Shown one piece after another: positions 1 to 64,000 of a stretch of 64,000 bases of DNA (position 1 is the stretch's first letter; every line of letters starts with the position of its first letter). The translations under genes were made by a program, and so were the position numbers. The notes below the pieces were generated by a model. The model searched no databases and was not told the origin of the DNA. It was given only the letters and a program-made list of their open reading frames with translations. The stretch spans positions 310,001 to 374,000 of the forward strand of contig NZ_JAUSSG010000002.1 in the NCBI RefSeq assembly GCF_030812215.1. The letters are read 5' to 3'. This DNA is from Variovorax boronicumulans (GTDB lineage Bacteria > Pseudomonadota > Gammaproteobacteria > Burkholderiales > Burkholderiaceae_C).

Positions 1-55
1 TGGCCACCATGCTGCCCGTGTAGCCGGCAGCGCCATAGATGAGGAGACGGCTCAC
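1..55 (-). CDS. saccharopine dehydrogenase-like NAD(P)-binding protein, 5' end only
   Basis: Only the first 18 codons are inside the window. A GTG start gives MSRLLIYGAAGYTGSMVA, a beta strand followed by the glycine-rich G-A-A-G-Y-T-G nucleotide-binding turn typical of saccharopine dehydrogenase/trans-acting enoyl reductase family proteins. The GTG overlaps the TGA stop of the upstream VOC gene (GTGA), so the two are probably translationally coupled. The substrate cannot be told from this fragment. Confidence 0.6.
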   Translation of the reverse strand, partial: MSRLLIYGAAGYTGSMVA

Positions 56-450
56 GCGTGCTGCCAGCTCTTGTAGACGAACTCGAGGCTGTAGCCGTCC
101 GGGTCGAACACATTGGCGGCGTAGTAGCGCGGGTCGTAGTAGAGCCGTGCGCTCGGTGGGCCGTTGTCGGAAGCGCCCGCCGCCATGGCTGCGGCATGGG
201 CCGCTTCGACTTCGAGCTTGCTCGATGCGATGAAGCCGATGTGAACGGCTCGTCCGTCGACGACGCCCTCGCGCAGCCAGAAGAACACCCGCCCCTTCGC
301 TCCGAAGCCCTTGAGGTCAGGGTGGCCCGGGGGCCCATCCTTGCCGTCGTAGTCATGCTGGCGCGTGATGCCGAGCGGCGCCAGGGCGGCCGTGTAGAAG
401 TCGATCGAGCGCTGCACGTCGCTCACTGAAACGAAGACATGGTCGAGCAT
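52..450 (-). CDS. VOC (glyoxalase/bleomycin resistance fold) family protein
   Basis: A 132-residue single-domain protein. It opens with MLDHVFVSVSDVQRSIDFY, the usual first beta-alpha unit of a vicinal-oxygen-chelate domain, and near the end has NVFDPDGYSLEFV, the common closing 'DPdGy.lEf' strand with its metal-ligand glutamate. Families of this type include lyases, dioxygenases and resistance proteins, so the reaction is not predictable. The gene follows the SDR gene by 11 bp on the same strand and overlaps the next gene by 4 bp, so it sits mid-operon. Confidence 0.8.
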   Translation of the reverse strand: MLDHVFVSVSDVQRSIDFYTAALAPLGITRQHDYDGKDGPPGHPDLKGFGAKGRVFFWLREGVVDGRAVHIGFIASSKLEVEAAHAAAMAAGASDNGPPSARLYYDPRYYAANVFDPDGYSLEFVYKSWQHA

Positions 451-461
451 GGGGTATCCGA

Positions 462-1226
462 TCAGATGTTGTAGCCGCCAGCGACTTCGATGTTCTGCGC
501 GTTGATCCAGCCATTGTCCGCGGACAGGAGGCCGGCGATCACGCGGCCGACGTCGTCCGGTGCACCGATCCGGCCGAGGGCGGTCTGCCCGGCGAGCGTC
601 GTCTCGAACTCGGGCATCTGGTCGAAGGCGCCGCTGGTCATGTCGGTGCGAATCGCGCCCGGAGAGACCGAGTTCGCACGGATGCCGCGCGGGCCGAACT
701 CCTTGGCCATGTAGCGCGTCAGCACTTCGAGGCCGCCCTTGAAGGCCGCATATGGCGCTGCCCCCGGCGTCGCCACGCGGGTGGTCGCGCTGGTCATGTT
801 GACGATCTGGCCCCCATCGGCCATCAGTGGCAAAAGCGCCTGCGTCAGGAAGAACGGGCCCTTGAGGTGCACGCCCAGCAGGCCATCGAACTCGGCTTCG
901 GTGACGGCCTCGATCGCGTTGAACTGGCCATAGCCTGCGTTGTTGACCAATGCATCGAAGCGGTCGCGGTCCCAGGTCGTTGCGAGCGCGGTTGCGACCT
1001 TGTCGCGAAAGCCCGCGAACGACGCGACCTTGGCGACATCCAGTTCCAGCGCCACGGCCTTGCCGCCGCCGGCCTCGATCTGCTGCACCACGGCGTCGGC
1101 ACCGGCGGAGTGGCTGTTGTAGGTGACGATGACGCCCATGCCACGTTTGGCAGCCTGAATGGCGGTGCTGGCGCCGAGGCCGCGGCTTGCGCCGGTGATG
1201 ACGACGATGTCGGTGTGCTTGCTCAT
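462..1226 (-). CDS. SDR family oxidoreductase
   Basis: A 254-residue short-chain dehydrogenase/reductase. The N-terminal TGASRGLG is the dinucleotide-binding motif, NNAGYG follows beta-4, and YAAFK is the catalytic Tyr-x-x-x-Lys. The length is normal for a classical SDR and there is no signal peptide, so it acts in the cytoplasm. The substrate is unknown. It is transcribed away from the AraC-type regulator that starts at 1354, a usual arrangement for a regulator and its target, and it leads an operon with the VOC gene. Confidence 0.85.
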   Translation of the reverse strand: MSKHTDIVVITGASRGLGASTAIQAAKRGMGVIVTYNSHSAGADAVVQQIEAGGGKAVALELDVAKVASFAGFRDKVATALATTWDRDRFDALVNNAGYGQFNAIEAVTEAEFDGLLGVHLKGPFFLTQALLPLMADGGQIVNMTSATTRVATPGAAPYAAFKGGLEVLTRYMAKEFGPRGIRANSVSPGAIRTDMTSGAFDQMPEFETTLAGQTALGRIGAPDDVGRVIAGLLSADNGWINAQNIEVAGGYNI

Positions 1227-1353
1227 GTGTTTCTCAGGTTGGTTGACAGTGACCGAACGATAGGTCGCACACCGCTTCCGCGCCTGCCCGTTTCTGGCTC
1301 AAGCCTGCCTAAAACTGCTTTTGCGCTTGCGCGACCGCGTGCGATGCGGTCTG

Positions 1354-2277
1354 ATGCATCGCATGGAAGAACAACTCGCCGAGCTCAGGGCCCTTGCTGC
1401 CAAGGCACAGAACCGCATGACGGAGACCGGCATTCCTCGAGTCGCGATGGTGCAGGGCAAGATCCCCGAGCACGAACTGGCGGCGGTCTACGACCCGATG
1501 GTCAACTTGATCCTGAGAGGGAGCAAGTCGATGACCGTGGGCGACCAGACCTTGCACTACTGTCCGGCCAACTACTTCGTCATGTCGGTCGACCTGCCCG
1601 CCGTCGGCACGGTGTGGCCGGCCGCATCCGGCGAGCCATACCTGGCCGTGGCCCTGACGCTGCAGCCTGCGGTGATCGCGGCGTTGCTCGCGGACCTGCC
1701 CAAACTTGCCGAGCCCGAGAAGGCCGGGAGCGGCTTCTCGGTTGCGGCAGTGACGCCACCGCTGATGGATGCATGGGTCCGCATGCTGCGACTGATGAAC
1801 CACCCCGACGACATCCCCGCGTTGGCACCGGCCTATGAACGGGAGATTCTTTACCGGGTGCTGCGAGGTTCACAGGGCAGGATGCTGCGCGAGATCGCAC
1901 GACCCGACAGTGCCATGGCGCGAGTCAGCCTGGCGATCCAGTGGATCCGCCGCGATTTCGCGGAACCCTTGCGGATCGAAGCCCTCGCTGAAAGGGCCGC
2001 GATGAGCGAGTCGGCGTTTCATCGGCATTTCAAGGCAGTCACCTCGCTCAGCCCGCTGCAGTACCAGAAGCGGATCCGCCTGCTGCAAGCCCGCACACTG
2101 CTGGTGGTTGGCGGCAAGAGCGTGACCTCGGCCGCTCTGGAGGTCGGCTACGAGAGCGCGACCCAGTTCAGCCGCGAGTACGCCCGCGCCTTCGGGTTGC
2201 CCCCGGCGCGCGACTCGGAGCGGCTGCTCTCCACGTATGCGCCTCGCGCGGCGGCGTCGGCGGCTCAGGCCGCTTGA
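1354..2277 (+). CDS. AraC family transcriptional regulator (AraC_N type)
   Basis: A 307-residue regulator. The N-terminal half matches the AraC_N ligand/dimerisation family: VYDPMVNLILRGSKSMTVGD, then a segment like YFVMSVDLPAVG. The C-terminal 100 residues are the double helix-turn-helix DNA-binding domain, with AMSESAFHRHFKAVTSLSPLQYQK and later VGYESATQFSREYARAFG. The start is taken as ATG at 1354; an ATG at 1363 is also possible. It is divergent from the SDR gene at 462-1226, its likely target, and meets a paralogous regulator tail to tail with a 13-bp overlap. Confidence 0.85.
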   Translation: MHRMEEQLAELRALAAKAQNRMTETGIPRVAMVQGKIPEHELAAVYDPMVNLILRGSKSMTVGDQTLHYCPANYFVMSVDLPAVGTVWPAASGEPYLAVALTLQPAVIAALLADLPKLAEPEKAGSGFSVAAVTPPLMDAWVRMLRLMNHPDDIPALAPAYEREILYRVLRGSQGRMLREIARPDSAMARVSLAIQWIRRDFAEPLRIEALAERAAMSESAFHRHFKAVTSLSPLQYQKRIRLLQARTLLVVGGKSVTSAALEVGYESATQFSREYARAFGLPPARDSERLLSTYAPRAAASAAQAA

Positions 2278-3176
2278 AGAAAAGGCTCTGCAGGACCCGC
2301 GCCGTTCGGCATCGCCGGCGCCTTGAACCTGGCGATATCGCGAACGGGCGGCAGGCCGAACATGCGCGCGTACTCGCGGGTGAACTGCGAAGGGCTTTCG
2401 TACCCCACGGTGAAGGCGACCGAAGCGGCATCCCGCGGCTCGAACAGCAGCAACCATCGTGCCCTGAGCAGGCGTAGGCGCTTCTGGTATTGGATCGGCG
2501 TCATGGATGTCACCGCACGGAAGTGACGATAGAAAGACGGGACGCTCATGTCGGCCATCGCCGCCAGACTCTCCACGAGGAATGGTTCGGCGTAGTGGTC
2601 CCGTATCCACTGGATGGCGCGCCGGATCTGGGCAAGCCGTCCATCGGGACGCGCGATCTCACGCAGTTGGTCGCCCAGTGGCCCCTGCAGTGCACGAAAG
2701 AGAATCTCGCGTTCGATCATCGGCGCGAGGGTCGCGATTTCATGCGGGCGATCGCTGAGCCGCAACATGCGCAGCCATGCGTCGATCATCTCCAGGGGGG
2801 CTTGCACAGCCGAGAAGCAGACCGCGCTTGCCTGCTCGTTCCGTGTGTTGTCGCCGACGGTCAGGCTGGCGATGACCGCAGGGTCCAGCGTCAGGCTGAT
2901 GGCGAGATAAGGCAAGCCGGGTCCGCCGGGCCGGATCTGGCCGGTGGCGGGAACGTCCACGGGCACGACGAAGTACGAGCCCGCCTCGAAACTCAGCATG
3001 CGATCGCCGATCGACAGTGTCTTGGAGCCCTGCAGCACCATATGCAGCATGGGCTGATACACCTGGTCGGCACACGCCTCGGCGCGAACGATGGCCACCC
3101 GCGGCAAGCCGATGTCGGTCCATTTGTTTTCCGCGCGCATCACAAACCTGCGCAGCTCGGCCATTGCGTTGTCCAT
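2265..3176 (-). CDS. AraC family transcriptional regulator, paralogue of the 1354 gene
   Basis: A 303-residue AraC_N-type regulator. The N-terminal domain has VYQPMLHMVLQGSKTLSIGD and SYFVVPVDVPATG; the C-terminal helix-turn-helix region has MADMSVPSFYRHFRAVTSMTPIQYQK and VGYESPSQFTREYARMFG. It aligns along its whole length with the neighbouring AraC protein. The ATG at 3176 gives the family's usual N-terminus (MDNAMAELRR); upstream codons in the same frame are arginine rich and unlikely to be translated. It diverges from the SDR gene at 3368. Confidence 0.85.
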   Translation of the reverse strand: MDNAMAELRRFVMRAENKWTDIGLPRVAIVRAEACADQVYQPMLHMVLQGSKTLSIGDRMLSFEAGSYFVVPVDVPATGQIRPGGPGLPYLAISLTLDPAVIASLTVGDNTRNEQASAVCFSAVQAPLEMIDAWLRMLRLSDRPHEIATLAPMIEREILFRALQGPLGDQLREIARPDGRLAQIRRAIQWIRDHYAEPFLVESLAAMADMSVPSFYRHFRAVTSMTPIQYQKRLRLLRARWLLLFEPRDAASVAFTVGYESPSQFTREYARMFGLPPVRDIARFKAPAMPNGAGPAEPFLQAA

Positions 3177-3367
3177 CCTTCGCATCATGGGTGAACGCCG
3201 CGCGCGGCACAAGCATCGTGAGAAGAATAGGCAAGGATGAGAGAAGAACCGGCGACCGCGAAGGTCGGGGCAACCGAATACTCGAACGCAGCGGCGGGCC
3301 TGGTGCCCAACGATCCAGGGCTCACGGCCTGCCGTCGCAAAACTCTCAACCTGAAAGAAGCAAGATC

Positions 3368-4120
3368 ATGAAACTCAAGCAGAAAGTCGCCCTTGTCACC
3401 GGCGCATCGAGCGGCATCGGAGCAGGCATTGCCAAGGCGCTGGCCGCCGAAGGTGCGACCGTGGTCGTGAACTACGCGACCAGCAAGAGCGGCGCCGATG
3501 CCATCGTCGCGTCGATCGAGGGCGCTGGCGGCAAGGCTGTGGCCGTCCAGGCGGACATGAGCAATTCGGCAGACGTGGTCCGCCTGTTCGACAGGCTCAT
3601 GGCCGACCACGGGCGGCTGGACGTGCTGGTGAACAACGCAGGCGTGGCGGTGTTCCAGATGGTGGTCGACCTGACCGAGGAGGCGTTCCACAAGCATTTC
3701 AACGTGAACGTCCTGGGGTATCTGCTGGCAACCCGCGAAGCGGTGAAGCATTTCGGCAAGGACGGCGGCAGCATCATCAACATCAGCTCGATCCTGAGCA
3801 CCGACCCCTACCTGGCTTCCAGCGTGTATGCGGCAACCAAGGGTGCCGTCGACACGATGACGTTCGCGCTCGCTCGCGAGTTGGGCCCGCGGCGCATCCG
3901 CGTCAATTCGATCTTGCCCGGCCACACGAACACGCCCGCCACGGACGGCAATTTCGCCGGCGACTTCGGCGCGAAGCTTGTAGCGGGCACGCCGCTCGGC
4001 CGCTTCGGCGAGCCGGAAGACATCGCACCGGTCGCGGTGTTCCTGGCCTCCCAGGATTCCCACTGGGTGACGGGTGAGTCCATCCGCGCGGCTGGCGGCG
4101 TGCGTGGCGTCGGTTACTGA
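3368..4120 (+). CDS. SDR family oxidoreductase (3-ketoacyl-ACP reductase-like)
   Basis: A 250-residue classical SDR. TGASSGIG is the NAD(P)-binding motif, NNAGVAVF follows beta-4, INISSI carries the catalytic Ser, YAATK is the catalytic Tyr/Lys pair, and RVNSILPG follows. AAGGVRGVGY forms the C-terminus. The start MKLKQKVALVTG is the conserved first strand and is preceded by an AAGAAGC Shine-Dalgarno-like stretch. It is divergent from the AraC gene at 2265-3176. The substrate is unknown. Confidence 0.85.
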   Translation: MKLKQKVALVTGASSGIGAGIAKALAAEGATVVVNYATSKSGADAIVASIEGAGGKAVAVQADMSNSADVVRLFDRLMADHGRLDVLVNNAGVAVFQMVVDLTEEAFHKHFNVNVLGYLLATREAVKHFGKDGGSIINISSILSTDPYLASSVYAATKGAVDTMTFALARELGPRRIRVNSILPGHTNTPATDGNFAGDFGAKLVAGTPLGRFGEPEDIAPVAVFLASQDSHWVTGESIRAAGGVRGVGY

Positions 4121-4191
4121 GCGCTTGAGCAAAAAATGAAGGCGAAAAGCCGCCGACCACGCAAGGGGCCGATCGCCAGAACGTTCACGGT

Positions 4192-6153
4192 TCAGGCCAC
4201 CTCGTCATCCATCGCCGCGCTGCGGTCCTTGATCCGCGTGACCTGCGAGAGCACGGCTTCGTCAGCGGTCATGTCCGGCCGCTGCCCCTTGTAGACCGGC
4301 TGCTCGAACTTGCCACCCGCATAGCGGTACAGATAGCGCACCTCGACCAGCGTGCCCGCAGCCGGCAGCGCTTCGTTGGGCGGCACGGTCACGTTGCCCA
4401 TGTCGACCATCGCGCCCGCTTCGTCGCGCAGCCCCACGGCCACCGAGCGCTGCGCGTTGACGCGAATCACCTGGCAGGTCGCGCTCTGGTTGAACTTGAA
4501 CTTCAGGCTGGTGGTGCTGCGGCCCGCCGCGAATGGCGCGGCGAGCGCCTTGAGCACATAGCCTTCGCCGTGCGCCGCCAGCAACTGCGCGGCGCGGCTG
4601 CGCTTGCCTTCGGCGGTGGTTTCGAGATCGAGCACCACCATCCACGGCAGGCGCGCGGCGGCCTTCTGCAGATGGCCGAAGCGTTCGATGAAAGGTGCGC
4701 TGCGCAGGTCCTGGCCATCGAGCTCCAGCAGGTCGAAAGCCTTGAAGACATCGCCCACATGCTCGCCCGCGATGACGGTGCGGCCCGCCGATGCGGCACC
4801 GGCCGCACCGGTCCACGCCTGTGGAATGTCGACGAAGAGCCCACGGCGATTGGTGCCGCGCACCGTCTCGCCCTCGATCAGCAGGATGCGGTTCTCGCCA
4901 TCGGCTTTTTCCTGCAGGCCCCAACTCGCGTCGTCGAGGTAGCGCACCACCTGCTCTTCGAGGATCAGCGTGGGCAGTTGCGGCAACTCGCCGCTGACGC
5001 GGCCGGCGAGGTCGCTCGAGGTGTAGAGCGCGCCCGACTGGTCCGGCGTATAGCCCTTGGAGGTTTTTTCCTTCACGACCTTCTCGTAGATCTTCAGCGC
5101 GGCTTCGAAGGCGACCGGGCTGCTGGTCTTGGTGCCGGTGGCGAGCGTTCCGCCGCGGCGTCCGTTGCCGTAGTCGACCACCCAGCCGTCGTCCTTCGGG
5201 CGCAGGTGGACCTGGTAAACCTTGTCGGACCCCTGGCCCGTGAAATAGAGAAAGCTCGATTGCGATGCTTGTCCGCCGGCAGCATGTTCGACCGGGACAG
5301 TTGAAGACGTCGCCTTGGCAACCGACTCGGCCTGCGAACTCACATGCCGCAGATCGACCTCCGGCCGCATCGACGCTGCCCCGCTCCACCGAACCTCGAA
5401 GCCCGCCTTGCGAAAGTGATCGACGACGAGTTCACCGACGCGCTGCATGTCGGCATCGGCGCCCTTCGGCGCGCCCCAGAACGCGAGCGACAACTGGCTG
5501 CTGCTTTTCGCGCGGTTCAGGTCCTGCCGCGTGTAGAAGCAGAAGCCATGCAGGCCAGCTTTCTTGCCGCCGCGCTCGCGGAAAGCCTGGGAGCAATCGG
5601 AAAAACCGTCGGACTGCGTCTGCCCCGCGTCCTGCAGCGCGACGAGCCCCGCCTTCGTCAACGCGTCGAAAACCTCGTCGATCCTCGCCTTGGCGGCACG
5701 CCATTGCGCGGTCGTCATCTTCACGGGATCGGGTTCGGGCGGGGGCGGCTCTGGAATCGGCTTGCCGGTGACGCCGGCGAGCAGCTCGACCACCTCTTCC
5801 ATCATCGCGTTCTCGGTGATGTGGTTGCCGTGGCTGTCGCTGATGTCGGCCTTGGCGCCCGCATCGAGCAACAGCTGGACCGCATCCACCGTTGGCGCGA
5901 ACTCGGCCGCCAGGTACAGCGCGGTGCGGCCGTCGGTGCCGGTGTATTCGAGCGGGCTACCGGCTTCGAGCAACAGCCGGAGCACCGCGAGATTCGGTTC
6001 GGTTTCGGTCTCGTTGGAGCCCATCGCCGCGCACTGCAGTGCGGTGAAGCCCTGTTTGTTCACCGCGTTCATGTCGGCCCCGGCCTCGATGCATGCGCGC
6101 ACGGTCTTCACATCGGCCTCGCGCGCAGCGTCGAAAATCTTCTTCGGGTTCAT
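4192..6153 (-). CDS. ankyrin repeat / DUF6891-like / WGR / ATP-dependent DNA ligase-like fusion protein
   Basis: A 653-residue multidomain protein. Residues 1-130 are ankyrin repeats (GFTALQCAAMGS, DGRTALYLAAEF). A proline-rich linker follows, then 150-270 is a region resembling DUF6891 (DGFSDCSQAFRERG, LSLAFWGAP). Residues 305-370 resemble a WGR domain (YQVHLRP, NGRRGGTLATGT, YEKVVKEKTSKGY). Residues 395-627 carry ligase nucleotidyltransferase motifs: K416-A-D-G (motif I lysine), FDLLELDGQDLR (IIIa), EGYVLK 530-535 (IV), KFK 551-553 (V) and an OB-fold-like end VEVRYLYRY...QPVYKGQRPD. The ATG at 6153 has an AGGGAG ribosome binding site. The ligase lysine is intact, so adenylyl transfer is plausible; WGR suggests DNA-end binding and ankyrins a protein partner. 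The biological role is unknown. Confidence 0.8.
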   Translation of the reverse strand: MNPKKIFDAAREADVKTVRACIEAGADMNAVNKQGFTALQCAAMGSNETETEPNLAVLRLLLEAGSPLEYTGTDGRTALYLAAEFAPTVDAVQLLLDAGAKADISDSHGNHITENAMMEEVVELLAGVTGKPIPEPPPPEPDPVKMTTAQWRAAKARIDEVFDALTKAGLVALQDAGQTQSDGFSDCSQAFRERGGKKAGLHGFCFYTRQDLNRAKSSSQLSLAFWGAPKGADADMQRVGELVVDHFRKAGFEVRWSGAASMRPEVDLRHVSSQAESVAKATSSTVPVEHAAGGQASQSSFLYFTGQGSDKVYQVHLRPKDDGWVVDYGNGRRGGTLATGTKTSSPVAFEAALKIYEKVVKEKTSKGYTPDQSGALYTSSDLAGRVSGELPQLPTLILEEQVVRYLDDASWGLQEKADGENRILLIEGETVRGTNRRGLFVDIPQAWTGAAGAASAGRTVIAGEHVGDVFKAFDLLELDGQDLRSAPFIERFGHLQKAAARLPWMVVLDLETTAEGKRSRAAQLLAAHGEGYVLKALAAPFAAGRSTTSLKFKFNQSATCQVIRVNAQRSVAVGLRDEAGAMVDMGNVTVPPNEALPAAGTLVEVRYLYRYAGGKFEQPVYKGQRPDMTADEAVLSQVTRIKDRSAAMDDEVA

Positions 6154-6278
6154 GGCACTCCCTGTGTGTTGGTTTTTGGATTCTGCCGCAGGCGCATGGC
6201 CACGCATTGCACTTCACAGCCCGCGCGAACATCGGTACATTCGACGCCTCGATCCACAACACAGACCGGAGGTGCGCG

Positions 6279-6350
6279 ATGGAAGACACTGCTATTCATG
6301 CCCCCTCCCCCGTACGGTTTGTGGTCGGGTCGTTCCAGAACTGCTGCTGA
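6279..6350 (+). CDS. 23-residue small ORF ending Cys-Cys, possible leader peptide
   Basis: A 24-codon frame with a near-ideal GGAGGT ribosome binding site at 6268-6273, 5 nt before the ATG. It starts MEDTAIHAP and ends GSFQNCC followed directly by TGA. Two adjacent cysteine codons before the stop recall attenuator leader peptides that sense charged tRNA-Cys. Two stem-loops lie between it and the GNAT gene. I do not recognise the peptide in any family. It could also be an independently acting small protein or chance. Confidence 0.4.
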   Translation: MEDTAIHAPSPVRFVVGSFQNCC

Positions 6351-6402
6351 CGCGCCCCTCGCGCAGCACATGCCCCTGAAGGCATAAAAGCCGGTTCGAT
6401 CC

Positions 6403-6467
6403 TCGCGGCGTTCTGCCGCGACAAACCGCCCGATTCAAACGCCGCCGCTGGCACGCCTGTACGTGCC
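6403..6467 (+). other. two stem-loops between the small ORF and the GNAT gene
   Basis: The first is TCGCGGC-GTTCT-GCCGCGA (6403-6421, 7-bp perfect stem). The second is GGCACG-CCTGTA-CGTGCC (6450-6467, 6-bp perfect stem), and a T-rich stretch (ttccttttt) comes about 12 nt after it. Neither is a textbook terminator because the T tract is detached. Together with the upstream Cys-Cys ORF they could form an attenuator-like leader. The rest of the 6154-6504 gap holds the divergent promoters, which I cannot place. Confidence 0.35.
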
Positions 6468-6504
6468 GCGCGCGATCCGTTCCTTTTTCGAATCAAGGCC
6501 AACC

Positions 6505-7602
6505 ATGCTTGAATCCCGTGCCGCCGATGCGCGGCCGCTTTCGATTTCCGTTTTCGATCCGCAGCGGGCAACCGCCGAAGAATGGGCGCAGGCCCTCGCC
6601 TACTGGCGCCTGCGCCACACAGAAGACCATCCGGGCGAACCGCGGCCCGACGACGCCCACACCGCGCAGAACATGCGCCAATACACGCCGCTGCATGTGG
6701 TGCATCACATCCTTGCGCGGGATGCGCACGGCAACCTCGTCGGCGGCCTTTACATGGGCGTGCGCCGCGAAGGCACCCCCGACTACGAGGCCCATGCGCC
6801 CTTCGTCAACGTCTCGGGTGGTGTGCGGCAGTCCAGCAGACGCCAAGGTATCGCCAGCCTCTTGCTGTGCGAGTTGCTGGCGTTGATGGACGCAGAGGGC
6901 AAGACCACGGCGACCTTCAACGTCCACCTGCCCGAAGGCCACGCCTTCCTTGCTGCCACCGGTGCAGCCGAAAAGCACCGCAGCATGGAGAACCGCATGG
7001 CCTTCGCCGACCTCGACGACGATGCGCTCGCCCGCTGGCGCGCCGAAGCGCTCGCGCCTTCGCACGGACTGCGCCTGGAAATCCACGCAGGCCGCGTGCC
7101 CTTCGAGCGCCTTGCCACGCTGATGGCGCCGCTCTCTGCACTGCTCGAAGACGCGCCCACCACCGGCCTCGCGCGCCCGCCCATGCGCTTCGAGCTCGAA
7201 GACTTTCGCGCCTGGTATGCCGAGATCGATCGCCGCGGCGGCGAGCACTTCCTGGTGCTGCTGCTCGATGGCGACGGGGTGGCCGCGGTGTGCGATGCGA
7301 GCTGGAACCAGCTCTACCCCGACCGCATGTTCCAGCGGCTCACCGCCGTGGCCCGCCATTGGCGCGGCAAGGGCCTGGCCAAGGGCGTGAAGGCGGTGAT
7401 GCTGCAGCTGGTGCGCGAGCGCCACCTCGGGGTGGTGATGGCCGTCACGCAGAACGCGGAGGTCAACGCGCCCATGCTGGCCATCAACCGCCAGCTCGGC
7501 TTTGCCCCGCACAGGCATGATGCGGCCTACCAGATCGGCACGGAAAGCCTGAGGACCTTCCTCTCGACCCGTTCGCCGGCTTCGCGGGAGGCGCGCGCAT
7601 GA
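6505..7602 (+). CDS. GNAT family N-acetyltransferase with two GNAT-like domains
   Basis: A 365-residue protein with two acetyltransferase-like halves. The N-terminal half has VSGGVRQSSRRQGIASLLLCELL, an R/Q-x-x-G-I/A acetyl-CoA-binding signature. The C-terminal half has TAVARHWRGKGLAKGVKAVML and AVTQNAEVNAPMLAINRQLGF, the usual 'N..M...N..LGF' ending. ATG 6505 is preceded by AAGG; an in-frame ATG at 6463 would add 14 residues. Its stop overlaps the start of the RIO kinase gene by 4 bp (ATGA). The substrate is unknown. Confidence 0.75.
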   Translation: MLESRAADARPLSISVFDPQRATAEEWAQALAYWRLRHTEDHPGEPRPDDAHTAQNMRQYTPLHVVHHILARDAHGNLVGGLYMGVRREGTPDYEAHAPFVNVSGGVRQSSRRQGIASLLLCELLALMDAEGKTTATFNVHLPEGHAFLAATGAAEKHRSMENRMAFADLDDDALARWRAEALAPSHGLRLEIHAGRVPFERLATLMAPLSALLEDAPTTGLARPPMRFELEDFRAWYAEIDRRGGEHFLVLLLDGDGVAAVCDASWNQLYPDRMFQRLTAVARHWRGKGLAKGVKAVMLQLVRERHLGVVMAVTQNAEVNAPMLAINRQLGFAPHRHDAAYQIGTESLRTFLSTRSPASREARA

Positions 7603-8450
7603 AGACACCCCAGAGACTGCAGACCCTCGTGGACGAAGGCCTGATCGACACCGTCGTACGCCAGCTCATGAGCGGCAAGGAAGCCATGGTGTATGTCGTG
7701 CGCTGCGGCGAGGAAACGCGCTGCGCCAAGGTCTACAAGGAGGCCGACAAGCGCAGCTTCCGCCAGGCCGTCGACTACACCGAGAACCGCCGCGTCAAGA
7801 ACACGCGCGAGGCCCGTGCCATGGCCAAGGGCACCAAGTTCGGCCGCAAGGTGACCGAGGCCATCTGGCAGAGCGCCGAGGTCGATGCGCTCTATCGCCT
7901 GGCTGCGGCCGGCGTGCGCGTGCCGACGCCGCACAACTTCCTGGAAGGCGTGCTGCTCATGGACCTGGTGACCGATGCCAACGGCGACGCCGCCCCGCGC
8001 CTGAACGACGTCGCCTTCTCGCCCGAAGATGCGCGGCGCCACCATGCGAGCCTGCTGCGCGAAGTGATGCGCATGCTGTGCGCGGGCGTGGTGCATGGCG
8101 ACCTCTCGGAGTTCAACGTGCTGCTGGCCGAAGACGGCCCGGTGATCATCGATCTGCCGCAGGCGGTGGACGCGGCCGGCAACAACCACGCCAAGCGCAT
8201 GCTGCTGCGCGACGTGGAGAACCTGCGCAACTTCTTCGGCCAGTACGAGCCCGCACTGCTGAAGACGCACTACGGCGACGAGATCTGGCAGCTCTACGAG
8301 CGCGGCCTGCTGCGGCCCGAAACGGAACTCGCCGGCACCTTCGTGCGCGAGAGCGGCCCGGTCGACCTGAGCAATGTGCTGCGCGAGGTGGACGATGCGC
8401 GCGCGGAAGAAGCGGCGCGGCTCCTGCGCATGCAGACGCCGCGACAATAG
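7599..8450 (+). CDS. RIO1-like serine/threonine protein kinase
   Basis: A 283-residue RIO-type kinase. The ATP-binding lysine lies in RCAKVYK (K44), the catalytic loop is HGDLSEFNVL (166-175, D168 and N173), and the metal-binding Asp is in IIDLPQAV (D185). RIO kinases in archaea and eukaryotes act in ribosome maturation; bacterial members are common in proteobacteria but poorly characterised. The start overlaps the GNAT stop, and the BtuF-like gene follows by 22 bp, so the genes form one transcription unit. Confidence 0.85.
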   Translation: MKTPQRLQTLVDEGLIDTVVRQLMSGKEAMVYVVRCGEETRCAKVYKEADKRSFRQAVDYTENRRVKNTREARAMAKGTKFGRKVTEAIWQSAEVDALYRLAAAGVRVPTPHNFLEGVLLMDLVTDANGDAAPRLNDVAFSPEDARRHHASLLREVMRMLCAGVVHGDLSEFNVLLAEDGPVIIDLPQAVDAAGNNHAKRMLLRDVENLRNFFGQYEPALLKTHYGDEIWQLYERGLLRPETELAGTFVRESGPVDLSNVLREVDDARAEEAARLLRMQTPRQ

Positions 8451-8472
8451 CGGGCCGACCACGCCCGCTTCG

Positions 8473-9408
8473 ATGACTTCCAACGCTCTGCCCCGGCGCC
8501 AGCCGCTTTTCAACGCCGCCACCACCGTTCGCCACATCGCCAGGGCCGCGGCCTTCGTGGCGCTGGGCGTCGGCTCGGCCGCCCACGCCGCCGGCATCCG
8601 CCTCGAAGACGACCGCGGCAGCACGCTCGAACTGCAGGCGCCGGCAAAGCGCATCGTCTCGCTGATGCCCTCGCTCACCGAGACGGTCTGCGCGCTCGAT
8701 GCCTGCGACCGGCTGGTCGGTGTCGACCGCCACGCCAACTGGCCCGCGTCGGTCAAGCGCCTGCCGCAGGTCGGCGGCATGGACGACGCGAACATCGAGC
8801 GCATCGTTGCGCTCAAGCCCGACCTGGTACTGGTGCGCCCGCGCAGCCGCGTCGCCGAGCCGCTGGAACGGCTGGGCATCAAGGTTCTGGCGCTCGATGC
8901 CAAGACGCATGCAGACATGCGGCGGGTGATGGAAACCGTGGCGCGCGCCACCGGCAAGCCCGGCGCGGGCGAGGCGGTCTGGCGCACGCTCGATGCGCGG
9001 CTCAACGCCGCGCGGGCCCGCGTGCCGCTGGGCTGGCAGGGGCGGCGCGTCTATTTCGAGGTACACGGCGGCATGGCGGCGGCGAGCGAAAGCTCCTTCA
9101 TCGGCGAGACCCTCGCGCGCCTGGGCCTCGCCAACGCGGTGCCGGGCACGCTCGGGCCGTTTCCCAAGATGAGCCCCGAATTCGTGGTCCGCGCCGATCC
9201 GGATGTGCTGATGGTCTCGGCACTCGGCGAGATTTCCGCGATGGCTTCGCGGCCCGGCTGGTCGGCCATGAGCGCCATCCAGCGCGGGCGCGTCTGCAGC
9301 TTCGCCTCGGCGCGCTTCGATCTGATGATGCGGCCCGGCCCGCGGCTGGACGAAGCGGCCGACGCCATCGTGAACTGCCTCGCCTCGCTCGGCAATCCGC
9401 CGCGTTGA
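8473..9408 (+). CDS. BtuF-like periplasmic cobalamin/metal-complex binding protein
   Basis: A 311-residue secreted protein. It has an N-terminal hydrophobic signal (ARAAAFVALGVGSAAHAA) and then the helical-backbone metal receptor fold: RIVSLMPSLTETVCALDACDRLVGVDRHANWP and NIERIVALKPDLVLV, as in BtuF. It would bind cobalamin or a related corrinoid or siderophore in the periplasm for an ABC importer. No BtuCD genes are in the window. Its place next to a cobalt chelatase operon supports a corrinoid substrate, but this is inference. Confidence 0.75.
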   Translation: MTSNALPRRQPLFNAATTVRHIARAAAFVALGVGSAAHAAGIRLEDDRGSTLELQAPAKRIVSLMPSLTETVCALDACDRLVGVDRHANWPASVKRLPQVGGMDDANIERIVALKPDLVLVRPRSRVAEPLERLGIKVLALDAKTHADMRRVMETVARATGKPGAGEAVWRTLDARLNAARARVPLGWQGRRVYFEVHGGMAAASESSFIGETLARLGLANAVPGTLGPFPKMSPEFVVRADPDVLMVSALGEISAMASRPGWSAMSAIQRGRVCSFASARFDLMMRPGPRLDEAADAIVNCLASLGNPPR

Positions 9409-9433
9409 GCGCCCGCCCCACCCCATTGCGCCC

Positions 9434-9979
9434 ATGAAATCCCGTCACAAGCAATCCACCACCTCCTCCACTCCGTTCATCCGCGTCGGCCCCAGCGGCG
9501 TGCACGGCCTGGGCGCCTTCGCCACCCGCGACCTGCCCGCGGAGGCGTTTCTCGGCCTCTACGAGGGCCGGCGCTACACGAAGCAGGAAATTGCCGCCAA
9601 GGCCTGGGACGACCAGCTCACCTACCTGTTCACGCTGTCGAACCACGAGACCATCGACGGCGCCAAGGGCGGCAACGGCACCCGGCACCTGAACCACGCC
9701 TGCGAGCCGAACTGCGAGGCCGTCGAGGAATACGACGAAGCCGGAGAGCTGGTGCTGAAGTTCCAGACGCTCGTGCCCGTGAATGCGGGCGACGAGTTGT
9801 TCATCGACTATTCGCTGACGGCGGATGACGGCTCGCCGCCCTCGAAGTACCCCTGCCATTGCGGCTCGCCGAGTTGCCGCGGGACGATGCTGGCCCCCGT
9901 GGACAACACAGGGGAAAAAGACGCCGCGCCAGACGCCGCGCCCACCCGGCCATCACCGTTCAGCGACCTGCCGTGGTGA
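9434..9979 (+). CDS. SET domain-containing protein (putative protein-lysine methyltransferase)
   Basis: A 181-residue protein nearly all SET domain. GVHGLGAFATRDLPAE opens the fold, RHLNHACEPNC (84-94) is the SAM-binding pseudoknot motif, GDELFIDY (119-126) carries the catalytic tyrosine region, and CHCGSPSCRG (141-150) is a post-SET zinc-binding cysteine cluster. There is no signal peptide. Bacterial SET proteins mostly have unknown targets. It lies 25 bp downstream of the BtuF-like gene on the same strand and closes this gene group. Confidence 0.85.
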   Translation: MKSRHKQSTTSSTPFIRVGPSGVHGLGAFATRDLPAEAFLGLYEGRRYTKQEIAAKAWDDQLTYLFTLSNHETIDGAKGGNGTRHLNHACEPNCEAVEEYDEAGELVLKFQTLVPVNAGDELFIDYSLTADDGSPPSKYPCHCGSPSCRGTMLAPVDNTGEKDAAPDAAPTRPSPFSDLPW

Positions 9980-10030
9980 GCTGAAAGGGCAGAGAGGCAG
10001 AGAGGCAATTCGGCGTGACCGCTCAGCCTC

Positions 10031-10369
10031 TCAGGGTGCCTCGGCCTTCAGGCTGCGCAATTGCTCCTCGGCCCGCTCGAGTTCCGCGCGCAGCGTGCGG
10101 ATTTCCTGCTCCAGTTTCTCGATGCGCGCCGCGCGGCCCTGCGCGGGCGGCAGCGCCACGCAGCGCATCTGGAGCGCGGCCAGTTCCTCGCCGAGTTCGC
10201 GCCGGCGCAGCATCTGGCCGCGGGAGCGGGCGAGCGCCATGTCGCGCTCGAGCACCGCTTCCTGCGCCTTGCAATCGGCCGCGTCCAGCGGTTCGGGCGG
10301 CGTCGTCTGTGCGAAGGCGGGCATGGCCAGGGCCCATGCAAGGGCGAGGAAGCAGGGTTTGATGCGCAT
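10031..10369 (-). CDS. small secreted coiled-coil protein, DUF1090-like
   Basis: A 112-residue protein with a clear signal peptide (MRIKPCFLALAWALAMPAFA, cleavage after AFA). A charged helical region with two cysteines follows (ADCKAQEAVL, LQMRCVAL), and a coiled coil ends it (RIEKLEQEIRTLRAELERAEE). The layout resembles DUF1090/YqjC periplasmic proteins of unknown function. It lies 85 bp downstream of the chlD end on the same strand and may be read through from the cobalt operon or have its own promoter. Confidence 0.6.
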   Translation of the reverse strand: MRIKPCFLALAWALAMPAFAQTTPPEPLDAADCKAQEAVLERDMALARSRGQMLRRRELGEELAALQMRCVALPPAQGRAARIEKLEQEIRTLRAELERAEEQLRSLKAEAP

Positions 10370-10454
10370 GCCGCGAAGGTACCCGAAACGCCTCGTGTCG
10401 GGGGTGCCCGGCCCTATGCCGCGCGGGCTGAAAGGCGCCGCGAACACCCGCGGT

Positions 10455-11114
10455 TCACTCGGAACGCCCTGGGGCAAAAAGGTAGCGCGCCTGCCAATGC
10501 GCTGCGAGTTGCTGCGCACGGTGCAGCGGCACGCGCGCCGCTTCGAAATCGACCACGCAGGCAAAGTCGGCCGCTTCGGGCCGCGCGGGGCGCTCGCTGC
10601 TGCGGCCATCGGTGAGGAGCCACAGCCAGCGCTGGCGTGCCGCGCTGTGCGCCAGCAACTGCTCGGCGCGCTGCACGCCGAGCGCGAGCGGCGTGCCGCC
10701 ACCGGCGGCGATGGGCGCGATCCAGTCGTCGTTCCAGGCGCTGGCGCGGCGCGGCGGCAGGCGCAGCTCGACCACCTCGCCGGCAAAGCACAGCAGCGCC
10801 ACATGGTCGCGCCGCTGGTAGGCCTCTTCCATCAACGACAGCAGCAGGCCCTTGGCGCGCGCGAGGTTGCCGTCGTTGCGCATCGAGGCGGAACAGTCGA
10901 GCAAGAAGCAATGCAGCGCGCCGCTGCGGGCCTGCAGCGGGCGGCGGCGCAGGTGCTCCGCGCGCAGCGTATCGGCGCCGCGATTCGCGAGCGTGCGCGG
11001 CCAGTCGAGTGCGGCACCCTGCGATGCGGCACCGTGCCACGCGTCCCTTTGCCTGCCCTGCCTCCAGTCGCCCTGGCGTGCGCCAGCGGGTGCGGCGTTC
11101 CGGAGGCTCAGGCT
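10455..11114 (-). CDS. chlD: ChlD-type VWA domain, -1 frame extension of chlI
   Basis: This 219-codon frame has no ATG, GTG or TTG ahead of the VWA domain. It is read from the ChlI gene by a -1 shift at an A7 run, giving a 574-residue ChlI-VWA protein, the medium subunit of a CobN-type cobalt chelatase. The VWA domain has a full MIDAS: DCSAS (residues 73-77 of this part), GGGT (138-141) and TDG (168-170). VWA subunits bridge the AAA+ ring and the large chelatase subunit. A rare CTG start (CTGA overlap) is the main alternative. Confidence 0.75.
   Translation of the reverse strand, partial: SLSLRNAAPAGARQGDWRQGRQRDAWHGAASQGAALDWPRTLANRGADTLRAEHLRRRPLQARSGALHCFLLDCSASMRNDGNLARAKGLLLSLMEEAYQRRDHVALLCFAGEVVELRLPPRRASAWNDDWIAPIAAGGGTPLALGVQRAEQLLAHSAARQRWLWLLTDGRSSERPARPEAADFACVVDFEAARVPLHRAQQLAAHWQARYLFAPGRSE
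11060..11107 (-). promoter_or_regulatory. stem-loop downstream of the chlI/chlD slippery site
   Basis: On the mRNA strand GCCTCC (11107-11102) pairs with GGAGGC (11065-11060), CGCC (11097-11094) with GGCG (11072-11069), and CTGGC with GCCAG around a GCAC loop (11086-11073). The structure starts 6 nt after the A7 heptamer, the spacing typical of stimulatory elements for -1 frameshifting. The pairing is read by eye and the energy is not computed. Confidence 0.6.
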
Positions 11115-12178
11115 TTTTTTGGGGTGGCCTGCTGGGCGGTGTGCGAAGGGATCAGCGGGCGCAGCGGCTTGACGCGTTCGATGCCCACGGGCTCGGGAGG
11201 CATGGCGCCCCAATCCTGGTCGCCTGCGTTGTGATGGCCGGTGCCGCTTGTGTCCGGCGCGCGCTGGGCGTTGGGGGTTGCAGGCGCCGACGCAGCGCCT
11301 TCCGCTTGCGGCTTGCGGCGATGCAGCAGCACGGCTTCGGCCACGCGCTGCACATGGTCGGGCGTGATATCCGCCGCGCCCTCCCAGGCAGCAAGCGCGC
11401 GCGCCGAGCGCAGCATCACGAGATCGGCGCGCAGCCCGTCGACCTGCGACGCGATGCACAGCGCGCCGACGGCTTCGTGCACGTCATCGCCGTAGGGCAG
11501 CGCGGATGCATCCGCGACGATGGCACGCGCCTTGATGAGCGCGGCCGCAAGCGCAGCCTCGGCCCCTGCATGCTTCGCGCGAAAGCCCTGCGGATCGGTG
11601 TCGAACGCGAGCCGCGCGCGCACGATGGCCTGCCGTTGGGCGGCATCCTCGATGTTGTGCAGCTGCACGCAGAGGCCGAAGCGGTCGAGCAGTTGCGGGC
11701 GCAGCGTGCCCTCCTCCGGGTTCATGGTGCCCACGAGCACGAAGCGCGCGGCATGGCGGTGCGAGATGCCATCGCGCTCGACCACGTTGACGCCGCTCGC
11801 CGCCGCATCGAGCAGCGAATCGATCAGCGCATCGGGCAGCAGGTTGATTTCGTCCACATACAGCACGCCACCGTTCGCGCGCGCCAGCAGGCCGGGCGCG
11901 AACTTGATCTCATGGCCCGCCAGCGCCTGCCCGAGGTCCAGCGTGCCCACCAGGCTCTCGAGGCTCGCGCCCAGCGGCAGCGTGACGAAGGGCGCGCCGG
12001 GCAGCAACTCGGCCAGCGCGCGCGCCGCCGTGGTCTTGGCCGTGCCGCGCGGACCTTCGATCAGCACGCCGCCGAGGCCGGGATCGACCGCGGCCAGCAG
12101 CAACGCCTGGCGCAGTTGCGGCTGGCCCGTGATCGCGGCGAAGGGAAAAGGCACCGGCATCGGGGCGGCAGTGGTCAT
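11108..12178 (-). CDS. chlI: ChlI-like AAA+ ATPase, small subunit of cobalt chelatase
   Basis: A 356-residue AAA+ ATPase of the magnesium/cobalt chelatase I subunit type. The Walker A motif is GPRGTAKT (42-49), Walker B is VLYVDE (105-110), and sensor-like VGTMNPEEG and PQLLDRFGL follow. A proline- and alanine-rich linker occupies about 290-356, as found between AAA+ and VWA domains in ChlD. The frame ends PKKA-stop immediately after an A7 run. The ATG overlaps the cobN stop (ATGA), so the subunits are co-translated. It would power cobalt insertion with CobN. Confidence 0.88.
   Translation of the reverse strand: MTTAAPMPVPFPFAAITGQPQLRQALLLAAVDPGLGGVLIEGPRGTAKTTAARALAELLPGAPFVTLPLGASLESLVGTLDLGQALAGHEIKFAPGLLARANGGVLYVDEINLLPDALIDSLLDAAASGVNVVERDGISHRHAARFVLVGTMNPEEGTLRPQLLDRFGLCVQLHNIEDAAQRQAIVRARLAFDTDPQGFRAKHAGAEAALAAALIKARAIVADASALPYGDDVHEAVGALCIASQVDGLRADLVMLRSARALAAWEGAADITPDHVQRVAEAVLLHRRKPQAEGAASAPATPNAQRAPDTSGTGHHNAGDQDWGAMPPEPVGIERVKPLRPLIPSHTAQQATPKKA
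11114..11120 (-). other. A7 slippery heptamer, programmed -1 frameshift site
   Basis: In the ChlI frame the ribosome reads CCA AAA AAA GCC TGA. Both tRNA-Lys in the P and A sites can slip one base back on A-AAA-AAA and keep full pairing; reading then continues AGC CTG AGC CTC into the VWA domain. The zero-frame stop comes one sense codon after the heptamer. Frameshifting that makes both chelatase subunits from one chlD gene has been reported in cobalamin producers. Confidence 0.75.
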
Positions 12179-15100
12179 CGGAGGGTTCCTTCCATCTGCT
12201 GCTCGTGGTCGAGCAGCAGGTTTTCTAACTGGACCTGGTAGTCGCCGGGCGACTGCCAGAGGCCGCGCTGCATGGCTTCGAGCAAGCGGCTCAGCATGTC
12301 GTGCAGCGCACGCGGATTGTGTTGGTTCACGAAATCACGGGTGTCGACATCGAGCACGTAGGCATCGGCCACCATCGCGTACTGGTGGTCGCCGACCACG
12401 CGCGCGGTGGCGTCGAAGCCGAAGAGGTAGTCCACCGTCGCGGCCATCTCGAAGGCGCCCTTGTAGCCGTGGCGCTTGACGCCATCGATCCACTTGGGGT
12501 TGACCACGCGCGCGCGGATCACGCGGCTGATTTCTTCCTTCAGCGTGCGCACGCGCGGCGCCTGCGGGTTGCCGTGGTCGCCGTGGTACATCGCGGGCTG
12601 CTGGCCGCTCAGGTGGCGCACGGCGGCGGCCATGCCGCCCTGGAACTGGTAGTAGTCGTTGGAGTCGAGCAGGTCGTGCTCGCGGCTGTCCTGGTTCTGC
12701 ATGACGACATTCATCGTGCGCAGGCGCCGCACCAGCGCATCGGCCGCGGGCACGCCGTCGCTGCCCTGGCCGTAGGCGTGCGCGCTGCCACCGACGTAGG
12801 CGTTGGAGAGGTCGTTGTCGGTCTGCCAGTCGCCATGGTCGAAGAGCGGCTGCAGGCCCGAGCCGTAGCTGCCGGGCGCCGAGCCGAACACGCGCCAGCC
12901 GGCCTGGGTGCGCGCTTCTTCGGCGGTCACGCCTTCCGCTTCGAGCGCGGCGGCCTCGCGAAGGATGCGCGCGCGGATCGGGTTGCGCTCGGCGTCTTCG
13001 TCTTCCTGCGCCGCGACGGCCTGCACAGCGGCGTCGAACATCTGCACGGCATTGGGAAAGGCATCGCGAAAGAACCCCGAGATGCGCAGCGTCACGTCGA
13101 TGCGCGGACGCCCGAGGCCCACCGTCGGCAGCACCTCGAAATCGACCACGCGCTGGCTGCCCGGCGCCCACTTGGGCCGCACGCCGATCAGCGCGAAGGC
13201 CTGCGCGAGGTCGTCGCCGCCGGTGCGCATCGTGGCCGTGCCCCAGACCGACAGGCCCAGCGCCACCGGATAGTCGCCGTGCTCCTGCAGATGGCGCTCG
13301 ACCAACTGCGCGGCGGACTTGAGGCCGAGCATCCAAGCCGTGGGCGTGGGGATGGCGCGGGTATCGACCGCATAGAAGTTGCGACCGGTCGGCAGCACAT
13401 CGGGCCGACCGCGCGAGGGCGAACCGCTCGGGCCGGGTGGCACGAAACGGCCTTGCAGTGCGCGTGAAAGCTGATGCAGTTCCTGCGCGCCGCAGGCATC
13501 GAGTGCAGGCGCGAGGCTTCGCTCGATGCGGCCCATCACGGCTGCCGCATGTGGCAGGTCGGGCGGGCAAGCGTCCTCTTCCAGCAAGCGCTGTGCAAGA
13601 AGCTCCAGCCGCTCGCGCGTGTCGCCGTGATGCCGCCACGCATCGGCGCTCACCGATTGCAGCAGCGCCGGACGTGCGCCTTGCCACGGCTTGGCCGCGT
13701 CGATATCGAGCGGGTCGAAGGCATCGCCCGGCAACAGGTCCTGCGCCAGCGCGCCCAGCAGCCCGGCATTCGCGCCCATGCCGTCCGCGGACGGATAGCG
13801 CGCGAGCGCGAGCAGCGTGTCGCGCCGCAACCGCGCCTCGGGCGAAGCGCCGAACACATGCAGTCCGTCGCGAATCTGCGTCTCCTTCAGCTCGCACAGG
13901 TACGCATCGACGCGCGCGAGCACCGCATCGTCTTCCGCGCCCGGCATGCCCAGTTCCTCGACCAGATGCTGCGCACGCACGGCCGTGAGGATCTGCGCGC
14001 GCAGCACCTTCGCGCGCCGCGCATCGACCAGCAGCGCGTCGTAGTACTCGTCCACCTGCCGCTCCAGGTCCTGCAGCGGCCCGTGGTTCTCGGCGCGCGT
14101 GAGCGGCGGCATCAGGTGGTCGACGATCACCGCCTGCGTGCGGCGCTTGGCCTGCGCGCCCTCGCCCGGGTCGTTGACGATGAAGGGATAGACGTTGGGC
14201 AGCGGCCCGAGGATCGCATCGGGCCAGCAGGTCTGCGCGAGCGCGATGCTCTTGCCCGGCAGCCATTCGAGGTTGCCGTGCTTGCCCACATGCACGACCG
14301 CGTCGATGGCAAAGGCATCGCGCAGCCAGAAATAGAAGGCGAGGTAGCTGTGCGGCGGCACGAGTTCGGCGTCGTGGTAGCTCGCGTAGTCCGCAGCGCC
14401 CAGCGTGCCGAGTGCGCGTGCGGGCTGGATGCCGACGAACACGCGGCCCAGCCGGAGGCCGGCGATCATGAATCGGCCCTGGCGCAGCATCGGATCCTGC
14501 TCGGGCGTGCCCCAGCGCGCATCGATGGCTTCGGCCATGCCCTCGGGCAGGGCCGCGAGCCGCGCGCGGTAGTCGACAAGCGCGTAGCTCTGCCAGGCGG
14601 GACGTGCGGACCACAGGGCGGGATCGTTCGCGATGCCTTCCTGCAGCGTTTGCATCAGCGCATCGCCGTCGGCCGGGATCGCATCGCCGAGCGCGTAGCC
14701 CTCGGCCTGCATCGAACGCAGGATGGCGATCACCGATGCCGGTGTGTCGAGCCCCACGCCGCTGCCGATGCGGCCTTCGCTGCCGGGGTAGTTCGCAAGG
14801 ATCAGCGCGATGCGCTTGTCCGCCGCCGGCAGGCTGCGGAGGCGGCACCAGCGCCGCGCCAGTTCGGCCACGAAAGCGATGCGATCCGGCTCGGGCTGGT
14901 AGTTCACCACCTCCGTCTGCGTGAGCTCGCAGCGGTGCGACAGCCCCTTGAAGCTCACGGCGCGCGTGATGATGCGGCCGTCCATCTCGGGCAAGGCAAT
15001 CTGCATCGCGATGTCGCGCGGGCGCAGGCCCTGGCTGTCGGCCAGCCAGTCTTCGCGGTTGCCGCCGCTCACGATCACCTGCAGCACCGGCGCATCGCCG

Positions 15101-15987
15101 GCCAGCGCGACGGCTTCGCCTGCGTCGTCCTGCGCGCCCTGCCCGAGTGCCGCGAAGGCGGTGGTGTTGAGCACGAGCTGCACGTCGTGTTCGCTGCAGA
15201 GGCCGCGAAATGCGGAGAGGCACAGCGGATCCTTCAGCGAATCGAGCGCGACCGGCAACGGGTTCAGTCCTTCGGCATGCAGCGCGGCCGCGAGCGCGTC
15301 GAAGGCCGCGGTGTTGCCCGACAGCAGGTGCGACCGGTAGAACACCAGCGCCACCACCGGCGCATCCGCATGCCAGCCGGCGCGCAGGTCATCGATGCCG
15401 GCGACCGTGTGCGCCGCGTCCATGCCGCGCGGCACATGCAGCGCCACCTGCGGCAGGCTGCGCGGCGGCAGCGGCGCCTCGCCGTGCCCGAGGCCATGAA
15501 AGGCCACCGCGCGCAGGAACTGCATCGCATTGCCCGCGCCACCGGATCGCATGTACTGCCAGAGTCGGCGGCTGACCGCACGCGGCACCGTGCTGCGTGC
15601 GAGCAGGTCTTCGTCTTCCTGCAGGTCGCCCGAGAACATCGCGAGCTGCTGGTCCTTGCGCCTGGCCAGCTTCTCCAGTTGCTGCAACCCGTAGGCCCAG
15701 GCCGATTCGGCCCCGAGGTGATCGACCACCACCACGCGCGCATGCTGCAGCACCTCGTCCACATACAGGTCGAGCGAGGCCGGCTGGCGCAGGTACATGA
15801 GGTTGGCCAGCCGCAGCGACGGGTAGCCGGGGTCGGTGGCCGCCAGCGCGGTGCGCGCAGCGGCGAGCAGCGCGAGCGTGGTGTCGGCCGAACTGAGCAC
15901 CACGATGTCGCCCGGCGTCTGGTCGAGCCGGGTGACGACGCTGTCGTCTTCGACGAAGCGACCGGGCTGGGTGCTCAGCAGGTGCAT
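12175..15987 (-). CDS. cobN: cobaltochelatase large subunit CobN
   Basis: A 1270-residue protein of the CobN/magnesium-chelatase H family, which inserts cobalt into hydrogenobyrinate a,c-diamide in the aerobic cobalamin pathway. The diagnostic region HVGKHGNLEWLPGKSIAL is followed by YPFIVNDPGEGAQAKRR. Near the C-terminus are LSNAYVGGSAHAYGQGSDG, RVVNPKWIDGVKRHGYKGAFE and a Q-x-Q-L-E-N-L tail. The length fits CobN. It starts 12 bp after cobW and overlaps chlI by 4 bp. The rest of the corrin pathway is not in the window. Confidence 0.95.
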   Translation of the reverse strand: MHLLSTQPGRFVEDDSVVTRLDQTPGDIVVLSSADTTLALLAAARTALAATDPGYPSLRLANLMYLRQPASLDLYVDEVLQHARVVVVDHLGAESAWAYGLQQLEKLARRKDQQLAMFSGDLQEDEDLLARSTVPRAVSRRLWQYMRSGGAGNAMQFLRAVAFHGLGHGEAPLPPRSLPQVALHVPRGMDAAHTVAGIDDLRAGWHADAPVVALVFYRSHLLSGNTAAFDALAAALHAEGLNPLPVALDSLKDPLCLSAFRGLCSEHDVQLVLNTTAFAALGQGAQDDAGEAVALAGDAPVLQVIVSGGNREDWLADSQGLRPRDIAMQIALPEMDGRIITRAVSFKGLSHRCELTQTEVVNYQPEPDRIAFVAELARRWCRLRSLPAADKRIALILANYPGSEGRIGSGVGLDTPASVIAILRSMQAEGYALGDAIPADGDALMQTLQEGIANDPALWSARPAWQSYALVDYRARLAALPEGMAEAIDARWGTPEQDPMLRQGRFMIAGLRLGRVFVGIQPARALGTLGAADYASYHDAELVPPHSYLAFYFWLRDAFAIDAVVHVGKHGNLEWLPGKSIALAQTCWPDAILGPLPNVYPFIVNDPGEGAQAKRRTQAVIVDHLMPPLTRAENHGPLQDLERQVDEYYDALLVDARRAKVLRAQILTAVRAQHLVEELGMPGAEDDAVLARVDAYLCELKETQIRDGLHVFGASPEARLRRDTLLALARYPSADGMGANAGLLGALAQDLLPGDAFDPLDIDAAKPWQGARPALLQSVSADAWRHHGDTRERLELLAQRLLEEDACPPDLPHAAAVMGRIERSLAPALDACGAQELHQLSRALQGRFVPPGPSGSPSRGRPDVLPTGRNFYAVDTRAIPTPTAWMLGLKSAAQLVERHLQEHGDYPVALGLSVWGTATMRTGGDDLAQAFALIGVRPKWAPGSQRVVDFEVLPTVGLGRPRIDVTLRISGFFRDAFPNAVQMFDAAVQAVAAQEDEDAERNPIRARILREAAALEAEGVTAEEARTQAGWRVFGSAPGSYGSGLQPLFDHGDWQTDNDLSNAYVGGSAHAYGQGSDGVPAADALVRRLRTMNVVMQNQDSREHDLLDSNDYYQFQGGMAAAVRHLSGQQPAMYHGDHGNPQAPRVRTLKEEISRVIRARVVNPKWIDGVKRHGYKGAFEMAATVDYLFGFDATARVVGDHQYAMVADAYVLDVDTRDFVNQHNPRALHDMLSRLLEAMQRGLWQSPGDYQVQLENLLLDHEQQMEGTLR

Positions 15988-15999
15988 GCGGTCAGGCTG

Positions 16000-17064
16000 T
16001 CAGGCAGGAACAGCGGCCAGGCCTTCGATCGCCTTGCGCAGCGCGCCTTCGTCGAGGTCTTCGCCGATGAACACGAGGCGCGTGCGCTGCGCTTCGCCGT
16101 CGCGCCAGCGGCGGTCGAAGTGGTGGTCGAAGCGGCGGCCCACGCCCTGCACCAGCAGGCGCATCGGCTTGCCCGGAATCGCGACGAAGCCCTTCACGCG
16201 GTAGATGGTGTGCTGCTCGACCAGCGCGGCGAGCGCGGCCAGGAGGCCCTCGCGGTCCACGGGCGGCAGGTCGATCACGAGCGAGTCGAACTCGTCGTGG
16301 TCGTGGTCTTCCTCGTGGTCGTGGTGGCTTTCGCGCAGGTGGATCGTGGTTTCGGCCGCCCGGCCCTGGCCCAGCAGCAGCGCGAGCGGCAGCTTGCCTT
16401 CGGTGGCGGCGACGATCTTCACCTCGGGCGGCAGCTCTTCGCGCACCAGTGCCTCGACCTGGGCGCGCGCGGCGTCGTTCATCAGATCGGTCTTGTTGAG
16501 CACCACGAGGTCGGCGGCCGAGAGCTGGTCTTCGAACAGTTCGTGCAGCGGCGATTCGTGGTCGAGGTTGGGGTCGGCGCGGCGGGCGGCGTCGACGGCT
16601 TCGGGGTTCTCGGCGAACTGGCCCGAGGCGGCGGCCGGGCCGTCGACCACGGTGACCACCGAATCGACGGTGAAGATGTTCGCGATGTCCGGCCACTGGA
16701 AGGCCTGCACCAGCGGCTTGGGGAGCGCCAGGCCCGAGGTCTCGATGATCACCGCGTCGATGTCGCCGCGACGCTCGGCCAGCTGCAGCATCACGGGCAG
16801 GAACTCTTCCTGCACGGTGCAGCAGACGCAGCCGTTGGCCAGCTCGTAGAGCGCGCCTTCGCGCTCGTTGCCCTCGTCGTCGCAGCCGATGCCGCAGCCG
16901 CGGAGGATCTCGCCGTCGATGCCGAGCTCGCCGAACTCGTTGACGATCACCGCAATGCGGCGGCCTTCGGCGTTGCCGAGGATGTGGCGCAGCAGCGTGG
17001 TCTTGCCGCTGCCGAGGAAGCCCGTGACGATGGTGACGGGGATCTTGGCGTTGCTCTGTGTCAT
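16000..17064 (-). CDS. cobW: CobW-type metallochaperone GTPase
   Basis: A 354-residue COG0523 GTPase. TGFLGSGKTTLLRH (14-27) is the P-loop, NGCVCC (77-82) is the metal-binding CxCC motif, NKTDL is the guanine-specificity motif, and a histidine/aspartate-rich stretch (ESHHDHEEDHDHDEF) can hold metal. A CobW_C domain closes it. CobW is thought to deliver cobalt to the CobN chelatase, and its position directly upstream of cobN fits. It is in the cytoplasm and under the upstream cobalamin riboswitch. Confidence 0.92.
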   Translation of the reverse strand: MTQSNAKIPVTIVTGFLGSGKTTLLRHILGNAEGRRIAVIVNEFGELGIDGEILRGCGIGCDDEGNEREGALYELANGCVCCTVQEEFLPVMLQLAERRGDIDAVIIETSGLALPKPLVQAFQWPDIANIFTVDSVVTVVDGPAAASGQFAENPEAVDAARRADPNLDHESPLHELFEDQLSAADLVVLNKTDLMNDAARAQVEALVREELPPEVKIVAATEGKLPLALLLGQGRAAETTIHLRESHHDHEEDHDHDEFDSLVIDLPPVDREGLLAALAALVEQHTIYRVKGFVAIPGKPMRLLVQGVGRRFDHHFDRRWRDGEAQRTRLVFIGEDLDEGALRKAIEGLAAVPA

Positions 17065-17168
17065 GAATGGGTGCTTTCAGGCGCCTGGGCGCTGAGATGG
17101 ATGACGGCACGCCGCAGCGCGCCGCGGGGCGCGGCCGGCGCGGGCGCGGGACGATGGAGGGATTCGGC

Positions 17169-17846
17169 TCAAACGCCGCCGTACAGGCGGCGCTCGACGA
17201 AGACCGTGCCCTGCAGACGACGCCAGCCCTTGGCAGCGGCCAGCACGCCCAGGTCGACCAGCGGCTCGACCAGCACCACGGTCATGTAGGCGGCGCCGAA
17301 GCTGGCGATCTGGCTCAGGTTCTCGAGGCCCGTGCCGCGCCCGTACAGCGCCCAGAAGCCGACCCAGACCACGATGCCGCCCTGGTAGGCCACCGACAGC
17401 TTGAAGGCCTGCTGGTAGCTCAGGTCCACATAGGCCACGTTCTCGGGAATGATCCGCCGTGCCAATGCGGCCGTCGCGAACAGGGGCACCAGCAAGGTGG
17501 TGACGTTCATGCCGAACTGCGGCAGGTCCTGCGGCTCGAAGAACAGGCTCTGGATCAGCAGTCCGCCCGCAAGGCCCAGCGCCGCGGGCGCCAACCCGAA
17601 CACCAGCAGCAGCGTCGTGCCGAGGATCAGGTGCACCTCGGAGACGCCCACGGGATGGTGCGGCAGCACTTCGAAGAAGCAGAACACCAGCGCCACGGCA
17701 ATGGCCGAGCGCAGTGCCAGGGCGACGATGCCGTCTTTCACGACGGTGTCGAAGGCGACCTTGCCCGTGTAGGCCAGCGCGGCGGCGGCCGTCGCATAGC
17801 TGAGGAAAATCTTGGATCCGTCGACTAGACCTGGTTCGATGTGCAT
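17169..17846 (-). CDS. cbiM: CbiM-like cobalt transport permease (ECF S-component type)
   Basis: A 225-residue membrane protein with about six hydrophobic helices. It starts MHIEPGLVDG: the N-terminal Met-His is the metal-binding end in CbiM/NikM proteins, so the start at 17846 is secure and has a strong AGGAGGT site. HHPVGVSEVHLILGTTLLL matches the conserved CbiM His-containing helix. It would carry Co2+ across the inner membrane. The usual partners CbiN, CbiQ and CbiO are not next to it, so it may work alone or use distant ECF components. Confidence 0.8.
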   Translation of the reverse strand: MHIEPGLVDGSKIFLSYATAAAALAYTGKVAFDTVVKDGIVALALRSAIAVALVFCFFEVLPHHPVGVSEVHLILGTTLLLVFGLAPAALGLAGGLLIQSLFFEPQDLPQFGMNVTTLLVPLFATAALARRIIPENVAYVDLSYQQAFKLSVAYQGGIVVWVGFWALYGRGTGLENLSQIASFGAAYMTVVLVEPLVDLGVLAAAKGWRRLQGTVFVERRLYGGV

Positions 17847-17918
17847 CGAGCACCTCCTGTTGTGCACCGCAGTGCGAAAGTTGATTGTTGGTGGATGGGG
17901 TGGATCACGCAAGCGCCG

Positions 17919-19481
17919 TCACGGCCGCTGGAGCGCGCGTTGCGCTGCCGGCACGGGCGACGCCTTGGGCTTGGGCCGCAGCCGCCGCCAGCCGATCACC
18001 ACCCCGCTCGCCGAGGCGACGGTGCCGATGATCGACAGCAGCCAGACGACGATGTCCCAGGCGGGGCGGTGCTGGATGAGCCACGGGAAGTCGAGGCTGT
18101 GGGCCGCATTGAAGAGCCAGCGGTTGAGCCGGGTGTTGCGGTTGCTGCTGCCCGCGACCTGTCCGCTCGCGGGATCGATGTAGACCCAGCTGTGCGCGGC
18201 ATCACCGAACGCGATGCGCCACACGGGCACGATGCGGTCGCGGTGATGCCCGTACCAGTGGAAATCCTCGCGCGTCTGCAGCGTTGCCTCTGCAATGGGA
18301 GCACCGGGGCGCAGGCGCGCGGCGGCACGCACGATGTCGTCGCGGCCAATGCCGGCGGGCACGCCGGTGGCGGCATCGACCACGCGCGTGCGCGCCCGTG
18401 CATCGCGCAATTGCCAGAACGGCTTGCCGTCGAACCACAGCAGAAGCGCCTCGCGCGGTGCGTCTGCGTTCTCCGCCACGGGCCGCACCGCCAGCGGCCA
18501 CGAAACCGGCGACGCGCCCGCGCCGGTGTAGCGTGCCATCGCCGCCGCATCGACCGGACTGCGCTGGAACCAGCCGTTCGGGTTCATCGACAGCCAGCCG
18601 CTCACGATCCAGGTCAGCACGAAGAAGCCGCCGATCAACCCGGCGATGTGGTGCCAGGCCATCCAACCGGTGTAGGGCGTGACCGCGCCGTTGCGAAAAC
18701 GCCGGCGCAGGCGGATGCGCAGGATGCCGATCACGATGCCCGTCACCGCCGAGACGATGCAGGCGGCCGACAGCCACACCACCACGTCGTGCCACAGCGG
18801 CGGATCGGCGCGAATCGGCGTGAAGTAGATCCAGTGCGGCACCGAGCCGAGCCAATTCCAGAAGCGCTCGGAGCGCGTGGTGTCGCGCACCACCTCGCCG
18901 GTGCGCGAGGAGATGTAGAGCTCGGTGCCGTCCGCGTCGCCCACTTCGATGCGGTGCAGCGGGCGCAACGGGTTCAGGCCCTGCGGCACCGTCCACTGGT
19001 CGCGCTCGAGCGTTTCGGCCCAATGCGCGCCGTTCTGGCCCGAGAAAGCACGGGCGATGGCTTCGGCGCGCGCGGCGTCGATCGGCCCCATCAGCTGGCC
19101 GTCTTGCGCCGACACCGCGAAGCGCTCCCCGCGCGCATCGACGATCCGCCAGACGGGACCGGCGTCGGGCGTGCCCTGCTGCATCTCCAGCGCGATGCGC
19201 CGTGGCGGCTGCGCACGCACGGCAGCCGGCAAGGCATCGAGCGCCGCCGACGGCCCGACGACCGCCTGCTCGAACTTCAGCGGCGCCAGGCCCGCGAGCC
19301 GTTCCTGCTCGGTGAGCGAGGGATAGCCCACGTACATCATCACCACACCGGTGACGAACCACATCACGAACAGCAGGCAGCCGCCGATGCCCAGCCACCG
19401 GTGCGTCCAGTAGAGCCCGTGGCGAATCCGCGGCCAGGCGCGGCGCCAGACGCCTTGGTGGTGCGGTTTCGTGGGGGACAT
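17919..19481 (-). CDS. PepSY-associated TM helix protein (putative inner-membrane reductase)
   Basis: A 520-residue inner-membrane protein. The first helix is HRWLGIGGCLLFVMWFVTGVVMMYV, typical of PepSY_TM proteins; further pairs follow at LWHDVVVWLSAACIVSAVTGIVIG, AWHHIAGLIGGFFVLTWIVSGW and DIVVWLLSIIGTVASASGVVIGW, with histidines suited to haem. PepSY domains lie between. Relatives linked to TonB receptors act as ferric-siderophore reductases. Here the partner is a TonB receptor 14 bp upstream under a cobalamin riboswitch, which suggests handling of a cobalt complex. The start at 19481 follows the TonB stop. Confidence 0.8.
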   Translation of the reverse strand: MSPTKPHHQGVWRRAWPRIRHGLYWTHRWLGIGGCLLFVMWFVTGVVMMYVGYPSLTEQERLAGLAPLKFEQAVVGPSAALDALPAAVRAQPPRRIALEMQQGTPDAGPVWRIVDARGERFAVSAQDGQLMGPIDAARAEAIARAFSGQNGAHWAETLERDQWTVPQGLNPLRPLHRIEVGDADGTELYISSRTGEVVRDTTRSERFWNWLGSVPHWIYFTPIRADPPLWHDVVVWLSAACIVSAVTGIVIGILRIRLRRRFRNGAVTPYTGWMAWHHIAGLIGGFFVLTWIVSGWLSMNPNGWFQRSPVDAAAMARYTGAGASPVSWPLAVRPVAENADAPREALLLWFDGKPFWQLRDARARTRVVDAATGVPAGIGRDDIVRAAARLRPGAPIAEATLQTREDFHWYGHHRDRIVPVWRIAFGDAAHSWVYIDPASGQVAGSSNRNTRLNRWLFNAAHSLDFPWLIQHRPAWDIVVWLLSIIGTVASASGVVIGWRRLRPKPKASPVPAAQRALQRP

Positions 19482-19495
19482 GGGCGCCTGGGTAC

Positions 19496-21697
19496 TCAGA
19501 ACTTCACCAGCGCCGAGACTTCGAACGAGCGCGGCCGGCCCAGCAGCCACTGGTTGCCGCCGTTCGAGAACGAGACCGGGTATTTGCGGTCGCCGAGGTT
19601 GAAGGCGCGCAGCGCGAGCTTCAGCGACGGGTTGGCCTGCCAGCTGACCGAAGCGTCGGCCACGGTGTAGGAACCGATCTTGCGCGTGTTGGCATCGTCG
19701 ACCTGGCGCGAACCGACATGGCGCAGGCCCAGCCCGGCCTCCCACTGCGGCAGAAAGCGCCAGTGGAGCCAGACATTGGCCGAGGCCTCGGGCACCTCTT
19801 TGGGCGTGTTGCCCGCGCGCGAAATCAGCCTGTTGCCGACACGCTCGTTGAAGTCGTCATACCGCGCGCGCAGCCGGGCGGCGTTGGCTTCCAGCCGCAG
19901 CGTGCGCGTCAGCGCGAGGTCCAACGTCGCCTCGATGCCCTGCGACGACTGCTGGCCGATCTGCTGCGAGACCGTCGGGTCGCTCGCATCGCGCGACAGC
20001 AGCTTGCGCTTCTGGATCTTGTAGGCCGCGATCGACCAGGCCCCGCGGTTGTCGGCGAGCTGGCGCTTGTAGCCCACCTCGACCTGGCGGCCAGTGGCCA
20101 GATCGAACTGCGACTGCGAGGTCGAGGTGGTGAGCAGCGAACCCAGCGGATCGGCGGCGCGCGCGATCTGCCCGTAGAACGACTGCATCGCATCGGGCGC
20201 ATACACCACCCCCACCCGGCCGGTGCCGTAGACGAAGGTGCGTTCGAAGTTGTTGGCCGGCCGGGTCAGGTCGACGCGGCTGACCCGCGCATGGTCCCAG
20301 CGCAGGCCCGCCACCACCGACCAGCGCTCGTTGATCGCGAGCCGGTCTTCGGCGAAGAAGGCGTAGGTGCGGGCCTGCGCACGGTAGCGCGGAAGGAAAG
20401 GCTGCGGCGACGTGTAGCGGCCCGGCGCGAAGAAGAACGGGTCCACCTCGGAGTAACCGCCGTAGGGCGTGTCGCTCGAACCCAGGAAGTCGATGCGGTT
20501 GACGTCGAAACCCGCGAGCACCTGGTTGGCCATGCCGAACAGGTCGTGGCGCCAGGCGATGTCGCTGCGGTTGCCGACCTGCTCCTGGTGGTGGCCGATC
20601 TCGATGTAGTCGTCGCGGCCGACAAGGCCGCTGTCGGGCATGTAGGCGTAGGTCTCGCTGTCGCGCCAGTGGCGCTTCGTCTCGAGGCGATAGAGCTGGT
20701 TGCGCACGGTAACGGCGCTGCTGGGCGTCCAGACCGCATCGAGGCGGGTCCAGCTGTCGCGGTACTTGAGCCGGGCGTCGTCGAGGTTGTAGTTCAGGCC
20801 GAGGCTGCGGCGGTCGAGCCGGCCGTTGATCAGCGGCACGCCGAAGTAGCGCTCGGGCGACTGGCGGCCCTCGTCGTGCGAGAGCGTGATGTTCAGCTCG
20901 GGCGAAACATCGAGCCGCACCGCCGCGCCGATCGCAAGGCTCTCGGATTCGCCGCGCGCCATGAAGCCGTTGGAATGCCGGTGGCTCACGTCGAGCCGGT
21001 AGGAGAGGCGGTCGTTGATGGCGCCGCCGCTGCCAAAGGCGATCTGGCGCGTGGCGTCCGAGCCGAAGGAGACCAGCGCCTCGTTCTCGATCGAGCCGCG
21101 CGTGGGCTTCTTGGGCACGGTGTTGATCGCGCCGCCGATCGCACCGTCGCCGTACATCACCGAGGCCGCGCCGCGCAGCACTTCGATGCGATCGATGGAC
21201 CAGGTGTCGAACGGGAAGGTGACGGTGCCGGCGCCCACGTAGAGGCGCGTGCCGTCGAAGAGCTGCATCACCGAGCTGTGGCCCGAGAAGCCGCGTGCCG
21301 CCATCGAAGTGCCGCCATTGCCGGGGCTGGAATCGGCCGTGATGCCGGTGGCGCGGGTCACGGCGTCGATCACGGAGGCATCGCCGCGTGCGCGGATCGC
21401 GTCGCCGGTCAGCACCTCGATGCTCGCGGGCGTCTCCAGCGGCGTGAGGCCCAGGCGGCTGCCGGTCTGGGTCGGCTCGTCCATCGCGAGCGGCGTGTGG
21501 CGGCTGGCCTCGACCTGCACGGGTGCGAGGCTGTTGCTGCCGCCATTTGCCGCGCCGGCCGGCTGGGCCAGCGCGCCGCCTGCGCCGAAAGCCAGTCCCA
21601 AGCCCAGGGAAAGACGCGAAAGACGTGCCCGATCCAGTTGCAGCAAATGCGGCAAAGGCGCACCCGTGCGATCGCGCCCCGGCGATGCTTGACCCAT
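19496..21697 (-). CDS. TonB-dependent outer-membrane receptor (siderophore-receptor-like)
   Basis: A 733-residue receptor. A signal peptide ends near ALAQPAGA. The plug domain has LTPLETPASIEVLTGDAIRARG, IDRIEVLRGAASVMYGDGAIGGAINTVPK, and the barrel ends FEVSALVKF with the expected terminal phenylalanine. It looks like TonB-dependent siderophore receptors rather than classical BtuB. The ATG at 21697 has a GGAGGAGA site; the longer reading frame to 22078 runs back through the riboswitch and is not coding. Control by cobalamin and cbiM-cobW-cobN downstream point to uptake of a cobalt complex or corrinoid. Confidence 0.88.
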   Translation of the reverse strand: MGQASPGRDRTGAPLPHLLQLDRARLSRLSLGLGLAFGAGGALAQPAGAANGGSNSLAPVQVEASRHTPLAMDEPTQTGSRLGLTPLETPASIEVLTGDAIRARGDASVIDAVTRATGITADSSPGNGGTSMAARGFSGHSSVMQLFDGTRLYVGAGTVTFPFDTWSIDRIEVLRGAASVMYGDGAIGGAINTVPKKPTRGSIENEALVSFGSDATRQIAFGSGGAINDRLSYRLDVSHRHSNGFMARGESESLAIGAAVRLDVSPELNITLSHDEGRQSPERYFGVPLINGRLDRRSLGLNYNLDDARLKYRDSWTRLDAVWTPSSAVTVRNQLYRLETKRHWRDSETYAYMPDSGLVGRDDYIEIGHHQEQVGNRSDIAWRHDLFGMANQVLAGFDVNRIDFLGSSDTPYGGYSEVDPFFFAPGRYTSPQPFLPRYRAQARTYAFFAEDRLAINERWSVVAGLRWDHARVSRVDLTRPANNFERTFVYGTGRVGVVYAPDAMQSFYGQIARAADPLGSLLTTSTSQSQFDLATGRQVEVGYKRQLADNRGAWSIAAYKIQKRKLLSRDASDPTVSQQIGQQSSQGIEATLDLALTRTLRLEANAARLRARYDDFNERVGNRLISRAGNTPKEVPEASANVWLHWRFLPQWEAGLGLRHVGSRQVDDANTRKIGSYTVADASVSWQANPSLKLALRAFNLGDRKYPVSFSNGGNQWLLGRPRSFEVSALVKF

Positions 21698-21703
21698 GTG
21701 ACT

Positions 21704-21832
21704 TCTCCTCCGACCTGCGTCCCCGCAGGCTCCTGACCGAATGAGGACGTCGAGGGAGGCGGCTGAGGGCAGGCCGGTTCGCAGGGGGCGAGGCGGCATG
21801 CCCGGACCCGCACTCCCGCGGCGTCCGACGGC
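21704..21832 (-). promoter_or_regulatory. riboswitch expression platform with possible Shine-Dalgarno sequestration
   Basis: Between the aptamer and the TonB receptor start, the ribosome binding site GGAGGAGA (21711-21704) has a candidate anti-sequence CCTCC at 21759-21755. A hairpin CCTGCG-GGGA-CGCAGG lies just before the binding site. No T-run terminator is visible, so control is more likely translational. The pairing is read by eye. Confidence 0.45.
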
Positions 21833-22087
21833 GGTTGCGAAGGCCGGTATCCGGGCTTGCGGAGCGCTCCGATGGCACTGTGCGTGCGCATCGGAGCCGA
21901 AACCCTCGCCTTCCCACGCCGAAGCGCAGTGGCTGCCGATGCTCGAGAAGAGATCGACGCGAGGTTTTCCAGATCCGCTGACCGTTGCGGGGGCAGCGCA
22001 GGAATGGATGCGTCCGTGAAGACGCAGCGCACCTGCTTCCCGTTTAACCCCCAGGCCATGGAATGGCATGCGGGGCACCTTCGAACC
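21833..22087 (-). promoter_or_regulatory. cobalamin (AdoCbl) riboswitch aptamer
   Basis: On the minus strand the P1 stem forms between GGTTCGAAGG (22087-22078) and CCTTCGcAACC (21843-21833). In between are the conserved GGTGCC, the segment GGGAAGCAGGTGCG, CGCTGCCCCCGCAACGGT, CAGCCACTG and GGGAAGGC. The B12 box AGCCCGGATACCGGCC lies at 21857-21842. All hallmarks are in the right order. It sits in the leader of the TonB receptor-PepSY-cbiM-cobW-cobN-chlID operon, so cobalamin should repress the operon. Confidence 0.93.
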
Positions 22088-22130
22088 GTGCGAGTCTGCT
22101 AATAAAAGATTACAAAACTCGACGGCCGGA

Positions 22131-22136
22131 ATTATA
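22131..22136 (-). promoter_or_regulatory. -10 element upstream of the cobalamin riboswitch
   Basis: A perfect TATAAT on the minus strand, 44 nt before the P1 stem of the riboswitch. No good -35 hexamer is seen at the expected distance, where the sequence is GC-rich. It is the best promoter candidate for the cobalt operon. Confidence 0.45.
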
Positions 22137-22180
22137 GGGAGCGCCTCTGGCGAGGCCGGCCCCCCGGCATCCCCGGGATC

Positions 22181-22438
22181 TCAGGCGATTTTCCCTTCCG
22201 AACCGAAGAGTCGCCGCATCACGGCGACACCGGCCACCAGCGCGTTCGAATAGCTGGCGTAGGGGTCGTGCGCCGCCTCCAGCGGCACGTAGACATGGCG
22301 CTGGCGGCCCTCCGCATCGCCGTCATGGGCCGCCTCTTCTTGCGTTTCCTCCATGAGCACCCAATAGAACTCGCCCGCTTCCAGTTCGTGGACGGTGAGC
22401 GCGATGTTTCGGGACGGGGACATGGAAAGACGGTTCAT
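22181..22438 (-). CDS. small hypothetical protein
   Basis: About 85 residues with no signal peptide and no family I recognise. The core is IALTVHELEAGEFYWVLMEETQEEAAHDG, then VYVPLEAAHDPYASYSNALVAGVAVMRRLFG. The strand-acidic-helix layout loosely recalls the small proteins at 48579 and 58496. The start is uncertain: ATG 22438, ATG 22423, or GTG 22483 with a GGAGAA site upstream. It is divergent from the 22571 gene. Confidence 0.55.
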   Translation of the reverse strand: MNRLSMSPSRNIALTVHELEAGEFYWVLMEETQEEAAHDGDAEGRQRHVYVPLEAAHDPYASYSNALVAGVAVMRRLFGSEGKIA

Positions 22439-22570
22439 TCGGCGTGTCTGTGTCAATGAATGGACGAAGAGCGCGGTTGACACCTTCCGGGCTTCTCCTA
22501 CAGAGCTTGCCGGTGGCGCGAACTAATGTTGACTGCAGGGACCTTCCTCAAGAAAGAACCAGGAGGCAAC

Positions 22571-22975
22571 ATGAAGCACTTCACTCTGGAGCCCCGCATG
22601 CGCGCCAGCATCGGCGGCGCGTTCTATCCGACCGGCTATTCGATGGTGATGTTCCCGAGCGCCGAGGACGCCGACCGCATCGGCCACCGGCTGATCGAGA
22701 AAGGCGTGAGCGGCGACGAGGTCTACCTGATCTCCGCCGAGACGGTGCTGGAGGAAATCAGCCCTACCGCCAAGGACTCGGACAACCCCCTGCCCTCCGC
22801 CGGGACCGATGCCGCCACGGTGCGCGCCTACACCAAGCTGGCGCGCGACGGCCACACGGGCCTTCTGGTCAGGACGAAGGACGAAGCGGCCGCGAACCAG
22901 ATGATGGAACTGGTGCGTACCGTGCCCTACTCCATCGCGCAGCGCTACCGCACGCTGGTCATCGAAGATCTCTGA
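22571..22975 (+). CDS. hypothetical cytoplasmic protein, 134 aa
   Basis: The start MKHFTLEPRMRASIGGAFYPTGYSMVMF follows a strong AGGAGG site at 22561-22566. SAEDADRIGHRLIEKGVSGDEVYLIS and DGHTGLLVRTKDEAAANQMMELV give an alternating alpha/beta pattern like a small ferredoxin-like or regulatory domain. There are no membrane helices. I do not recognise the family. It stands alone between a divergent small gene and the convergent ybaL. Confidence 0.65.
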   Translation: MKHFTLEPRMRASIGGAFYPTGYSMVMFPSAEDADRIGHRLIEKGVSGDEVYLISAETVLEEISPTAKDSDNPLPSAGTDAATVRAYTKLARDGHTGLLVRTKDEAAANQMMELVRTVPYSIAQRYRTLVIEDL

Positions 22976-22992
22976 AACGACGCTGCCGGCGC

Positions 22993-24702
22993 TCAAGCCG
23001 GCACGGCCATCGATACCGCGCGCTGCACCACGTCGCGCGCCATGGCCTGGGCGAGTTCGTGCTCGCCGAGAAACACCGTCACGGCCGTTTCCTGCGTGAG
23101 CAGCTTGGCTTCCTGCTCGTTGTGGCTGCGGATCACGGTCTGGATCGCCGGGTTGAGCGTGCGCGCGGTCTCGATCATCTGGCGCACGTTCAGGGTGTCG
23201 GGCGTGGCCACCACCAGCACGCGGGCGCGCGCGATGTGCGCCTGGATCAGCACCGCCGGGTCCGCCGCATCGCCCCACACGGCAGCGATGCCGGCCTCGC
23301 GCAGCTTCTCGACCAGCTCGCGGTTCTGCTCGGCCACCACATAAGGAATGTCGTTCGCATCCAGCTCGGCCGCGATGCGGCGCCCGACGCGGCCATAGCC
23401 GACCAGCACCACCTGCTTGGAGAGGTACTTCGCCTCGGTGGTCATCGGCAGTTCGGCCAGCGGGTCGCTGCGCGATTCGAGCTTGCGGGCGAACGAGGAA
23501 TGGGCGTGGAGCCACTTCTGCATCGGTGCGATGAGGCTGAACCACAGCGGATTGGTCGCAATGGAGATGAGCGCGCCCGCGAGCACCAGGCTCTGCCCCT
23601 CGACCGGCAAGAGGCCGAGCGACACGCCCAGCCCCGCCAGGATGAAAGAGAACTCGCCGATCTGCGCCAGGCTCGCGCTCACCGTGAGCGCCGTGGCCAG
23701 CGGGTAGCGGAACACCAGCACCAGCGCGCAGGCCGCGAGCGACTTGCCCAGCACGATCACCCCCACCACCGCGAGCACCTGCAGGGGGCGGTCGATGAGC
23801 ACCGAGGGGTCGAACAGCATGCCCACCGACACGAAGAACAGCACGGCGAAGGCATCGCGCAGCGGCAGGGACTCCTGCGCCGCCCGGTGGCTGAACTGCG
23901 ATTCGCGCATGACCATGCCGGCAAAGAAGGCACCGAGCGCGAACGACACGCCGAAGAGCGCCGCCGAGGCAAAGGCGATGCTCACGGCCGCGGCCACCAC
24001 GCACAGCGTGAAGAGCTCGCGCGAGCCGGTGCGCGTGACCTGCCAGAGGATCCACGGGAACACGCGCCGCCCCACCACCAGCATCAGCGCGACGAAGCCG
24101 CCGACCTGCAGCAGCGTGAGGCCGAGGGTTTGCCAGAGCGGGTCCGCGGGGCCGCCGCCGTTGTCGGGGGTGCCGCCGAGCGCGCCGGCCAGCGGGGGCA
24201 TGAGCACCAGCACGAGCACCATGGCGAGGTCTTCGACGACGAGCCAGCCGATGGCGATGCGGCCGGTGAACGAATCGAGGATGCCCAGGCTCTCGAGCGC
24301 ACGCAGCAGCACGACCGTGCTGGCCACCGAGAGCGCAAGGCCGAACACGAGCGCGGCGCCGGGGCTCCAGCCCCACCACATCGCAAGGCCGCCGCCGAGG
24401 AGCGTGGCGACGGCGATCTGCGCCAGTGCGCCGGGCAGCGCGATCTTGCGCACGGCCAGGAGGTCGTCGAGGGAAAAGTGAAGGCCGACGCCGAACATCA
24501 GCAACATGACGCCGATTTCGGCGAGCTGCGCGGCGATGCCCGCATCGGCCACGAAGCCGGGAGTGAACGGGCCGATGATCACGCCCGCCAGGAGGTAGCC
24601 CACGAGCGCCGGCAACCGCAGCTTGGCAGCCAGGAAACCGAACACCAGCGCCAGGCCGAGGCCGGCGGCAATGGTGTTGATGAGGGAAACGCTGTGCGGC
24701 AT
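22993..24702 (-). CDS. ybaL: YbaL-type CPA2 cation:proton antiporter with RCK domain
   Basis: A 569-residue protein. Residues 1-400 hold about 12 membrane helices of the Na+/H+ exchanger (KefB/YbaL) type: LPALVGYLLAGVIIGPFTPGF and LAEIGVMLLMFGVGLHFSLDDL. A TrkA_N/RCK domain follows (QVVLVGYGRVGRRIAAELDAN, ALLVVATPD-like region) that binds nucleotide and gates the channel. It would move K+ or another monovalent cation out in exchange for protons. dctA lies 58 bp upstream on the same strand. Confidence 0.88.
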   Translation of the reverse strand: MPHSVSLINTIAAGLGLALVFGFLAAKLRLPALVGYLLAGVIIGPFTPGFVADAGIAAQLAEIGVMLLMFGVGLHFSLDDLLAVRKIALPGALAQIAVATLLGGGLAMWWGWSPGAALVFGLALSVASTVVLLRALESLGILDSFTGRIAIGWLVVEDLAMVLVLVLMPPLAGALGGTPDNGGGPADPLWQTLGLTLLQVGGFVALMLVVGRRVFPWILWQVTRTGSRELFTLCVVAAAVSIAFASAALFGVSFALGAFFAGMVMRESQFSHRAAQESLPLRDAFAVLFFVSVGMLFDPSVLIDRPLQVLAVVGVIVLGKSLAACALVLVFRYPLATALTVSASLAQIGEFSFILAGLGVSLGLLPVEGQSLVLAGALISIATNPLWFSLIAPMQKWLHAHSSFARKLESRSDPLAELPMTTEAKYLSKQVVLVGYGRVGRRIAAELDANDIPYVVAEQNRELVEKLREAGIAAVWGDAADPAVLIQAHIARARVLVVATPDTLNVRQMIETARTLNPAIQTVIRSHNEQEAKLLTQETAVTVFLGEHELAQAMARDVVQRAVSMAVPA

Positions 24703-24760
24703 CGTTGCATTTTGCAGGAACGATGCCTGTCCTTTTATTTCACACGGCCTTCTGGAGGGA

Positions 24761-26104
24761 TCAACCCGCCATCTTGCTGTCGCGGGCGCTTTCCAGCACT
24801 TCGGGCTCTTGCGATTCGACCCAGCTCTCGTTGTTCAGGCCCGCCTGCAGCCGCTCGGTGTCGAGCTCGTTGGTCCACTTGGCGACCACGATGGTGGCCA
24901 CGCCGTTGCCGATCAGGTTGGTCAGCGCGCGCGCCTCGGACATGAAGCGGTCGATGCCCAGGATGAGCGCAAGGCCGGCCACCGGCACATGGCCCACGGC
25001 CGAGAGCGTGGCCGCCAGCACGATGAAGCCGCTGCCCGTGACGCCTGCCGCGCCCTTGGAGGTGAGCAGCAGCACCGCGAGCAAGGTGATCTCCTGCACC
25101 AGCGTCATCGGCGTGTTGGTCGCCTGCGCGATGAACACCGCCGCCATCGTGAGATAGATCGAGGTGCCGTCCAGGTTGAACGAGTAGCCGGTCGGGATCA
25201 CCAGGCCCACGCAGGTCTTGTTGGCGCCCAGGTTCTCCATCTTCTCCATCATGCGCGGCAGCACCGATTCGCTGGAGGACGTGCCCAGCACGATCAGCAG
25301 TTCTTCCTTGATGTACTTGATGAACTTCCAGATGCTGAATCCGTGGAAGCGCGCAATGAGCCCGAGCACCACGAAGATGAACAGGAGGCACGTGAGATAG
25401 AACGTGCCCATCAGCTTGCCGAGCGAGAAGAGGCTGCCCACGCCGTACTTGCCGATGGTGAAGGCCATGGCGCCGAAGGCGCCGATGGGCGCGAGCTTCA
25501 TGATGTAGCCCACGATCACGAAGAGCACGTGCGAGCCCTTCTCGATCACATCGAACACCAGCGTGCCGCGGCCGCCGAAGCGGTGCAGGGCAAAGCCGAA
25601 CAGCACCGCGATCAGCAGCACCTGCAGGATCTCGCCCTTGGCGAAGGCATCGACGATGGTGCTGGGAATGATGTTGAGCAGGAAGTCGACCGTACCGGTC
25701 ATCTTGCCCGGGCCGGTGTAGGCGGCGATGGACTTGGTGTCCAGCGTGGCCGGATCGATGTTCATGCCGGCGCCGGGCTTGAGCACGTTGACCAGCACCA
25801 GGCCGACCACCAGCGCGATGGAGCTCACGATCTCGAAGTACAGGAGCGCGAGGCCGCCGGTCTTGCCGACCTTCTTCATGTCTTCCATGCCGGCGATGCC
25901 CACCACCACCGTGCAGAAGATGATCGGCGCAATGATCATCTTGATGAGCTTGATGAAGCCGTCGCCCAGCGGCTTCATGCTCTCCCCGACCGAGGGGTAG
26001 AAATAGCCCAGCAGCACGCCGATGATCACCGCGGTGATCACCTGCACATAGAGGGAGCGGTAGAGCGGGAGCTTCTTGGCGGATGTGTTTGTTGTGTGTT
26101 CCAT
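24761..26104 (-). CDS. dctA: C4-dicarboxylate:cation symporter DctA
   Basis: A 447-residue member of the dicarboxylate/amino acid:cation symporter family. Key stretches are [21 protein letters not shown], the serine-rich hairpin [29 protein letters not shown] and [19 protein letters not shown]. It imports succinate, fumarate and malate across the inner membrane. The start has a GGAGG site. I looked for a sigma-54 promoter upstream and did not find a good one. Confidence 0.95.
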
Positions 26105-26183
26105 GACTTGCCTCCGGAAGGGTTGAAAACTTTAGGTCCGTATCAGGTCTTTTCCATTCGTAAAAGCCACATTCTTCAAATGA

Positions 26184-26207
26184 AAAAACCCGCCGAAGCG
26201 GGTTTTT
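26184..26207 (-). terminator. intrinsic terminator after phaB
   Basis: A perfect stem-loop: AAAAACCCGC, loop CGAA (TTCG on the transcript of the minus strand), then GCGGGTTTTT. It has a T run on either strand, so it can work in both directions. It lies 24 bp past the phaB stop and separates phaB from dctA. Confidence 0.9.
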
Positions 26208-26230
26208 CGATCAGGTCGCAGTCAGCATGC

Positions 26231-26968
26231 TCAATGCATGTGAAGGCCGCCGTTGACCGAGAAGTCGGCCCCCGTCGAGTAACCGCCTTCGTCGGTGGCC
26301 AGCCACGAGATGATCGAGGCGATCTCGCTCGGCTCGCCCAGGCGCTTGACCGGGATGGTGGCCACGATCTTGTCGAGCACTTCCTGGCGGATGGCCTTGA
26401 CCATGTCGGTGCCGATGTAGCCCGGGCTCACGGTGTTGACCGTCACGCCCTTGTTCGCCAGCTCCTGCGCCAGCGCCATCGTGAAACCGTGCATGCCGGC
26501 CTTGGCCGCCGAATAGTTGGTCTGGCCCGCCTGGCCCTTGGCGCCATTGACCGAACTGATGTTGATGATGCGGCCCCAGCCCTTTTCGACCATGTCGCCC
26601 ACCACCTGCTTGGTGACGTTGAACATGCTGTTGAGGTTGGTCTCGATCACCGCGCTCCAGTCCTCAGGGGTCATCTTGAGGAACATGCGGTCGCGCGTGA
26701 TGCCGGCGTTGTTGACCAGCACGTCGATGGGGCCATGCGCTGCCTTGGCGGCGGAGAACGCCTCGACGGTGGATTGCCAGTCGCCGACATTGCCGACCGA
26801 GGCGTGGAACTCGAAGCCTTCGGCTTTCTGTTCGGCGAGCCACTTGGCATGGTCGCGTGTAGGGCCGCATCCGGCGACCACGGTGAACCCGTCCTTGTAC
26901 AGACGTTGGCAGATGGCTGTTCCGATGCCACCCATGCCCCCGGTGACATATGCAACTTTCTTGCTCAT
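26231..26968 (-). CDS. phaB: acetoacetyl-CoA reductase PhaB
   Basis: A 245-residue SDR. VTGGMGGIG is the NADPH-binding motif, NNAGITRD follows, INISSVNGAKGQAGQTNYSAAK contains the catalytic Ser, Tyr and Lys, and SPGYIGTDMVKAI is a PhaB signature. It reduces acetoacetyl-CoA to (R)-3-hydroxybutyryl-CoA, the second step of polyhydroxybutyrate synthesis. The ATG at 26968 has an AAGGAAA site. It lies about 11 kb from phaC-phaA and has its own terminator. Confidence 0.93.
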   Translation of the reverse strand: MSKKVAYVTGGMGGIGTAICQRLYKDGFTVVAGCGPTRDHAKWLAEQKAEGFEFHASVGNVGDWQSTVEAFSAAKAAHGPIDVLVNNAGITRDRMFLKMTPEDWSAVIETNLNSMFNVTKQVVGDMVEKGWGRIINISSVNGAKGQAGQTNYSAAKAGMHGFTMALAQELANKGVTVNTVSPGYIGTDMVKAIRQEVLDKIVATIPVKRLGEPSEIASIISWLATDEGGYSTGADFSVNGGLHMH

Positions 26969-27162
26969 GAAATTTCCTTGATGTTTGCTTGGCAAAAGCC
27001 TGAACGGCCGCCTTCACTCTAGCGATTTTCACGCCACCGACCTCTGAGGAAAACACTGAGCCAAGCTTGCAACCAGCTGTCACGGAGCCGCGCGCACATG
27101 CAACCTATATGCTGCGCCCTGTACGCTCTTGCCCACGCGTTGCCCTCAAGGAGTTCGAAAGT

Positions 27163-27813
27163 ATGAATTTCGGGATCATCGTATTCCCCGACGTCGAGGA
27201 ACTCGATTTCGTCGGCCCCTGGGAAATGCTCACCATGTGGAGCAAGCTCGCCGCAGGACCGGAAAACTGCCTGATCGTCGCAGAGAAAACCGGGCCGGTG
27301 GTCTGCGCCAAGGGGCTTTCCATCAACCCGCATGTGTCGTTCGCAGACTGCCCGAAGCTCGACTACCTGCTCGTGCCCGGCGGCATGGGCACGCGGCGCG
27401 AGGTCGACAACCCTGCGATGACGCAGTTCCTGGCCCGGCAGGCGCCGGGGTGCAACGCGCTGCTGTCGGTGTGCACCGGCGCCTTCGTGCTGCATGCGGC
27501 GGGCCTCCTTTCCGGCAAGACAGCCACCACGCACTGGGGTTCGCTCGATCGGCTGCGCGCACTCGGTGATGTGAAGGTGGTCGAGCAGCGCTTCGTGCAG
27601 GACGGCGACACCTGGACTTCGGCCGGCGTCTCGGCCGGCACCGACTTGATGCTCGCCTTCATCGCGCACACCGCCGGCGAGGAAGCTGCCGCCAAGGTGC
27701 AACTGCAGGCCGAGTACTACCCGGCAGACACGGTCTACGGCAACACGGCGAGCCACGAGCGCGCGCCGGCCTATGTGCGGCAGCCGGGCGGCAAGCTTCG
27801 GAAGACGCCGTGA
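27163..27813 (+). CDS. DJ-1/PfpI family protein (isonitrile hydratase-like)
   Basis: A 216-residue protein of the DJ-1/PfpI class I glutamine amidotransferase-like fold. It starts NFGIIVFPDVEELDFVGPWEML; LLVPGGMGTRR and LLSVCTGAFVLHAAGLLSGKTATTHW hold the nucleophile-elbow cysteine. Members of this branch include isonitrile hydratase and glyoxalase-like enzymes. The reaction here is uncertain. AAGGAG precedes the start. The stop overlaps the next gene (GTGA). Confidence 0.8.
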   Translation: MNFGIIVFPDVEELDFVGPWEMLTMWSKLAAGPENCLIVAEKTGPVVCAKGLSINPHVSFADCPKLDYLLVPGGMGTRREVDNPAMTQFLARQAPGCNALLSVCTGAFVLHAAGLLSGKTATTHWGSLDRLRALGDVKVVEQRFVQDGDTWTSAGVSAGTDLMLAFIAHTAGEEAAAKVQLQAEYYPADTVYGNTASHERAPAYVRQPGGKLRKTP

Positions 27814-28331
27814 GCGCTGCGCCTTCGCTCGACCTGGAGCCGTTGCCCGTGCTCGCCGCCCGCATCGGTGCGGCGCTGCGCGAACGGCGGCAGACGGTGG
27901 CGGTCGCCGAGTCGTCGGCGGGCGGCCTCGTCTCGGCCGCCCTGCTCGCCATTCCGGGCGCGTCGGCGTTCTTCCTCGGCGGCGCGGTCGTCTATTCGCG
28001 CCGCGCCGGCAAGGCGCTGCTCGGGCTGACGCGCGAAGACATCGGCGACATGCGCGGAGAGACCGAGCCCTACGCCCGGTTCATCGCCGCCCGCATCCGC
28101 GAGAGCCACCGCGCAACATGGGGCATCTGCGAAAGCGGTGCGGCCGGGCCGTCGGGGAGTCCGTATGGCGATGCGCCGGGGCACGTGTGCTTGGCGATCG
28201 CGGGCGCAGTCACCGTGAGCCGGACCATCGAGAACGGGACCACCGACCGCCCCGCGAACATGGAAGTGTTCGCGCGGCAATTGCTCCAGCTTTTCGATGA
28301 AACCCTGCGGGCGCAAAACGCTCTTTCCTGA
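27810..28331 (+). CDS. CinA C-terminal domain family protein (nicotinamide-nucleotide amidase-like)
   Basis: A 173-residue protein starting at a GTG that overlaps the previous stop. VAVAESSAGGLVSAALLAIPGASAFFLGGAVVYS contains the conserved 'AES.TGG' catalytic serine region, and GICESGAAGPSGSPYGDAPGHV is the 'tGiaGP.G' motif. PncC-type enzymes hydrolyse nicotinamide mononucleotide to recycle NAD. The second motif differs slightly (SGAAGPSG), and the branch may have another substrate. Confidence 0.75.
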   Translation: MSAAPSLDLEPLPVLAARIGAALRERRQTVAVAESSAGGLVSAALLAIPGASAFFLGGAVVYSRRAGKALLGLTREDIGDMRGETEPYARFIAARIRESHRATWGICESGAAGPSGSPYGDAPGHVCLAIAGAVTVSRTIENGTTDRPANMEVFARQLLQLFDETLRAQNALS

Positions 28332-28357
28332 CCCAGTCGGCCAACCGCATCCAGGAT

Positions 28358-29239
28358 CTATGACGCACGTCGCGACGTGCTCGAAATCGCGATGCCGGCA
28401 AACACCATCAACAGCCCGGCAGCGAGACTCCACCGCACCGGCTCGCCCATCAGCGCCCATCCGGTGAAGGCTGCGGCGATCGGGTTGACGGTGACTGACA
28501 GGGCCACGAGCGTCGGGGTGGTCCTCGCGAGCGCGTACGACCACAGGAAGAAGCCGACCGCGCCGCCGAACACGCCCAGGTAGGCGATGGACATCCACTG
28601 GACATTGCCGAATTGCGCCATCGGCGCGTAGCCGCCGCGCCATGCGCTGATCGCGATCAGGCACAGGGCGCCGCTGCCCATGGTCACCAGCGTGAACGGC
28701 ACGGGCCCGGTCTCCCGGATCACGGGTCGCGACCACACGCTGTAGAACGCCATGCACAGTGCGGCGCCCAGCATCATGAGGTCGCCGCGCCATGCACCGG
28801 GCGGCGCTGCCGAAAGGCCCGTGATCAACGCCATGCCCACGCCGCCCATCGCCGTGATGACGCCCACCGACTTGCGCGCCGTGAGTCGCTCAACACCGAG
28901 CAGCGCCGCGATGGCCATGGTGAGCAGCGGCAAGGTCGACAGCGCGAGCGCGCCGCGCGCGGCGGTCGTGAAATGAAGCGACAGGTTGAACAACGCCGGA
29001 AACGCGCCGAAGAACAGCAACCCGAGCGCGATGACCTTCGGCACTGCTTGCCGCCGCGGCCAGTTCTGCCGCCGGAACATCGCAAGGGGCAACAGCAGCG
29101 CGAAACCGATGCCGAAACGCAGCGACCCCAGCGCCAGCGGATCGATCGCGCCTGCGACGAAACGCGTCGCACCGACAGCCGCGCCACCCATGGCGCTCGA
29201 CAGGACGGCAGCCAGCAAGCCCGAAAGAAGTGCACTCAC
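28358..29239 (-). CDS. EamA family DMT-type transporter
   Basis: A 293-residue membrane protein with about ten helices in two EamA repeats. Typical stretches are LALGSLRFGIGFALLLPLAMF and VALSVTVNPIAAAFTGWALMGEPVRWSLAAGLLMVFAGI. It starts at GTG 29239 with AAGGA upstream. Such proteins export amino acids or other metabolites. It is divergent from a LysR-type gene at 29332, its probable regulator. Confidence 0.8.
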   Translation of the reverse strand: MSALLSGLLAAVLSSAMGGAAVGATRFVAGAIDPLALGSLRFGIGFALLLPLAMFRRQNWPRRQAVPKVIALGLLFFGAFPALFNLSLHFTTAARGALALSTLPLLTMAIAALLGVERLTARKSVGVITAMGGVGMALITGLSAAPPGAWRGDLMMLGAALCMAFYSVWSRPVIRETGPVPFTLVTMGSGALCLIAISAWRGGYAPMAQFGNVQWMSIAYLGVFGGAVGFFLWSYALARTTPTLVALSVTVNPIAAAFTGWALMGEPVRWSLAAGLLMVFAGIAISSTSRRAS

Positions 29240-29285
29240 CGGCGTCCTTGTATCTCGTTGAAGGACGATGCTAAATAGCGGGAAC

Positions 29286-29322
29286 TGATAAAACAATCGA
29301 ATAAAGCTGATGAGATTTATCA
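29286..29322. promoter_or_regulatory. inverted repeat between eamA-like and lysR-like genes
   Basis: TGATAAA (29286-29292) and TTTATCA (29316-29322) are a perfect 7-bp dyad separated by 23 bp in an AT-rich divergent promoter region. This layout suits binding of the LysR-type tetramer. It ends 9 bp before the regulator's start, so autoregulation is likely. Confidence 0.5.
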
Positions 29323-29331
29323 CCTTTTTCG

Positions 29332-30207
29332 ATGAGTACCCTCATGCTTGATCCCGAACTGCTGAAGACCTTCGTCACCGTTGCCGGGCAGCGTTCGTTC
29401 ACCCGGACAGCCGCGCAACTGAACCGCACGCAGTCGGCCGTGAGCATGCAGGTCAAGCGGCTCGAGGAGTTGCTCGGCACCACGCTGTTCGCACGAACCA
29501 CCTCGCAGGTGGCCCTGACGCCCAGTGGCGAAGCCCTGCTGGGCTACGCGCACCGCATCCTGGCCCTGAACGACGAAGCGCTCGGCCGCATCCGCCAGCA
29601 CCAGAACGAAGGCCAGGTGCGGCTCGGGATCATGGACGACTACGGCACCAGTGTCGTGCCCGCGCTGCTCGCGAGCTTCGGCCAGCGCTATCCGCGCATC
29701 CACGTGAGCATGGAGACCGGACTCACCGCGAAGATGACCGAACGCCTCGGTGAAGATTTCGATCTCGTGATCGCCATGCATCCCAAGAACCAGGGCGATG
29801 GCGAGTTCCTCCGGCACGAGCAGGCGGTATGGGCTGCCGCCCCCGACCGTGTCGTCGACGGGCCGGGCCCGCTGCCCGTTGCCCTCTATCCCTCGGGGTG
29901 CCTCTTCCGCGAATGGGCGATGGCGGCGCTGGACAAGGCGCACCGGCCCTGGCGGCTCGCGTTCGTCAGTCACAGCAGCGCGGCCGTCGAGGCCGTGGTG
30001 GCGCAGGGGCTGGCCGTGAGCGTGTTCAAGGCAGGGACCTTTCCGAAGGGACTTCGCGCGCTGTCGAAGGAAGACGGCATGCCCCGGCTCCCCAAGGCGG
30101 ACATCCGCCTGCACCGCGCCCCGGCACTCACCGAAGCAGGTGCCCTGCTCGCGGCGCACCTGGTCGCGGCGATCCGCCGCGACGCCGGCTCACCGAACAT
30201 GCGCTGA
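29332..30207 (+). CDS. LysR family transcriptional regulator
   Basis: A 291-residue regulator. The N-terminal helix-turn-helix is LLKTFVTVAGQRSFTRTAAQLNRTQSAVSMQVKRLEELLGTTLF. The effector-binding domain follows (VRLGIMDDYGTSVVPALLASF). It is transcribed away from the EamA-type transporter. There is no clear ribosome binding site; an ATG at 29344 is an alternative start. Confidence 0.88.
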   Translation: MSTLMLDPELLKTFVTVAGQRSFTRTAAQLNRTQSAVSMQVKRLEELLGTTLFARTTSQVALTPSGEALLGYAHRILALNDEALGRIRQHQNEGQVRLGIMDDYGTSVVPALLASFGQRYPRIHVSMETGLTAKMTERLGEDFDLVIAMHPKNQGDGEFLRHEQAVWAAAPDRVVDGPGPLPVALYPSGCLFREWAMAALDKAHRPWRLAFVSHSSAAVEAVVAQGLAVSVFKAGTFPKGLRALSKEDGMPRLPKADIRLHRAPALTEAGALLAAHLVAAIRRDAGSPNMR

Positions 30208-30229
30208 AGAGCAGGCCTTCAATCCGTCT

Positions 30230-31234
30230 TCAGTCCGCCTGCACCCCCGCAGCGCGGATCACCTTCCCCCACTTCTCCACCTCCGCCGCCAGGTGCGTAC
30301 GCAGGCTCTCGGGGGTCTGCTTGTCCAAGGGCACGATCTCCGAGCTGAGTTCCGCCAGGCGATGCTTGACCATGTCGTCCTGCAGCGCGGCGCGCAAGGC
30401 CACGTTCAGCTTCTCGACCACGGCTGGCGGCGTGCCCTTGGGCGCGTACACGCCGTGCCACACGCGCACGTCGAAGCCCTTCAAGCCCTGCTCGTCGAGC
30501 GTCGGAATGTTGGGCATGCTCGACAGCCGCTTGGGCGTGGTCACGCCGAACACCTTCACGCGGTTGCCGTCCTTGATGACCGGCGCGGTCTGCGTGGTCT
30601 GGTCGCACAAGAGGTCGACCTGCCCGCCCATGAGGTCGTTGAGCGCCGGGCCCGCGCCCTTGTACGGCACGGTCGTCAGCTGCACGCCGATCTGGTTCAT
30701 GAACAGCAGCCCGCACAGTTGCGACACCGCGCCCACGCCCGCATTGGCCAGCGTGACCTTGTCCTTGTTGGCCTTCACGTAGGCCAGCAGCTCGGGGTAG
30801 GTGCTGGCGGGAAAGTCCTTGCGCGAGAGCAGCGTCATCGGCACGTCGAGCACCTGGCCGATGTACTCGAAGTCCTTCAGCGGGTCGTAGTTGAGCTTCT
30901 TGTAGAGCGCGGGCGCCGTGGCCATGCCCATGTGGTGGATGAGGATGGTGTAGCCGTTGGGCGCCGCCTTGGCCACGCGCGTCGGCGCGATGGTGCCGCC
31001 CGCGCCCACGGTGTTCTCGACGATCACCGTCTGGCCCAGTGACTTGCCCATGGGAATGGCCAGCATCCGCGCCACCACGTCGGTGGGGCCGCCGGCCGAA
31101 TAGGGCACGACCATGGTGACGGGCTTGTCGGGCCAGGGGGCCTGCGCGGTGGCCGGCGATTGCGCTGCCATGAGGCAGGCGCCCAGCGATGCGGCCAGCA
31201 GGGTTCGTGTTTTCCAGTTCTTCTTCAGGTTCAC
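30230..31234 (-). CDS. Bug family tripartite tricarboxylate transporter substrate-binding protein
   Basis: A 334-residue periplasmic protein with a signal peptide (LLAASLGACLMAAQSPATAQA). The mature part has the Bug pattern: WPDKPVTMVVPYSAGGPTDVVARMLA, VIVENTVGAGGTI and later VPYKGAGPALNDLMGGQVDLLCD. Bug proteins bind small carboxylates. It starts at GTG 31234 with AGGAGA upstream. It closes an operon of CoA-acid genes, so its ligand is probably the acid those genes break down. Confidence 0.88.
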   Translation of the reverse strand: MNLKKNWKTRTLLAASLGACLMAAQSPATAQAPWPDKPVTMVVPYSAGGPTDVVARMLAIPMGKSLGQTVIVENTVGAGGTIAPTRVAKAAPNGYTILIHHMGMATAPALYKKLNYDPLKDFEYIGQVLDVPMTLLSRKDFPASTYPELLAYVKANKDKVTLANAGVGAVSQLCGLLFMNQIGVQLTTVPYKGAGPALNDLMGGQVDLLCDQTTQTAPVIKDGNRVKVFGVTTPKRLSSMPNIPTLDEQGLKGFDVRVWHGVYAPKGTPPAVVEKLNVALRAALQDDMVKHRLAELSSEIVPLDKQTPESLRTHLAAEVEKWGKVIRAAGVQAD

Positions 31235-31278
31235 TTCTTGTCTCCTAGGTTGTTGGATCTGTCTTCTTTGTTCGGAAA

Positions 31279-32139
31279 TCAGGGCGGCGACTGCGCATCG
31301 AGCGCGAGCAGGCGTTCGGCGAGGCGCACCACCGGCGCATCGACCATGCGGCCATCGAGGCTGACGACGCCGCCGCCTGCGGACCGGACTTCGTCGATCA
31401 CGCGGCGCGCCCATGCCAGTTCGTCGGCGCTCGGGCCGAGTACGGCGTGCACCGGAGCGACCTGATCGGGGTGGATGCAAAGCTTCGCGCCGAAGCCGCA
31501 GCGGCGCGCGCGCGCCGTATCGGCGGCGAGACGTTGGGTGTCGCGCCAGTCGGGCGTCACGCCATCGATGGGTGCGGGCAGCCCGGCGCGGCGCGTGGCC
31601 AGCAGCAATGCGAGGCGCACGGGCACCAGCTCGGCTTCGTCCGCATCGCAGGCGAGGCCGACATCGGCCTGGAAATCGAGATTGCCGAAAGCGAGCCGAA
31701 GCACCTGCGCGGCCGCGGCGAGTTCGTCGACCGCCGCGAGACCGGCTGCCGATTCGATCAGGGGAACAAGCAGGCCTTTCGGGCCGACGGCTTCGGCCAA
31801 CCGACGCAGATCGTCCGCGCGCTCGGCCTTGGGCAGCACCACGCCCGCAATCAGGCCTTGCGCGACCAGCGCGGCCACGGCCTTGCAGTCGTCGTCGTGC
31901 CACGGCGTACCACCGGCATTGATGCGTACCAGCAGGCGTTGCCGGTCGGCGTCGGGCAATGCGGCGAACGAGGCGGCGAGCCCTTCGCGCGCCGACGCCT
32001 TGCGCTCGGGCGCCACCGCGTCTTCGAGATCGACGATCACACCGCCCGTACCGGCAGCCAGCGCCCGCGCATGACGCTCCGGCCGGTCGGCGGGCACGAA
32101 GAGAAAGGTGCGCGCCAGCGCGAGCGGCGGGTTGTTCAA
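31279..32139 (-). CDS. HpcH/HpaI-CitE family CoA ester lyase (citramalyl/malyl-CoA lyase-like)
   Basis: A 286-residue TIM-barrel protein. RTFLFVPADRPERHARAL opens it, VIVDLEDAVAPERK holds the metal-binding acidic residues, VLPKAE is a CoA/metal strand, LVPLIESAAGL and LAFGNLDFQADVG follow, and FGAKLCIHPDQVAPV closes it. The family cleaves CoA esters such as malyl-, citramalyl- or citryl-CoA by retro-aldol reaction. A TTG start overlaps the CaiB stop (TTGA), showing coupling. The substrate is inferred from the operon. Confidence 0.85.
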   Translation of the reverse strand: MNNPPLALARTFLFVPADRPERHARALAAGTGGVIVDLEDAVAPERKASAREGLAASFAALPDADRQRLLVRINAGGTPWHDDDCKAVAALVAQGLIAGVVLPKAERADDLRRLAEAVGPKGLLVPLIESAAGLAAVDELAAAAQVLRLAFGNLDFQADVGLACDADEAELVPVRLALLLATRRAGLPAPIDGVTPDWRDTQRLAADTARARRCGFGAKLCIHPDQVAPVHAVLGPSADELAWARRVIDEVRSAGGGVVSLDGRMVDAPVVRLAERLLALDAQSPP

Positions 32140-33317
32140 ACCGCCCTCGCCTCGCGCAGCGCCGCGATGTCCACATCGCTCCGCCCGAGCCCGCGCAGGA
32201 TCGCCTCGGTGTGCTCGCCGACAGCGGGAATGGCATCCATGCGGTAGTCGAACGCGCTCTGCCGCCCGGCCGGCAGCAGCGCCGGAATGTCACCGGCCGG
32301 CGAGCCCACCTGCCGCCACCGATCGCGCGCCTGCAATTGCGGATGCGCCCAGAGCCCGGCCATGTCGTTCATGCGTGCGTTGGCGATCTGCGCGGCATCG
32401 AGCCGCTCGAGCACCTGCGCCGTGCTCAGCGCGCCGAAGGTCTCCACGATGATCGCGCGCAGCGCCTCGCGGTGTTCGTTGCGGCGCGCGTTGCTGTCGA
32501 AGCGCGCATCGGTCGCGAGCCCCGCCTGCAGCAGCACCTTCTCGCAGAAGGTGCGCCACTCGCGCTCGTTCTGCAGGCCCAGCATCACCGTGCCGCCGTC
32601 TCCCGCGGGGAACGGGCCGTAGGGGTAGATGGTCGCGTGCGATGCGGCGCTGCGCGGCGGCGGCGGCGCGCCCTCGTAGGCGTAGTACATGGGGTAGCCC
32701 ATCCACTCGGCGAGCGATTCGAGCATCGACACGTCGATGTGCGAGCCCTTGCCGGTCTTGCCGCGCTGGAGCAGCGCCGCGAGGATGCCGGTGTAGGCAT
32801 ACATGCCCGCCGCGATGTCGGCGATGGAGTTGCCCGACTTGCACGGGTCTTCGGGCGTGCCGGTGACCGAAAGAAAACCCGCCTCGCTCTGGATCAGCAG
32901 GTCGTAGGCCTTCTTGTCGCGGTACGGTCCGTCTTCGCCATAACCCGAGATGTCGCAGACGATGAGACGCGGGTGCTTCGCCTGCAGCACCTCGGCGCCC
33001 AGGCCCATGCGCGCCGCCGCGCCGGGCGCGAGGTTCTGCACCAGCACGTCGGCATCGGCCACGAGTTCCTGCAGCACCGCGAGCGCGGCGGGCTGCTTCA
33101 GGTCGAGCGTGAGGCTTTCCTTCGAGCGGTTCACCCACACGAAGTGCGAGGCCTCCCCGCCCACGCGCCCGTCGTAGGCGCGCGCGAAGTCGCCCACTTC
33201 GGGGCGCTCCACCTTGATGACGCGGGCACCGAGGTCGGCCAGTTGGCGAGTACAGAACGGCGCGGCGATGGCGTGTTCTAGCGAGATGACGGTGATGCCG
33301 TCCAGGGGTCTTGTCAT
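32136..33317 (-). CDS. CaiB/BaiF family CoA-transferase
   Basis: A 393-residue class III CoA-transferase. PLDGITVISLEHAIAAPFCTRQLADLGARVIKVERPEVGDFAR is the typical N-terminus, followed by DLKQPAAL and NLAPGAAARMGLGAE; the catalytic aspartate is in AYDLLIQSEAG. It moves CoA between carboxylic acids. Its place between a CitE-type lyase and a MaoC-like hydratase resembles the mesaconyl-CoA C1-C4 transferase grouping. Confidence 0.88.
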   Translation of the reverse strand: MTRPLDGITVISLEHAIAAPFCTRQLADLGARVIKVERPEVGDFARAYDGRVGGEASHFVWVNRSKESLTLDLKQPAALAVLQELVADADVLVQNLAPGAAARMGLGAEVLQAKHPRLIVCDISGYGEDGPYRDKKAYDLLIQSEAGFLSVTGTPEDPCKSGNSIADIAAGMYAYTGILAALLQRGKTGKGSHIDVSMLESLAEWMGYPMYYAYEGAPPPPRSAASHATIYPYGPFPAGDGGTVMLGLQNEREWRTFCEKVLLQAGLATDARFDSNARRNEHREALRAIIVETFGALSTAQVLERLDAAQIANARMNDMAGLWAHPQLQARDRWRQVGSPAGDIPALLPAGRQSAFDYRMDAIPAVGEHTEAILRGLGRSDVDIAALREARAV

Positions 33318-33333
33318 GTCTGTGTGTCTTTCC

Positions 33334-34224
33334 TCAGGCGAGCACGGCCGTGGCCTGCATCGTGAGCCAGCCGTCGGCGTCTTCGCCCCAGAGGCTGAAG
33401 GTCTTGTTGTCGGCGCCTGGCTTGCCGTGCACGCGGAACGGGGCGATGTCGAAGGTCGGCCGCACCGCGCGGAATTCGAAGCGCGCGAGCTGCGCGCCCG
33501 GCACGTTGCGTCGCAACAGGTCGACCAGCAGCGTCGCGATCAGCGGGCCGTGCACGATCAGGCCCGGATAGCCCTCGACTTCCGTCACGTAGCGACGGTC
33601 GTAGTGGATGCGGTGGCCGTTGAAGGTCAGCGCCGAGTAGCGGAACAGCAGCACGTCGTCGGGCACGATCTCGCGGCTGAAGGCGGCATCCTTCGGGGCG
33701 GGCGTGGGCGGCGGCGCCTTCTCGCCGGGTGCGGCGGCGGCGCGGTAGACGATGTCGTGCTCCTCGGTCAGCGCAAGGCCGCGTTCGTTGCGCACCTCGT
33801 GGCGCACCAGCACGAAAACCAGCTCGCCGGTACGGCCGGCCTTGTGGGTGACCGAGGCGATGGTCGAGGTGCGCTCGACCTTGTCGCCCACTTGCAGCGG
33901 GTTGCCCGCTTCCCAATTCAAGCGCCCGCCCGCCCACATGCGGCGAGGCAGCGGCACGGGCGGGAGGAACCCACCGCGTTTCGCATGGCCGTCTTCGCCG
34001 ATCTCCGATTGGCGGTGATGCGGAAGAAAGTAGAGCCAGTGCCACAGCTCGGGCAGGCGCGTGCCGAATGCGGGCAGCGCATCGTCGCGGTCGAGCGTGG
34101 CGGAGAGCGCGCGGACCGGCGCGGCCGTGATGTCGTCGGCCAACGTTTCGCTGCGGCCTTGCCAGGCCTGGAGCTTGGCGAGCGCGTCGGCGTCGATCAG
34201 AGGGGTGGGATTCTCAGGATTCAT
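33334..34224 (-). CDS. MaoC/FAS1-like dehydratase family protein (mesaconyl-C4-CoA hydratase-like)
   Basis: A 296-residue double hot-dog protein. The N-terminal FAS1-like dehydratase part contains HWLYFLPHHRQSEIGEDGH and PRRMWAGGRLNWEAGNPLQVGDKV. The C-terminal part has FRYSALTFNGHRIHYDRRYVTEVEGYPGLIVHGPLIATLL, the hydratase motif with catalytic Asp/His. It would hydrate an unsaturated CoA ester. Start taken as ATG 34224 after GAAGAA. With the CoA-transferase and lyase it fits a C5 dicarboxylate route. Confidence 0.82.
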   Translation of the reverse strand: MNPENPTPLIDADALAKLQAWQGRSETLADDITAAPVRALSATLDRDDALPAFGTRLPELWHWLYFLPHHRQSEIGEDGHAKRGGFLPPVPLPRRMWAGGRLNWEAGNPLQVGDKVERTSTIASVTHKAGRTGELVFVLVRHEVRNERGLALTEEHDIVYRAAAAPGEKAPPPTPAPKDAAFSREIVPDDVLLFRYSALTFNGHRIHYDRRYVTEVEGYPGLIVHGPLIATLLVDLLRRNVPGAQLARFEFRAVRPTFDIAPFRVHGKPGADNKTFSLWGEDADGWLTMQATAVLA

Positions 34225-34239
34225 GGGTTCTTCAATCAA

Positions 34240-35217
34240 TCAATCGACCGCAGCGCCGGATGCTTTGACGATCCGCGCCCACTTGGCGAGATCGTCCTGC
34301 AGCAGTTTCGAAAACTGGTCGGGCGTGGTGGGCGCTGCGATCTCGACGCCTTGCTGGTCGAGCTTGTCGCGCAGGTCCTTCGCGGCCAGCGCCTTGCGCG
34401 TGGCGTCCTGCAGGGTGGCGAGCACGTCGGCCGGCACACCCGCGGGTGCGAAGAGGCCGATCCACAGCGTGCCGTTGTAGCCCGGCACCGCCTCGGCGAT
34501 GGTGGGCACGTCGGGCAGCACCGGCGAGCGCTTGTCGCCGCTCACGGCCAGCGCGCGCAGCTTGCCGGCCTTGATGTGCGAGAGCGCCGAGGGCAGGCTC
34601 GCGAACACGATCGGCAGTTGCCCGCCCAGCACGTCGTTGAGCGCAGGCGCCACGCCTTTGTAGGGCACGTGCTGCAACGAGATGCCCGCCATGCTGTTGA
34701 GCATTTCGCCGAGCAGGTGGTTGAGCGTGCCGTTGCCGGCCGAGGCGTACTGGTAGTTCGCGCCCTTGGCCCGTGCGAGCTTCAGGAACTCGTTGAAGTC
34801 CTTGGCAGGAAACGAAGGGTTGACCAGCAGCACGTTGGGCACCGCGCCGATGAGGCCAACGGGCTTGAAGTCCTTCACCGGATCGAAGCCCGGGTTCTTG
34901 TAGAGCGCCGGGTTGATCGCCTGGCTGCTGCTGATCGTCATGAGCAGCGTGTAGCCGTCCTTCGGGCCCTTGGCGACCAGCTGCGTGCCGATGTTGCCGC
35001 CCGCGCCGGGCCGGTTGTCGACGACCACGCTGGCGTTGTTCATCACCTCGCCGAGCTTCTGGCCGACGAGGCGGCCGACGATGTCGTTGGTGCCGCCCGC
35101 GGCCTGCGGCACGACGAGCGTGATGGGGCGCGTGGGATAGGGCTGGGCGGTTGCGGGGGCCGCGGCGATCAGCGTGGCTGCCGCGAGCGAAAGAAGCGCG
35201 AGGGCGCGGAATGTCAT
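34240..35217 (-). CDS. Bug family tripartite tricarboxylate transporter substrate-binding protein
   Basis: A 325-residue periplasmic receptor with a signal peptide (ALALLSLAAATLIAAAPATAQ). The mature part reads YPTRPITLVVPQAAGGTNDIVGRLV, VVVDNRPGAGGNIGTQLVAKGPKDGYTLLM and VPYKGVAPALNDVLGGQLPI, all Bug signatures. It leads the operon and is divergent from the LysR gene at 35324. The start at 35217 has GGAGAC upstream. Two Bug receptors flank one enzyme set here. Confidence 0.9.
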   Translation of the reverse strand: MTFRALALLSLAAATLIAAAPATAQPYPTRPITLVVPQAAGGTNDIVGRLVGQKLGEVMNNASVVVDNRPGAGGNIGTQLVAKGPKDGYTLLMTISSSQAINPALYKNPGFDPVKDFKPVGLIGAVPNVLLVNPSFPAKDFNEFLKLARAKGANYQYASAGNGTLNHLLGEMLNSMAGISLQHVPYKGVAPALNDVLGGQLPIVFASLPSALSHIKAGKLRALAVSGDKRSPVLPDVPTIAEAVPGYNGTLWIGLFAPAGVPADVLATLQDATRKALAAKDLRDKLDQQGVEIAAPTTPDQFSKLLQDDLAKWARIVKASGAAVD

Positions 35218-35275
35218 TGTCTTTGTCTCCATGGCCGCATGGTCGTTTGCCGTGGCACCGCGCGCAATCTGCGAT

Positions 35276-35304
35276 TTCGGAACCCAGGCTTCTGAATTTC
35301 CGAA
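35276..35304. promoter_or_regulatory. inverted repeat in the bug/lysR divergent promoter
   Basis: TTCGGAA (35276-35282) and TTCCGAA (35298-35304) form a perfect 7-bp dyad with a 15-bp spacer, 20 bp before the LysR start and 58 bp before the Bug start. It is the likely binding site of the neighbouring LysR-type regulator. Confidence 0.5.
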
Positions 35305-35323
35305 GGCCTGGCTACGATGCGCC

Positions 35324-36244
35324 ATGCTTTTCGACCTCACCGACCTGCGCCTTTTCGTCGCCACCGCCGAGCTCGGCAACCTCACGCGGGCGGCCGAGCG
35401 GCAGCACCTTTCGCTGGCCGCGGCCAGCGCGCGCATCAAGGCGCTGGAAACGCAGGCGGGGCTGCAACTGCTGCAGCGCGAGGCCCGCGGCGTGCGTCTT
35501 CTTCCTCCGGGAGAAGCCTTTCTTCACCATGCACGTCTGGTGCTGCACCAGACCGAGCAGCTGCGCGACGACCTGCTCGAATACGGTGGCGGCCTGCGCG
35601 GCCATCTGCGTGTGTTCGCCAACACCACCGCGGTGACCGACTTCCTGCCCGAAATCCTGCCCGGTTTCCTCGCAAGCAACCCGCGCATCAACGTCGACCT
35701 TCAGGAAAAACCGAATGCTCAGATCCCGCGCGGCGTGCTCGACGGCCGCGCCGACATCGGGATCGTCGCGGGCCGGGTCGACACGCTGGGTTTGGAGGCG
35801 ATCCACTTCAGCACCGACCGGCTGGTGCTCGTCACCTCGCGCAAGCACCGCTTCGCGAAGCGCCGGAAGATTTCATTCGCGGAGACGCTCGACGAAGACG
35901 CCATCGGCATGCAGCAAGGCAGCACGCTGCAGACCTTTCTCGCGCAGATCACGGACAACCTCGGCAAGCGCCAGAAGCTGCGCATCCAGCTGGGCAGCTT
36001 CGACGCGATGTGCCGGATGATCGGCAGCGGCGTGGGTATCGGCGTCGTGCCCGAGTCGGCGGCGCGGCGCAACCAGGAAAGCATGCAGCTCGCGCTGATC
36101 GATCTCAGCGATGCGTGGTGCGTGCGCGAGCGCTATCTGCTGGTGCGCAGCCGGGCGGCACTGCCGGTGTATGCGCAGGCGCTGGTGGACACGCTATGCC
36201 GGCACTACGCGGCGGCCGGAGAGTCGGTTTCGGCGAGCGCCTGA
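35324..36244 (+). CDS. LysR family transcriptional regulator
   Basis: A 306-residue regulator. DLRLFVATAELGNLTRAAERQHLSLAAASARIKALETQAGLQLL is the helix-turn-helix. The effector domain includes LRGHLRVFANTTAVTDFLPEILPGFL and IGSGVGIGVVPESAARR. It is divergent from the operon with two Bug receptors, CoA-transferase, hydratase and lyase, and should control it. Confidence 0.9.
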   Translation: MLFDLTDLRLFVATAELGNLTRAAERQHLSLAAASARIKALETQAGLQLLQREARGVRLLPPGEAFLHHARLVLHQTEQLRDDLLEYGGGLRGHLRVFANTTAVTDFLPEILPGFLASNPRINVDLQEKPNAQIPRGVLDGRADIGIVAGRVDTLGLEAIHFSTDRLVLVTSRKHRFAKRRKISFAETLDEDAIGMQQGSTLQTFLAQITDNLGKRQKLRIQLGSFDAMCRMIGSGVGIGVVPESAARRNQESMQLALIDLSDAWCVRERYLLVRSRAALPVYAQALVDTLCRHYAAAGESVSASA

Positions 36245-36457
36245 GGCCTTTTCCTGTGGTATTGCGCCAACTTGCAGGCGGCATCTCAGGCCCGCGATCT
36301 CATCCCCATTTTCTGTGCACAACTTTGGGGACAACTCATGTGGAGCCTTGTAAAACGAATTTAACTCGTTGTTTTATAAAGGGATTCCACACTTTGCTCA
36401 AAAATCAGGCGGTGAACAAGATCGGCCGCCTTCGTCCCGTTCAGCGCTGTGCGGCGC
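36245..36457. other. AT-rich convergent intergenic region
   Basis: This gap between lysR and yghU is clearly richer in A and T than its surroundings. It holds an imperfect hairpin (TAAAACGA ... TCGttgTTTTA, 36351-36376) that might end lysR transcription, and a segment TGTGCACAAC ... GGGGACAAC that recalls DnaA-box sequence. I see no gene in it. Confidence 0.3.
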
Positions 36458-37336
36458 TCACTTCGGGGTCTCGAGCTTGTCCTGGGTGCGGGTGTCGAAA
36501 TCGGCGGCATCGTGGCGCTCGTGCAGCTGGCTCTCGGGCTGGCCCCAGGCGCGATTGACCATGCGCCCGCGCTGTGCGGCGGGGCGCTGCGCGATCTCGT
36601 CGCTCCAGCGCCGCACGTTCCTGTATTCGCTCACCTGCAGGAACTCGCCCGATTCGTAGAGCTGCCCCTTGGCGAGCGCGCCGTACCAGGGCCAGACGGC
36701 GATGTCGGCAATCGTGTAGTCGTCGCCGGCCAGGTAGCGGCTTTCGGCCAGACGGCGATCGAGCACGTCGAGCTGGCGCTTCACCTCCATCGCGAAGCGG
36801 TCGATGGCGTATTCGATCTTCGTCGGCGCGTAGGCATAGAAGTGCCCGAACCCACCACCCAGGTACGGCGCACTGCCCATCTGCCAGAACAGCCACGACA
36901 GGCATTCGGCGCGCGCCGCACGCCCGGTCGGAAAGAACGCGTTGCCGAACTTCTCGGCGAGGTACTGCAGGATCGCGCCCGACTCGAACACCCGGATCGG
37001 CGTGGTGCCGCTGCGGTCCATGAGCGCGGGGATCTTGGAGTTCGGGTTCACCGCCACGAAGCCGCTGCCGAACTGGTCGCCTTCGCTGATGCGGATCAGC
37101 CAGGCGTCGTACTCGGCGCCCGTGTGGCCCAGCGCCAGCAGCTCTTCGAGCATCACCGTCACTTTCACGCCGTTGGGCGTCGCCAGCGAATAGAGTTGCA
37201 GCGGGTGCTTGCCCACCGGCAGGTCTTTCTCATGAGTGGCGCCTGCGATGGGACGGTTGATGTTCGCGAAGCGGCCGCCGCTTTCCTTGTTCCAGGACCA
37301 GACGGTGGGCGGCGTGTAGGCGGTCGTGCCATTCAT
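36458..37336 (-). CDS. yghU: YghU-type glutathione-dependent disulfide-bond oxidoreductase
   Basis: A 292-residue glutathione transferase. The extended N-terminus (PPTVWSWNKESGGRFANINRPIAGATHEKDLPVGKHPLQLYSLATPNGVKV) is characteristic of the YghU/Nu class, which binds two glutathiones and has disulfide reductase and peroxidase activity. VNPNSKIPALMDRSG and FESGAILQYLAEKFG form the thioredoxin-like part. It is divergent from another GST gene 28 bp away. Confidence 0.88.
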   Translation of the reverse strand: MNGTTAYTPPTVWSWNKESGGRFANINRPIAGATHEKDLPVGKHPLQLYSLATPNGVKVTVMLEELLALGHTGAEYDAWLIRISEGDQFGSGFVAVNPNSKIPALMDRSGTTPIRVFESGAILQYLAEKFGNAFFPTGRAARAECLSWLFWQMGSAPYLGGGFGHFYAYAPTKIEYAIDRFAMEVKRQLDVLDRRLAESRYLAGDDYTIADIAVWPWYGALAKGQLYESGEFLQVSEYRNVRRWSDEIAQRPAAQRGRMVNRAWGQPESQLHERHDAADFDTRTQDKLETPK

Positions 37337-37364
37337 GCGATGAATTCCGAAAGTTGGACAGACG

Positions 37365-37997
37365 ATGATCATTCTCTATGACTGCGCCACGGCGCCGAGC
37401 CCGCGCCGTGCGCGCATCCTGCTGGCCGAGAAGGGCATTGCCCACGAGACGGTGCAGGTCGACCTGGTTCGTGGTGAGCAATTGGGCGAGGCCTACCGCG
37501 CGATCAATCCGCAATGCACGGTGCCGGCGCTGCGCACCGAGGAAGACGGCCTGCTGACCGACAACGCCGCGATCGCGGCCTGGCTGGAAGCGCGCTACCC
37601 CGAACCGCCGCTGATGGGCCGCACGCCCGCCGAAAAAGCGGAGATCGCCAGCTGGAACTGGCGCATCGAGTTCGAGGGTTTGCTCGCCATCGCGGAGACG
37701 ATGCGCAACGGCTCGCCGGCGCTGGCCGACCGGGCGCTGCCGGGGCCGGTGAACTATGCGCAGATTCCGGAACTGGCACAGCGCGGGCTGGCGCGCGTGC
37801 AGCATTTCTTCCAGACGTTGAACGACCGGCTGGCCGGCCGCGAATTCGTCGCCACCGACCGCTTCAGCCTGGCCGACATCACCGCCGTGGCGGCGGTGGA
37901 TTTCGCGCGCATCGTGCGGGTCAAGCCCGGGGAGCAGCACCCCGAGCTCGTGCGCTGGCGCGCGGCGATGGCCGAGCGGCCGTCGATGTCGCGCTGA
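37365..37997 (+). CDS. glutathione S-transferase family protein
   Basis: A 210-residue GST. LYDCATAPSPRRARILLAEKGI is the first thioredoxin-fold unit, NPQCTVPALRTEEDGLLTDNAAIAAWLEARYPE contains the glutathione-binding cis-Pro and Ser/Asn region, and FSLADITAVAAVDF is the C-terminal helical domain motif. The substrate is unknown. Confidence 0.85.
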   Translation: MIILYDCATAPSPRRARILLAEKGIAHETVQVDLVRGEQLGEAYRAINPQCTVPALRTEEDGLLTDNAAIAAWLEARYPEPPLMGRTPAEKAEIASWNWRIEFEGLLAIAETMRNGSPALADRALPGPVNYAQIPELAQRGLARVQHFFQTLNDRLAGREFVATDRFSLADITAVAAVDFARIVRVKPGEQHPELVRWRAAMAERPSMSR

Positions 37998-38128
37998 GCG
38001 ATCTGGAGAAGGTGCGAAGAAACCGTTGCGAGCGCCCCAAGGTCGCGTCGAGGACCGGAACCGTACCCAGGTCCGGTGAGGACCGCAGATGCGAGATCGG
38101 GGTGCGCAGCAGGTTTATTCGCGCCTTC

Positions 38129-39307
38129 TCAGCGTTCGATCGTCAGCGCGACGCCCATGCCGCCGCCGATGCACAGCGAGGCAATGCCCTTCTTGGCGTT
38201 CTGGCGTTGCATTTCGTGCAGCAGCGTCACCAGGATGCGGCAGCCCGACGCGCCAATGGGGTGGCCGATGGCAATCGCGCCGCCGTTCACGTTGACCTTG
38301 TTCACGTCCCAGCCCATTTCCTTGTTCACCGCGCAGGCCTGGGCAGCGAAGGCTTCGTTGATCTCGAGCAGGTCGAGATCGGCGGCCTTCCAGCCGGCGC
38401 GCTGCAGCGCCTTGGTCGATGCGGGCACCGGGCCCATGCCCATGATGGCCGGATCGAGTCCGGCGGTGGCGTAGCTCGCGATGCGGCCGAGCGGCTTCAG
38501 GCCGAGCGCGGCGGCCTTCTTGGCCGTCATCACCATCACGGCGGCAGCGCCGTCGTTCAGGCCCGAGGCATTGCCCGCGGTCACGCCGCCGGCCTTGTCG
38601 AAGGCGGGGCGCAGGCCCGCCAGGCCTTCGGCGCTGGTCTTGCGGTTGATGAACTCGTCCTGGCTGAAGACGATCGGGTCGCCCTTCTTCTGCGGGATGC
38701 TCACACCGACGATCTCGTCCTTGAACTTGCCCGCGTCCTGCGCGGCGGCGGCCTTGGTCTGGCTGGCGAGCGCCAGTTCATCCTGCGCGGCGCGGTCGAT
38801 GCCGTACTTCTTGGCCACGTTCTCGGCGGTGATGCCCATGTGGTACTGGTTGTAGACGTCCCACAGGCCGTCCACGATCATGGTGTCGACCAGTTTCCAG
38901 TCGCCCATGCGCTGGCCGTTGCGCGAGTTGGGCAGCACGTGAGGCGCGGCGCTCATGTTCTCCTGGCCGCCGGCGATCACGATTTCGCTGTCGCCCGTGG
39001 CCACGGCCTGCGCCGCGAGCATCACGGCCTTCAGGCCCGAGCCGCAGACGGCGTTGATGGTGAGCGCCGGGGTTTCCTTGGCGCCGCCGCTCTTGAGCCA
39101 CGCCTGGCGCGCGGGGTTCTGGCCCGCACCGGCCGCCAGCACCTGGCCCATGATGGCCTCGCCGACCTGCTCGGCCGTGAGGTTGGCGCGCGCAATCACT
39201 TCCTTGATGACCAGTGCCCCCAGTTCGGTGGCTGCGATGCCGGCGAGCGAGCCGCCGAACTTGCCGACCGGCGTGCGTGCGGCCGAAACGATGACGATGT
39301 CTTCCAT
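38129..39307 (-). CDS. phaA: acetyl-CoA C-acetyltransferase (beta-ketothiolase) PhaA
   Basis: A 392-residue thiolase. The nucleophile is C88 in INAVCGSG; GHPIGASGCRI and LCIGGGMGVALTIER carry the C-terminal His and Cys. The length and start (MEDIVIVSAARTPVGKFGGSL) match PhaA. It condenses two acetyl-CoA to acetoacetyl-CoA for polyhydroxybutyrate synthesis. It lies 53 bp downstream of phaC on the same strand, with GGAGAA before the start. Confidence 0.94.
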   Translation of the reverse strand: MEDIVIVSAARTPVGKFGGSLAGIAATELGALVIKEVIARANLTAEQVGEAIMGQVLAAGAGQNPARQAWLKSGGAKETPALTINAVCGSGLKAVMLAAQAVATGDSEIVIAGGQENMSAAPHVLPNSRNGQRMGDWKLVDTMIVDGLWDVYNQYHMGITAENVAKKYGIDRAAQDELALASQTKAAAAQDAGKFKDEIVGVSIPQKKGDPIVFSQDEFINRKTSAEGLAGLRPAFDKAGGVTAGNASGLNDGAAAVMVMTAKKAAALGLKPLGRIASYATAGLDPAIMGMGPVPASTKALQRAGWKAADLDLLEINEAFAAQACAVNKEMGWDVNKVNVNGGAIAIGHPIGASGCRILVTLLHEMQRQNAKKGIASLCIGGGMGVALTIER

Positions 39308-39360
39308 GAGGTTCTCCGTTGAAGTGATGTTGATCGAGGTCGTGGTTGTGAGGTCTTGGG

Positions 39361-41130
39361 TCAGGCCCTGGCCTTGACGTAGCGCCCGGGTGCCGGCTCG
39401 ATGGCCTTGTAGGCCTTGCCGTTGCCGTAGGTCCTGGGTGCGGCGATTTGCTTGCCCGCGTGGCCCTTGAGCCATTGTGCCCAGTCGGTCCACCAGCTGC
39501 CGGGACGCTCGGTGGCACCGGTCAGCCATTCGGCCTGGGTCTTGGGGAACTTGCCGTCGTCGCGAATCCAGTGGCTGCGCTTTTTCTTGGCGGGCGGGTT
39601 GATCACGCCGGCGATATGTCCCGAAGCCCCCATGACGAAGCGCTTCTTGCCCGGCAGCAGCTGCGTGGAGGCATACGCGCCGCCGATCGGCACGATGTGG
39701 TCTTCGCGCGAACCGTAGATGTAGGCCGGAATGTCGATCTTGCCGAGATCGATCTTCTGGCCGCACACCGTGAGCGCATTGGGCTTGGCGAGCTTGTTCT
39801 CGTGGTACGTGTTGCGCAGGTACCAGGCGTAGAACGGACCCGGCAGGTTGGTGGCGTCGCTGTTCCAGTAGAGCAGGTCGAAGGGCGGCGGTGTCTCGCC
39901 CTTCAGGTAGTTGCCGACCACGTAGTTCCACACGAGGTCGTTCGGGCGCAGGAAGCTGAAGGTGGAAGCCAGGTCGCCGCCGGGCAGCAGGCCGCCCTTG
40001 CCGAGCTGCATTTCGCGGTACGCAACCATCGGCTCGTCGACAAAGATGTCGAGGATGCCGGTGTCGCTGAAGTCGAGGAATGTAGTGAGCAGCGTGACCG
40101 ACGCGGCGGGCTTCTCGCCACGCCCCGCGAGCACGGCCAGCGCGGTGCTCAGGATGGTGCCGCCCACGCAGAAGCCCAGCACATTGATCTGCCTGCTCCC
40201 GCTGATGTCCTGCACCGTGTGGATCGCCTGGATCGCGGCGTTCTCGATGTAGTCGTCCCAGGTGGCCTTGGCGAGCGACTCGTCGGGGTTGCGCCAGCTC
40301 ACCACGAACACGCGATGGCCCTGCTCGTTCGCATAGCGGATCAGCGAGTTCTCGGGCTGCAGGTCGAGGATGTAGAACTTGTTGATGCAAGGCGGCACCA
40401 GCAGGAAGGGCCGCTCGTACACCTTGGCGGTGAGCGGCTTGTATTCGAGGAGCTGGAAGAACTCGTTCTCGAAGACCACCGCGCCCTCGGTGGTCGCCAC
40501 GTTGCGCCCCACTTCGAAGGCGCTCTCGTCGGTCATGCTCAGGTGCCCCTGCTTCACATCGTTGAGCAGGTTCTGGATGCCCTTGGCGATGCTCTCGCCC
40601 TGCGTGTCGATGGCCTTCTTCTGCGCCTCGGCGTTGAAGGCGAGCGAGTTGCTGGGCGACGAGGCAGCCATCCATTGCTCGACCGCGAAGCGCAGGCGCG
40701 CCTTGGTCTTTTCGTCGGCGTCGATGGCCTCGGCCATGTTCAGCATGGTGCGGCCATTGAGCAGGTAGACGGCCGCCGAGAAGGCTGCGAGCGGGTTGCT
40801 GCCCCATGCATCGGAGGCGAAACGCTTGTCGCCTTCGGGCTTCGCTTGGAAGCCCTGGCTCCAGAGCGCCGTGGCTTCCGCGACGTACTGCTGCTGGATG
40901 GACTGGAGCTTCTGGGGGTCGATGGCGATCTTGGGCAGATCGGGCATCTTTGCGCCTGATGGCATCTGGGGCATCTGCGGTATCTGCCACAGAGGACTGC
41001 CGCCGACATCGAAGGCCGAGGCCCCCTTCGCGGCGGACTGCTGGAACGATGCCAGTGCCTGGGTCCAGCCCTCGGAAAGTGCCTTCTGGAAGGGCGCGAA
41101 TGCATCCGCCCCCGTCGCTTGTTGCTTCAT
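39361..41130 (-). CDS. phaC: class I polyhydroxyalkanoate synthase PhaC
   Basis: A 589-residue PHA synthase that polymerises (R)-3-hydroxyacyl-CoA on granules. The lipase-like box is GFCVGG with catalytic C321; VVSWRNPDESLAKATWDDY, the Asp in YIYGSREDHIVP and the His in GASGHIAGVINPP complete the triad. Of two tandem ATGs, the second (41130) is spaced better from AGGAG. The N-terminal region (QIPQMPQMPSGAKMPDLP) is the usual variable class I segment. Confidence 0.95.
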   Translation of the reverse strand: MKQQATGADAFAPFQKALSEGWTQALASFQQSAAKGASAFDVGGSPLWQIPQMPQMPSGAKMPDLPKIAIDPQKLQSIQQQYVAEATALWSQGFQAKPEGDKRFASDAWGSNPLAAFSAAVYLLNGRTMLNMAEAIDADEKTKARLRFAVEQWMAASSPSNSLAFNAEAQKKAIDTQGESIAKGIQNLLNDVKQGHLSMTDESAFEVGRNVATTEGAVVFENEFFQLLEYKPLTAKVYERPFLLVPPCINKFYILDLQPENSLIRYANEQGHRVFVVSWRNPDESLAKATWDDYIENAAIQAIHTVQDISGSRQINVLGFCVGGTILSTALAVLAGRGEKPAASVTLLTTFLDFSDTGILDIFVDEPMVAYREMQLGKGGLLPGGDLASTFSFLRPNDLVWNYVVGNYLKGETPPPFDLLYWNSDATNLPGPFYAWYLRNTYHENKLAKPNALTVCGQKIDLGKIDIPAYIYGSREDHIVPIGGAYASTQLLPGKKRFVMGASGHIAGVINPPAKKKRSHWIRDDGKFPKTQAEWLTGATERPGSWWTDWAQWLKGHAGKQIAAPRTYGNGKAYKAIEPAPGRYVKARA

Positions 41131-41168
41131 CATGTCTCCTGGTCCTCGCCTGAATCGAATCCGGATGG

Positions 41169-41567
41169 GTGCGTGTTTTGAGTATCCTGCATTCGCACGG
41201 CACCGACAACGCCGCTCTTTCCTCTTACCGACTGAAACTTCCCGTGTTCATTCATCTGATCGTGATCGGCTGGCTCTACGTCACCGTGATGATGGCGGTG
41301 GCCGAAGCCACCAACACCACGGGTACCGTGCTGGGTGCCATCTTCACATTTCTTTTGTACGGATTGGCGCCGGTGGCACTGGTGGTTTACCTGATGGGGA
41401 CGCCGGGGCGGCGCCGCGCGATCAAGCAGCGCGAGGCCGATGCGCAGGAAGCGGCATGCCGCGCCGCCGCGGAGGCCGCGACAGCAACGAAGGAAGACTC
41501 AGGCCTTCCAGACCAGCGCGGCGAAGCGCCCGCTGACGCCGTCCCGCCGGTGCGAAAAGAACAATGA
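41169..41567 (+). CDS. small inner-membrane protein of unknown function
   Basis: Up to 132 residues. Two membrane helices are clear: FIHLIVIGWLYVTVMMAVAEA and GAIFTFLLYGLAPVALVVYLMG. A basic segment PGRRRAIKQREA and an Ala/Glu-rich tail follow, so the tail is probably cytoplasmic. The start is unsure: GTG 41169 or GTG 41244. Its last 69 bp overlap the end of the convergent pgeF. Confidence 0.6.
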   Translation: MRVLSILHSHGTDNAALSSYRLKLPVFIHLIVIGWLYVTVMMAVAEATNTTGTVLGAIFTFLLYGLAPVALVVYLMGTPGRRRAIKQREADAQEAACRAAAEAATATKEDSGLPDQRGEAPADAVPPVRKEQ

Positions 41568-42293
41568 CGGATTGCTGACGGTGCACCACGCATCGCCGCC
41601 GTCGTTGCCATACACAGCATCGACACCGGCTGCACGCAGCCGCTGACGCGCGAGCGCGGGCAGGTCCGCCAGCCATTTGCCGGGCGCGCCCGCAGGCTTG
41701 AAACAGTTTGCAGCTTCCGGCGCGTGTGCCTCGAAGGCCGCCTTGACTTCCGCACCGACTTCGAAGGCCTTCGGGCCGATGCACGGGCCGAGCCATGCAA
41801 TGACCCTGCTGTCGCCGCGCGGCGGTCCCGCCTGCGGCTCGGACGCGAAGCAACGGGCCGTTTCTTCGAGCACGCCGCCGGCAAGTCCGCGCCAGCCCGC
41901 ATGCGCGGCCGCCACCCGCTGGCCCGACTCATCGGTGAAGAGCACGGGCAAGCAGTCGGCCACCATGATGGTGCAGCCCAGCCCGATCGCCGTGGCCGTG
42001 CAGGCATCGCCCACCGTGCCGTTGCGCACGGGTTCCGGTTCGGCGTCGAGCGTCACGACGCCGGTGCCGTGCACCTGCTGCAGGAAAACGGGCCGGGCGG
42101 CGATGGCCTGTCCGAGCCGGTGGCGGTTCTCGGCCACGTCGGCGATCAGGTCGCCCACGTGATCGCCGAGGTTCAGGCTCTCGTAGCGGCCTTGCGAAAC
42201 ACCGCCCTCGCGCGTGGTGCACACGGCCCGCACGTTCGACGGCGCGGGCCAGTCCGGCACCAGCCAGCGTGGATCGATGACGGCGGCGTTCAA
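41499..42293 (-). CDS. pgeF: peptidoglycan editing factor PgeF (YfiH/laccase domain)
   Basis: A 264-residue single-domain protein. Metal ligands lie in LQQVHGTGV, MVADCLPVLF and AAAHAGWRGLAGGVLEE, all diagnostic for the multicopper-polyphenol-oxidase-like PgeF family, which corrects L-Ser misplaced in peptidoglycan precursors. The TTG start follows the maiA stop directly (TGA-TTG), so translation is probably coupled. Confidence 0.88.
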   Translation of the reverse strand: MNAAVIDPRWLVPDWPAPSNVRAVCTTREGGVSQGRYESLNLGDHVGDLIADVAENRHRLGQAIAARPVFLQQVHGTGVVTLDAEPEPVRNGTVGDACTATAIGLGCTIMVADCLPVLFTDESGQRVAAAHAGWRGLAGGVLEETARCFASEPQAGPPRGDSRVIAWLGPCIGPKAFEVGAEVKAAFEAHAPEAANCFKPAGAPGKWLADLPALARQRLRAAGVDAVYGNDGGDAWCTVSNPSLFFSHRRDGVSGRFAALVWKA

Positions 42294-42932
42294 TCAGGCT
42301 TCCGCGTCGGGGGCTTGCGAAGGCTGCGCGCGCTGGAAGGCTTCCAGCTGCATGCAGGCGTCGAAGGCGGCCATGCTGCGCGGCAGGCCGCTGAAGTCGC
42401 AATCGAAGCGGCGGCCGTTGAAGACCTGCGGCACGAGGCAGCAATCGGCCAGCGTCGGCGTGTTGCCATAGCAGAAGGTGCTGCCGGGATAGAGCGCGAG
42501 CTGGCGCTCGAAGGCTTCCATGCCGTCGCGCACCCAGTGGCGGTACCAGGCGTTCTTGGCCGCGTCGTCGAGCTTCAGGTCTTTCACGAGGTACTTGAGC
42601 ACGCGCAGGTTGTTGAGCGGATGGATCTCGCAGGCGATGGACTGCGCCAGTGCGCGCACATGGGCGCGACCCACCGGATCGCTCGGCAGCAGCGGCGGCT
42701 CGGGGTGCGTTTCGTCCAGGTATTCGATGATGGCCATCGACTGCGAGAAGCGCTCGCCTTCGTCTTCTAGCAGCGGCACGAGCTTATCGGCCGAGAGGGT
42801 GGCGTACGGGCCGGTGCGATGGTCGCCGCGCGCGATGTGCACGGGAACGTACTCGTAGTCGAGGCCCTTCAGGTTGAGGGCGATGCGCACGCGGAACGAG
42901 GAGGAGGAGCGGAAATAGTTATGCAGCTTCAT
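42294..42932 (-). CDS. maiA: maleylacetoacetate isomerase (zeta-class GST)
   Basis: A 212-residue zeta-class GST. MKLHNYFRSSSSFRVRIALNLKGLDYEYVPVH contains the SSxSxRVR active-site motif, and SMAIIEYLDETHPEPPLLP is standard. It isomerises maleylacetoacetate or maleylpyruvate with glutathione. The FAH-family hydrolase 1.1 kb away would act on the product. No ring-cleavage dioxygenase is in the window, so tyrosine or gentisate breakdown cannot be told apart. Confidence 0.88.
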   Translation of the reverse strand: MKLHNYFRSSSSFRVRIALNLKGLDYEYVPVHIARGDHRTGPYATLSADKLVPLLEDEGERFSQSMAIIEYLDETHPEPPLLPSDPVGRAHVRALAQSIACEIHPLNNLRVLKYLVKDLKLDDAAKNAWYRHWVRDGMEAFERQLALYPGSTFCYGNTPTLADCCLVPQVFNGRRFDCDFSGLPRSMAAFDACMQLEAFQRAQPSQAPDAEA

Positions 42933-42986
42933 GATTTTCCAAGGATAGCGCCGCCATGTGCCGCCGTTGCCGGCGAGGGGATTCGT

Positions 42987-43904
42987 TCAGGACCGCGGGG
43001 TGGCCGGCAGCACACAGCGGAAATCCTGCAGCACGACGCCCGGCGATGCCGCGGCCTTCCATTCGTCGAGGATGCGGCGGGCGCCGGCCTCCTCGCGCGA
43101 GGCGATGCCAAGGCGCCACGGCCCGAGCGTGCCGGGTGCCTCGTCGGCACCGTGGTTGTGGCGGCCCTCGCCGAAGGGGCGGCCTTCGGAGCAGGCCCGG
43201 CAGAGCATCTCCATGCTGTCGGTCCAGTTCTCCGCAAAGCCGTCCGCGGCCTTGAAGCGCTGCACGAGCGCCTCGATGTCCTCCGCAGTCACGCCTTCCA
43301 CCGAGACCTCGTAGGTCGAATGCTCCGACGGTGCGATCAGCTCCAGCGCGTCGAACACCGCCATCTCGCGCTGGCCGCGCAACCGGTAGCCGTTGGGCGC
43401 GCCGTCGTGCAGGACCAGGTCGCCATAGCGGTGGCCGCAGGCGGGCGTGGGCACGTTGCGCAGGATGGCGCGCGCCGGGTCGATGCGGTCGGCCCACACC
43501 ACCTCGGTGCCCTCGTCGCCGTGCACACGGATCGGCGTGAGCCCGACGAAATAGTCGACCGGCCCTTCGCCGTCCGGAATGCCGATGCCGTACTGGCGCC
43601 ATGCCCGGCGCGCCGTGGCCCAATCGCCGAGCGCGGTGGCCGCGATGCCCAGGTTCCACAGTGCGCCCTGGTTGCCCGAATCGCATTGCACGGCCCGCGC
43701 GTTGGCCTCGAGCGACGCGGCCCATTCGCCGCGGTACTTGTGGATGAGGCCGGTGTTGTACCAAGGGACCGCCCATCCGGGATGGATCGCGCTCGCCTGG
43801 GCATACGCCTCGAGGGCGCCGTCCTGGTCGCCCTCGTCGTCGCGCCTGCGGCCGAGTTCGTTGAGGGCCGTGGCTTTGCCGGCTTTGCCAAGTCGGATGG
43901 GCAT
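42987..43904 (-). CDS. tetratricopeptide repeat protein
   Basis: A 305-residue cytoplasmic protein. Three TPR units cover about residues 12-110 (LNELGRRRDDEGDQDGALEAYAQASAIHPG, AVPWYNTGLIHKYRGEWAASLEANARAV, GALWNLGIAATALGDWATARRAW). The rest (VGLTPIRVHGDEGTEVVWADRIDPARA ... YEVSVEGV) is a separate beta-rich domain I do not recognise. It is divergent from the FAH-family gene. Confidence 0.7.
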   Translation of the reverse strand: MPIRLGKAGKATALNELGRRRDDEGDQDGALEAYAQASAIHPGWAVPWYNTGLIHKYRGEWAASLEANARAVQCDSGNQGALWNLGIAATALGDWATARRAWRQYGIGIPDGEGPVDYFVGLTPIRVHGDEGTEVVWADRIDPARAILRNVPTPACGHRYGDLVLHDGAPNGYRLRGQREMAVFDALELIAPSEHSTYEVSVEGVTAEDIEALVQRFKAADGFAENWTDSMEMLCRACSEGRPFGEGRHNHGADEAPGTLGPWRLGIASREEAGARRILDEWKAAASPGVVLQDFRCVLPATPRS

Positions 43905-44048
43905 GGTGTGGCGGGAATATCCGGAAAAACGCGAGGCGCCTATTGTGAGCCGCCCGAAAATCCCGGGTCCGGCGCTCCGGCAACCCCGTGCCGCCTCTGG
44001 CACACTGCCGGTCTCCCCTCCCGTTTCGCTGAAAAAGGACACGTCGCA

Positions 44049-44750
44049 ATGGCCTCCGAGTTTGTTTTCGCCCCGCCCGCCACCGTTTCGGTTCCGGTGG
44101 CCGGACAGCCCGCCCGCTTCCCGGTGCATCGCATCTACTGCGTGGGCCGCAACTACGAAGATCACGCCAAGGAAATGGGTTTCACCGGCCGCGAACCGCC
44201 CTTCTTCTTCATGAAGCCCACCGACGCGCTGGTGGTGGTCGACGAAGGCCAGACCGGCACCATGGCCTATCCCTCGCTCACCAAGAACCTGCACCACGAG
44301 ATCGAACTCGTGGTCGCCATAGGCACCGGCGGAAAGAACATCTTGGCCGCCGATGCGCACAAGCACATCTACGGCTACGCCGTCGGCCTGGACATGACGC
44401 GCCGCGACCTGCAGGGCGAAATGAAGAAACAGGGCCGCCCCTGGGACATCGGCAAGGGCTTCGAGCAGAGCGCGCCCATCGGCCCGATCGTGCCGGTGGC
44501 CGCGGCCGGCGATGCCGAGAACGCCGAGATCTCGCTGCAGGTGAACGGCACCGACCGCCAGCGCAGCACCGTGAGCAAGCTGATCTGGAACGTGGCCGAA
44601 ACCATCGAGCACCTGTCGGCTGCCTGGGAGCTGCAGCCCGGCGACCTGATCTACAGCGGCACGCCCGAAGGCGTCGCGGCCGTGGTCTCGGGCGACACGC
44701 TGGTCGGCAAGGTCGCGGGCCTGCCGACCCTCACCGTCAAGATCGCCTGA
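44049..44750 (+). CDS. fumarylacetoacetate hydrolase family protein (fumarylpyruvate hydrolase-like)
   Basis: A 233-residue FAH-fold hydrolase. RIYCVGRNYEDHAKEMG, PPFFFMKPTDAL, LHHEIELVVAIGTGGKNI (metal-binding His/Glu) and YAVGLDMTRRDLQ are family hallmarks; GDLIYSGTPEGVAAV closes it. It hydrolyses a C-C bond of a 2,4-diketo acid. The short length suits fumarylpyruvate or acylpyruvate hydrolases. The nearby maiA supports the pathway link. Confidence 0.85.
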   Translation: MASEFVFAPPATVSVPVAGQPARFPVHRIYCVGRNYEDHAKEMGFTGREPPFFFMKPTDALVVVDEGQTGTMAYPSLTKNLHHEIELVVAIGTGGKNILAADAHKHIYGYAVGLDMTRRDLQGEMKKQGRPWDIGKGFEQSAPIGPIVPVAAAGDAENAEISLQVNGTDRQRSTVSKLIWNVAETIEHLSAAWELQPGDLIYSGTPEGVAAVVSGDTLVGKVAGLPTLTVKIA

Positions 44751-44767
44751 AGACGGCAGCACCGCCC

Positions 44768-45319
44768 ATGCTCCTGCGCGTCCCCATCAAGCACTGCAAG
44801 AACTGCGGCACCGCGGTGGTCTACCGCATTCCGGACGACGGCGACACCAAGCCGCGCGCCGTCTGCCCGGCCTGCCACACGATCCACTACGAGAACCCGC
44901 TGAACGTGGTGGGCACCATCCCGGTCCTTGGCGACAAGGTGCTGCTGTGCAAGCGCAACATCGAACCGCGCTGGGGCAAGTGGACGCTCCCCGCGGGCTT
45001 CATGGAACTCGAGGAAACCACCGCCCAGGGCGCTGCCCGCGAAACGGACGAAGAGGCCGGTGCGAACTTCGAGCTCGAAGGCCTGTTCTCGGTGATCAGC
45101 GTGGTGCGCGTGGGGCAGGTGCACCTGTTCTACCGTGCCCGGCTGCTCGACGACAAGTTCGATCCCGGCCACGAGACCATCGAGGCCAGGCTCTTCACCG
45201 AGGAAGAAATTCCCTGGGACGAGATCGCCTTTCGCACCGTGCGCGAAACCCTGGAGCACTTCTTCGCAGACCGCCGCCGCGGCAGCTTCGACCGCGTGCA
45301 CGAACTCAGCATCGTTTGA
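44768..45319 (+). CDS. Nudix hydrolase with N-terminal zinc ribbon
   Basis: A 183-residue protein. Residues 10-39 form a zinc ribbon (CKNCG ... CPACH). The Nudix box is GFMELEETTAQGAARETDEEAG, with all Glu residues present. NUDIX enzymes of this layout hydrolyse NADH, ADP-ribose or FAD-like substrates. It follows the FAH-family gene by 17 bp on the same strand. Confidence 0.85.
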   Translation: MLLRVPIKHCKNCGTAVVYRIPDDGDTKPRAVCPACHTIHYENPLNVVGTIPVLGDKVLLCKRNIEPRWGKWTLPAGFMELEETTAQGAARETDEEAGANFELEGLFSVISVVRVGQVHLFYRARLLDDKFDPGHETIEARLFTEEEIPWDEIAFRTVRETLEHFFADRRRGSFDRVHELSIV

Positions 45320-45333
45320 CACCACCGAACCTC

Positions 45334-45822
45334 ATGAACAAGCAACTTCGCGCCATCCTCTTCTGCGGCGCCAGCCTCGGCCTTGCGCTGGCGGCCTCGG
45401 CGGCCAAGGCTGAAACGGTGGGCGAAGTCGACACCGCCTTCAAGCTCATCGGCCCCGACCACAAGATCGTGATAGAGGCCTACGACGACCCCAAGGTCAA
45501 CGGCGTGACCTGCTATGTCTCGCGCGCCAAGACCGGCGGCATCGCCGGCGCGTTCGGCGTGGCCGAGGACAAGGCCGAGGCCTCCATCGCCTGCCGCCAG
45601 GTCGGACCGGTGAACGTCACGCAGCCGCTGCCCAAGCGCGAGGAGGTGTACAGCGAGCGGCTCTCGGTGCTCTTCAAGCGCCTGCGCGTGGTGCGCATGG
45701 TCGATGCCAAGCGCAACACGCTGGTCTATCTCACCTACTCCGACCTGCTGATCGACGGCTCCCCCAAGAACAGCGTGACCGCGGTGCCCATCGATCGCGG
45801 CACGCCGATCCCGCTGAAGTAG
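45334..45822 (+). CDS. creA: CreA family periplasmic protein
   Basis: A 162-residue protein with a signal peptide (ILFCGASLGLALAASAAKAE). The mature part has VGEVDTAFKLIGPDHKIVIEAYDDPKVNGVTCYVSRAKTGG and LVYLTYSDLLIDGSPKNSV, which match CreA. The function is unknown. It follows the Nudix gene by 14 bp. Confidence 0.88.
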   Translation: MNKQLRAILFCGASLGLALAASAAKAETVGEVDTAFKLIGPDHKIVIEAYDDPKVNGVTCYVSRAKTGGIAGAFGVAEDKAEASIACRQVGPVNVTQPLPKREEVYSERLSVLFKRLRVVRMVDAKRNTLVYLTYSDLLIDGSPKNSVTAVPIDRGTPIPLK

Positions 45823-45947
45823 CGATAGCCCTTCGCGCGTTCCGCCCTTCCGGAGGGTACGTACGAGTTTGCTAGCATCGCCCGCGTGGCGCGCCCGGCG
45901 TGCCAGACCGCAGGAACCCTCCGCAACGAACCCGTTCCAACAGCGCC

Positions 45948-46451
45948 ATGCAAATCCAGACTCTTCTTTTCCGCACGGGTGCCGCAGCAGTGATTGCCGC
46001 CGCCCTCGCCGCCTGCACCACCACGCCCCTGCCGCCGGCACGGCCCGGACAGACCGTCACGCCGCCCCCGGCGAAACAGGCGCTCTTCATCCGTCCCGCG
46101 AGCGGCACCACCATCGCCCGCTTCGACGGCGTGCGCAACAAGGGGCTGGACATCGCGGGCAACCTCGGCGATCCGATCGTCGCGTCGGCCGATGGCCGCG
46201 TGGTGTACGTGGGCAGCGAACTGCGTTCCTACGGCAACATGGTCATCGTCAAGCACAACGAGACCTTCCTCACCGCCTACGCGCATGCGCAGACCATCCT
46301 CGTGAAGGAAAACGCGGTCGTGCGCCAGGGCGAGAAGATCGCCGAGATGGGCCGCAGCGACGCCGATCGCGTGAAGCTGCACTTCGAGATCCGCAAGAAC
46401 GGCACCGCCGTCGACCCCGAGCCGTACCTCAACGGGCGGCTGCAGCAGTAA
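45948..46451 (+). CDS. NlpD/EnvC-like LytM lipoprotein lacking catalytic residues
   Basis: A 167-residue lipoprotein (lipobox ALAAC). The LytM/M23 domain has KGLDIAGNLGDPIVASADGRVVYVGSELRSYGNMVIVKHNETFLTAYAH, very like NlpD. The first zinc His of active M23 enzymes is replaced (N-K-G-L-D), and the HxH motif reads KLHFEIR, so it should not cut peptidoglycan. Such degenerate LytM factors activate cell-wall amidases. It has no LysM domain, unlike NlpD. Confidence 0.82.
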   Translation: MQIQTLLFRTGAAAVIAAALAACTTTPLPPARPGQTVTPPPAKQALFIRPASGTTIARFDGVRNKGLDIAGNLGDPIVASADGRVVYVGSELRSYGNMVIVKHNETFLTAYAHAQTILVKENAVVRQGEKIAEMGRSDADRVKLHFEIRKNGTAVDPEPYLNGRLQQ

Positions 46452-46567
46452 CGCCCCCGGCGTTCATTCATCATTTCTTCAGGTTGCCCGTCCGCTACGG
46501 GACTAAGCTCCTCGCCATCGGGACAGGGCGCGTCTTGCCGTCCGTCCCCCCGACATGGAGAACGAAC

Positions 46568-46837
46568 TTGCGCCTGAACCTGATTCTTTTCTGTGGTGGT
46601 CTTCTGGCGTTGACGAGCCTCGCGGGCTGTGAAACGACCCGCCACAGCCGAGATCGCGACTACGACTACTACGGCCGTCCGCCGCCGCAGCCCTACTATT
46701 ACTACGAGCCCGAAGCGCCGCGCGAGGCTCCGAGGCTGAGCGACATGCAAAAGCGCGCGCTCGACAACTGCATCATTCTTCCCACCCGTCACGACCGCGC
46801 CCGCTGCCGCGCGACGGTCATGTCCACGGTCCGCTAA
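46568..46837 (+). CDS. small lipoprotein with a conserved C-terminal signature
   Basis: An 89-residue protein starting at TTG with GGAG 8 nt upstream. The lipobox is LAGC. A Tyr/Pro-rich middle (DYDYYGRPPPQPYYYYEPEAP) is followed by LSDMQKRALDNC and RCRATVMSTVR, nearly identical to the end of the secreted protein at 49124. Its stop overlaps that of the convergent phospholipase gene. The function is unknown. Confidence 0.65.
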   Translation: MRLNLILFCGGLLALTSLAGCETTRHSRDRDYDYYGRPPPQPYYYYEPEAPREAPRLSDMQKRALDNCIILPTRHDRARCRATVMSTVR

Positions 46838-48462
46838 AGCAGGCTCTCGGGCACCAGCGGCGCCAGCAGTTCCAGCTTCCAGCGCGCCCAGAAATGCGTT
46901 TCGGGCTCGGTGTGAAGGATGGTGTCCGCCGCGTCGCCCGACGCCGGGCTCACCCATTCGATGCCGCCCTTGGGCCCGAGCTGCAACTGGTAGGCGCCGT
47001 CCAGGCGGATGAAGCCGATCAAGCTGGTGAGTTGCTGCGCGATCTGCGGGCTGAAGATGAAGATGCCGATCTCGGTGTTGTGCAGCTCCGAGCGCGGATC
47101 GAAATTCATCGAGCCGATGAACACCGTCTTGCGATCGATCACCGCCGACTTGCCGTGCAGCCGCCCGCTCGCCGAGCCGTACATGCCGAAGCGCCTGGTC
47201 TCCTCCACCCGCTTGGGGCTCAGCTCGTAGAGCTCCACGCCCAGCCGCAGCATCTGGGCGCGGTAGCGCCGGTAGCCGATGTGCACCAGCGATTCGTCGG
47301 TGGCGGCCAGCGAGTTGGTCACGATGCTGTAGCTCACGCCGTTGCCGCGGATGATGCGGATCGACTCCATGCCGCCGCGCCCGGGAATCAGGTAGGGCGT
47401 GGTCTGCATGATCTCGCTCTGCGCGCCGCGCAGATACCGCCGCACGTTGTAGAGCACGCTGTCGCTCGCTTCGTCGGCCGGCAGGCCGCGGCCTTCCGGT
47501 GTCGGCGCGAGCGCCTTGGCCGGCGGGTCGGCATACGCCTCGGCACGCGCCCACACGAGCTTCAGCGTGCCCGCGTCGAGGTCCTTGGCCAGCGGGTTGT
47601 TGCCCAGCAGGTCGGTGGAGCCGGGCTCTTCGGGATGCAGCGTCTCGGGCCCGCTGGTGAGTCGGTCGAAAAGCGCACGCAGTTCCTTCGGCGATTCGCT
47701 TCCCTTGGCCACCAGCGATTCGATCGGATACACGTACGGGCTGTTCCAGTACATGTCGAACAGCGACGACAGCCGGGGCACGACCGCGCCGGCGACCAGC
47801 GTGTCGATGTCGATGAAGTTCGACCCCCCGTCGCGCAGGAAATACTCGTTGGCGATGTTGCGTCCGCCCATGACCGCCATGGTGTCGTCCACCACGTACA
47901 GCTTGTTGTGCATGCGGCGGTGCACCCGGTCGAAATCGAACAGCGATGCGGCCCAGCGCGTGCCGAGGCGGTCGCGCCCGGCCGGGAACGGATTGAAGAG
48001 GCGCACCTCGACGTTCGGATGCGAGGCGAAGCTGGTGAAGAGCGGGTCGGCGCCCGCGGTGTAGAGATCGTCCACCAGGAGGCGCACGCGCACGCCGCGG
48101 TCCGCCGCATCGCGCAGGGCGCGCAGCAGGTAGCGGCCGGTCTCGTCGTTCTGCACGAGGTAGTACTGCACGTCGATGGAGCGCTGCGCGCGGCGCGCCA
48201 GTTCGATGCGCGCATGCAGCGAGAACTGCGGCATCGGCAGCAGGCGGAATCCGCTCAGCGGCTCGCCGGGCGGCGCAGCCGCTTTCACGAGGCGGCCGAG
48301 CAGGGTCTCCGCGCCGTCGGCGATGGCCGACGAGGGCTTGCGCTGCACGTCGGTGGGCAAGCCCGCGCAACCGGCCATGCAGAGCGCGGCGAAGCCGGCA
48401 AGCAACCAGGCCAGCCACCGGGCGCGCGGTTTTTCTTCAGCCCGTGGTGGGTTGTGGGACAT
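46834..48462 (-). CDS. phospholipase D family lipoprotein (cardiolipin synthase-like)
   Basis: A 542-residue protein with a lipoprotein signal (WLLAGFAALCMAGC). Two HKD motifs are intact: HNKLYVVDD and HGKSAVIDRKTVFIGSMNFD. RSIDVQYYLVQNDETGRYLLRAL is the usual first strand-helix. Members make or hydrolyse phosphodiester bonds, e.g. cardiolipin synthesis. It would act at the periplasmic face. Confidence 0.87.
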   Translation of the reverse strand: MSHNPPRAEEKPRARWLAWLLAGFAALCMAGCAGLPTDVQRKPSSAIADGAETLLGRLVKAAAPPGEPLSGFRLLPMPQFSLHARIELARRAQRSIDVQYYLVQNDETGRYLLRALRDAADRGVRVRLLVDDLYTAGADPLFTSFASHPNVEVRLFNPFPAGRDRLGTRWAASLFDFDRVHRRMHNKLYVVDDTMAVMGGRNIANEYFLRDGGSNFIDIDTLVAGAVVPRLSSLFDMYWNSPYVYPIESLVAKGSESPKELRALFDRLTSGPETLHPEEPGSTDLLGNNPLAKDLDAGTLKLVWARAEAYADPPAKALAPTPEGRGLPADEASDSVLYNVRRYLRGAQSEIMQTTPYLIPGRGGMESIRIIRGNGVSYSIVTNSLAATDESLVHIGYRRYRAQMLRLGVELYELSPKRVEETRRFGMYGSASGRLHGKSAVIDRKTVFIGSMNFDPRSELHNTEIGIFIFSPQIAQQLTSLIGFIRLDGAYQLQLGPKGGIEWVSPASGDAADTILHTEPETHFWARWKLELLAPLVPESLL

Positions 48463-48578
48463 GGGAGCGAGAGAGAGGTGGCAGACGCACGAAGCGGAAT
48501 GCAGGACATCCGCGGCTCGCGGTTTCTACCATGAGCGCGGGACCGTCGCGCGGGCATCGCGCCCTTCGCGTTCGTTGC

Positions 48579-48848
48579 TCAGGCGCCGCCGGGAACAGTG
48601 GGGCCGGAGCCGTCGACCCCCTGGCTGCGCTGTGGCACCCATTGCCGCACGAAGTGGTCCGCCCGCACCGTCGCGCGCTGCAAGGCGGCCTCCCGCGACA
48701 GCTGCCGGGTGATCACGAGTGCGCAGCGCGCAATGCCCTGGTGGCGCAGTTCCGCGAGTCCGGCATAGGTGCCGTGCGGCGTGCGGGCGAGATCCATCCA
48801 GCACGCCCATCCTTCAGGCACGTGAATGTCGAAGCGTACGGTGTCCAT
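48579..48848 (-). CDS. small hypothetical protein, paralogue of the 58496 gene
   Basis: An 89-residue protein without a signal peptide. FDIHVPEGWACWMDLARTPHGTYAGLAEL is followed by CALVITRQLSREAALQRATVRADHFVRQW. The same spacing of PE.W, TP.G.Y.G.A.L, LVIT.Q.S...A..R and HF.R recurs in the protein at 58496-58726. It looks like a small alpha/beta domain of unknown role. Confidence 0.6.
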   Translation of the reverse strand: MDTVRFDIHVPEGWACWMDLARTPHGTYAGLAELRHQGIARCALVITRQLSREAALQRATVRADHFVRQWVPQRSQGVDGSGPTVPGGA

Positions 48849-48880
48849 TGTTGGGGTTAGACCTTAGGCGTTTGCCCGAT

Positions 48881-48899
48881 GGTTTCAATAAGTGAAACC
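48881..48899. repeat. 7-bp inverted repeat upstream of the 48579 gene
   Basis: GGTTTCA-ATAAG-TGAAACC is a perfect dyad 32 bp upstream of the 48579-48848 start. The T/A content and position suit an operator; there is no T tract, so it is not a terminator. I see no gene in the rest of the 48849-49123 gap. Confidence 0.45.
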
Positions 48900-49123
48900 C
48901 TTGGTATTCATTCACCTCTTCATGGGATGTCGCCAGGTAAAGACTCATGCCAGTGCGCGGCCGCGTCGACTGATTGCGATGCCCGGGCGTTGAGGAAGCA
49001 TTCGCGCAGACGCCGGCAGCTTCGACCTGACGCGCATGCAGGACGACCGGCTACATTCAGTTCACGGCAGACCTCCCACACTGCATGGACATACGGCAAT
49101 CACAGAACAGGCCACTCATCATC

Positions 49124-49531
49124 ATGAAAAAACTCGCGCTCATGGCCTTCCTCGGCCTCATGACCTCCATCCCCGCCATGGCGCAGGGCGACTACGTTTA
49201 TGAAAACGACCGCCGCTACTGCGCCAGTGGCCGTTCGGGCATGGACTTCAACTCCTGCATGTGGCGCCTGCGGAACGACCGCGAACGCGAAGACCGCCGC
49301 GAGTACGAGCGGCGTGAATACGAGCAGCGCCGCGAGTACGAGCGCCGCCAGCGCTGGCAGGAACCCGCACCGGTCTACGTGCCCGAGTACCAGCGCCAGC
49401 CCCAGTACCAATACCAGCAGGAACGCCCGAAGCTCAGCGACATGCAGCAGCGCGCGCTGGACAACTGCAACCTGCTCGCCCCGCGCGACCAGCCGCGCTG
49501 CCGTGCGACGGTGATGTCGACGGTTCGCTGA
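49124..49531 (+). CDS. secreted Arg/Glu/Tyr-rich protein with the LSDMQ...RCRATVMSTVR tail
   Basis: A 135-residue protein with signal peptide MKKLALMAFLGLMTSIPAMA. The middle is a charged repeat (REYERREYEQRREYERRQRW), then a Tyr/Gln/Pro-rich stretch. The C-terminus LSDMQQRALDNC and RCRATVMSTVR matches that of the lipoprotein at 46568. Cysteines in the tail may form a disulfide in the periplasm. The function is unknown. Confidence 0.65.
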   Translation: MKKLALMAFLGLMTSIPAMAQGDYVYENDRRYCASGRSGMDFNSCMWRLRNDREREDRREYERREYEQRREYERRQRWQEPAPVYVPEYQRQPQYQYQQERPKLSDMQQRALDNCNLLAPRDQPRCRATVMSTVR

Positions 49532-49541
49532 GCGTTTTCGC

Positions 49542-49562
49542 GCCGGCCCCGAGCGGGCCGGC
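49542..49562 (+). terminator. GC-rich stem-loop between the 49124 gene and alkB
   Basis: GCCGGCCC-CGAGC-GGGCCGGC is a perfect 8-bp stem starting 10 bp after the stop. There is no T run. It ends 7 bp before the alkB ATG, so it could also mask that start. Confidence 0.45.
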
Positions 49563-49569
49563 TGGCCAC

Positions 49570-50217
49570 ATGACGCTCGACCTGTTCGACGATCCACCCC
49601 GCGAAGCGCGCGAGCCCCTCGGACCCGGCGCCTTCGTCCTCCCCGGTTTCGCCCTGCCCTTTGCCGACGAATTGCTCTCGGCGGTCAAGGCAGTCGCGCA
49701 AGACGCGCCCTTCCGCCACCTCGTCACCCCCGGCGGCTTCACCATGTCGGTCGCGCTCACCAACTGCGGCGCGCTGGGCTGGACCAGCGACCGCCGCGGC
49801 TATCGCTACAGCCCCACCGACCCCGACACCGGCAAGCCGTGGCCCGCCATGCCCGACGTGTTCGCGAGCCTCGCGCGCGAGGCCGCATCGGCCGCCGGTT
49901 TCGACGGCTTCGCGCCCGATGCCTGCCTGGTCAACCGCTACGAACCCGGCGCGCGGCTCTCGCTGCACCAGGACAAGGACGAGCACGACTACGGCGCGCC
50001 CATCGTCTCGGTCTCGCTCGGCATGCCCGCCGTGTTCCTGTTCGGCGGGCACGAGTGCGCCGGCAAGGCCGTGCGCATCCCGCTCAAGCATGGCGACGTC
50101 GTGGTCTGGGGTGGTGAAGACCGGCTGCGCTACCACGGCGTGCTGCCGCTGAAGGACCAGCCGCACCCGGCGCTGGGCAGCCTTCGCATCAACCTCACAT
50201 TCCGCAAGGCCGGCTGA
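49570..50217 (+). CDS. alkB: DNA oxidative demethylase AlkB
   Basis: A 215-residue Fe(II)/2-oxoglutarate dioxygenase. The iron ligands are H133 and D135 in LHQDKDE and H189 in RYHGV; R206 and R212 in LRINLTFRK bind 2-oxoglutarate. NRYEPGARLSLHQDKDE is a strong AlkB signature. It repairs 1-methyladenine and 3-methylcytosine. The ABC transporter gene follows by 6 bp. Confidence 0.93.
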   Translation: MTLDLFDDPPREAREPLGPGAFVLPGFALPFADELLSAVKAVAQDAPFRHLVTPGGFTMSVALTNCGALGWTSDRRGYRYSPTDPDTGKPWPAMPDVFASLAREAASAAGFDGFAPDACLVNRYEPGARLSLHQDKDEHDYGAPIVSVSLGMPAVFLFGGHECAGKAVRIPLKHGDVVVWGGEDRLRYHGVLPLKDQPHPALGSLRINLTFRKAG

Positions 50218-50223
50218 CCACGC

Positions 50224-52029
50224 ATGCAGAAGACGACCGAGACGAACGACCCCGGCAACGCGATCCGCGCGCTCTATGCCGCACTCTGGCACTTCGCGGC
50301 CGGTGCACGCGGGCAACTGCTCGGCGCCACGGCCCTGCTGGCTTCCTCGCAACTGATCCGCCTCACGCTCCCCTACCTTGCCGGGCAGGCCATCAACGCG
50401 CTGCAGCGCAGCGAGTTCACCGGCGCCGGCCGCTGGATCGGCACGCTGGCCGCGGTGTATGTCGGCGCGTGGGCGCTGCACGGGCCGGGCCGCATCCTGG
50501 AGCGCAACGTCGGGCTGAAGGTGCGGGAGCGGCTGGCCGACGAGCTCTATGCGCGCATCGCCGCCGCGCCGCTGGCCTGGCACGACGGCCACCATTCGGG
50601 CGAGCTGCAGCACCGCGTGCACCAGGCCAGCCGCGCGCTCGCGGACTTCGCGCAGAACCAGTTCATCTGGCTCACCAATGCGGTCAACTTCGTCGGGCCG
50701 CTGGTGGCGCTGGCGCTGCTGTCGCGCACCAGCGGCGTGACGGCGCTCGCGGGCTATGTGCTGATCGGCCTCGTGATCGTGCGCATCGACCGCGCGCTGA
50801 TGAAGCTCGCGCGCGCCGAGAACGATGCCGACCGGCGCTATGTGTCCGCGCTGCTCGACTTCCTGGGCAACGCATCGACGGTGATCGGCCTGCGGCTGCA
50901 GGGCGCCTCGCGGCTGTTGCTGCGCCGTCGCATGGCGGCGATCTCATTGCCGCTCAAGCGCACCGTGGTACTCAACGAGGGCAAGTGGTTCGCGGTCGAC
51001 CTGATGGGCCTGGCGCTCACCTGGGGCCTCGTCGTCATCTACGTCTGGCAGGCGCGCACGCCGGGGCAGGCGGTGATGCTGGGCGCGGTGTTCATGATCT
51101 ACCAGTACGCGCAGCAGGCGGCCGGCGTGGTGACTTCGGTGGCGGCCAACTTCAGTTTCTTCGCGCGCATGCACACCGACTATTCGAGCGCCGAGCCGAT
51201 CTGGCAGGCCCCCTCGGGCGACGTGCTTTCCACTGCGCCGGAGCAAGTGCCCGAGCGCGAGCGCATCGATGCCGGTGCGACGTGGGCGCAGCTGGGCGTC
51301 GATGCGCTGCAGTGGAAGTACGCGCCGCGCGGTGAACCCATCGCCGACGCGACGGAGCCGCCGCGCAGCGGCCTGCACAACGTGGCGCTGAGCCTGTGCC
51401 GCGGCCAGCGCGTAGCCCTTGTCGGCCCGAGCGGCGGCGGCAAGAGCACGCTGCTGCGCGTGCTGGCCGGGCTCTATGCACCGAATGCCGGCACGCTCAC
51501 GCTCGACGGCCAGCCGGTCGACTGGCCACAGCTGCGCCGCCTCGCCACGCTGATCCCGCAGGAAACCGAACTCTTCGAGGCCAGCGTGCGCGAGAACCTC
51601 GCCTTCGGCCAACCCGCGGACGATGCGCGCCTGCTCGCCGCGCTGCACACCAGCACCTTCGACGAAGTGCTGAAGGCCAACCACGGCGACCTCGACACGG
51701 CCGTGTCGGAGCGCGGCTTCAACCTCTCGGGTGGACAGCGCCAGCGCCTGTGCCTCGCGCGCGGCGTGCTTGCGGCCGAGGGCAGTTCGCTGCTGCTGCT
51801 CGACGAGCCGACCAGCGCGCTCGATGCCAACACCGAAGCGCGCGTGCTCGAACGCATTGCCGCTGCATTCCCCAACGCCTGCGTGATCGCGTCGATCCAC
51901 CGGCTGAGCCTGCTCGACCGCTTCGACACGGTGCTCCTGATGGAGGCCGGCCATGTGCTCGACCACGGCCCGCGCGACGAAGTACTGGCGCGTCAGCCGC
52001 TGCTGCAGCGGATGACGGCGCCCACCTGA
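50224..52029 (+). CDS. ABC transporter, fused permease and ATP-binding subunit
   Basis: A 601-residue half-transporter. The N-terminal 320 residues hold about six membrane helices (ABC exporter type 1). The ATPase has Walker A GPSGGGKST (from residue 401), LSGGQRQR and LLLLDEPTSALD. It would work as a homodimer exporting lipids, peptides or drugs. The Q-loop IPQETELF is normal. The substrate is unknown. Confidence 0.87.
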   Translation: MQKTTETNDPGNAIRALYAALWHFAAGARGQLLGATALLASSQLIRLTLPYLAGQAINALQRSEFTGAGRWIGTLAAVYVGAWALHGPGRILERNVGLKVRERLADELYARIAAAPLAWHDGHHSGELQHRVHQASRALADFAQNQFIWLTNAVNFVGPLVALALLSRTSGVTALAGYVLIGLVIVRIDRALMKLARAENDADRRYVSALLDFLGNASTVIGLRLQGASRLLLRRRMAAISLPLKRTVVLNEGKWFAVDLMGLALTWGLVVIYVWQARTPGQAVMLGAVFMIYQYAQQAAGVVTSVAANFSFFARMHTDYSSAEPIWQAPSGDVLSTAPEQVPERERIDAGATWAQLGVDALQWKYAPRGEPIADATEPPRSGLHNVALSLCRGQRVALVGPSGGGKSTLLRVLAGLYAPNAGTLTLDGQPVDWPQLRRLATLIPQETELFEASVRENLAFGQPADDARLLAALHTSTFDEVLKANHGDLDTAVSERGFNLSGGQRQRLCLARGVLAAEGSSLLLLDEPTSALDANTEARVLERIAAAFPNACVIASIHRLSLLDRFDTVLLMEAGHVLDHGPRDEVLARQPLLQRMTAPT

Positions 52030-52114
52030 AGGCTCGGAAGGTGTGAGGAAACCGGCCGTCGATCGGCGGCGCGCGGATCTGGCGGTAGTTCTTGCCTTGG
52101 CCTTCGAGCTACGT

Positions 52115-52387
52115 CTACATCTGCCCCTGTCCATCGCTGGTGCGGTCGTGCACCCAGCGCACCGCCTGCTGCTCGGCATGGCGCAGCGCCTCCGCTTCCG
52201 TGCCGTAGGAGGCGTTGTCCGTGTCGTCGGGCAACTCGATGTCTTCCGGCTTGTCCGATCGGCCCTGGCAGCGCACGACGGGGTGGTAGGTCAGGTCGTC
52301 GATCCGTTCCGCGCGGCACAGGAACATCCAGCCCCGGTAGGTGAAGGTGACGAGACGCTCGTCGAGCGGCGGTGATGTGGTGTCCAT
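52115..52387 (-). CDS. small hypothetical protein
   Basis: A 90-residue cytoplasmic protein. LVTFTYRGWMFLCRAERIDDLTYHPVVRC then YGTEAEALRHAEQQAVRWVHD. It resembles a small beta-strand plus helix domain; I do not recognise the family. AGGAAAG lies upstream of the start. It is convergent with the ABC transporter gene. Confidence 0.55.
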   Translation of the reverse strand: MDTTSPPLDERLVTFTYRGWMFLCRAERIDDLTYHPVVRCQGRSDKPEDIELPDDTDNASYGTEAEALRHAEQQAVRWVHDRTSDGQGQM

Positions 52388-52544
52388 GGGTGGCCTGTCT
52401 TTCCTTGTGATGGCCCTCAATCTGCGACGCCATGGCGATGGTGCGTGTGAGAACCGGCCCACGTCGCGCGTCGGCAGAAGCACCGGATCGGCGGTGGCGG
52501 GCTGCGCTACGGTCCGCGAACATCCACATACAAGCACGCTCATC

Positions 52545-52778
52545 ATGGAAATCCTCTCGCTCGTCCAATGGCCGGCCTTCGCCGCTTCCGTCGCCGCCGC
52601 GTGGCTGGTGGGGTCGAACGCGAAGGGGCGCCGCAATGTCGGCTTCTGGGTGTTCCTCGCGAGCAATGTGCTGTGGGTGGTGTGGGGCGTGCACACGCAG
52701 GCGTGGGCGCTGATCGCGCTGCAGGTGTGCCTGGCTGCGCTGAACGTGCGGGGCCTCTTCAAGACCGAAGAGGGGTGA
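52545..52778 (+). CDS. small membrane protein
   Basis: A 77-residue protein with two or three hydrophobic helices: WPAFAASVAAAWLVG, VGFWVFLASNVLWVVWGVH and ALIALQVCLAALNVRGLF. A short basic loop (NAKGRR) separates the first two. The family is unknown; the Trp/Val pattern resembles small PnuC- or SWEET-like membrane proteins, but this is weak. Confidence 0.55.
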   Translation: MEILSLVQWPAFAASVAAAWLVGSNAKGRRNVGFWVFLASNVLWVVWGVHTQAWALIALQVCLAALNVRGLFKTEEG

Positions 52779-52883
52779 ACCGGGCCGCTGCGCCCCCTGC
52801 ATGCGCATGCGAATTTTTCCTACGCAGCCACCGGGCAGCGCTGCGCATCGTTGGCTTCCCCACCACCCCACCAGGAGCCCACG

Positions 52884-53378
52884 ATGCCCACCACCAAGCG
52901 CGCACAACCCGATGCCTGCAGCCTGCTCGACACCGACCACAAGAACGTCAAGAAGATGTTCACCGCCTACGAAGAACTCATGGAGTCCAAGGCCGCCAGC
53001 GCCACGGACAAGAAGCGCGAGTTGGCCAACCAGATCTGCATGGAGCTGACCGTGCATGCGCAGATCGAGGAAGAAATCTTCTACCCCGCCGTGCGCGAGG
53101 CGATCAAGGAAACCGACCTGCTCGACGAAGCCGAAGTCGAGCACGCCACGGCCAAGGATCTCATCGCGCAGATCCAGGACGCGACCGACGTCGACGACAT
53201 GTTCGACGCCAAGGTCAAGGTGCTGGGCGAATACATCGACCACCACGTGAAGGAAGAGCGCAACGAGATGTTCCCCAAGGCCCGTGCCGCCAAGGGGCTG
53301 GACCTCGTGGCCATGCGCGAGCAGCTCGCGGCGCGCAAGGAAGAGCTGATGGGCGAACTGATGGGCGAGCCAGCCTGA
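52884..53378 (+). CDS. hemerythrin domain-containing protein
   Basis: A 164-residue four-helix protein. Iron-binding residues lie in LLDTDHKNVKKMF, LTVHAQIEEEIFYPAVRE, VEHATAKDLI and YIDHHVKEERNEMFPKA. The fold binds a di-iron centre and can sense or store O2 or NO. CAGGAG precedes the ATG. A strong stem-loop follows. Confidence 0.88.
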   Translation: MPTTKRAQPDACSLLDTDHKNVKKMFTAYEELMESKAASATDKKRELANQICMELTVHAQIEEEIFYPAVREAIKETDLLDEAEVEHATAKDLIAQIQDATDVDDMFDAKVKVLGEYIDHHVKEERNEMFPKARAAKGLDLVAMREQLAARKEELMGELMGEPA

Positions 53379-53386
53379 GCCACGGC

Positions 53387-53420
53387 GTCGTCCGGCGCCC
53401 GGATGTCGGCGCCGGACGAC
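53387..53420 (+). terminator. 13-bp stem-loop after the hemerythrin gene
   Basis: GTCGTCCGGCGCC (53387-53399), loop CGGATGTC, GGCGCCGGACGAC (53408-53420): a perfect stem directly after the stop. No T run follows, so it is a GC-type terminator or an mRNA end-stabilising hairpin. A second small dyad CACGG...CCGTG lies just after it. Confidence 0.55.
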
Positions 53421-53513
53421 ACGGGCGCGCGCCGTGTGTCCTCACGCAGGCGCCGCGCGACGCTCTACGGTGGTTCCAGACGTCACCCAACCAAGGAACC
53501 AAGGAGAACCACC

Positions 53514-54014
53514 ATGACCGCCACCACCGGAAACACCAGCAAGCTCTGGGAGCTGATCAAGGACACCCGCTTCGGCATGCTCACGCACCGCCACGCCGAC
53601 GGCCAGTTGCACAGCCACCCGCTGACCACGCAGAACAAGGATGTCGATGAAAACGCGACGCTCTATTTCTTCGTCCCGAAGGATGGAGAGATCGCGCGGC
53701 ACGTCGTGACCGACCCGACCGTGAACGTCTCCTACGCCAACACCGACGATGACAGCTACGTCTCCGTCTCGGGCCATGCGGCGCTGCTGGAAGACCCCGC
53801 GAAGAAGCAAGCGCTCTTCACCAAGATGGCCAAGGCCTGGTTCCCTGACGGTCCGACCGACCCCAACCTGGGCCTCCTCGCAGTGAGCGTGCTGCGCGCC
53901 GAATACTGGGACGTGGGCGACAGCAAGATGGTCCAGCTGTTCAAGATGGCCAAGGCGGCCGTCACCGGCAAGACGCCCGACCTGGGCGAGCACAAGAAGG
54001 TCGCCGTTTCCTGA
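53514..54014 (+). CDS. pyridoxamine 5'-phosphate oxidase-like (general stress protein 26 type) protein
   Basis: A 166-residue flavin split-barrel protein. LWELIKDTRFGMLTHRHADGQLHSHPLTTQ is the first strand set, LYFFVPKDGEIARHV and VNVSYANTDDDSYVSVSGHAAL follow. Members of this stress-protein group bind FMN or F420-like cofactors. AAGGAGAA precedes the start. The stop overlaps the next start by 1 bp (TGATG), indicating coupling. Confidence 0.82.
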   Translation: MTATTGNTSKLWELIKDTRFGMLTHRHADGQLHSHPLTTQNKDVDENATLYFFVPKDGEIARHVVTDPTVNVSYANTDDDSYVSVSGHAALLEDPAKKQALFTKMAKAWFPDGPTDPNLGLLAVSVLRAEYWDVGDSKMVQLFKMAKAAVTGKTPDLGEHKKVAVS

Positions 54015-56236
54015 TGCGTGCAGTGCTGACGACGACGCCGGCACCGCACCGCTGGCAATTCATCCGGGTCGGGGGCGCCGACCAGGTCATCTTTCGCACA
54101 GGCGAAGACATCGCCCGCCTCGGCGAGTTGGACCAGAAGCTGTGGGTCGCCCTCGCCTGCCCGACGCGCGGCATCGACTTCGATGCGCGCACGCTGGACC
54201 TCATCGATGCCGATGGCGACGGGCGCGTGCGGCCGCCCGAAGTGGTCGCGGCCTGCGAATGGGTGTGCGCGCGGCTGCGCAACCCGGACGTGCTGCTCGA
54301 GGGCAGCGATGTGCTGACGCTGGACGATCTGGACGCGGACAACGCCGATGGCGCGCGGCTGATCGAAGAGGCGCGCCGCCTGCTGCAGATCCAGGGCAAG
54401 CCTGATTCGGCCACGCTCACGCTGGCCGACATCGCCGACCGCGGCGAGCTGCTGTCCGCGATGCGCTTCAACGGCGACGGCGTGATCACATCCGAGACGG
54501 CGCAGAGCGACGCCTTGGGTGCAACGGTTGCAGAGATCATGCGCACCCACGGCAGCGTGCCCGACCGGCACAAGGAAACACCGGGCGTCGATCGCGCGCG
54601 CATTGAAGCCTTCTTTGCCGAAGTGCAGGCTGCGCGCGACTGGCACGCCAAGGCCGACGCGAACGACAAGACGCTGATGCCGCTCGGCGAGCCCACGCTG
54701 GCCGCCGCCGACACCACGCGCAAGGTGCAGGCCAAGCTCGACGACTACTTCGCGCGCTGCCGCGTCGCCGCCTTCGACGCGCAGGCCATGACGGCGCTGA
54801 ACCCCTCGCCCGAAGCCTATGACGCGCTGGGCGCGAACAGGCTCGACCTGAGCGCCGACCCGATTGCCGACCTGCCGCTCGCACCCGTCACGCCGCGCTG
54901 CGTGCTGCCGCTGCACGGCAACCGCATCAACCCCGCGTGGGCCGGAGACATCGCCGCGTTCGCCGAGCGTGCCGTCGCGCCGCTGCTGGGCGCGCGCGAC
55001 GAACTCTCGGAGACGGAATGGCAGGCCGTCAAGCAGCAGCTCGCACCGCTGCAGGCGCTGATGGCCGAGCGGCCCGACAACGCCGCCGCCGCGCTGTCGC
55101 TCACGCAACTCGACGCTTTCCTGCAGACGCGCGAGCCCCTGCTCGCGCTTCTTCATGACGACGAAGCCGCCGAGACGCACAACAACCTGCTCGTCGACCT
55201 GGAGAAGCTGATCCGGCTGCAGCGCGACCTGGTGGTGCTGCTCAACAACTTCGTGTCGTTCAAGGCCTTCTACCGGCGCGAGGGCGCGATCTTCCAGGCC
55301 GGCACGCTCTACCTGGACGGCCGCAGCTGCGAGCTCACGGTGCAGGTGCAGGACACGGCCAGGCACGCCGTGCTGGCGGGTCTGGCGAAGACCTGCCTCG
55401 CGTACTGCGACTGCACGCGGCAGGGACAGAAGATGAGCATCGTCGCGGCCTTCACCGCGGGCGACATCGACTTCCTGTTCGTGGGCCGCAACGGCGTCTT
55501 CTACGACCGCCAGGGTCGCGACTGGGACGCCACCATCACCAAGCTGATCGAGAACCCGACCAGCGTGGCGCAGGCCTTCTTCGCGCCCTACAAGAAGTTC
55601 GTGCGGGTGATCGAGGAGCAGGTCGCCAAGCGCGCGGCCGCCAGCGACGCCGCCGGCCAGGGCACGCTGACGAGCTTTGCGTCCAGGCTCACGACTGCCG
55701 ACCAGGCCGCAGCGGGCGCGGCCAAGACGCCCGCTGCAGTGCCTCGCACCGCCGGCCGCGTGGACGTCGGCACCGTGGCCGCCATCGGCGTCGCGCTCGG
55801 GAGCATCAGCGCGGTGCTGGTCGCCATCTTCGGCAAGTTCGTCGACCTGGGGCAGTGGATACCGGTGGCGCTCATCGGCATTGTCGCGGCGATCTCCGGG
55901 CCGAGCATGCTGATCGCCTGGCTCAAGCTGCGCCAGCGCAGCCTCGGGCCCATCCTGGATGCGAGCGGCTGGGCCATCAACGGGCGCATGAAGGTCAACG
56001 TGCGGCTGGGCGGCATGCTGTCTCAGACCGCTCGTGTGCCGCCGGGCGCGCGGCGGGTGGCGCGCGATCCGTACCGCGAACGGCACGGCACCACCGGCGT
56101 CGCCGCGGCGGTGGTGCTGGCACTGGCGTTCGTCGTGCTGGCCTGGCGCATGGACTGGCTGGACCACCGGCTGCCCGCCGCGCTGCAGCACTCGCCGACC
56201 GCAGCAGCGGCGGTGCCGTCGACGCCGTCGTCCTAG
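54014..56236 (+). CDS. EF-hand-containing membrane protein of unknown function
   Basis: A 740-residue protein. An EF-hand loop DADGDGRVRPPE lies at 65-76, and a weaker one (NGDGVITSE) near 153-161. The long middle is mostly helical (LLVDLEKLIRLQRDLVVLLNNFVSFKAFY). Near the C-terminus are three membrane helices (VAAIGVALGSISAVLVAIFG, VALIGIVAAISGPSMLIAW, VAAAVVLALAFVVLAW). There is no N-terminal signal. I do not recognise a described function. It is coupled to the stress protein upstream. Confidence 0.6.
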   Translation: MRAVLTTTPAPHRWQFIRVGGADQVIFRTGEDIARLGELDQKLWVALACPTRGIDFDARTLDLIDADGDGRVRPPEVVAACEWVCARLRNPDVLLEGSDVLTLDDLDADNADGARLIEEARRLLQIQGKPDSATLTLADIADRGELLSAMRFNGDGVITSETAQSDALGATVAEIMRTHGSVPDRHKETPGVDRARIEAFFAEVQAARDWHAKADANDKTLMPLGEPTLAAADTTRKVQAKLDDYFARCRVAAFDAQAMTALNPSPEAYDALGANRLDLSADPIADLPLAPVTPRCVLPLHGNRINPAWAGDIAAFAERAVAPLLGARDELSETEWQAVKQQLAPLQALMAERPDNAAAALSLTQLDAFLQTREPLLALLHDDEAAETHNNLLVDLEKLIRLQRDLVVLLNNFVSFKAFYRREGAIFQAGTLYLDGRSCELTVQVQDTARHAVLAGLAKTCLAYCDCTRQGQKMSIVAAFTAGDIDFLFVGRNGVFYDRQGRDWDATITKLIENPTSVAQAFFAPYKKFVRVIEEQVAKRAAASDAAGQGTLTSFASRLTTADQAAAGAAKTPAAVPRTAGRVDVGTVAAIGVALGSISAVLVAIFGKFVDLGQWIPVALIGIVAAISGPSMLIAWLKLRQRSLGPILDASGWAINGRMKVNVRLGGMLSQTARVPPGARRVARDPYRERHGTTGVAAAVVLALAFVVLAWRMDWLDHRLPAALQHSPTAAAAVPSTPSS

Positions 56237-56259
56237 CGCCCGGCGGGTTGAAAACGCGC

Positions 56260-56308
56260 GGGAGCGCCGCCATTTCTTTCGGACTTGCCGACCGAAAGAG
56301 GCGCTCCC
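56260..56308 (+). promoter_or_regulatory. long hairpin enclosing the ribosome binding site of the HtrA-like gene
   Basis: GGGAGCGCC (56260-56268) pairs with GGCGCTCCC (56300-56308), and TCTTTCGG (56275-56282) with CCGAAAGA (56292-56299); a 6-nt bulge lies on one side and the loop is ACTTGCCGA. The hairpin ends at the base before the ATG at 56309, and the only Shine-Dalgarno-like run, AAGAGG (56296-56301), is inside the stem. No T run follows. Confidence 0.65.
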
Positions 56309-57265
56309 ATGGGCTCACGCGACGAATTCCTTCTCGACTCCTACTCCGCCACCGTCACCCAGGTGGCCCACACCGCCAGCGCGGCCGTCGCGCACATCAA
56401 GGTCCGAAAGCAGCCGCAGCGCGGCAATGCCGGCGGCCAGGGCAGCGGCTCCGGCTTTCTCTTCACGCCCGATGGCTTTGCGCTCACGAACGCACACGTG
56501 GTCGAGGGCGCGAGCGAGCTGCGCGCGGCCTTCGTCGACGGCACCGAGAGCACCGCCCGGCTCGTCGGCATCGACGCATCGACCGACATCGCGGTGCTGC
56601 GCTTCGAGTCGCACCCGAGCGCGTTCCTGCCGCTCGGGAGTTCGGCGGGCCTGCAGCCGGGCCAGCTGGCCGTGGCGGTGGGCAACCCGCTGGGCTTCGA
56701 TTTCACCGTGACCGCCGGCATCGTGAGCGCGCTGGGCCGCAGCCTCCCCTCGCGCGGCGGCCGGATGATCGAGGACGTGATCCAGACCGACGTGGCGCTG
56801 AACCCCGGCAACTCGGGCGGCCCGCTGCTGGACAGCAGCTCGCAGGTCATCGGCGTGAACACGGCGGTGATTCCGTCGGCGCAGGGCCTGAGCTTCGCGG
56901 TGGCGATCGACACGGCGCGCTGGGTGGCCGGCGAGCTGATGCGCCATGGCGCGGTGCGGCGCGGCAAGCTGGGCGTGCAGTGCGCGGCCGTCGCGCTGCC
57001 GCGGCGCTGGGTGCGCGAGAACGACTGGCCGGTCGCGACCGGCGTGCGGGTCGTCGACGTGGTGGCCGGCTCGGCCGCGGCGCGGGACGGCCTGCGCAGC
57101 GGCGACATCCTGGTCGGCTGCGACGGCACGCCGCTCGCGCAGTTGTCGGACCTGCTCAAGCGGCTGGCGGGCGAAGGCTACGGACGCCCGCTGCTGCTCA
57201 AGCTCTTGCGGCCGGTGGCGGGAACGCTGACACCGTTCTATCTGACGGTGTCTCCCGGCGGTTAG
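56309..57265 (+). CDS. HtrA/Do-type S1C serine protease without signal peptide
   Basis: A 318-residue protein: trypsin-like domain with the triad H63 (LTNAHVV), D93 (STDIAVL) and S169 (GNSGGPLL), then one PDZ domain from about 215 (VVDVVAGSAAARDGLRSGDILVGCDGTPL). No signal peptide or membrane anchor is seen, so it should be cytoplasmic, unusual for HtrA. Its start is buried in a hairpin. A TTG at 56285 in frame is a less likely start. Confidence 0.85.
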   Translation: MGSRDEFLLDSYSATVTQVAHTASAAVAHIKVRKQPQRGNAGGQGSGSGFLFTPDGFALTNAHVVEGASELRAAFVDGTESTARLVGIDASTDIAVLRFESHPSAFLPLGSSAGLQPGQLAVAVGNPLGFDFTVTAGIVSALGRSLPSRGGRMIEDVIQTDVALNPGNSGGPLLDSSSQVIGVNTAVIPSAQGLSFAVAIDTARWVAGELMRHGAVRRGKLGVQCAAVALPRRWVRENDWPVATGVRVVDVVAGSAAARDGLRSGDILVGCDGTPLAQLSDLLKRLAGEGYGRPLLLKLLRPVAGTLTPFYLTVSPGG

Positions 57266-57274
57266 CGCTGCCGC

Positions 57275-58324
57275 TCAGAACCGGTCCACGTCGATCACCG
57301 CCTGCGCGAAGGCCTCGGGCGCCTCCTGCGGCAGGTTGTGGCCGATGCCGCCCTGCAGCGTGCGGTGCGCGTACTTGCCGGTGAACTTGTTGCGGTACTT
57401 CGACGGATCGAGGAAGGGCGCGCCATTGGCATCGCCTTCGAGCGTGATCGTGGGCACGCCGATGGCCGGGGCCGTGGCGAGCCGCTTCTCCAGTTCGTCG
57501 TACCGCGCCTCGCCCGGAGCGAGGCTCAGGCGCCAGCGGTAGTTGTGCATCACGATGGCGACGTGGTCGGGGTTGTCGAACGACGCGGCGCTGCGCTCGA
57601 AGGTGGTGGTATCGAACTTCCACTTCGGCGATGCCGTCTCCCAGATGAGCTTGGCGAACTCGCGCCGGTACTGGGCATAGCCCGCCTGGCCGCGCTCGGT
57701 CGTGAAGTAGTACTGGTACCACCAGTCGAACTCGGCCTTGGGCGGCAGCGGCTTCTTGCCGGCTTCCAGGTTGGTCATGAGGTAGCCGCTTACGGAAACC
57801 AGCGACTTGCAGCGCTCCGGCCACAGCACCGCCAGGATGCAGGCGGTGCGCGCGCCCCAGTCGAAGCCGGCGATGCTGGCCTTCTGGATCTTGAGCGCGT
57901 CCATGAGGGCAATGATGTCGAGCGCCACCGCCGACTGCTGGGCATTGCGCACGGTGCTGTCCGAGAGAAAGCGCGTGGAGCCGTGGCCGCGCAGGTGCGG
58001 AACGATCACCCGGTACCCCGCCGCAGCCAGGATGGGCGCGACGTCGACGAAGCTGTGGATGTCGTAGGGCCAGCCGTGCAGAAGAATGGCGACCGGGCCG
58101 TCGGCCGGGCCGGCTTCGGCATAGCCGATGTTCAGGAGCCCCGCATCGATCTGCTTGATGGCCGCGAACGAGGTGTTGCCTCCGGTCCTGCCCGGCGACG
58201 GTGCCGGCTTCGAGGCGACGGTCTGCGCGCCGGCGCTCCCCATGACGCCGAACTGCGCGGCGGTGATCGTTGCGGCTGCCGCACCGAAAAAGATGCGGCG
58301 GTGGCGGTTGATTTCTTCGGACAT
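57275..58324 (-). CDS. exported alpha/beta hydrolase (epoxide hydrolase-like)
   Basis: A 349-residue protein. The N-terminus NRHRRIFFGAAAATITAAQFGVMGSAGAQ looks like a twin-arginine signal. The hydrolase core has HGWPYDIHSF (HGxP oxyanion motif), GFDWGAR with an aspartate nucleophile, and GGIGHNLPQEAP with the catalytic His. An Asp nucleophile points to epoxide hydrolase or dehalogenase chemistry. The start at 58324 follows GGAGAAACCG. Confidence 0.8.
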   Translation of the reverse strand: MSEEINRHRRIFFGAAAATITAAQFGVMGSAGAQTVASKPAPSPGRTGGNTSFAAIKQIDAGLLNIGYAEAGPADGPVAILLHGWPYDIHSFVDVAPILAAAGYRVIVPHLRGHGSTRFLSDSTVRNAQQSAVALDIIALMDALKIQKASIAGFDWGARTACILAVLWPERCKSLVSVSGYLMTNLEAGKKPLPPKAEFDWWYQYYFTTERGQAGYAQYRREFAKLIWETASPKWKFDTTTFERSAASFDNPDHVAIVMHNYRWRLSLAPGEARYDELEKRLATAPAIGVPTITLEGDANGAPFLDPSKYRNKFTGKYAHRTLQGGIGHNLPQEAPEAFAQAVIDVDRF

Positions 58325-58495
58325 CGGTTTCTCCATTGCGTTTGCGATGGAGTCAGTGGAACCGCGCGGTGTATCTGCGATGTGTCCTCGAACCGGGGGA
58401 TTTGAATGCCCGTGTACGCAGCGGGCGGGTAGATACAGTGGGCTACAAAACTTGCGGGCCGCGTTGCACAGGCCCGGGGGATTCGGCGTCAGGCG

Positions 58496-58726
58496 TCAGG
58501 TGCCGGGCTTCGAGTTCCGCTCGCGGATGAAGTGGCCGACCCGGAGCCTGACGCGCTCCATGGCAGCGTCCAGGCTGCTTTGCGGGGTGATCACGAGCAC
58601 CCATCGGGGATCGCCGCCGAAGCTCAGGCTTGCCATGCCGACATAGCTCCCGGCGGGTGTCTGCGTGAGCTTGAAGGAGCCGGTCCAGTGCTCCGGCAGG
58701 TCGATGGCAAAGGGGGTTGCTTTCAT
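58496..58726 (-). CDS. small hypothetical protein, paralogue of the 48579 gene
   Basis: A 76-residue protein: FAIDLPEHWTGSFKLTQTPAGSYVGMASL and WVLVITPQSSLDAAMERVRLRVGHFIRE. It aligns without gaps to the protein at 48579-48848 over about 70 residues. The function is unknown. The gap from 58727 to 58972 holds no other gene I can support. Confidence 0.6.
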   Translation of the reverse strand: MKATPFAIDLPEHWTGSFKLTQTPAGSYVGMASLSFGGDPRWVLVITPQSSLDAAMERVRLRVGHFIRERNSKPGT

Positions 58727-58972
58727 ATGAGGGGGTCGAGGGTAGTGGCATGCCCCCGCGCCCCCAAGGAACTATTACCAGAGCGGCAATAAATTCAGCA
58801 GACCTGCTTGATTGCGGCCGGACTGAAATCGCATTCCATGCGCTGTTCGACATCGCACGCGGACACTGCCCGCGGTAGGAGCCCTCCCGCATCACAAAGC
58901 GCCATTGGCCCCCCGCATCCGTCACGGACGGCGCACACAATGGCACGCCTCACTGCACGAGCCCTCGCCCGC

Positions 58973-60679
58973 ATGACCCTCAACGACCTGTCGCCCCGTC
59001 TCGAACGAAATCTCTGCACGCTGGGCCTCAGCGCACTGGGCCTCAGTGCACTGCTCGCGCTGTCGGCCTGCACGGGCACCACCGAAGCCAAGCGCCAGGC
59101 CGACAACAGCACGCCGCCGCCCACCGACTGCACCGCCTGGGTCGGCGCCGACCGCAACGCGATGCTGCCCGGCTACCTGCTGCACCAAGGCCCCAAGGGC
59201 ACGGGCAGCACCGTCTGCGTGCCGCTGCTGCTCACGGCCAACCCCACGCCGAAGAGCTACGCGGGCGGCGACTATCACATCAGCGAATTCACCGACGACA
59301 AGCTCAAGGCCCGCTGGCGCGCCTGCAAGGAAGATGCGGCCTGCTTCAAGCGCATCAACGCGCAGATGCAGCGCTGGCTGCCGCCGAACAAGGAGCGCGC
59401 CACGCGCTCCACCGGCGTGGTCGATCCGTCGGGGAAGATCAATCCCGACGGGCAGGTCGACCTGAAGCAGATCCGCCGGCCCGCCTTCTTCGCGAAGGCG
59501 CCCTACCGCGAAGGCATTGCCGAAGCGGAAGGCCGCACCTACACGGTGGAGTTCACCGTGCCGCCCGATGCCTTCGAACGCATCGACCTCAAGAAGACCG
59601 GCGACATCAAGCTGCGCGGCTGGTACATCGAAGGCGCCGGCGTGGACGACGGCAAGGGCCACAAGGTGCGTGCGTTGGCGATCATGGCGCCGGGCGGCGG
59701 CGGGCAGCTCACGGCGATCCAGCATCCGGACGAAGTCTCCTACCGCATCGACGACAAAACGGGCAAGACGACGCCGGTGCAGTTCCCCAACGCCACCACC
59801 GAGACCATGGGCCAGCGCTGGTGGCGCGAGAACCTTCATGCGCTGAACCAGGCGGGTTTCGATGTGCTGGCCTACGACCGGCGTGGCGAAGGGATCTCGG
59901 GCGGGTTCAGCGACACCAACACGCTGGAGCAAGGCGAAGACGTGTTCCGCACGCTCGGCCAGCTGGAAGACGGCCGGGGCCTGCGCATGCTCACGCCCTC
60001 GGGCGAAGTGCTCGAAGGCACCGCCGCGCGCGGCCGGCTGCTGGCCGGCATGAAGGCCAACGAGATTCCGCTCCTGCTGGGCGGCTACTCGCGCGGCTCG
60101 ATGTCCACCGCCTGGGCGATGACCACCAACTACGTCGCCTCCTGCAGCTTCGACCTGCCGGAAGTGAACTGCGCCAAGCCCCGCGGTCTCCGGAACATCC
60201 GCGGCGCGATCCTGCTGTCGTCGTTCGCGAGCGGCGCAGGCTATGTGGGCGATGCGCCCGATCTCGCGGACCGCAACCTGTTCCTGGGCGGCATGGCGGC
60301 GGACCACCACATCCTTTTCTATCCGAACTCGGCCCCGCTCGCGGGCATGGACCGCTGGCCCTCCGCCTTCTTCGGCAAGGGCCTGTGGGACCGCGCGGAA
60401 ACGCTGGAGGGCACCGTCGCGGCCTACAACCGCATCCGCGGCGTGAAGGAAATCGTGCTGGCGCGCGGGCCGCATTCGATCGAGACCTGGCCCGAGTCCG
60501 ACCGCCGCTACCTGCGCGAGCGCATGGTGGCGTATGCGAAGGTGGCGGTGATCGGCGGGCGCACGGTGCCGGGTGCGCGGCCGTGGAAAGACTTCAAGGG
60601 GCTGGTGGCGACCACGCCGGATTCGTGGGAGCCGTCGTCGAAGCCGAAGACGACCACGCCACCTACACTGGCCCGATGA
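58973..60679 (+). CDS. alpha/beta hydrolase-fold lipoprotein
   Basis: About 568 residues. The lipobox is ALLALSAC, with C33 as the lipidated residue. The C-terminal half is a hydrolase: FDVLAYDRRGEGISGG, then GGYSRGSMSTAW with nucleophile S373, and LARGPHSIETWPE with the likely catalytic His. The N-terminal 200 residues are unfamiliar and carry two Cys (WRACKEDAACF). An upstream ATG at 58940 is possible. Its stop overlaps the next gene. Confidence 0.68.
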   Translation: MTLNDLSPRLERNLCTLGLSALGLSALLALSACTGTTEAKRQADNSTPPPTDCTAWVGADRNAMLPGYLLHQGPKGTGSTVCVPLLLTANPTPKSYAGGDYHISEFTDDKLKARWRACKEDAACFKRINAQMQRWLPPNKERATRSTGVVDPSGKINPDGQVDLKQIRRPAFFAKAPYREGIAEAEGRTYTVEFTVPPDAFERIDLKKTGDIKLRGWYIEGAGVDDGKGHKVRALAIMAPGGGGQLTAIQHPDEVSYRIDDKTGKTTPVQFPNATTETMGQRWWRENLHALNQAGFDVLAYDRRGEGISGGFSDTNTLEQGEDVFRTLGQLEDGRGLRMLTPSGEVLEGTAARGRLLAGMKANEIPLLLGGYSRGSMSTAWAMTTNYVASCSFDLPEVNCAKPRGLRNIRGAILLSSFASGAGYVGDAPDLADRNLFLGGMAADHHILFYPNSAPLAGMDRWPSAFFGKGLWDRAETLEGTVAAYNRIRGVKEIVLARGPHSIETWPESDRRYLRERMVAYAKVAVIGGRTVPGARPWKDFKGLVATTPDSWEPSSKPKTTTPPTLAR

Positions 60680-60921
60680 CCACCAAGTACCTGCTGCTCC
60701 CCTTCTGCGCACTCGTTCTCACGGCCTGCGCGCAACCCCAGCCACAGCCCGAGCCGCCCCGGGTCGGCATGGCGAACCCGGCGTCGGTCTACTGCCAGAA
60801 GCTCGGCGGCAAGACCCTCATGAAATCGAACGACAAGGGGCAGTACGGCATCTGCCAGTTGCCCGATGGCACGCAGATCGAAGAGTGGGCGCTGTATCGG
60901 CGGGATCACCCCGCGAAGTAG
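60676..60921 (+). CDS. DUF333 family lipoprotein
   Basis: An 81-residue lipoprotein (lipobox VLTAC). NPASVYCQKLGGKTLMKSNDKGQYGICQLPDGTQIEEWALYRRDH matches the DUF333 pattern with its two conserved cysteines. The ATG overlaps the preceding stop (ATGA). The role is unknown; the domain also occurs in hemolysin-annotated proteins. Confidence 0.85.
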   Translation: MTTKYLLLPFCALVLTACAQPQPQPEPPRVGMANPASVYCQKLGGKTLMKSNDKGQYGICQLPDGTQIEEWALYRRDHPAK

Positions 60922-60933
60922 AACGGCGCTTCG

Positions 60934-62637
60934 TCAGTTCAACCCCGCCACCGGGTAGCGCCGCCACCCGGGCTCCGCATGGCGCTGGCCGTGCCCAAAG
61001 ATGTAGCCGAGCACTTCGCGCGGGTCGGAGAGCTTGTCGGGGTTGTTCTTCTTCCATGCCTCGAAGCCGGCTTTCAGCGCCGGCTCTTCTTCCAGCATCC
61101 GGTGCGCCGTGTCTTCGAACACGTAGGCCGAGAAGTTCTCTTTCTTTTCGAGCACGCTGTTGAAGAAGCCCCAGCGGAAGAAGCTGTCGTGGGCTTCGGG
61201 TTCGAGCGTCTCGACGATGTAGCGGGCCTTGGGCTGGTCGAGCGAAATCCACACGTCGCCGGCGCGTGCGTGAATGGTTTCGGTGTGCGGAACGAGCTGC
61301 ACTTCGTCATGGAACATGTGCCCTTCGTATGGGCCGGGGCGTGGGGCCGCGCGCTGGATGCGATAGACGCGGGCGCTCTCGAAGACCTCGTCCTGTGCCA
61401 ACCGTCGAAACAGCACGCCGTTCCATTCCAGCCGTTCGATCACTTCGCGCCAGGCCTGCGGAACCAGATAGGCCTTGGGCGCGCTGGCCACGGCGTCTTC
61501 CACGAAGCGGTCGAAGTACGGGATGTCTTTTTCCCAAGGCTGGTTGCGGTCGTAGGCAAGGCGCTGGTAGTTGCCCAGGCTGCTCGGCGAGTAGACCGCC
61601 TCGTACCCCTTGAAGCGAAAGCTGTTCGGCCGGCTCTGGTCGGAGCGCCAGGACAGCGGCCACTGCGCCTGCTGTGCGGCACCCGCCTTGGCCTCGTTGC
61701 GAAGCGCCTGGATCTCCGCCGCGTGCGCCACAGTGAAATCCAGCACCACCTCGACCAGCGTCCGCATCGCCGCGACCCGGTCGGCGTAGGGCTTGAGCAT
61801 GTGCGTCTCGGGCATGAAGCCGATGGTGTGATGCAGCGCCGCGTAGCCGGTGGAAAAGCGTGGCGTATCGAGGAAGTCGGCAATGCCGTCGTCGGGTGTC
61901 TCGGCCACGCAGTTCACGTACGGGCAGGTGGGCCATCCGCGCTCGCCCATGCCGCCGTAGATCGCCGGCAGCATGCGGCCGCGCAGGAACTGGCCGAGGC
62001 CGCCGCCGAGCTTGTCGGGCTGGGTCGGGATCAGCGTCATCGTGTAGGCGTAGTCGGCACCGTTGGAGGTGTGGGTGTCGACCATCACGTCCGGGTCCCA
62101 CGCGGTGAAGAAGCGGTTGAACACCTGCGCGGCGAGGCTGTCGCACTTGATGAAGTCGCGGTTCAGGTCCAGGTGCCGCGCGTTGCCGCGAAAGCCGAAC
62201 GACTCCGGGCCCAGCTGGTTGACGCGGGATGTGCTTTGCCGGTCGAGGCAGCCGTCCACGTTGTAGACCGGAATGAACAGGAAGACCGTATTGCCCAGCG
62301 CAGCGAGCCGCGCGGGCTCGGTGCAGAAATCGCGCACCAGCGCCATGCAGACGTCGATGCCCTCGGGCTCGCCCGGGTGGATGCCGTTGTCGTTGAAGAA
62401 GACCGGCCGGCCTTGCCGCTGCAAGGTCTCGCGGTCGAACTGCGCATCGGCGGTGACGATGCCCGCGTGCATCGGAATGCCGTTGTCCGAGGTGCCGATC
62501 TGCGTCCACCGCAGCACCGAGGGAAAGTCCTTCGCGAGCCGTTCGTAGAAGGCGACGCATTCGGCCCAGGTGGTGGTCTGGTTGTGGTTGCCGGTTTCGT
62601 AGGGTGTGCGGTACTGGGGGTGTTGCTCGACAGGCAT
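60934..62637 (-). CDS. M14 family zinc metallocarboxypeptidase
   Basis: A 567-residue protein. The zinc ligands are H87 and E90 in [10 protein letters not shown] and H189 in [16 protein letters not shown] (155-162) has the substrate-binding Arg. The C-terminal 250 residues are an added beta-rich region. No signal peptide is seen from ATG 62637. It is divergent from the exported amidohydrolase 79 bp away. Confidence 0.85.
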
Positions 62638-62716
62638 CGGGGAAGGCTCCGTTGATCGAAACCGATTCTGCATCGACGATCGCGTGTCTTCCACGGGCAT
62701 CTCGCAAGGAACATCC

Positions 62717-63610
62717 ATGGCTCCCTCCTCTTCCCTCGTTCGCGCCGCGCTCCTGGCCTGCGGCTCGATCCTCGCCGTCGCCGCGCACGCAGCCGACTAC
62801 ACCGGCCCGATCTTCGACGCCCACCTCCACTACAACGAGGAGGCATGGAACGGCAGCAGCGGTCCGTTTCCGCCGCCCGACGCGCTCGCGCGCATGCAGC
62901 GCAACGGCGTGCGCGCCATCGTCGGCAACTCGCGGCCCAACGAAGGCACGCGCACGCTCGCGGCGCTGCGGGAGACGCGCGAAGCCGGCGTCACGGTCGT
63001 GCCCTTCGTGCGCCTTTATCGCAACCGCGCCGACTACACCAACTGGTTCCGCGACGAGACCATCTACGAAATGGTGCAGACCGAGCTCGCGCGCGGCACC
63101 GCCAGCGGCCCCTACCGCGGCATCGGCGAGTTCCACCTCTACGAGAGCGCCAATGCCAACGGCCCGGTCGCCAGGAAGTTGATGGTCCTGGCCGAACAAC
63201 GCCAACTCGCCGTGCTCGCCCACGTGGACGACGAGGCGGTCGACCTGCTGATGGCGCACTCGCCCACGCAAGGCCGCGAGCTGCGGCTGATCTGGGCGCA
63301 CACGGGCATCGGCGGCGCGCCCGTCGCGCGGGTGCGGCAGCTGCTGGAGCGCTATCCGAAGCTGATGGGCGAGCTGTCGTACCGCCCGGGGCTCACCTGC
63401 GAGGGCGGCAAGCTGTGCGCGCCGTGGCGCGAGCTGATCCTGGCGTTTCCCGACCGTTTCCTGGTCGGCTCCGACACCTGGGTCAACCAGCGCTGGAGTT
63501 CCTACGACGAGACCATGCAGGGCTACCGCAACTGGCTCGGCGACCTGCCTCCGGCCGTGGCGCAGCGTGTGGCGTGGGGGAATGCGGCCGGGCTGTTCGG
63601 GGTGCGATAG
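62717..63610 (+). CDS. exported amidohydrolase-family protein
   Basis: A 297-residue TIM-barrel protein. The signal peptide is [33 protein letters not shown] is the metal-binding HxH motif, IGEFHLY and AHVDDEAV and WAHTGIGG supply further ligands, and [12 protein letters not shown] the last Asp. It should hydrolyse a small molecule in the periplasm. AAGGAA precedes the start. Confidence 0.82.
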
Positions 63611-63725
63611 TCCGACGAAACCAAGGGTTTACCCGAACTCACGGTTACACTGCGCATCACCTTCTTACATGAGCAGTGGGTCCTGTCAGGTTCTGCAGAG
63701 GCTTCAACTGCTCGACACCTGTCCA

Positions 63726-64000
63726 ATGTCCTCCCTGAAAACCTCCCTTCACCGCAGAGACGCGATCAAGCGCTTTGCCGCCGCGGGCGCCGCGCTCGCA
63801 CTCCCCGCCTTCGCCCAGCCCGCACGCATCGTGCTCGGCCAATCCGCCGCGTTCAGCGGCCCCGCAGAGCAACTGGGCCTGCAGATGAACCAGGGCGCGC
63901 GCATCTACTTCGACGCGCTCAACGCCACCGGCGGCGTCAACGGCCGCACCATCGAACTGCGCACGCTGGACGACGGCTATGAGCCCGAGCGCTGCAAGGC
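63726..64000 (+). CDS. LivK-type ABC transporter substrate-binding protein, 5' part
   Basis: The reading frame runs off the window after 91 codons. The N-terminus SLHRRDAIKRFAAAGAALALPAFAQ looks like a twin-arginine signal. RIVLGQSAAFSGPAEQLGLQMNQGARIYFDALNATGGVNGRTI is the typical start of a branched-chain-amino-acid-type binding protein (Peripla_BP_6), and LDDGYEPERC follows as usual. The ligand cannot be told. Confidence 0.85.
   Translation, partial: MSSLKTSLHRRDAIKRFAAAGAALALPAFAQPARIVLGQSAAFSGPAEQLGLQMNQGARIYFDALNATGGVNGRTIELRTLDDGYEPERCK

Follow-up and report, generated by a model that had tools for sequence, protein, structure and literature searches.

The fs-chlD gene of Variovorax boronicumulans probably supplies CobN with both a small and a medium subunit through a -1 slip on the heptamer A-AAA-AAA (A7), a reading based on sequence comparison to which we give a probability of about 0.93. 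Most ribosomes would read the AAA+ half of the gene and stop at a TGA one codon past the A7, releasing a 356-residue ChlI-like small subunit. Some, aided by a hairpin 6 nt downstream, would slip back by one base on the heptamer and continue in the -1 frame to produce a 574-residue ChlD-like AAA+/VWA medium subunit, and both products would act as partners of CobN, encoded by the adjacent gene, in cobalt insertion. The mechanism is already published for this gene family, of which the present gene is a member. Our direct basis is the anatomy of the gene, its conservation, the covariation of the downstream helix and the co-occurrence with CobN; how efficient the frameshift is in this gene, that both proteins are made and that they assemble with CobN are inferred. 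Programmed -1 frameshifting itself is well supported as the predicted mode of expression.

The features of the locus within the window, the 64 kb stretch of DNA that was analyzed, are collected in Table 1. The ChlI-like frame ends with CCA AAA AAA GCC TGA, and the -1 frame opens with AGC CTG AGC CTC (Ser-Leu-Ser), where the AGC re-reads the last A of the A7. The predicted shifted product therefore comprises 355 plus 219 residues, ending at the -1 frame stop at 10455. An earlier preliminary description of this DNA had proposed that the ChlI frame terminates one codon after the heptamer, that the VWA half, lacking a normal start codon, occupies the -1 frame, and that the products are 356 and 574 residues long, and all of this is borne out by the frames: past the A7, the -1 frame has no ATG, GTG or TTG before its 71st codon, a TTG adjoining the VWA metal-site motif.

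Table 1 Features of the fs-chlD locus and its neighborhood. Positions are those of the window.
Feature	Position	Strand	Evidence or remark
fs-chlD, whole frameshift gene (0 frame plus -1 frame)	10455..12178	(-)	TIGR02442 matches in both halves
ChlI-like AAA+ small subunit, 0 frame, 356 codons plus TGA	11108..12178	(-)	PF01078, PF07728 and PF17863 over cut-off
VWA half of medium subunit, -1 frame, 219 codons plus stop	10455..11114	(-)	PF13519 VWA_2 over cut-off
Slippery heptamer A-AAA-AAA (A7)	11114..11120	(-)	Kept exactly by 97 of 100 distinct loci
0-frame stop TGA, one codon beyond A7	11108..11110	(-)	Among 97 A7 loci: TGA 93, TAG 4
5' arm of 8 bp helix, 6 nt past A7	11100..11107	(-)	Fold and covariation
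3' arm of 8 bp helix	11060..11067	(-)	Fold and covariation
Inner tiers of 4 bp (11094-11097 paired with 11069-11072) and 5 bp (11082-11086 paired with 11073-11077)	11069..11097	(-)	Predicted fold
cobN	12175..15987	(-)	TIGR02257, 1558 bits (cut-off 822); end overlaps fs-chlD start by 4 nt
cobW	16000..17064	(-)	TIGR02475, 502 bits (cut-off 332)
CbiM-like cobalt uptake membrane protein	17169..17912	(-)	PF01891
Cobalamin riboswitch, preceding the run of genes on this strand	21825..22096	(-)	RF00174, 84.6 bits (gathering 31.5)

A single fused model, TIGR02442 (Cob-chelat-sub), covers the ChlI-like AAA+ frame and then the VWA frame, the best stretches being model positions 87-329 for the N-terminal half and 383-585 for the C-terminal half; each half alone scores below the whole-protein cut-off. 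The two frames stand in a -1 relation with an A_AAA_AAR motif at their overlap. The NCBIfam hits of either half (E 0.001) include no CobS or CobT model, so the gene does not belong to those families. The A7 is the only such run on either strand of the window, and by itself it is not significant, since at least one run of this kind occurred in 34 of 100 shuffles.

The significance of the site comes from its relatives, which were drawn from 101 genomes of the genus, 150 of the family and 399 of the order, together with the best 80 of 380 relatives from a named genome collection; at the order level, 30 of 57 matches were taken. From 174 loci, 35 were excluded for a missing half or a ChlI half less than 50% identical, and 39 were repeats of a junction, leaving 100 distinct loci. 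Among the excluded are 11 in-frame fused genes (L066, L067, L068, L070, L071, L073, L074, L076, L080, L081, and L083), one gene represented twice (L059 and L089) that carries the A7, the TGA and the stem, and L114, which has only the VWA half. An exact A7 that begins on the third base of a codon and is followed by a stop one codon later was found in 97 of the 100 loci, a figure that describes close relatives and not all homologs, as the in-frame fused order-level matches, which lack the signal, fall below the identity limit. The run is never longer than seven. Both slip lysines are encoded by AAA in every case (194 of 194 codons), whereas elsewhere in the same genes AAG is used 536 times and AAA 160 times. 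The three loci without the A7 are L017, with A6; L170, a Pseudomonas gene with A-AAA-AAG; and L125, an in-frame fusion. L017 comes from a Variovorax draft of 420 contigs, and its A6 is either a sequencing error or a real loss, the two being indistinguishable. The gene is uncommon in the family sample, where the VWA half was detected in 3 of 150 genomes; in the order sample it was detected in 57 of 399, mostly as weak matches.

A one-base error, or decay of a fused gene, is a common origin of split genes, and one related locus, L125, does look decayed. Such an origin has a negligible chance of being correct here, given that 97 of the 100 distinct loci, which come from many genera and assemblies, share the frame relation and the A7. 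Sequencing error, which the preliminary description had listed as a possible objection, is excluded by this conservation.

The three-tier stem-loop that had been proposed to start 6 nt past the heptamer was recovered: the 8 bp arm begins there, and minimum-energy folding of the 48 nt element yields the stem (8, 4, and 5 bp), at -27.0 kcal/mol. Equal stability was reached in 1 of 200 shuffles (z -2.81) for the 48 nt element, and a longer stretch of 126 nt folds no better than its shuffles (z -0.39). Covariation provides the second line of evidence for a downstream RNA structure. In 96 testable loci (L146 was omitted for an N in the downstream stretch), all eight positions of the outer helix pair in 82, seven in 12, and six in 2, so that at least seven of eight are paired in 94 of 96 loci (98%). 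When loci with differing 5' arms exchanged their arms (7538 combinations), full pairing fell to 7% and pairing of at least seven positions to 54%; when the start of the arm was moved by 3-30 nt, at least seven pairs formed in 19-51% of loci, compared with 98% at the observed place. Pair 4 of the helix is T-A in 42 loci, A-T in 41, C-G in 7, G-C in 2, and G-T or T-G in 4; pair 5 is C-G in 63, T-A in 30, and T-G in 3. Both sides change at positions 5 and 8 also. These counts are of sequences from related loci and not of independent events, and they cover the outer helix alone. Comparison of the heptamer and stem among relatives, the check that had been proposed at the outset, thus came out with heptamer, phase and stop spacing conserved and the stem covarying, which argues for a -1 frameshift on the A7 as the probable interpretation.

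The fused protein could also arise without ribosomal shifting, if RNA polymerase slipped on the A7 and produced mRNAs with an altered number of A residues. A7 is shorter than the runs usually tied to efficient polymerase slippage. The site is nevertheless a homopolymer, and in other chlD cassettes longer runs gave more product (PMC3711429). Since the run is exactly seven in all 97 A7 loci and never longer, and ribosomal shifting is in keeping with the conserved stem 6 nt downstream, we regard polymerase slippage as very unlikely.

Another alternative is that the locus consists of two separate overlapping genes, with the VWA protein made from an internal or coupled start and no frameshifting. 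Upstream, the ChlI coding region contains a GTG and a TTG in the -1 frame, at -349 and -103 nt relative to the 0-frame stop, respectively. Between the A7 and the W-x-x-T-L motif, or over 45 codons in loci where no such motif was detected, 41 of the 97 A7 loci have an ATG, GTG or TTG in the -1 frame, with ATG in 19, and in seven loci of the genus (L044-L050) a purine-rich GGAGG-like element precedes the A7. The remaining 56 loci, the window included, have no start codon in that interval, and internal starting leaves unexplained the fixed A7, its phase, the exclusive use of AAA for the lysines and the covarying stem, so that we consider it highly improbable. By the motif list used, a Shine-Dalgarno-like element upstream of the A7 is present in 11 of 97 loci, seven of which are L044-L050, and such an upstream stimulator is absent in the window. 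In L044-L050 the GGAGG-like element begins 14-16 nt upstream of the A7, and in some of these loci a start codon overlaps the stop; the element is possibly an extra stimulator.

The genomic context links the gene to CobN. Beyond the overlapping cobN, the same strand carries cobW, the CbiM-like gene, a PepSY gene and a gene for a TonB-dependent receptor, and the cobalamin riboswitch heads this run, which may constitute one transcript. Among the 101 genomes of the genus, fs-chlD is present in 43 of the 44 with CobN over cut-off and in none of the 57 others; the sole exception, G247, is an assembly of 630 contigs in which CobN is matched in part. The V. boronicumulans genome has CobN together with fs-chlD and no separate gene for a chlI-type small subunit; after fs-chlD itself, the best ChlI-like match has an E value of 1.4e-6, and a CobS-like gene is found elsewhere. 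Assignment as a magnesium chelatase D subunit is not favored by a test made on the family of the neighbor alone, which passes the CobN model and, at 671 bits, falls below the BchH cut-off of 829.

It is conceivable that fs-chlD works with a magnesium chelatase, or with no large subunit at all, rather than with CobN. In some anaerobes fs-chlD occurs without any large subunit (PMC9227772), and the V. boronicumulans genome has a second CobN-like gene and a CobST-like pair. This is quite unlikely in view of the 4 nt overlap with cobN, the co-occurrence with CobN (43/44 against 0/57), the same-strand riboswitch, cobW and CbiM-like gene, and the distribution of the CobST-like pair, which follows another gene. 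The proposal that the products serve CobN accordingly stands as regards the link, through the overlap, the riboswitch and the 43 of 44 genomes; that CobN would need both of them is weakened by six genomes with a fused gene, discussed below. The second CobN-like protein is encoded at 5914-10317 of L088 (G000:C1:93000-110000), where its gene adjoins a CobD/CbiB gene and a MotA/ExbB-like gene.

The CobS-like and CobT-like genes lie together at G000:C3:563541-566167 (L087, G000:C3:557000-573000), and both score under the curated cut-offs. Beside them, at 567261-569030 of G000:C3, is a putative xsc gene (sulfoacetaldehyde acetyltransferase). The pair was found in 50 of the 101 genomes of the genus, which are exactly the 50 with the xsc-like gene. 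CobN is over cut-off in 27 of these 50 and not in the other 23, and the pair is missing from 17 of the 43 fs-chlD genomes. The pair could in principle serve CobN; because it tracks xsc and not CobN, it is a poor candidate for the CobN partner, and its association with xsc suggests a role in sulfonate metabolism rather than in cobalt chelation. Among the open-access papers searched, one, on methanogens, mentions both sulfoacetaldehyde and cobaltochelatase (PMC3087415).

More distant relatives bear on whether a separate small subunit is required. In six genomes of the order an in-frame fused gene adjoins a CobN that is over cut-off when neighboring pieces of its frame are counted together: G478, G504, G423, G571, G614, and G409, with the fused genes at loci L067, L068, L070, L073, L083, and L076. 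No other ChlI-like gene was detected in them at E 1e-10, CobS matches were weak or absent, and none of the six loci has an A-run of at least six in the linker. Eight in-frame fused relatives were checked for A-runs (L066, L067, L068, L070, L071, L073, L076, and L083), and in seven the linker contains no run of at least six; a single A6 lies in the linker of L071, a ChlD-like gene of low identity, and another within the AAA+ part of L083. Because these six CobN genomes have only an in-frame fused gene, a separately released small subunit may not be required: the fused protein may be enough by itself, or a small subunit may be produced by another route. A closer relative, L125 from Acidovorax sp. 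SUPP3334, also has an in-frame fusion without the A7, and its next best ChlI-like match has an E value of 6e-9. It may be decaying, because its cobN reading frame is interrupted. The preliminary description had regarded in-frame fused relatives without an A7 as evidence against frameshifting; such genes do occur, in the six distant genomes and in L125, and the frameshift reading of the genes that keep the A7 stands. A need of CobN for both products is a tentative reading, and the fused-gene genomes suggest that a separate small subunit may be dispensable or made in another way. In our opinion, the xsc-linked CobST-like pair and the relatives that have a fused gene and no small subunit are more interesting than the frameshift finding itself.

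That chlD frameshifting had been reported before, as the preliminary description stated, is correct (PMC3711429, PMC9227772). Antonov 2013 described a -1 shift in 23 magnesium chelatase genes from six genera, one of them Delftia, and measured frameshifting in E. coli of 63, 40, and 10% for A11, A9, and A7 cassettes from three family members (PMC3711429). Kuznetsov 2022 treats fs-chlD as a source from which CobN obtains both subunits (PMC9227772). According to a review (PMC5009743), the A_AAA_AAR motif is under purifying selection, the sequence of a potential structure shows no strong conservation, and a role of cations in this structure is suggested as a possibility. The Variovorax gene shares with the published genes the overlapping AAA+ and VWA frames, the -1 relation, the A_AAA_AAR motif and the downstream structure, and differs from them in nothing of kind; Delftia, named by Antonov 2013, is also represented among the relatives here. 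We found no open-access paper that brings together chlD, frameshifting and Variovorax, and no measurement of frameshifting in Variovorax in the open-access literature. A further study, Antonov 2020 (MBE), reportedly concerns fs-chlD genes with programmed -1 frameshifting. Relative to Antonov 2013, Kuznetsov 2022 and the review, the present analysis adds the covariation of the helix over 96 loci, the fixed stop spacing over 97 and the count of co-occurrence with CobN in one genus. The shift could conceivably be a control point, its efficiency being set by cobalt, another divalent cation or the cobalamin state and in turn setting the ratio of small to medium subunit, which at present we think unlikely.

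The locus is a clean and strongly conserved case of two subunits of an AAA+ machine encoded by one gene, and a warning that annotation splits frameshift genes such as fs-chlD. In dnaX of E. coli, two lysine codons on an A-rich heptamer and a downstream stem likewise yield a long and a short AAA+ subunit from one gene; the shifted product is the short one in dnaX, whereas in fs-chlD it would be the long one. CobS and CobT of the aerobic cobaltochelatase are expected to have the same roles as the fs-chlD products and belong to different families, and the pair in this genome, adjoining xsc, has no tie to CobN in the genus. The same two subunits are encoded by two genes in the bchI/bchD and chlI/chlD systems, an arrangement also seen in four genomes of the genus (L051-L054), which have separate low-identity ChlI-like and ChlD-like genes, possibly photosynthesis genes, together with CobN matches under cut-off.
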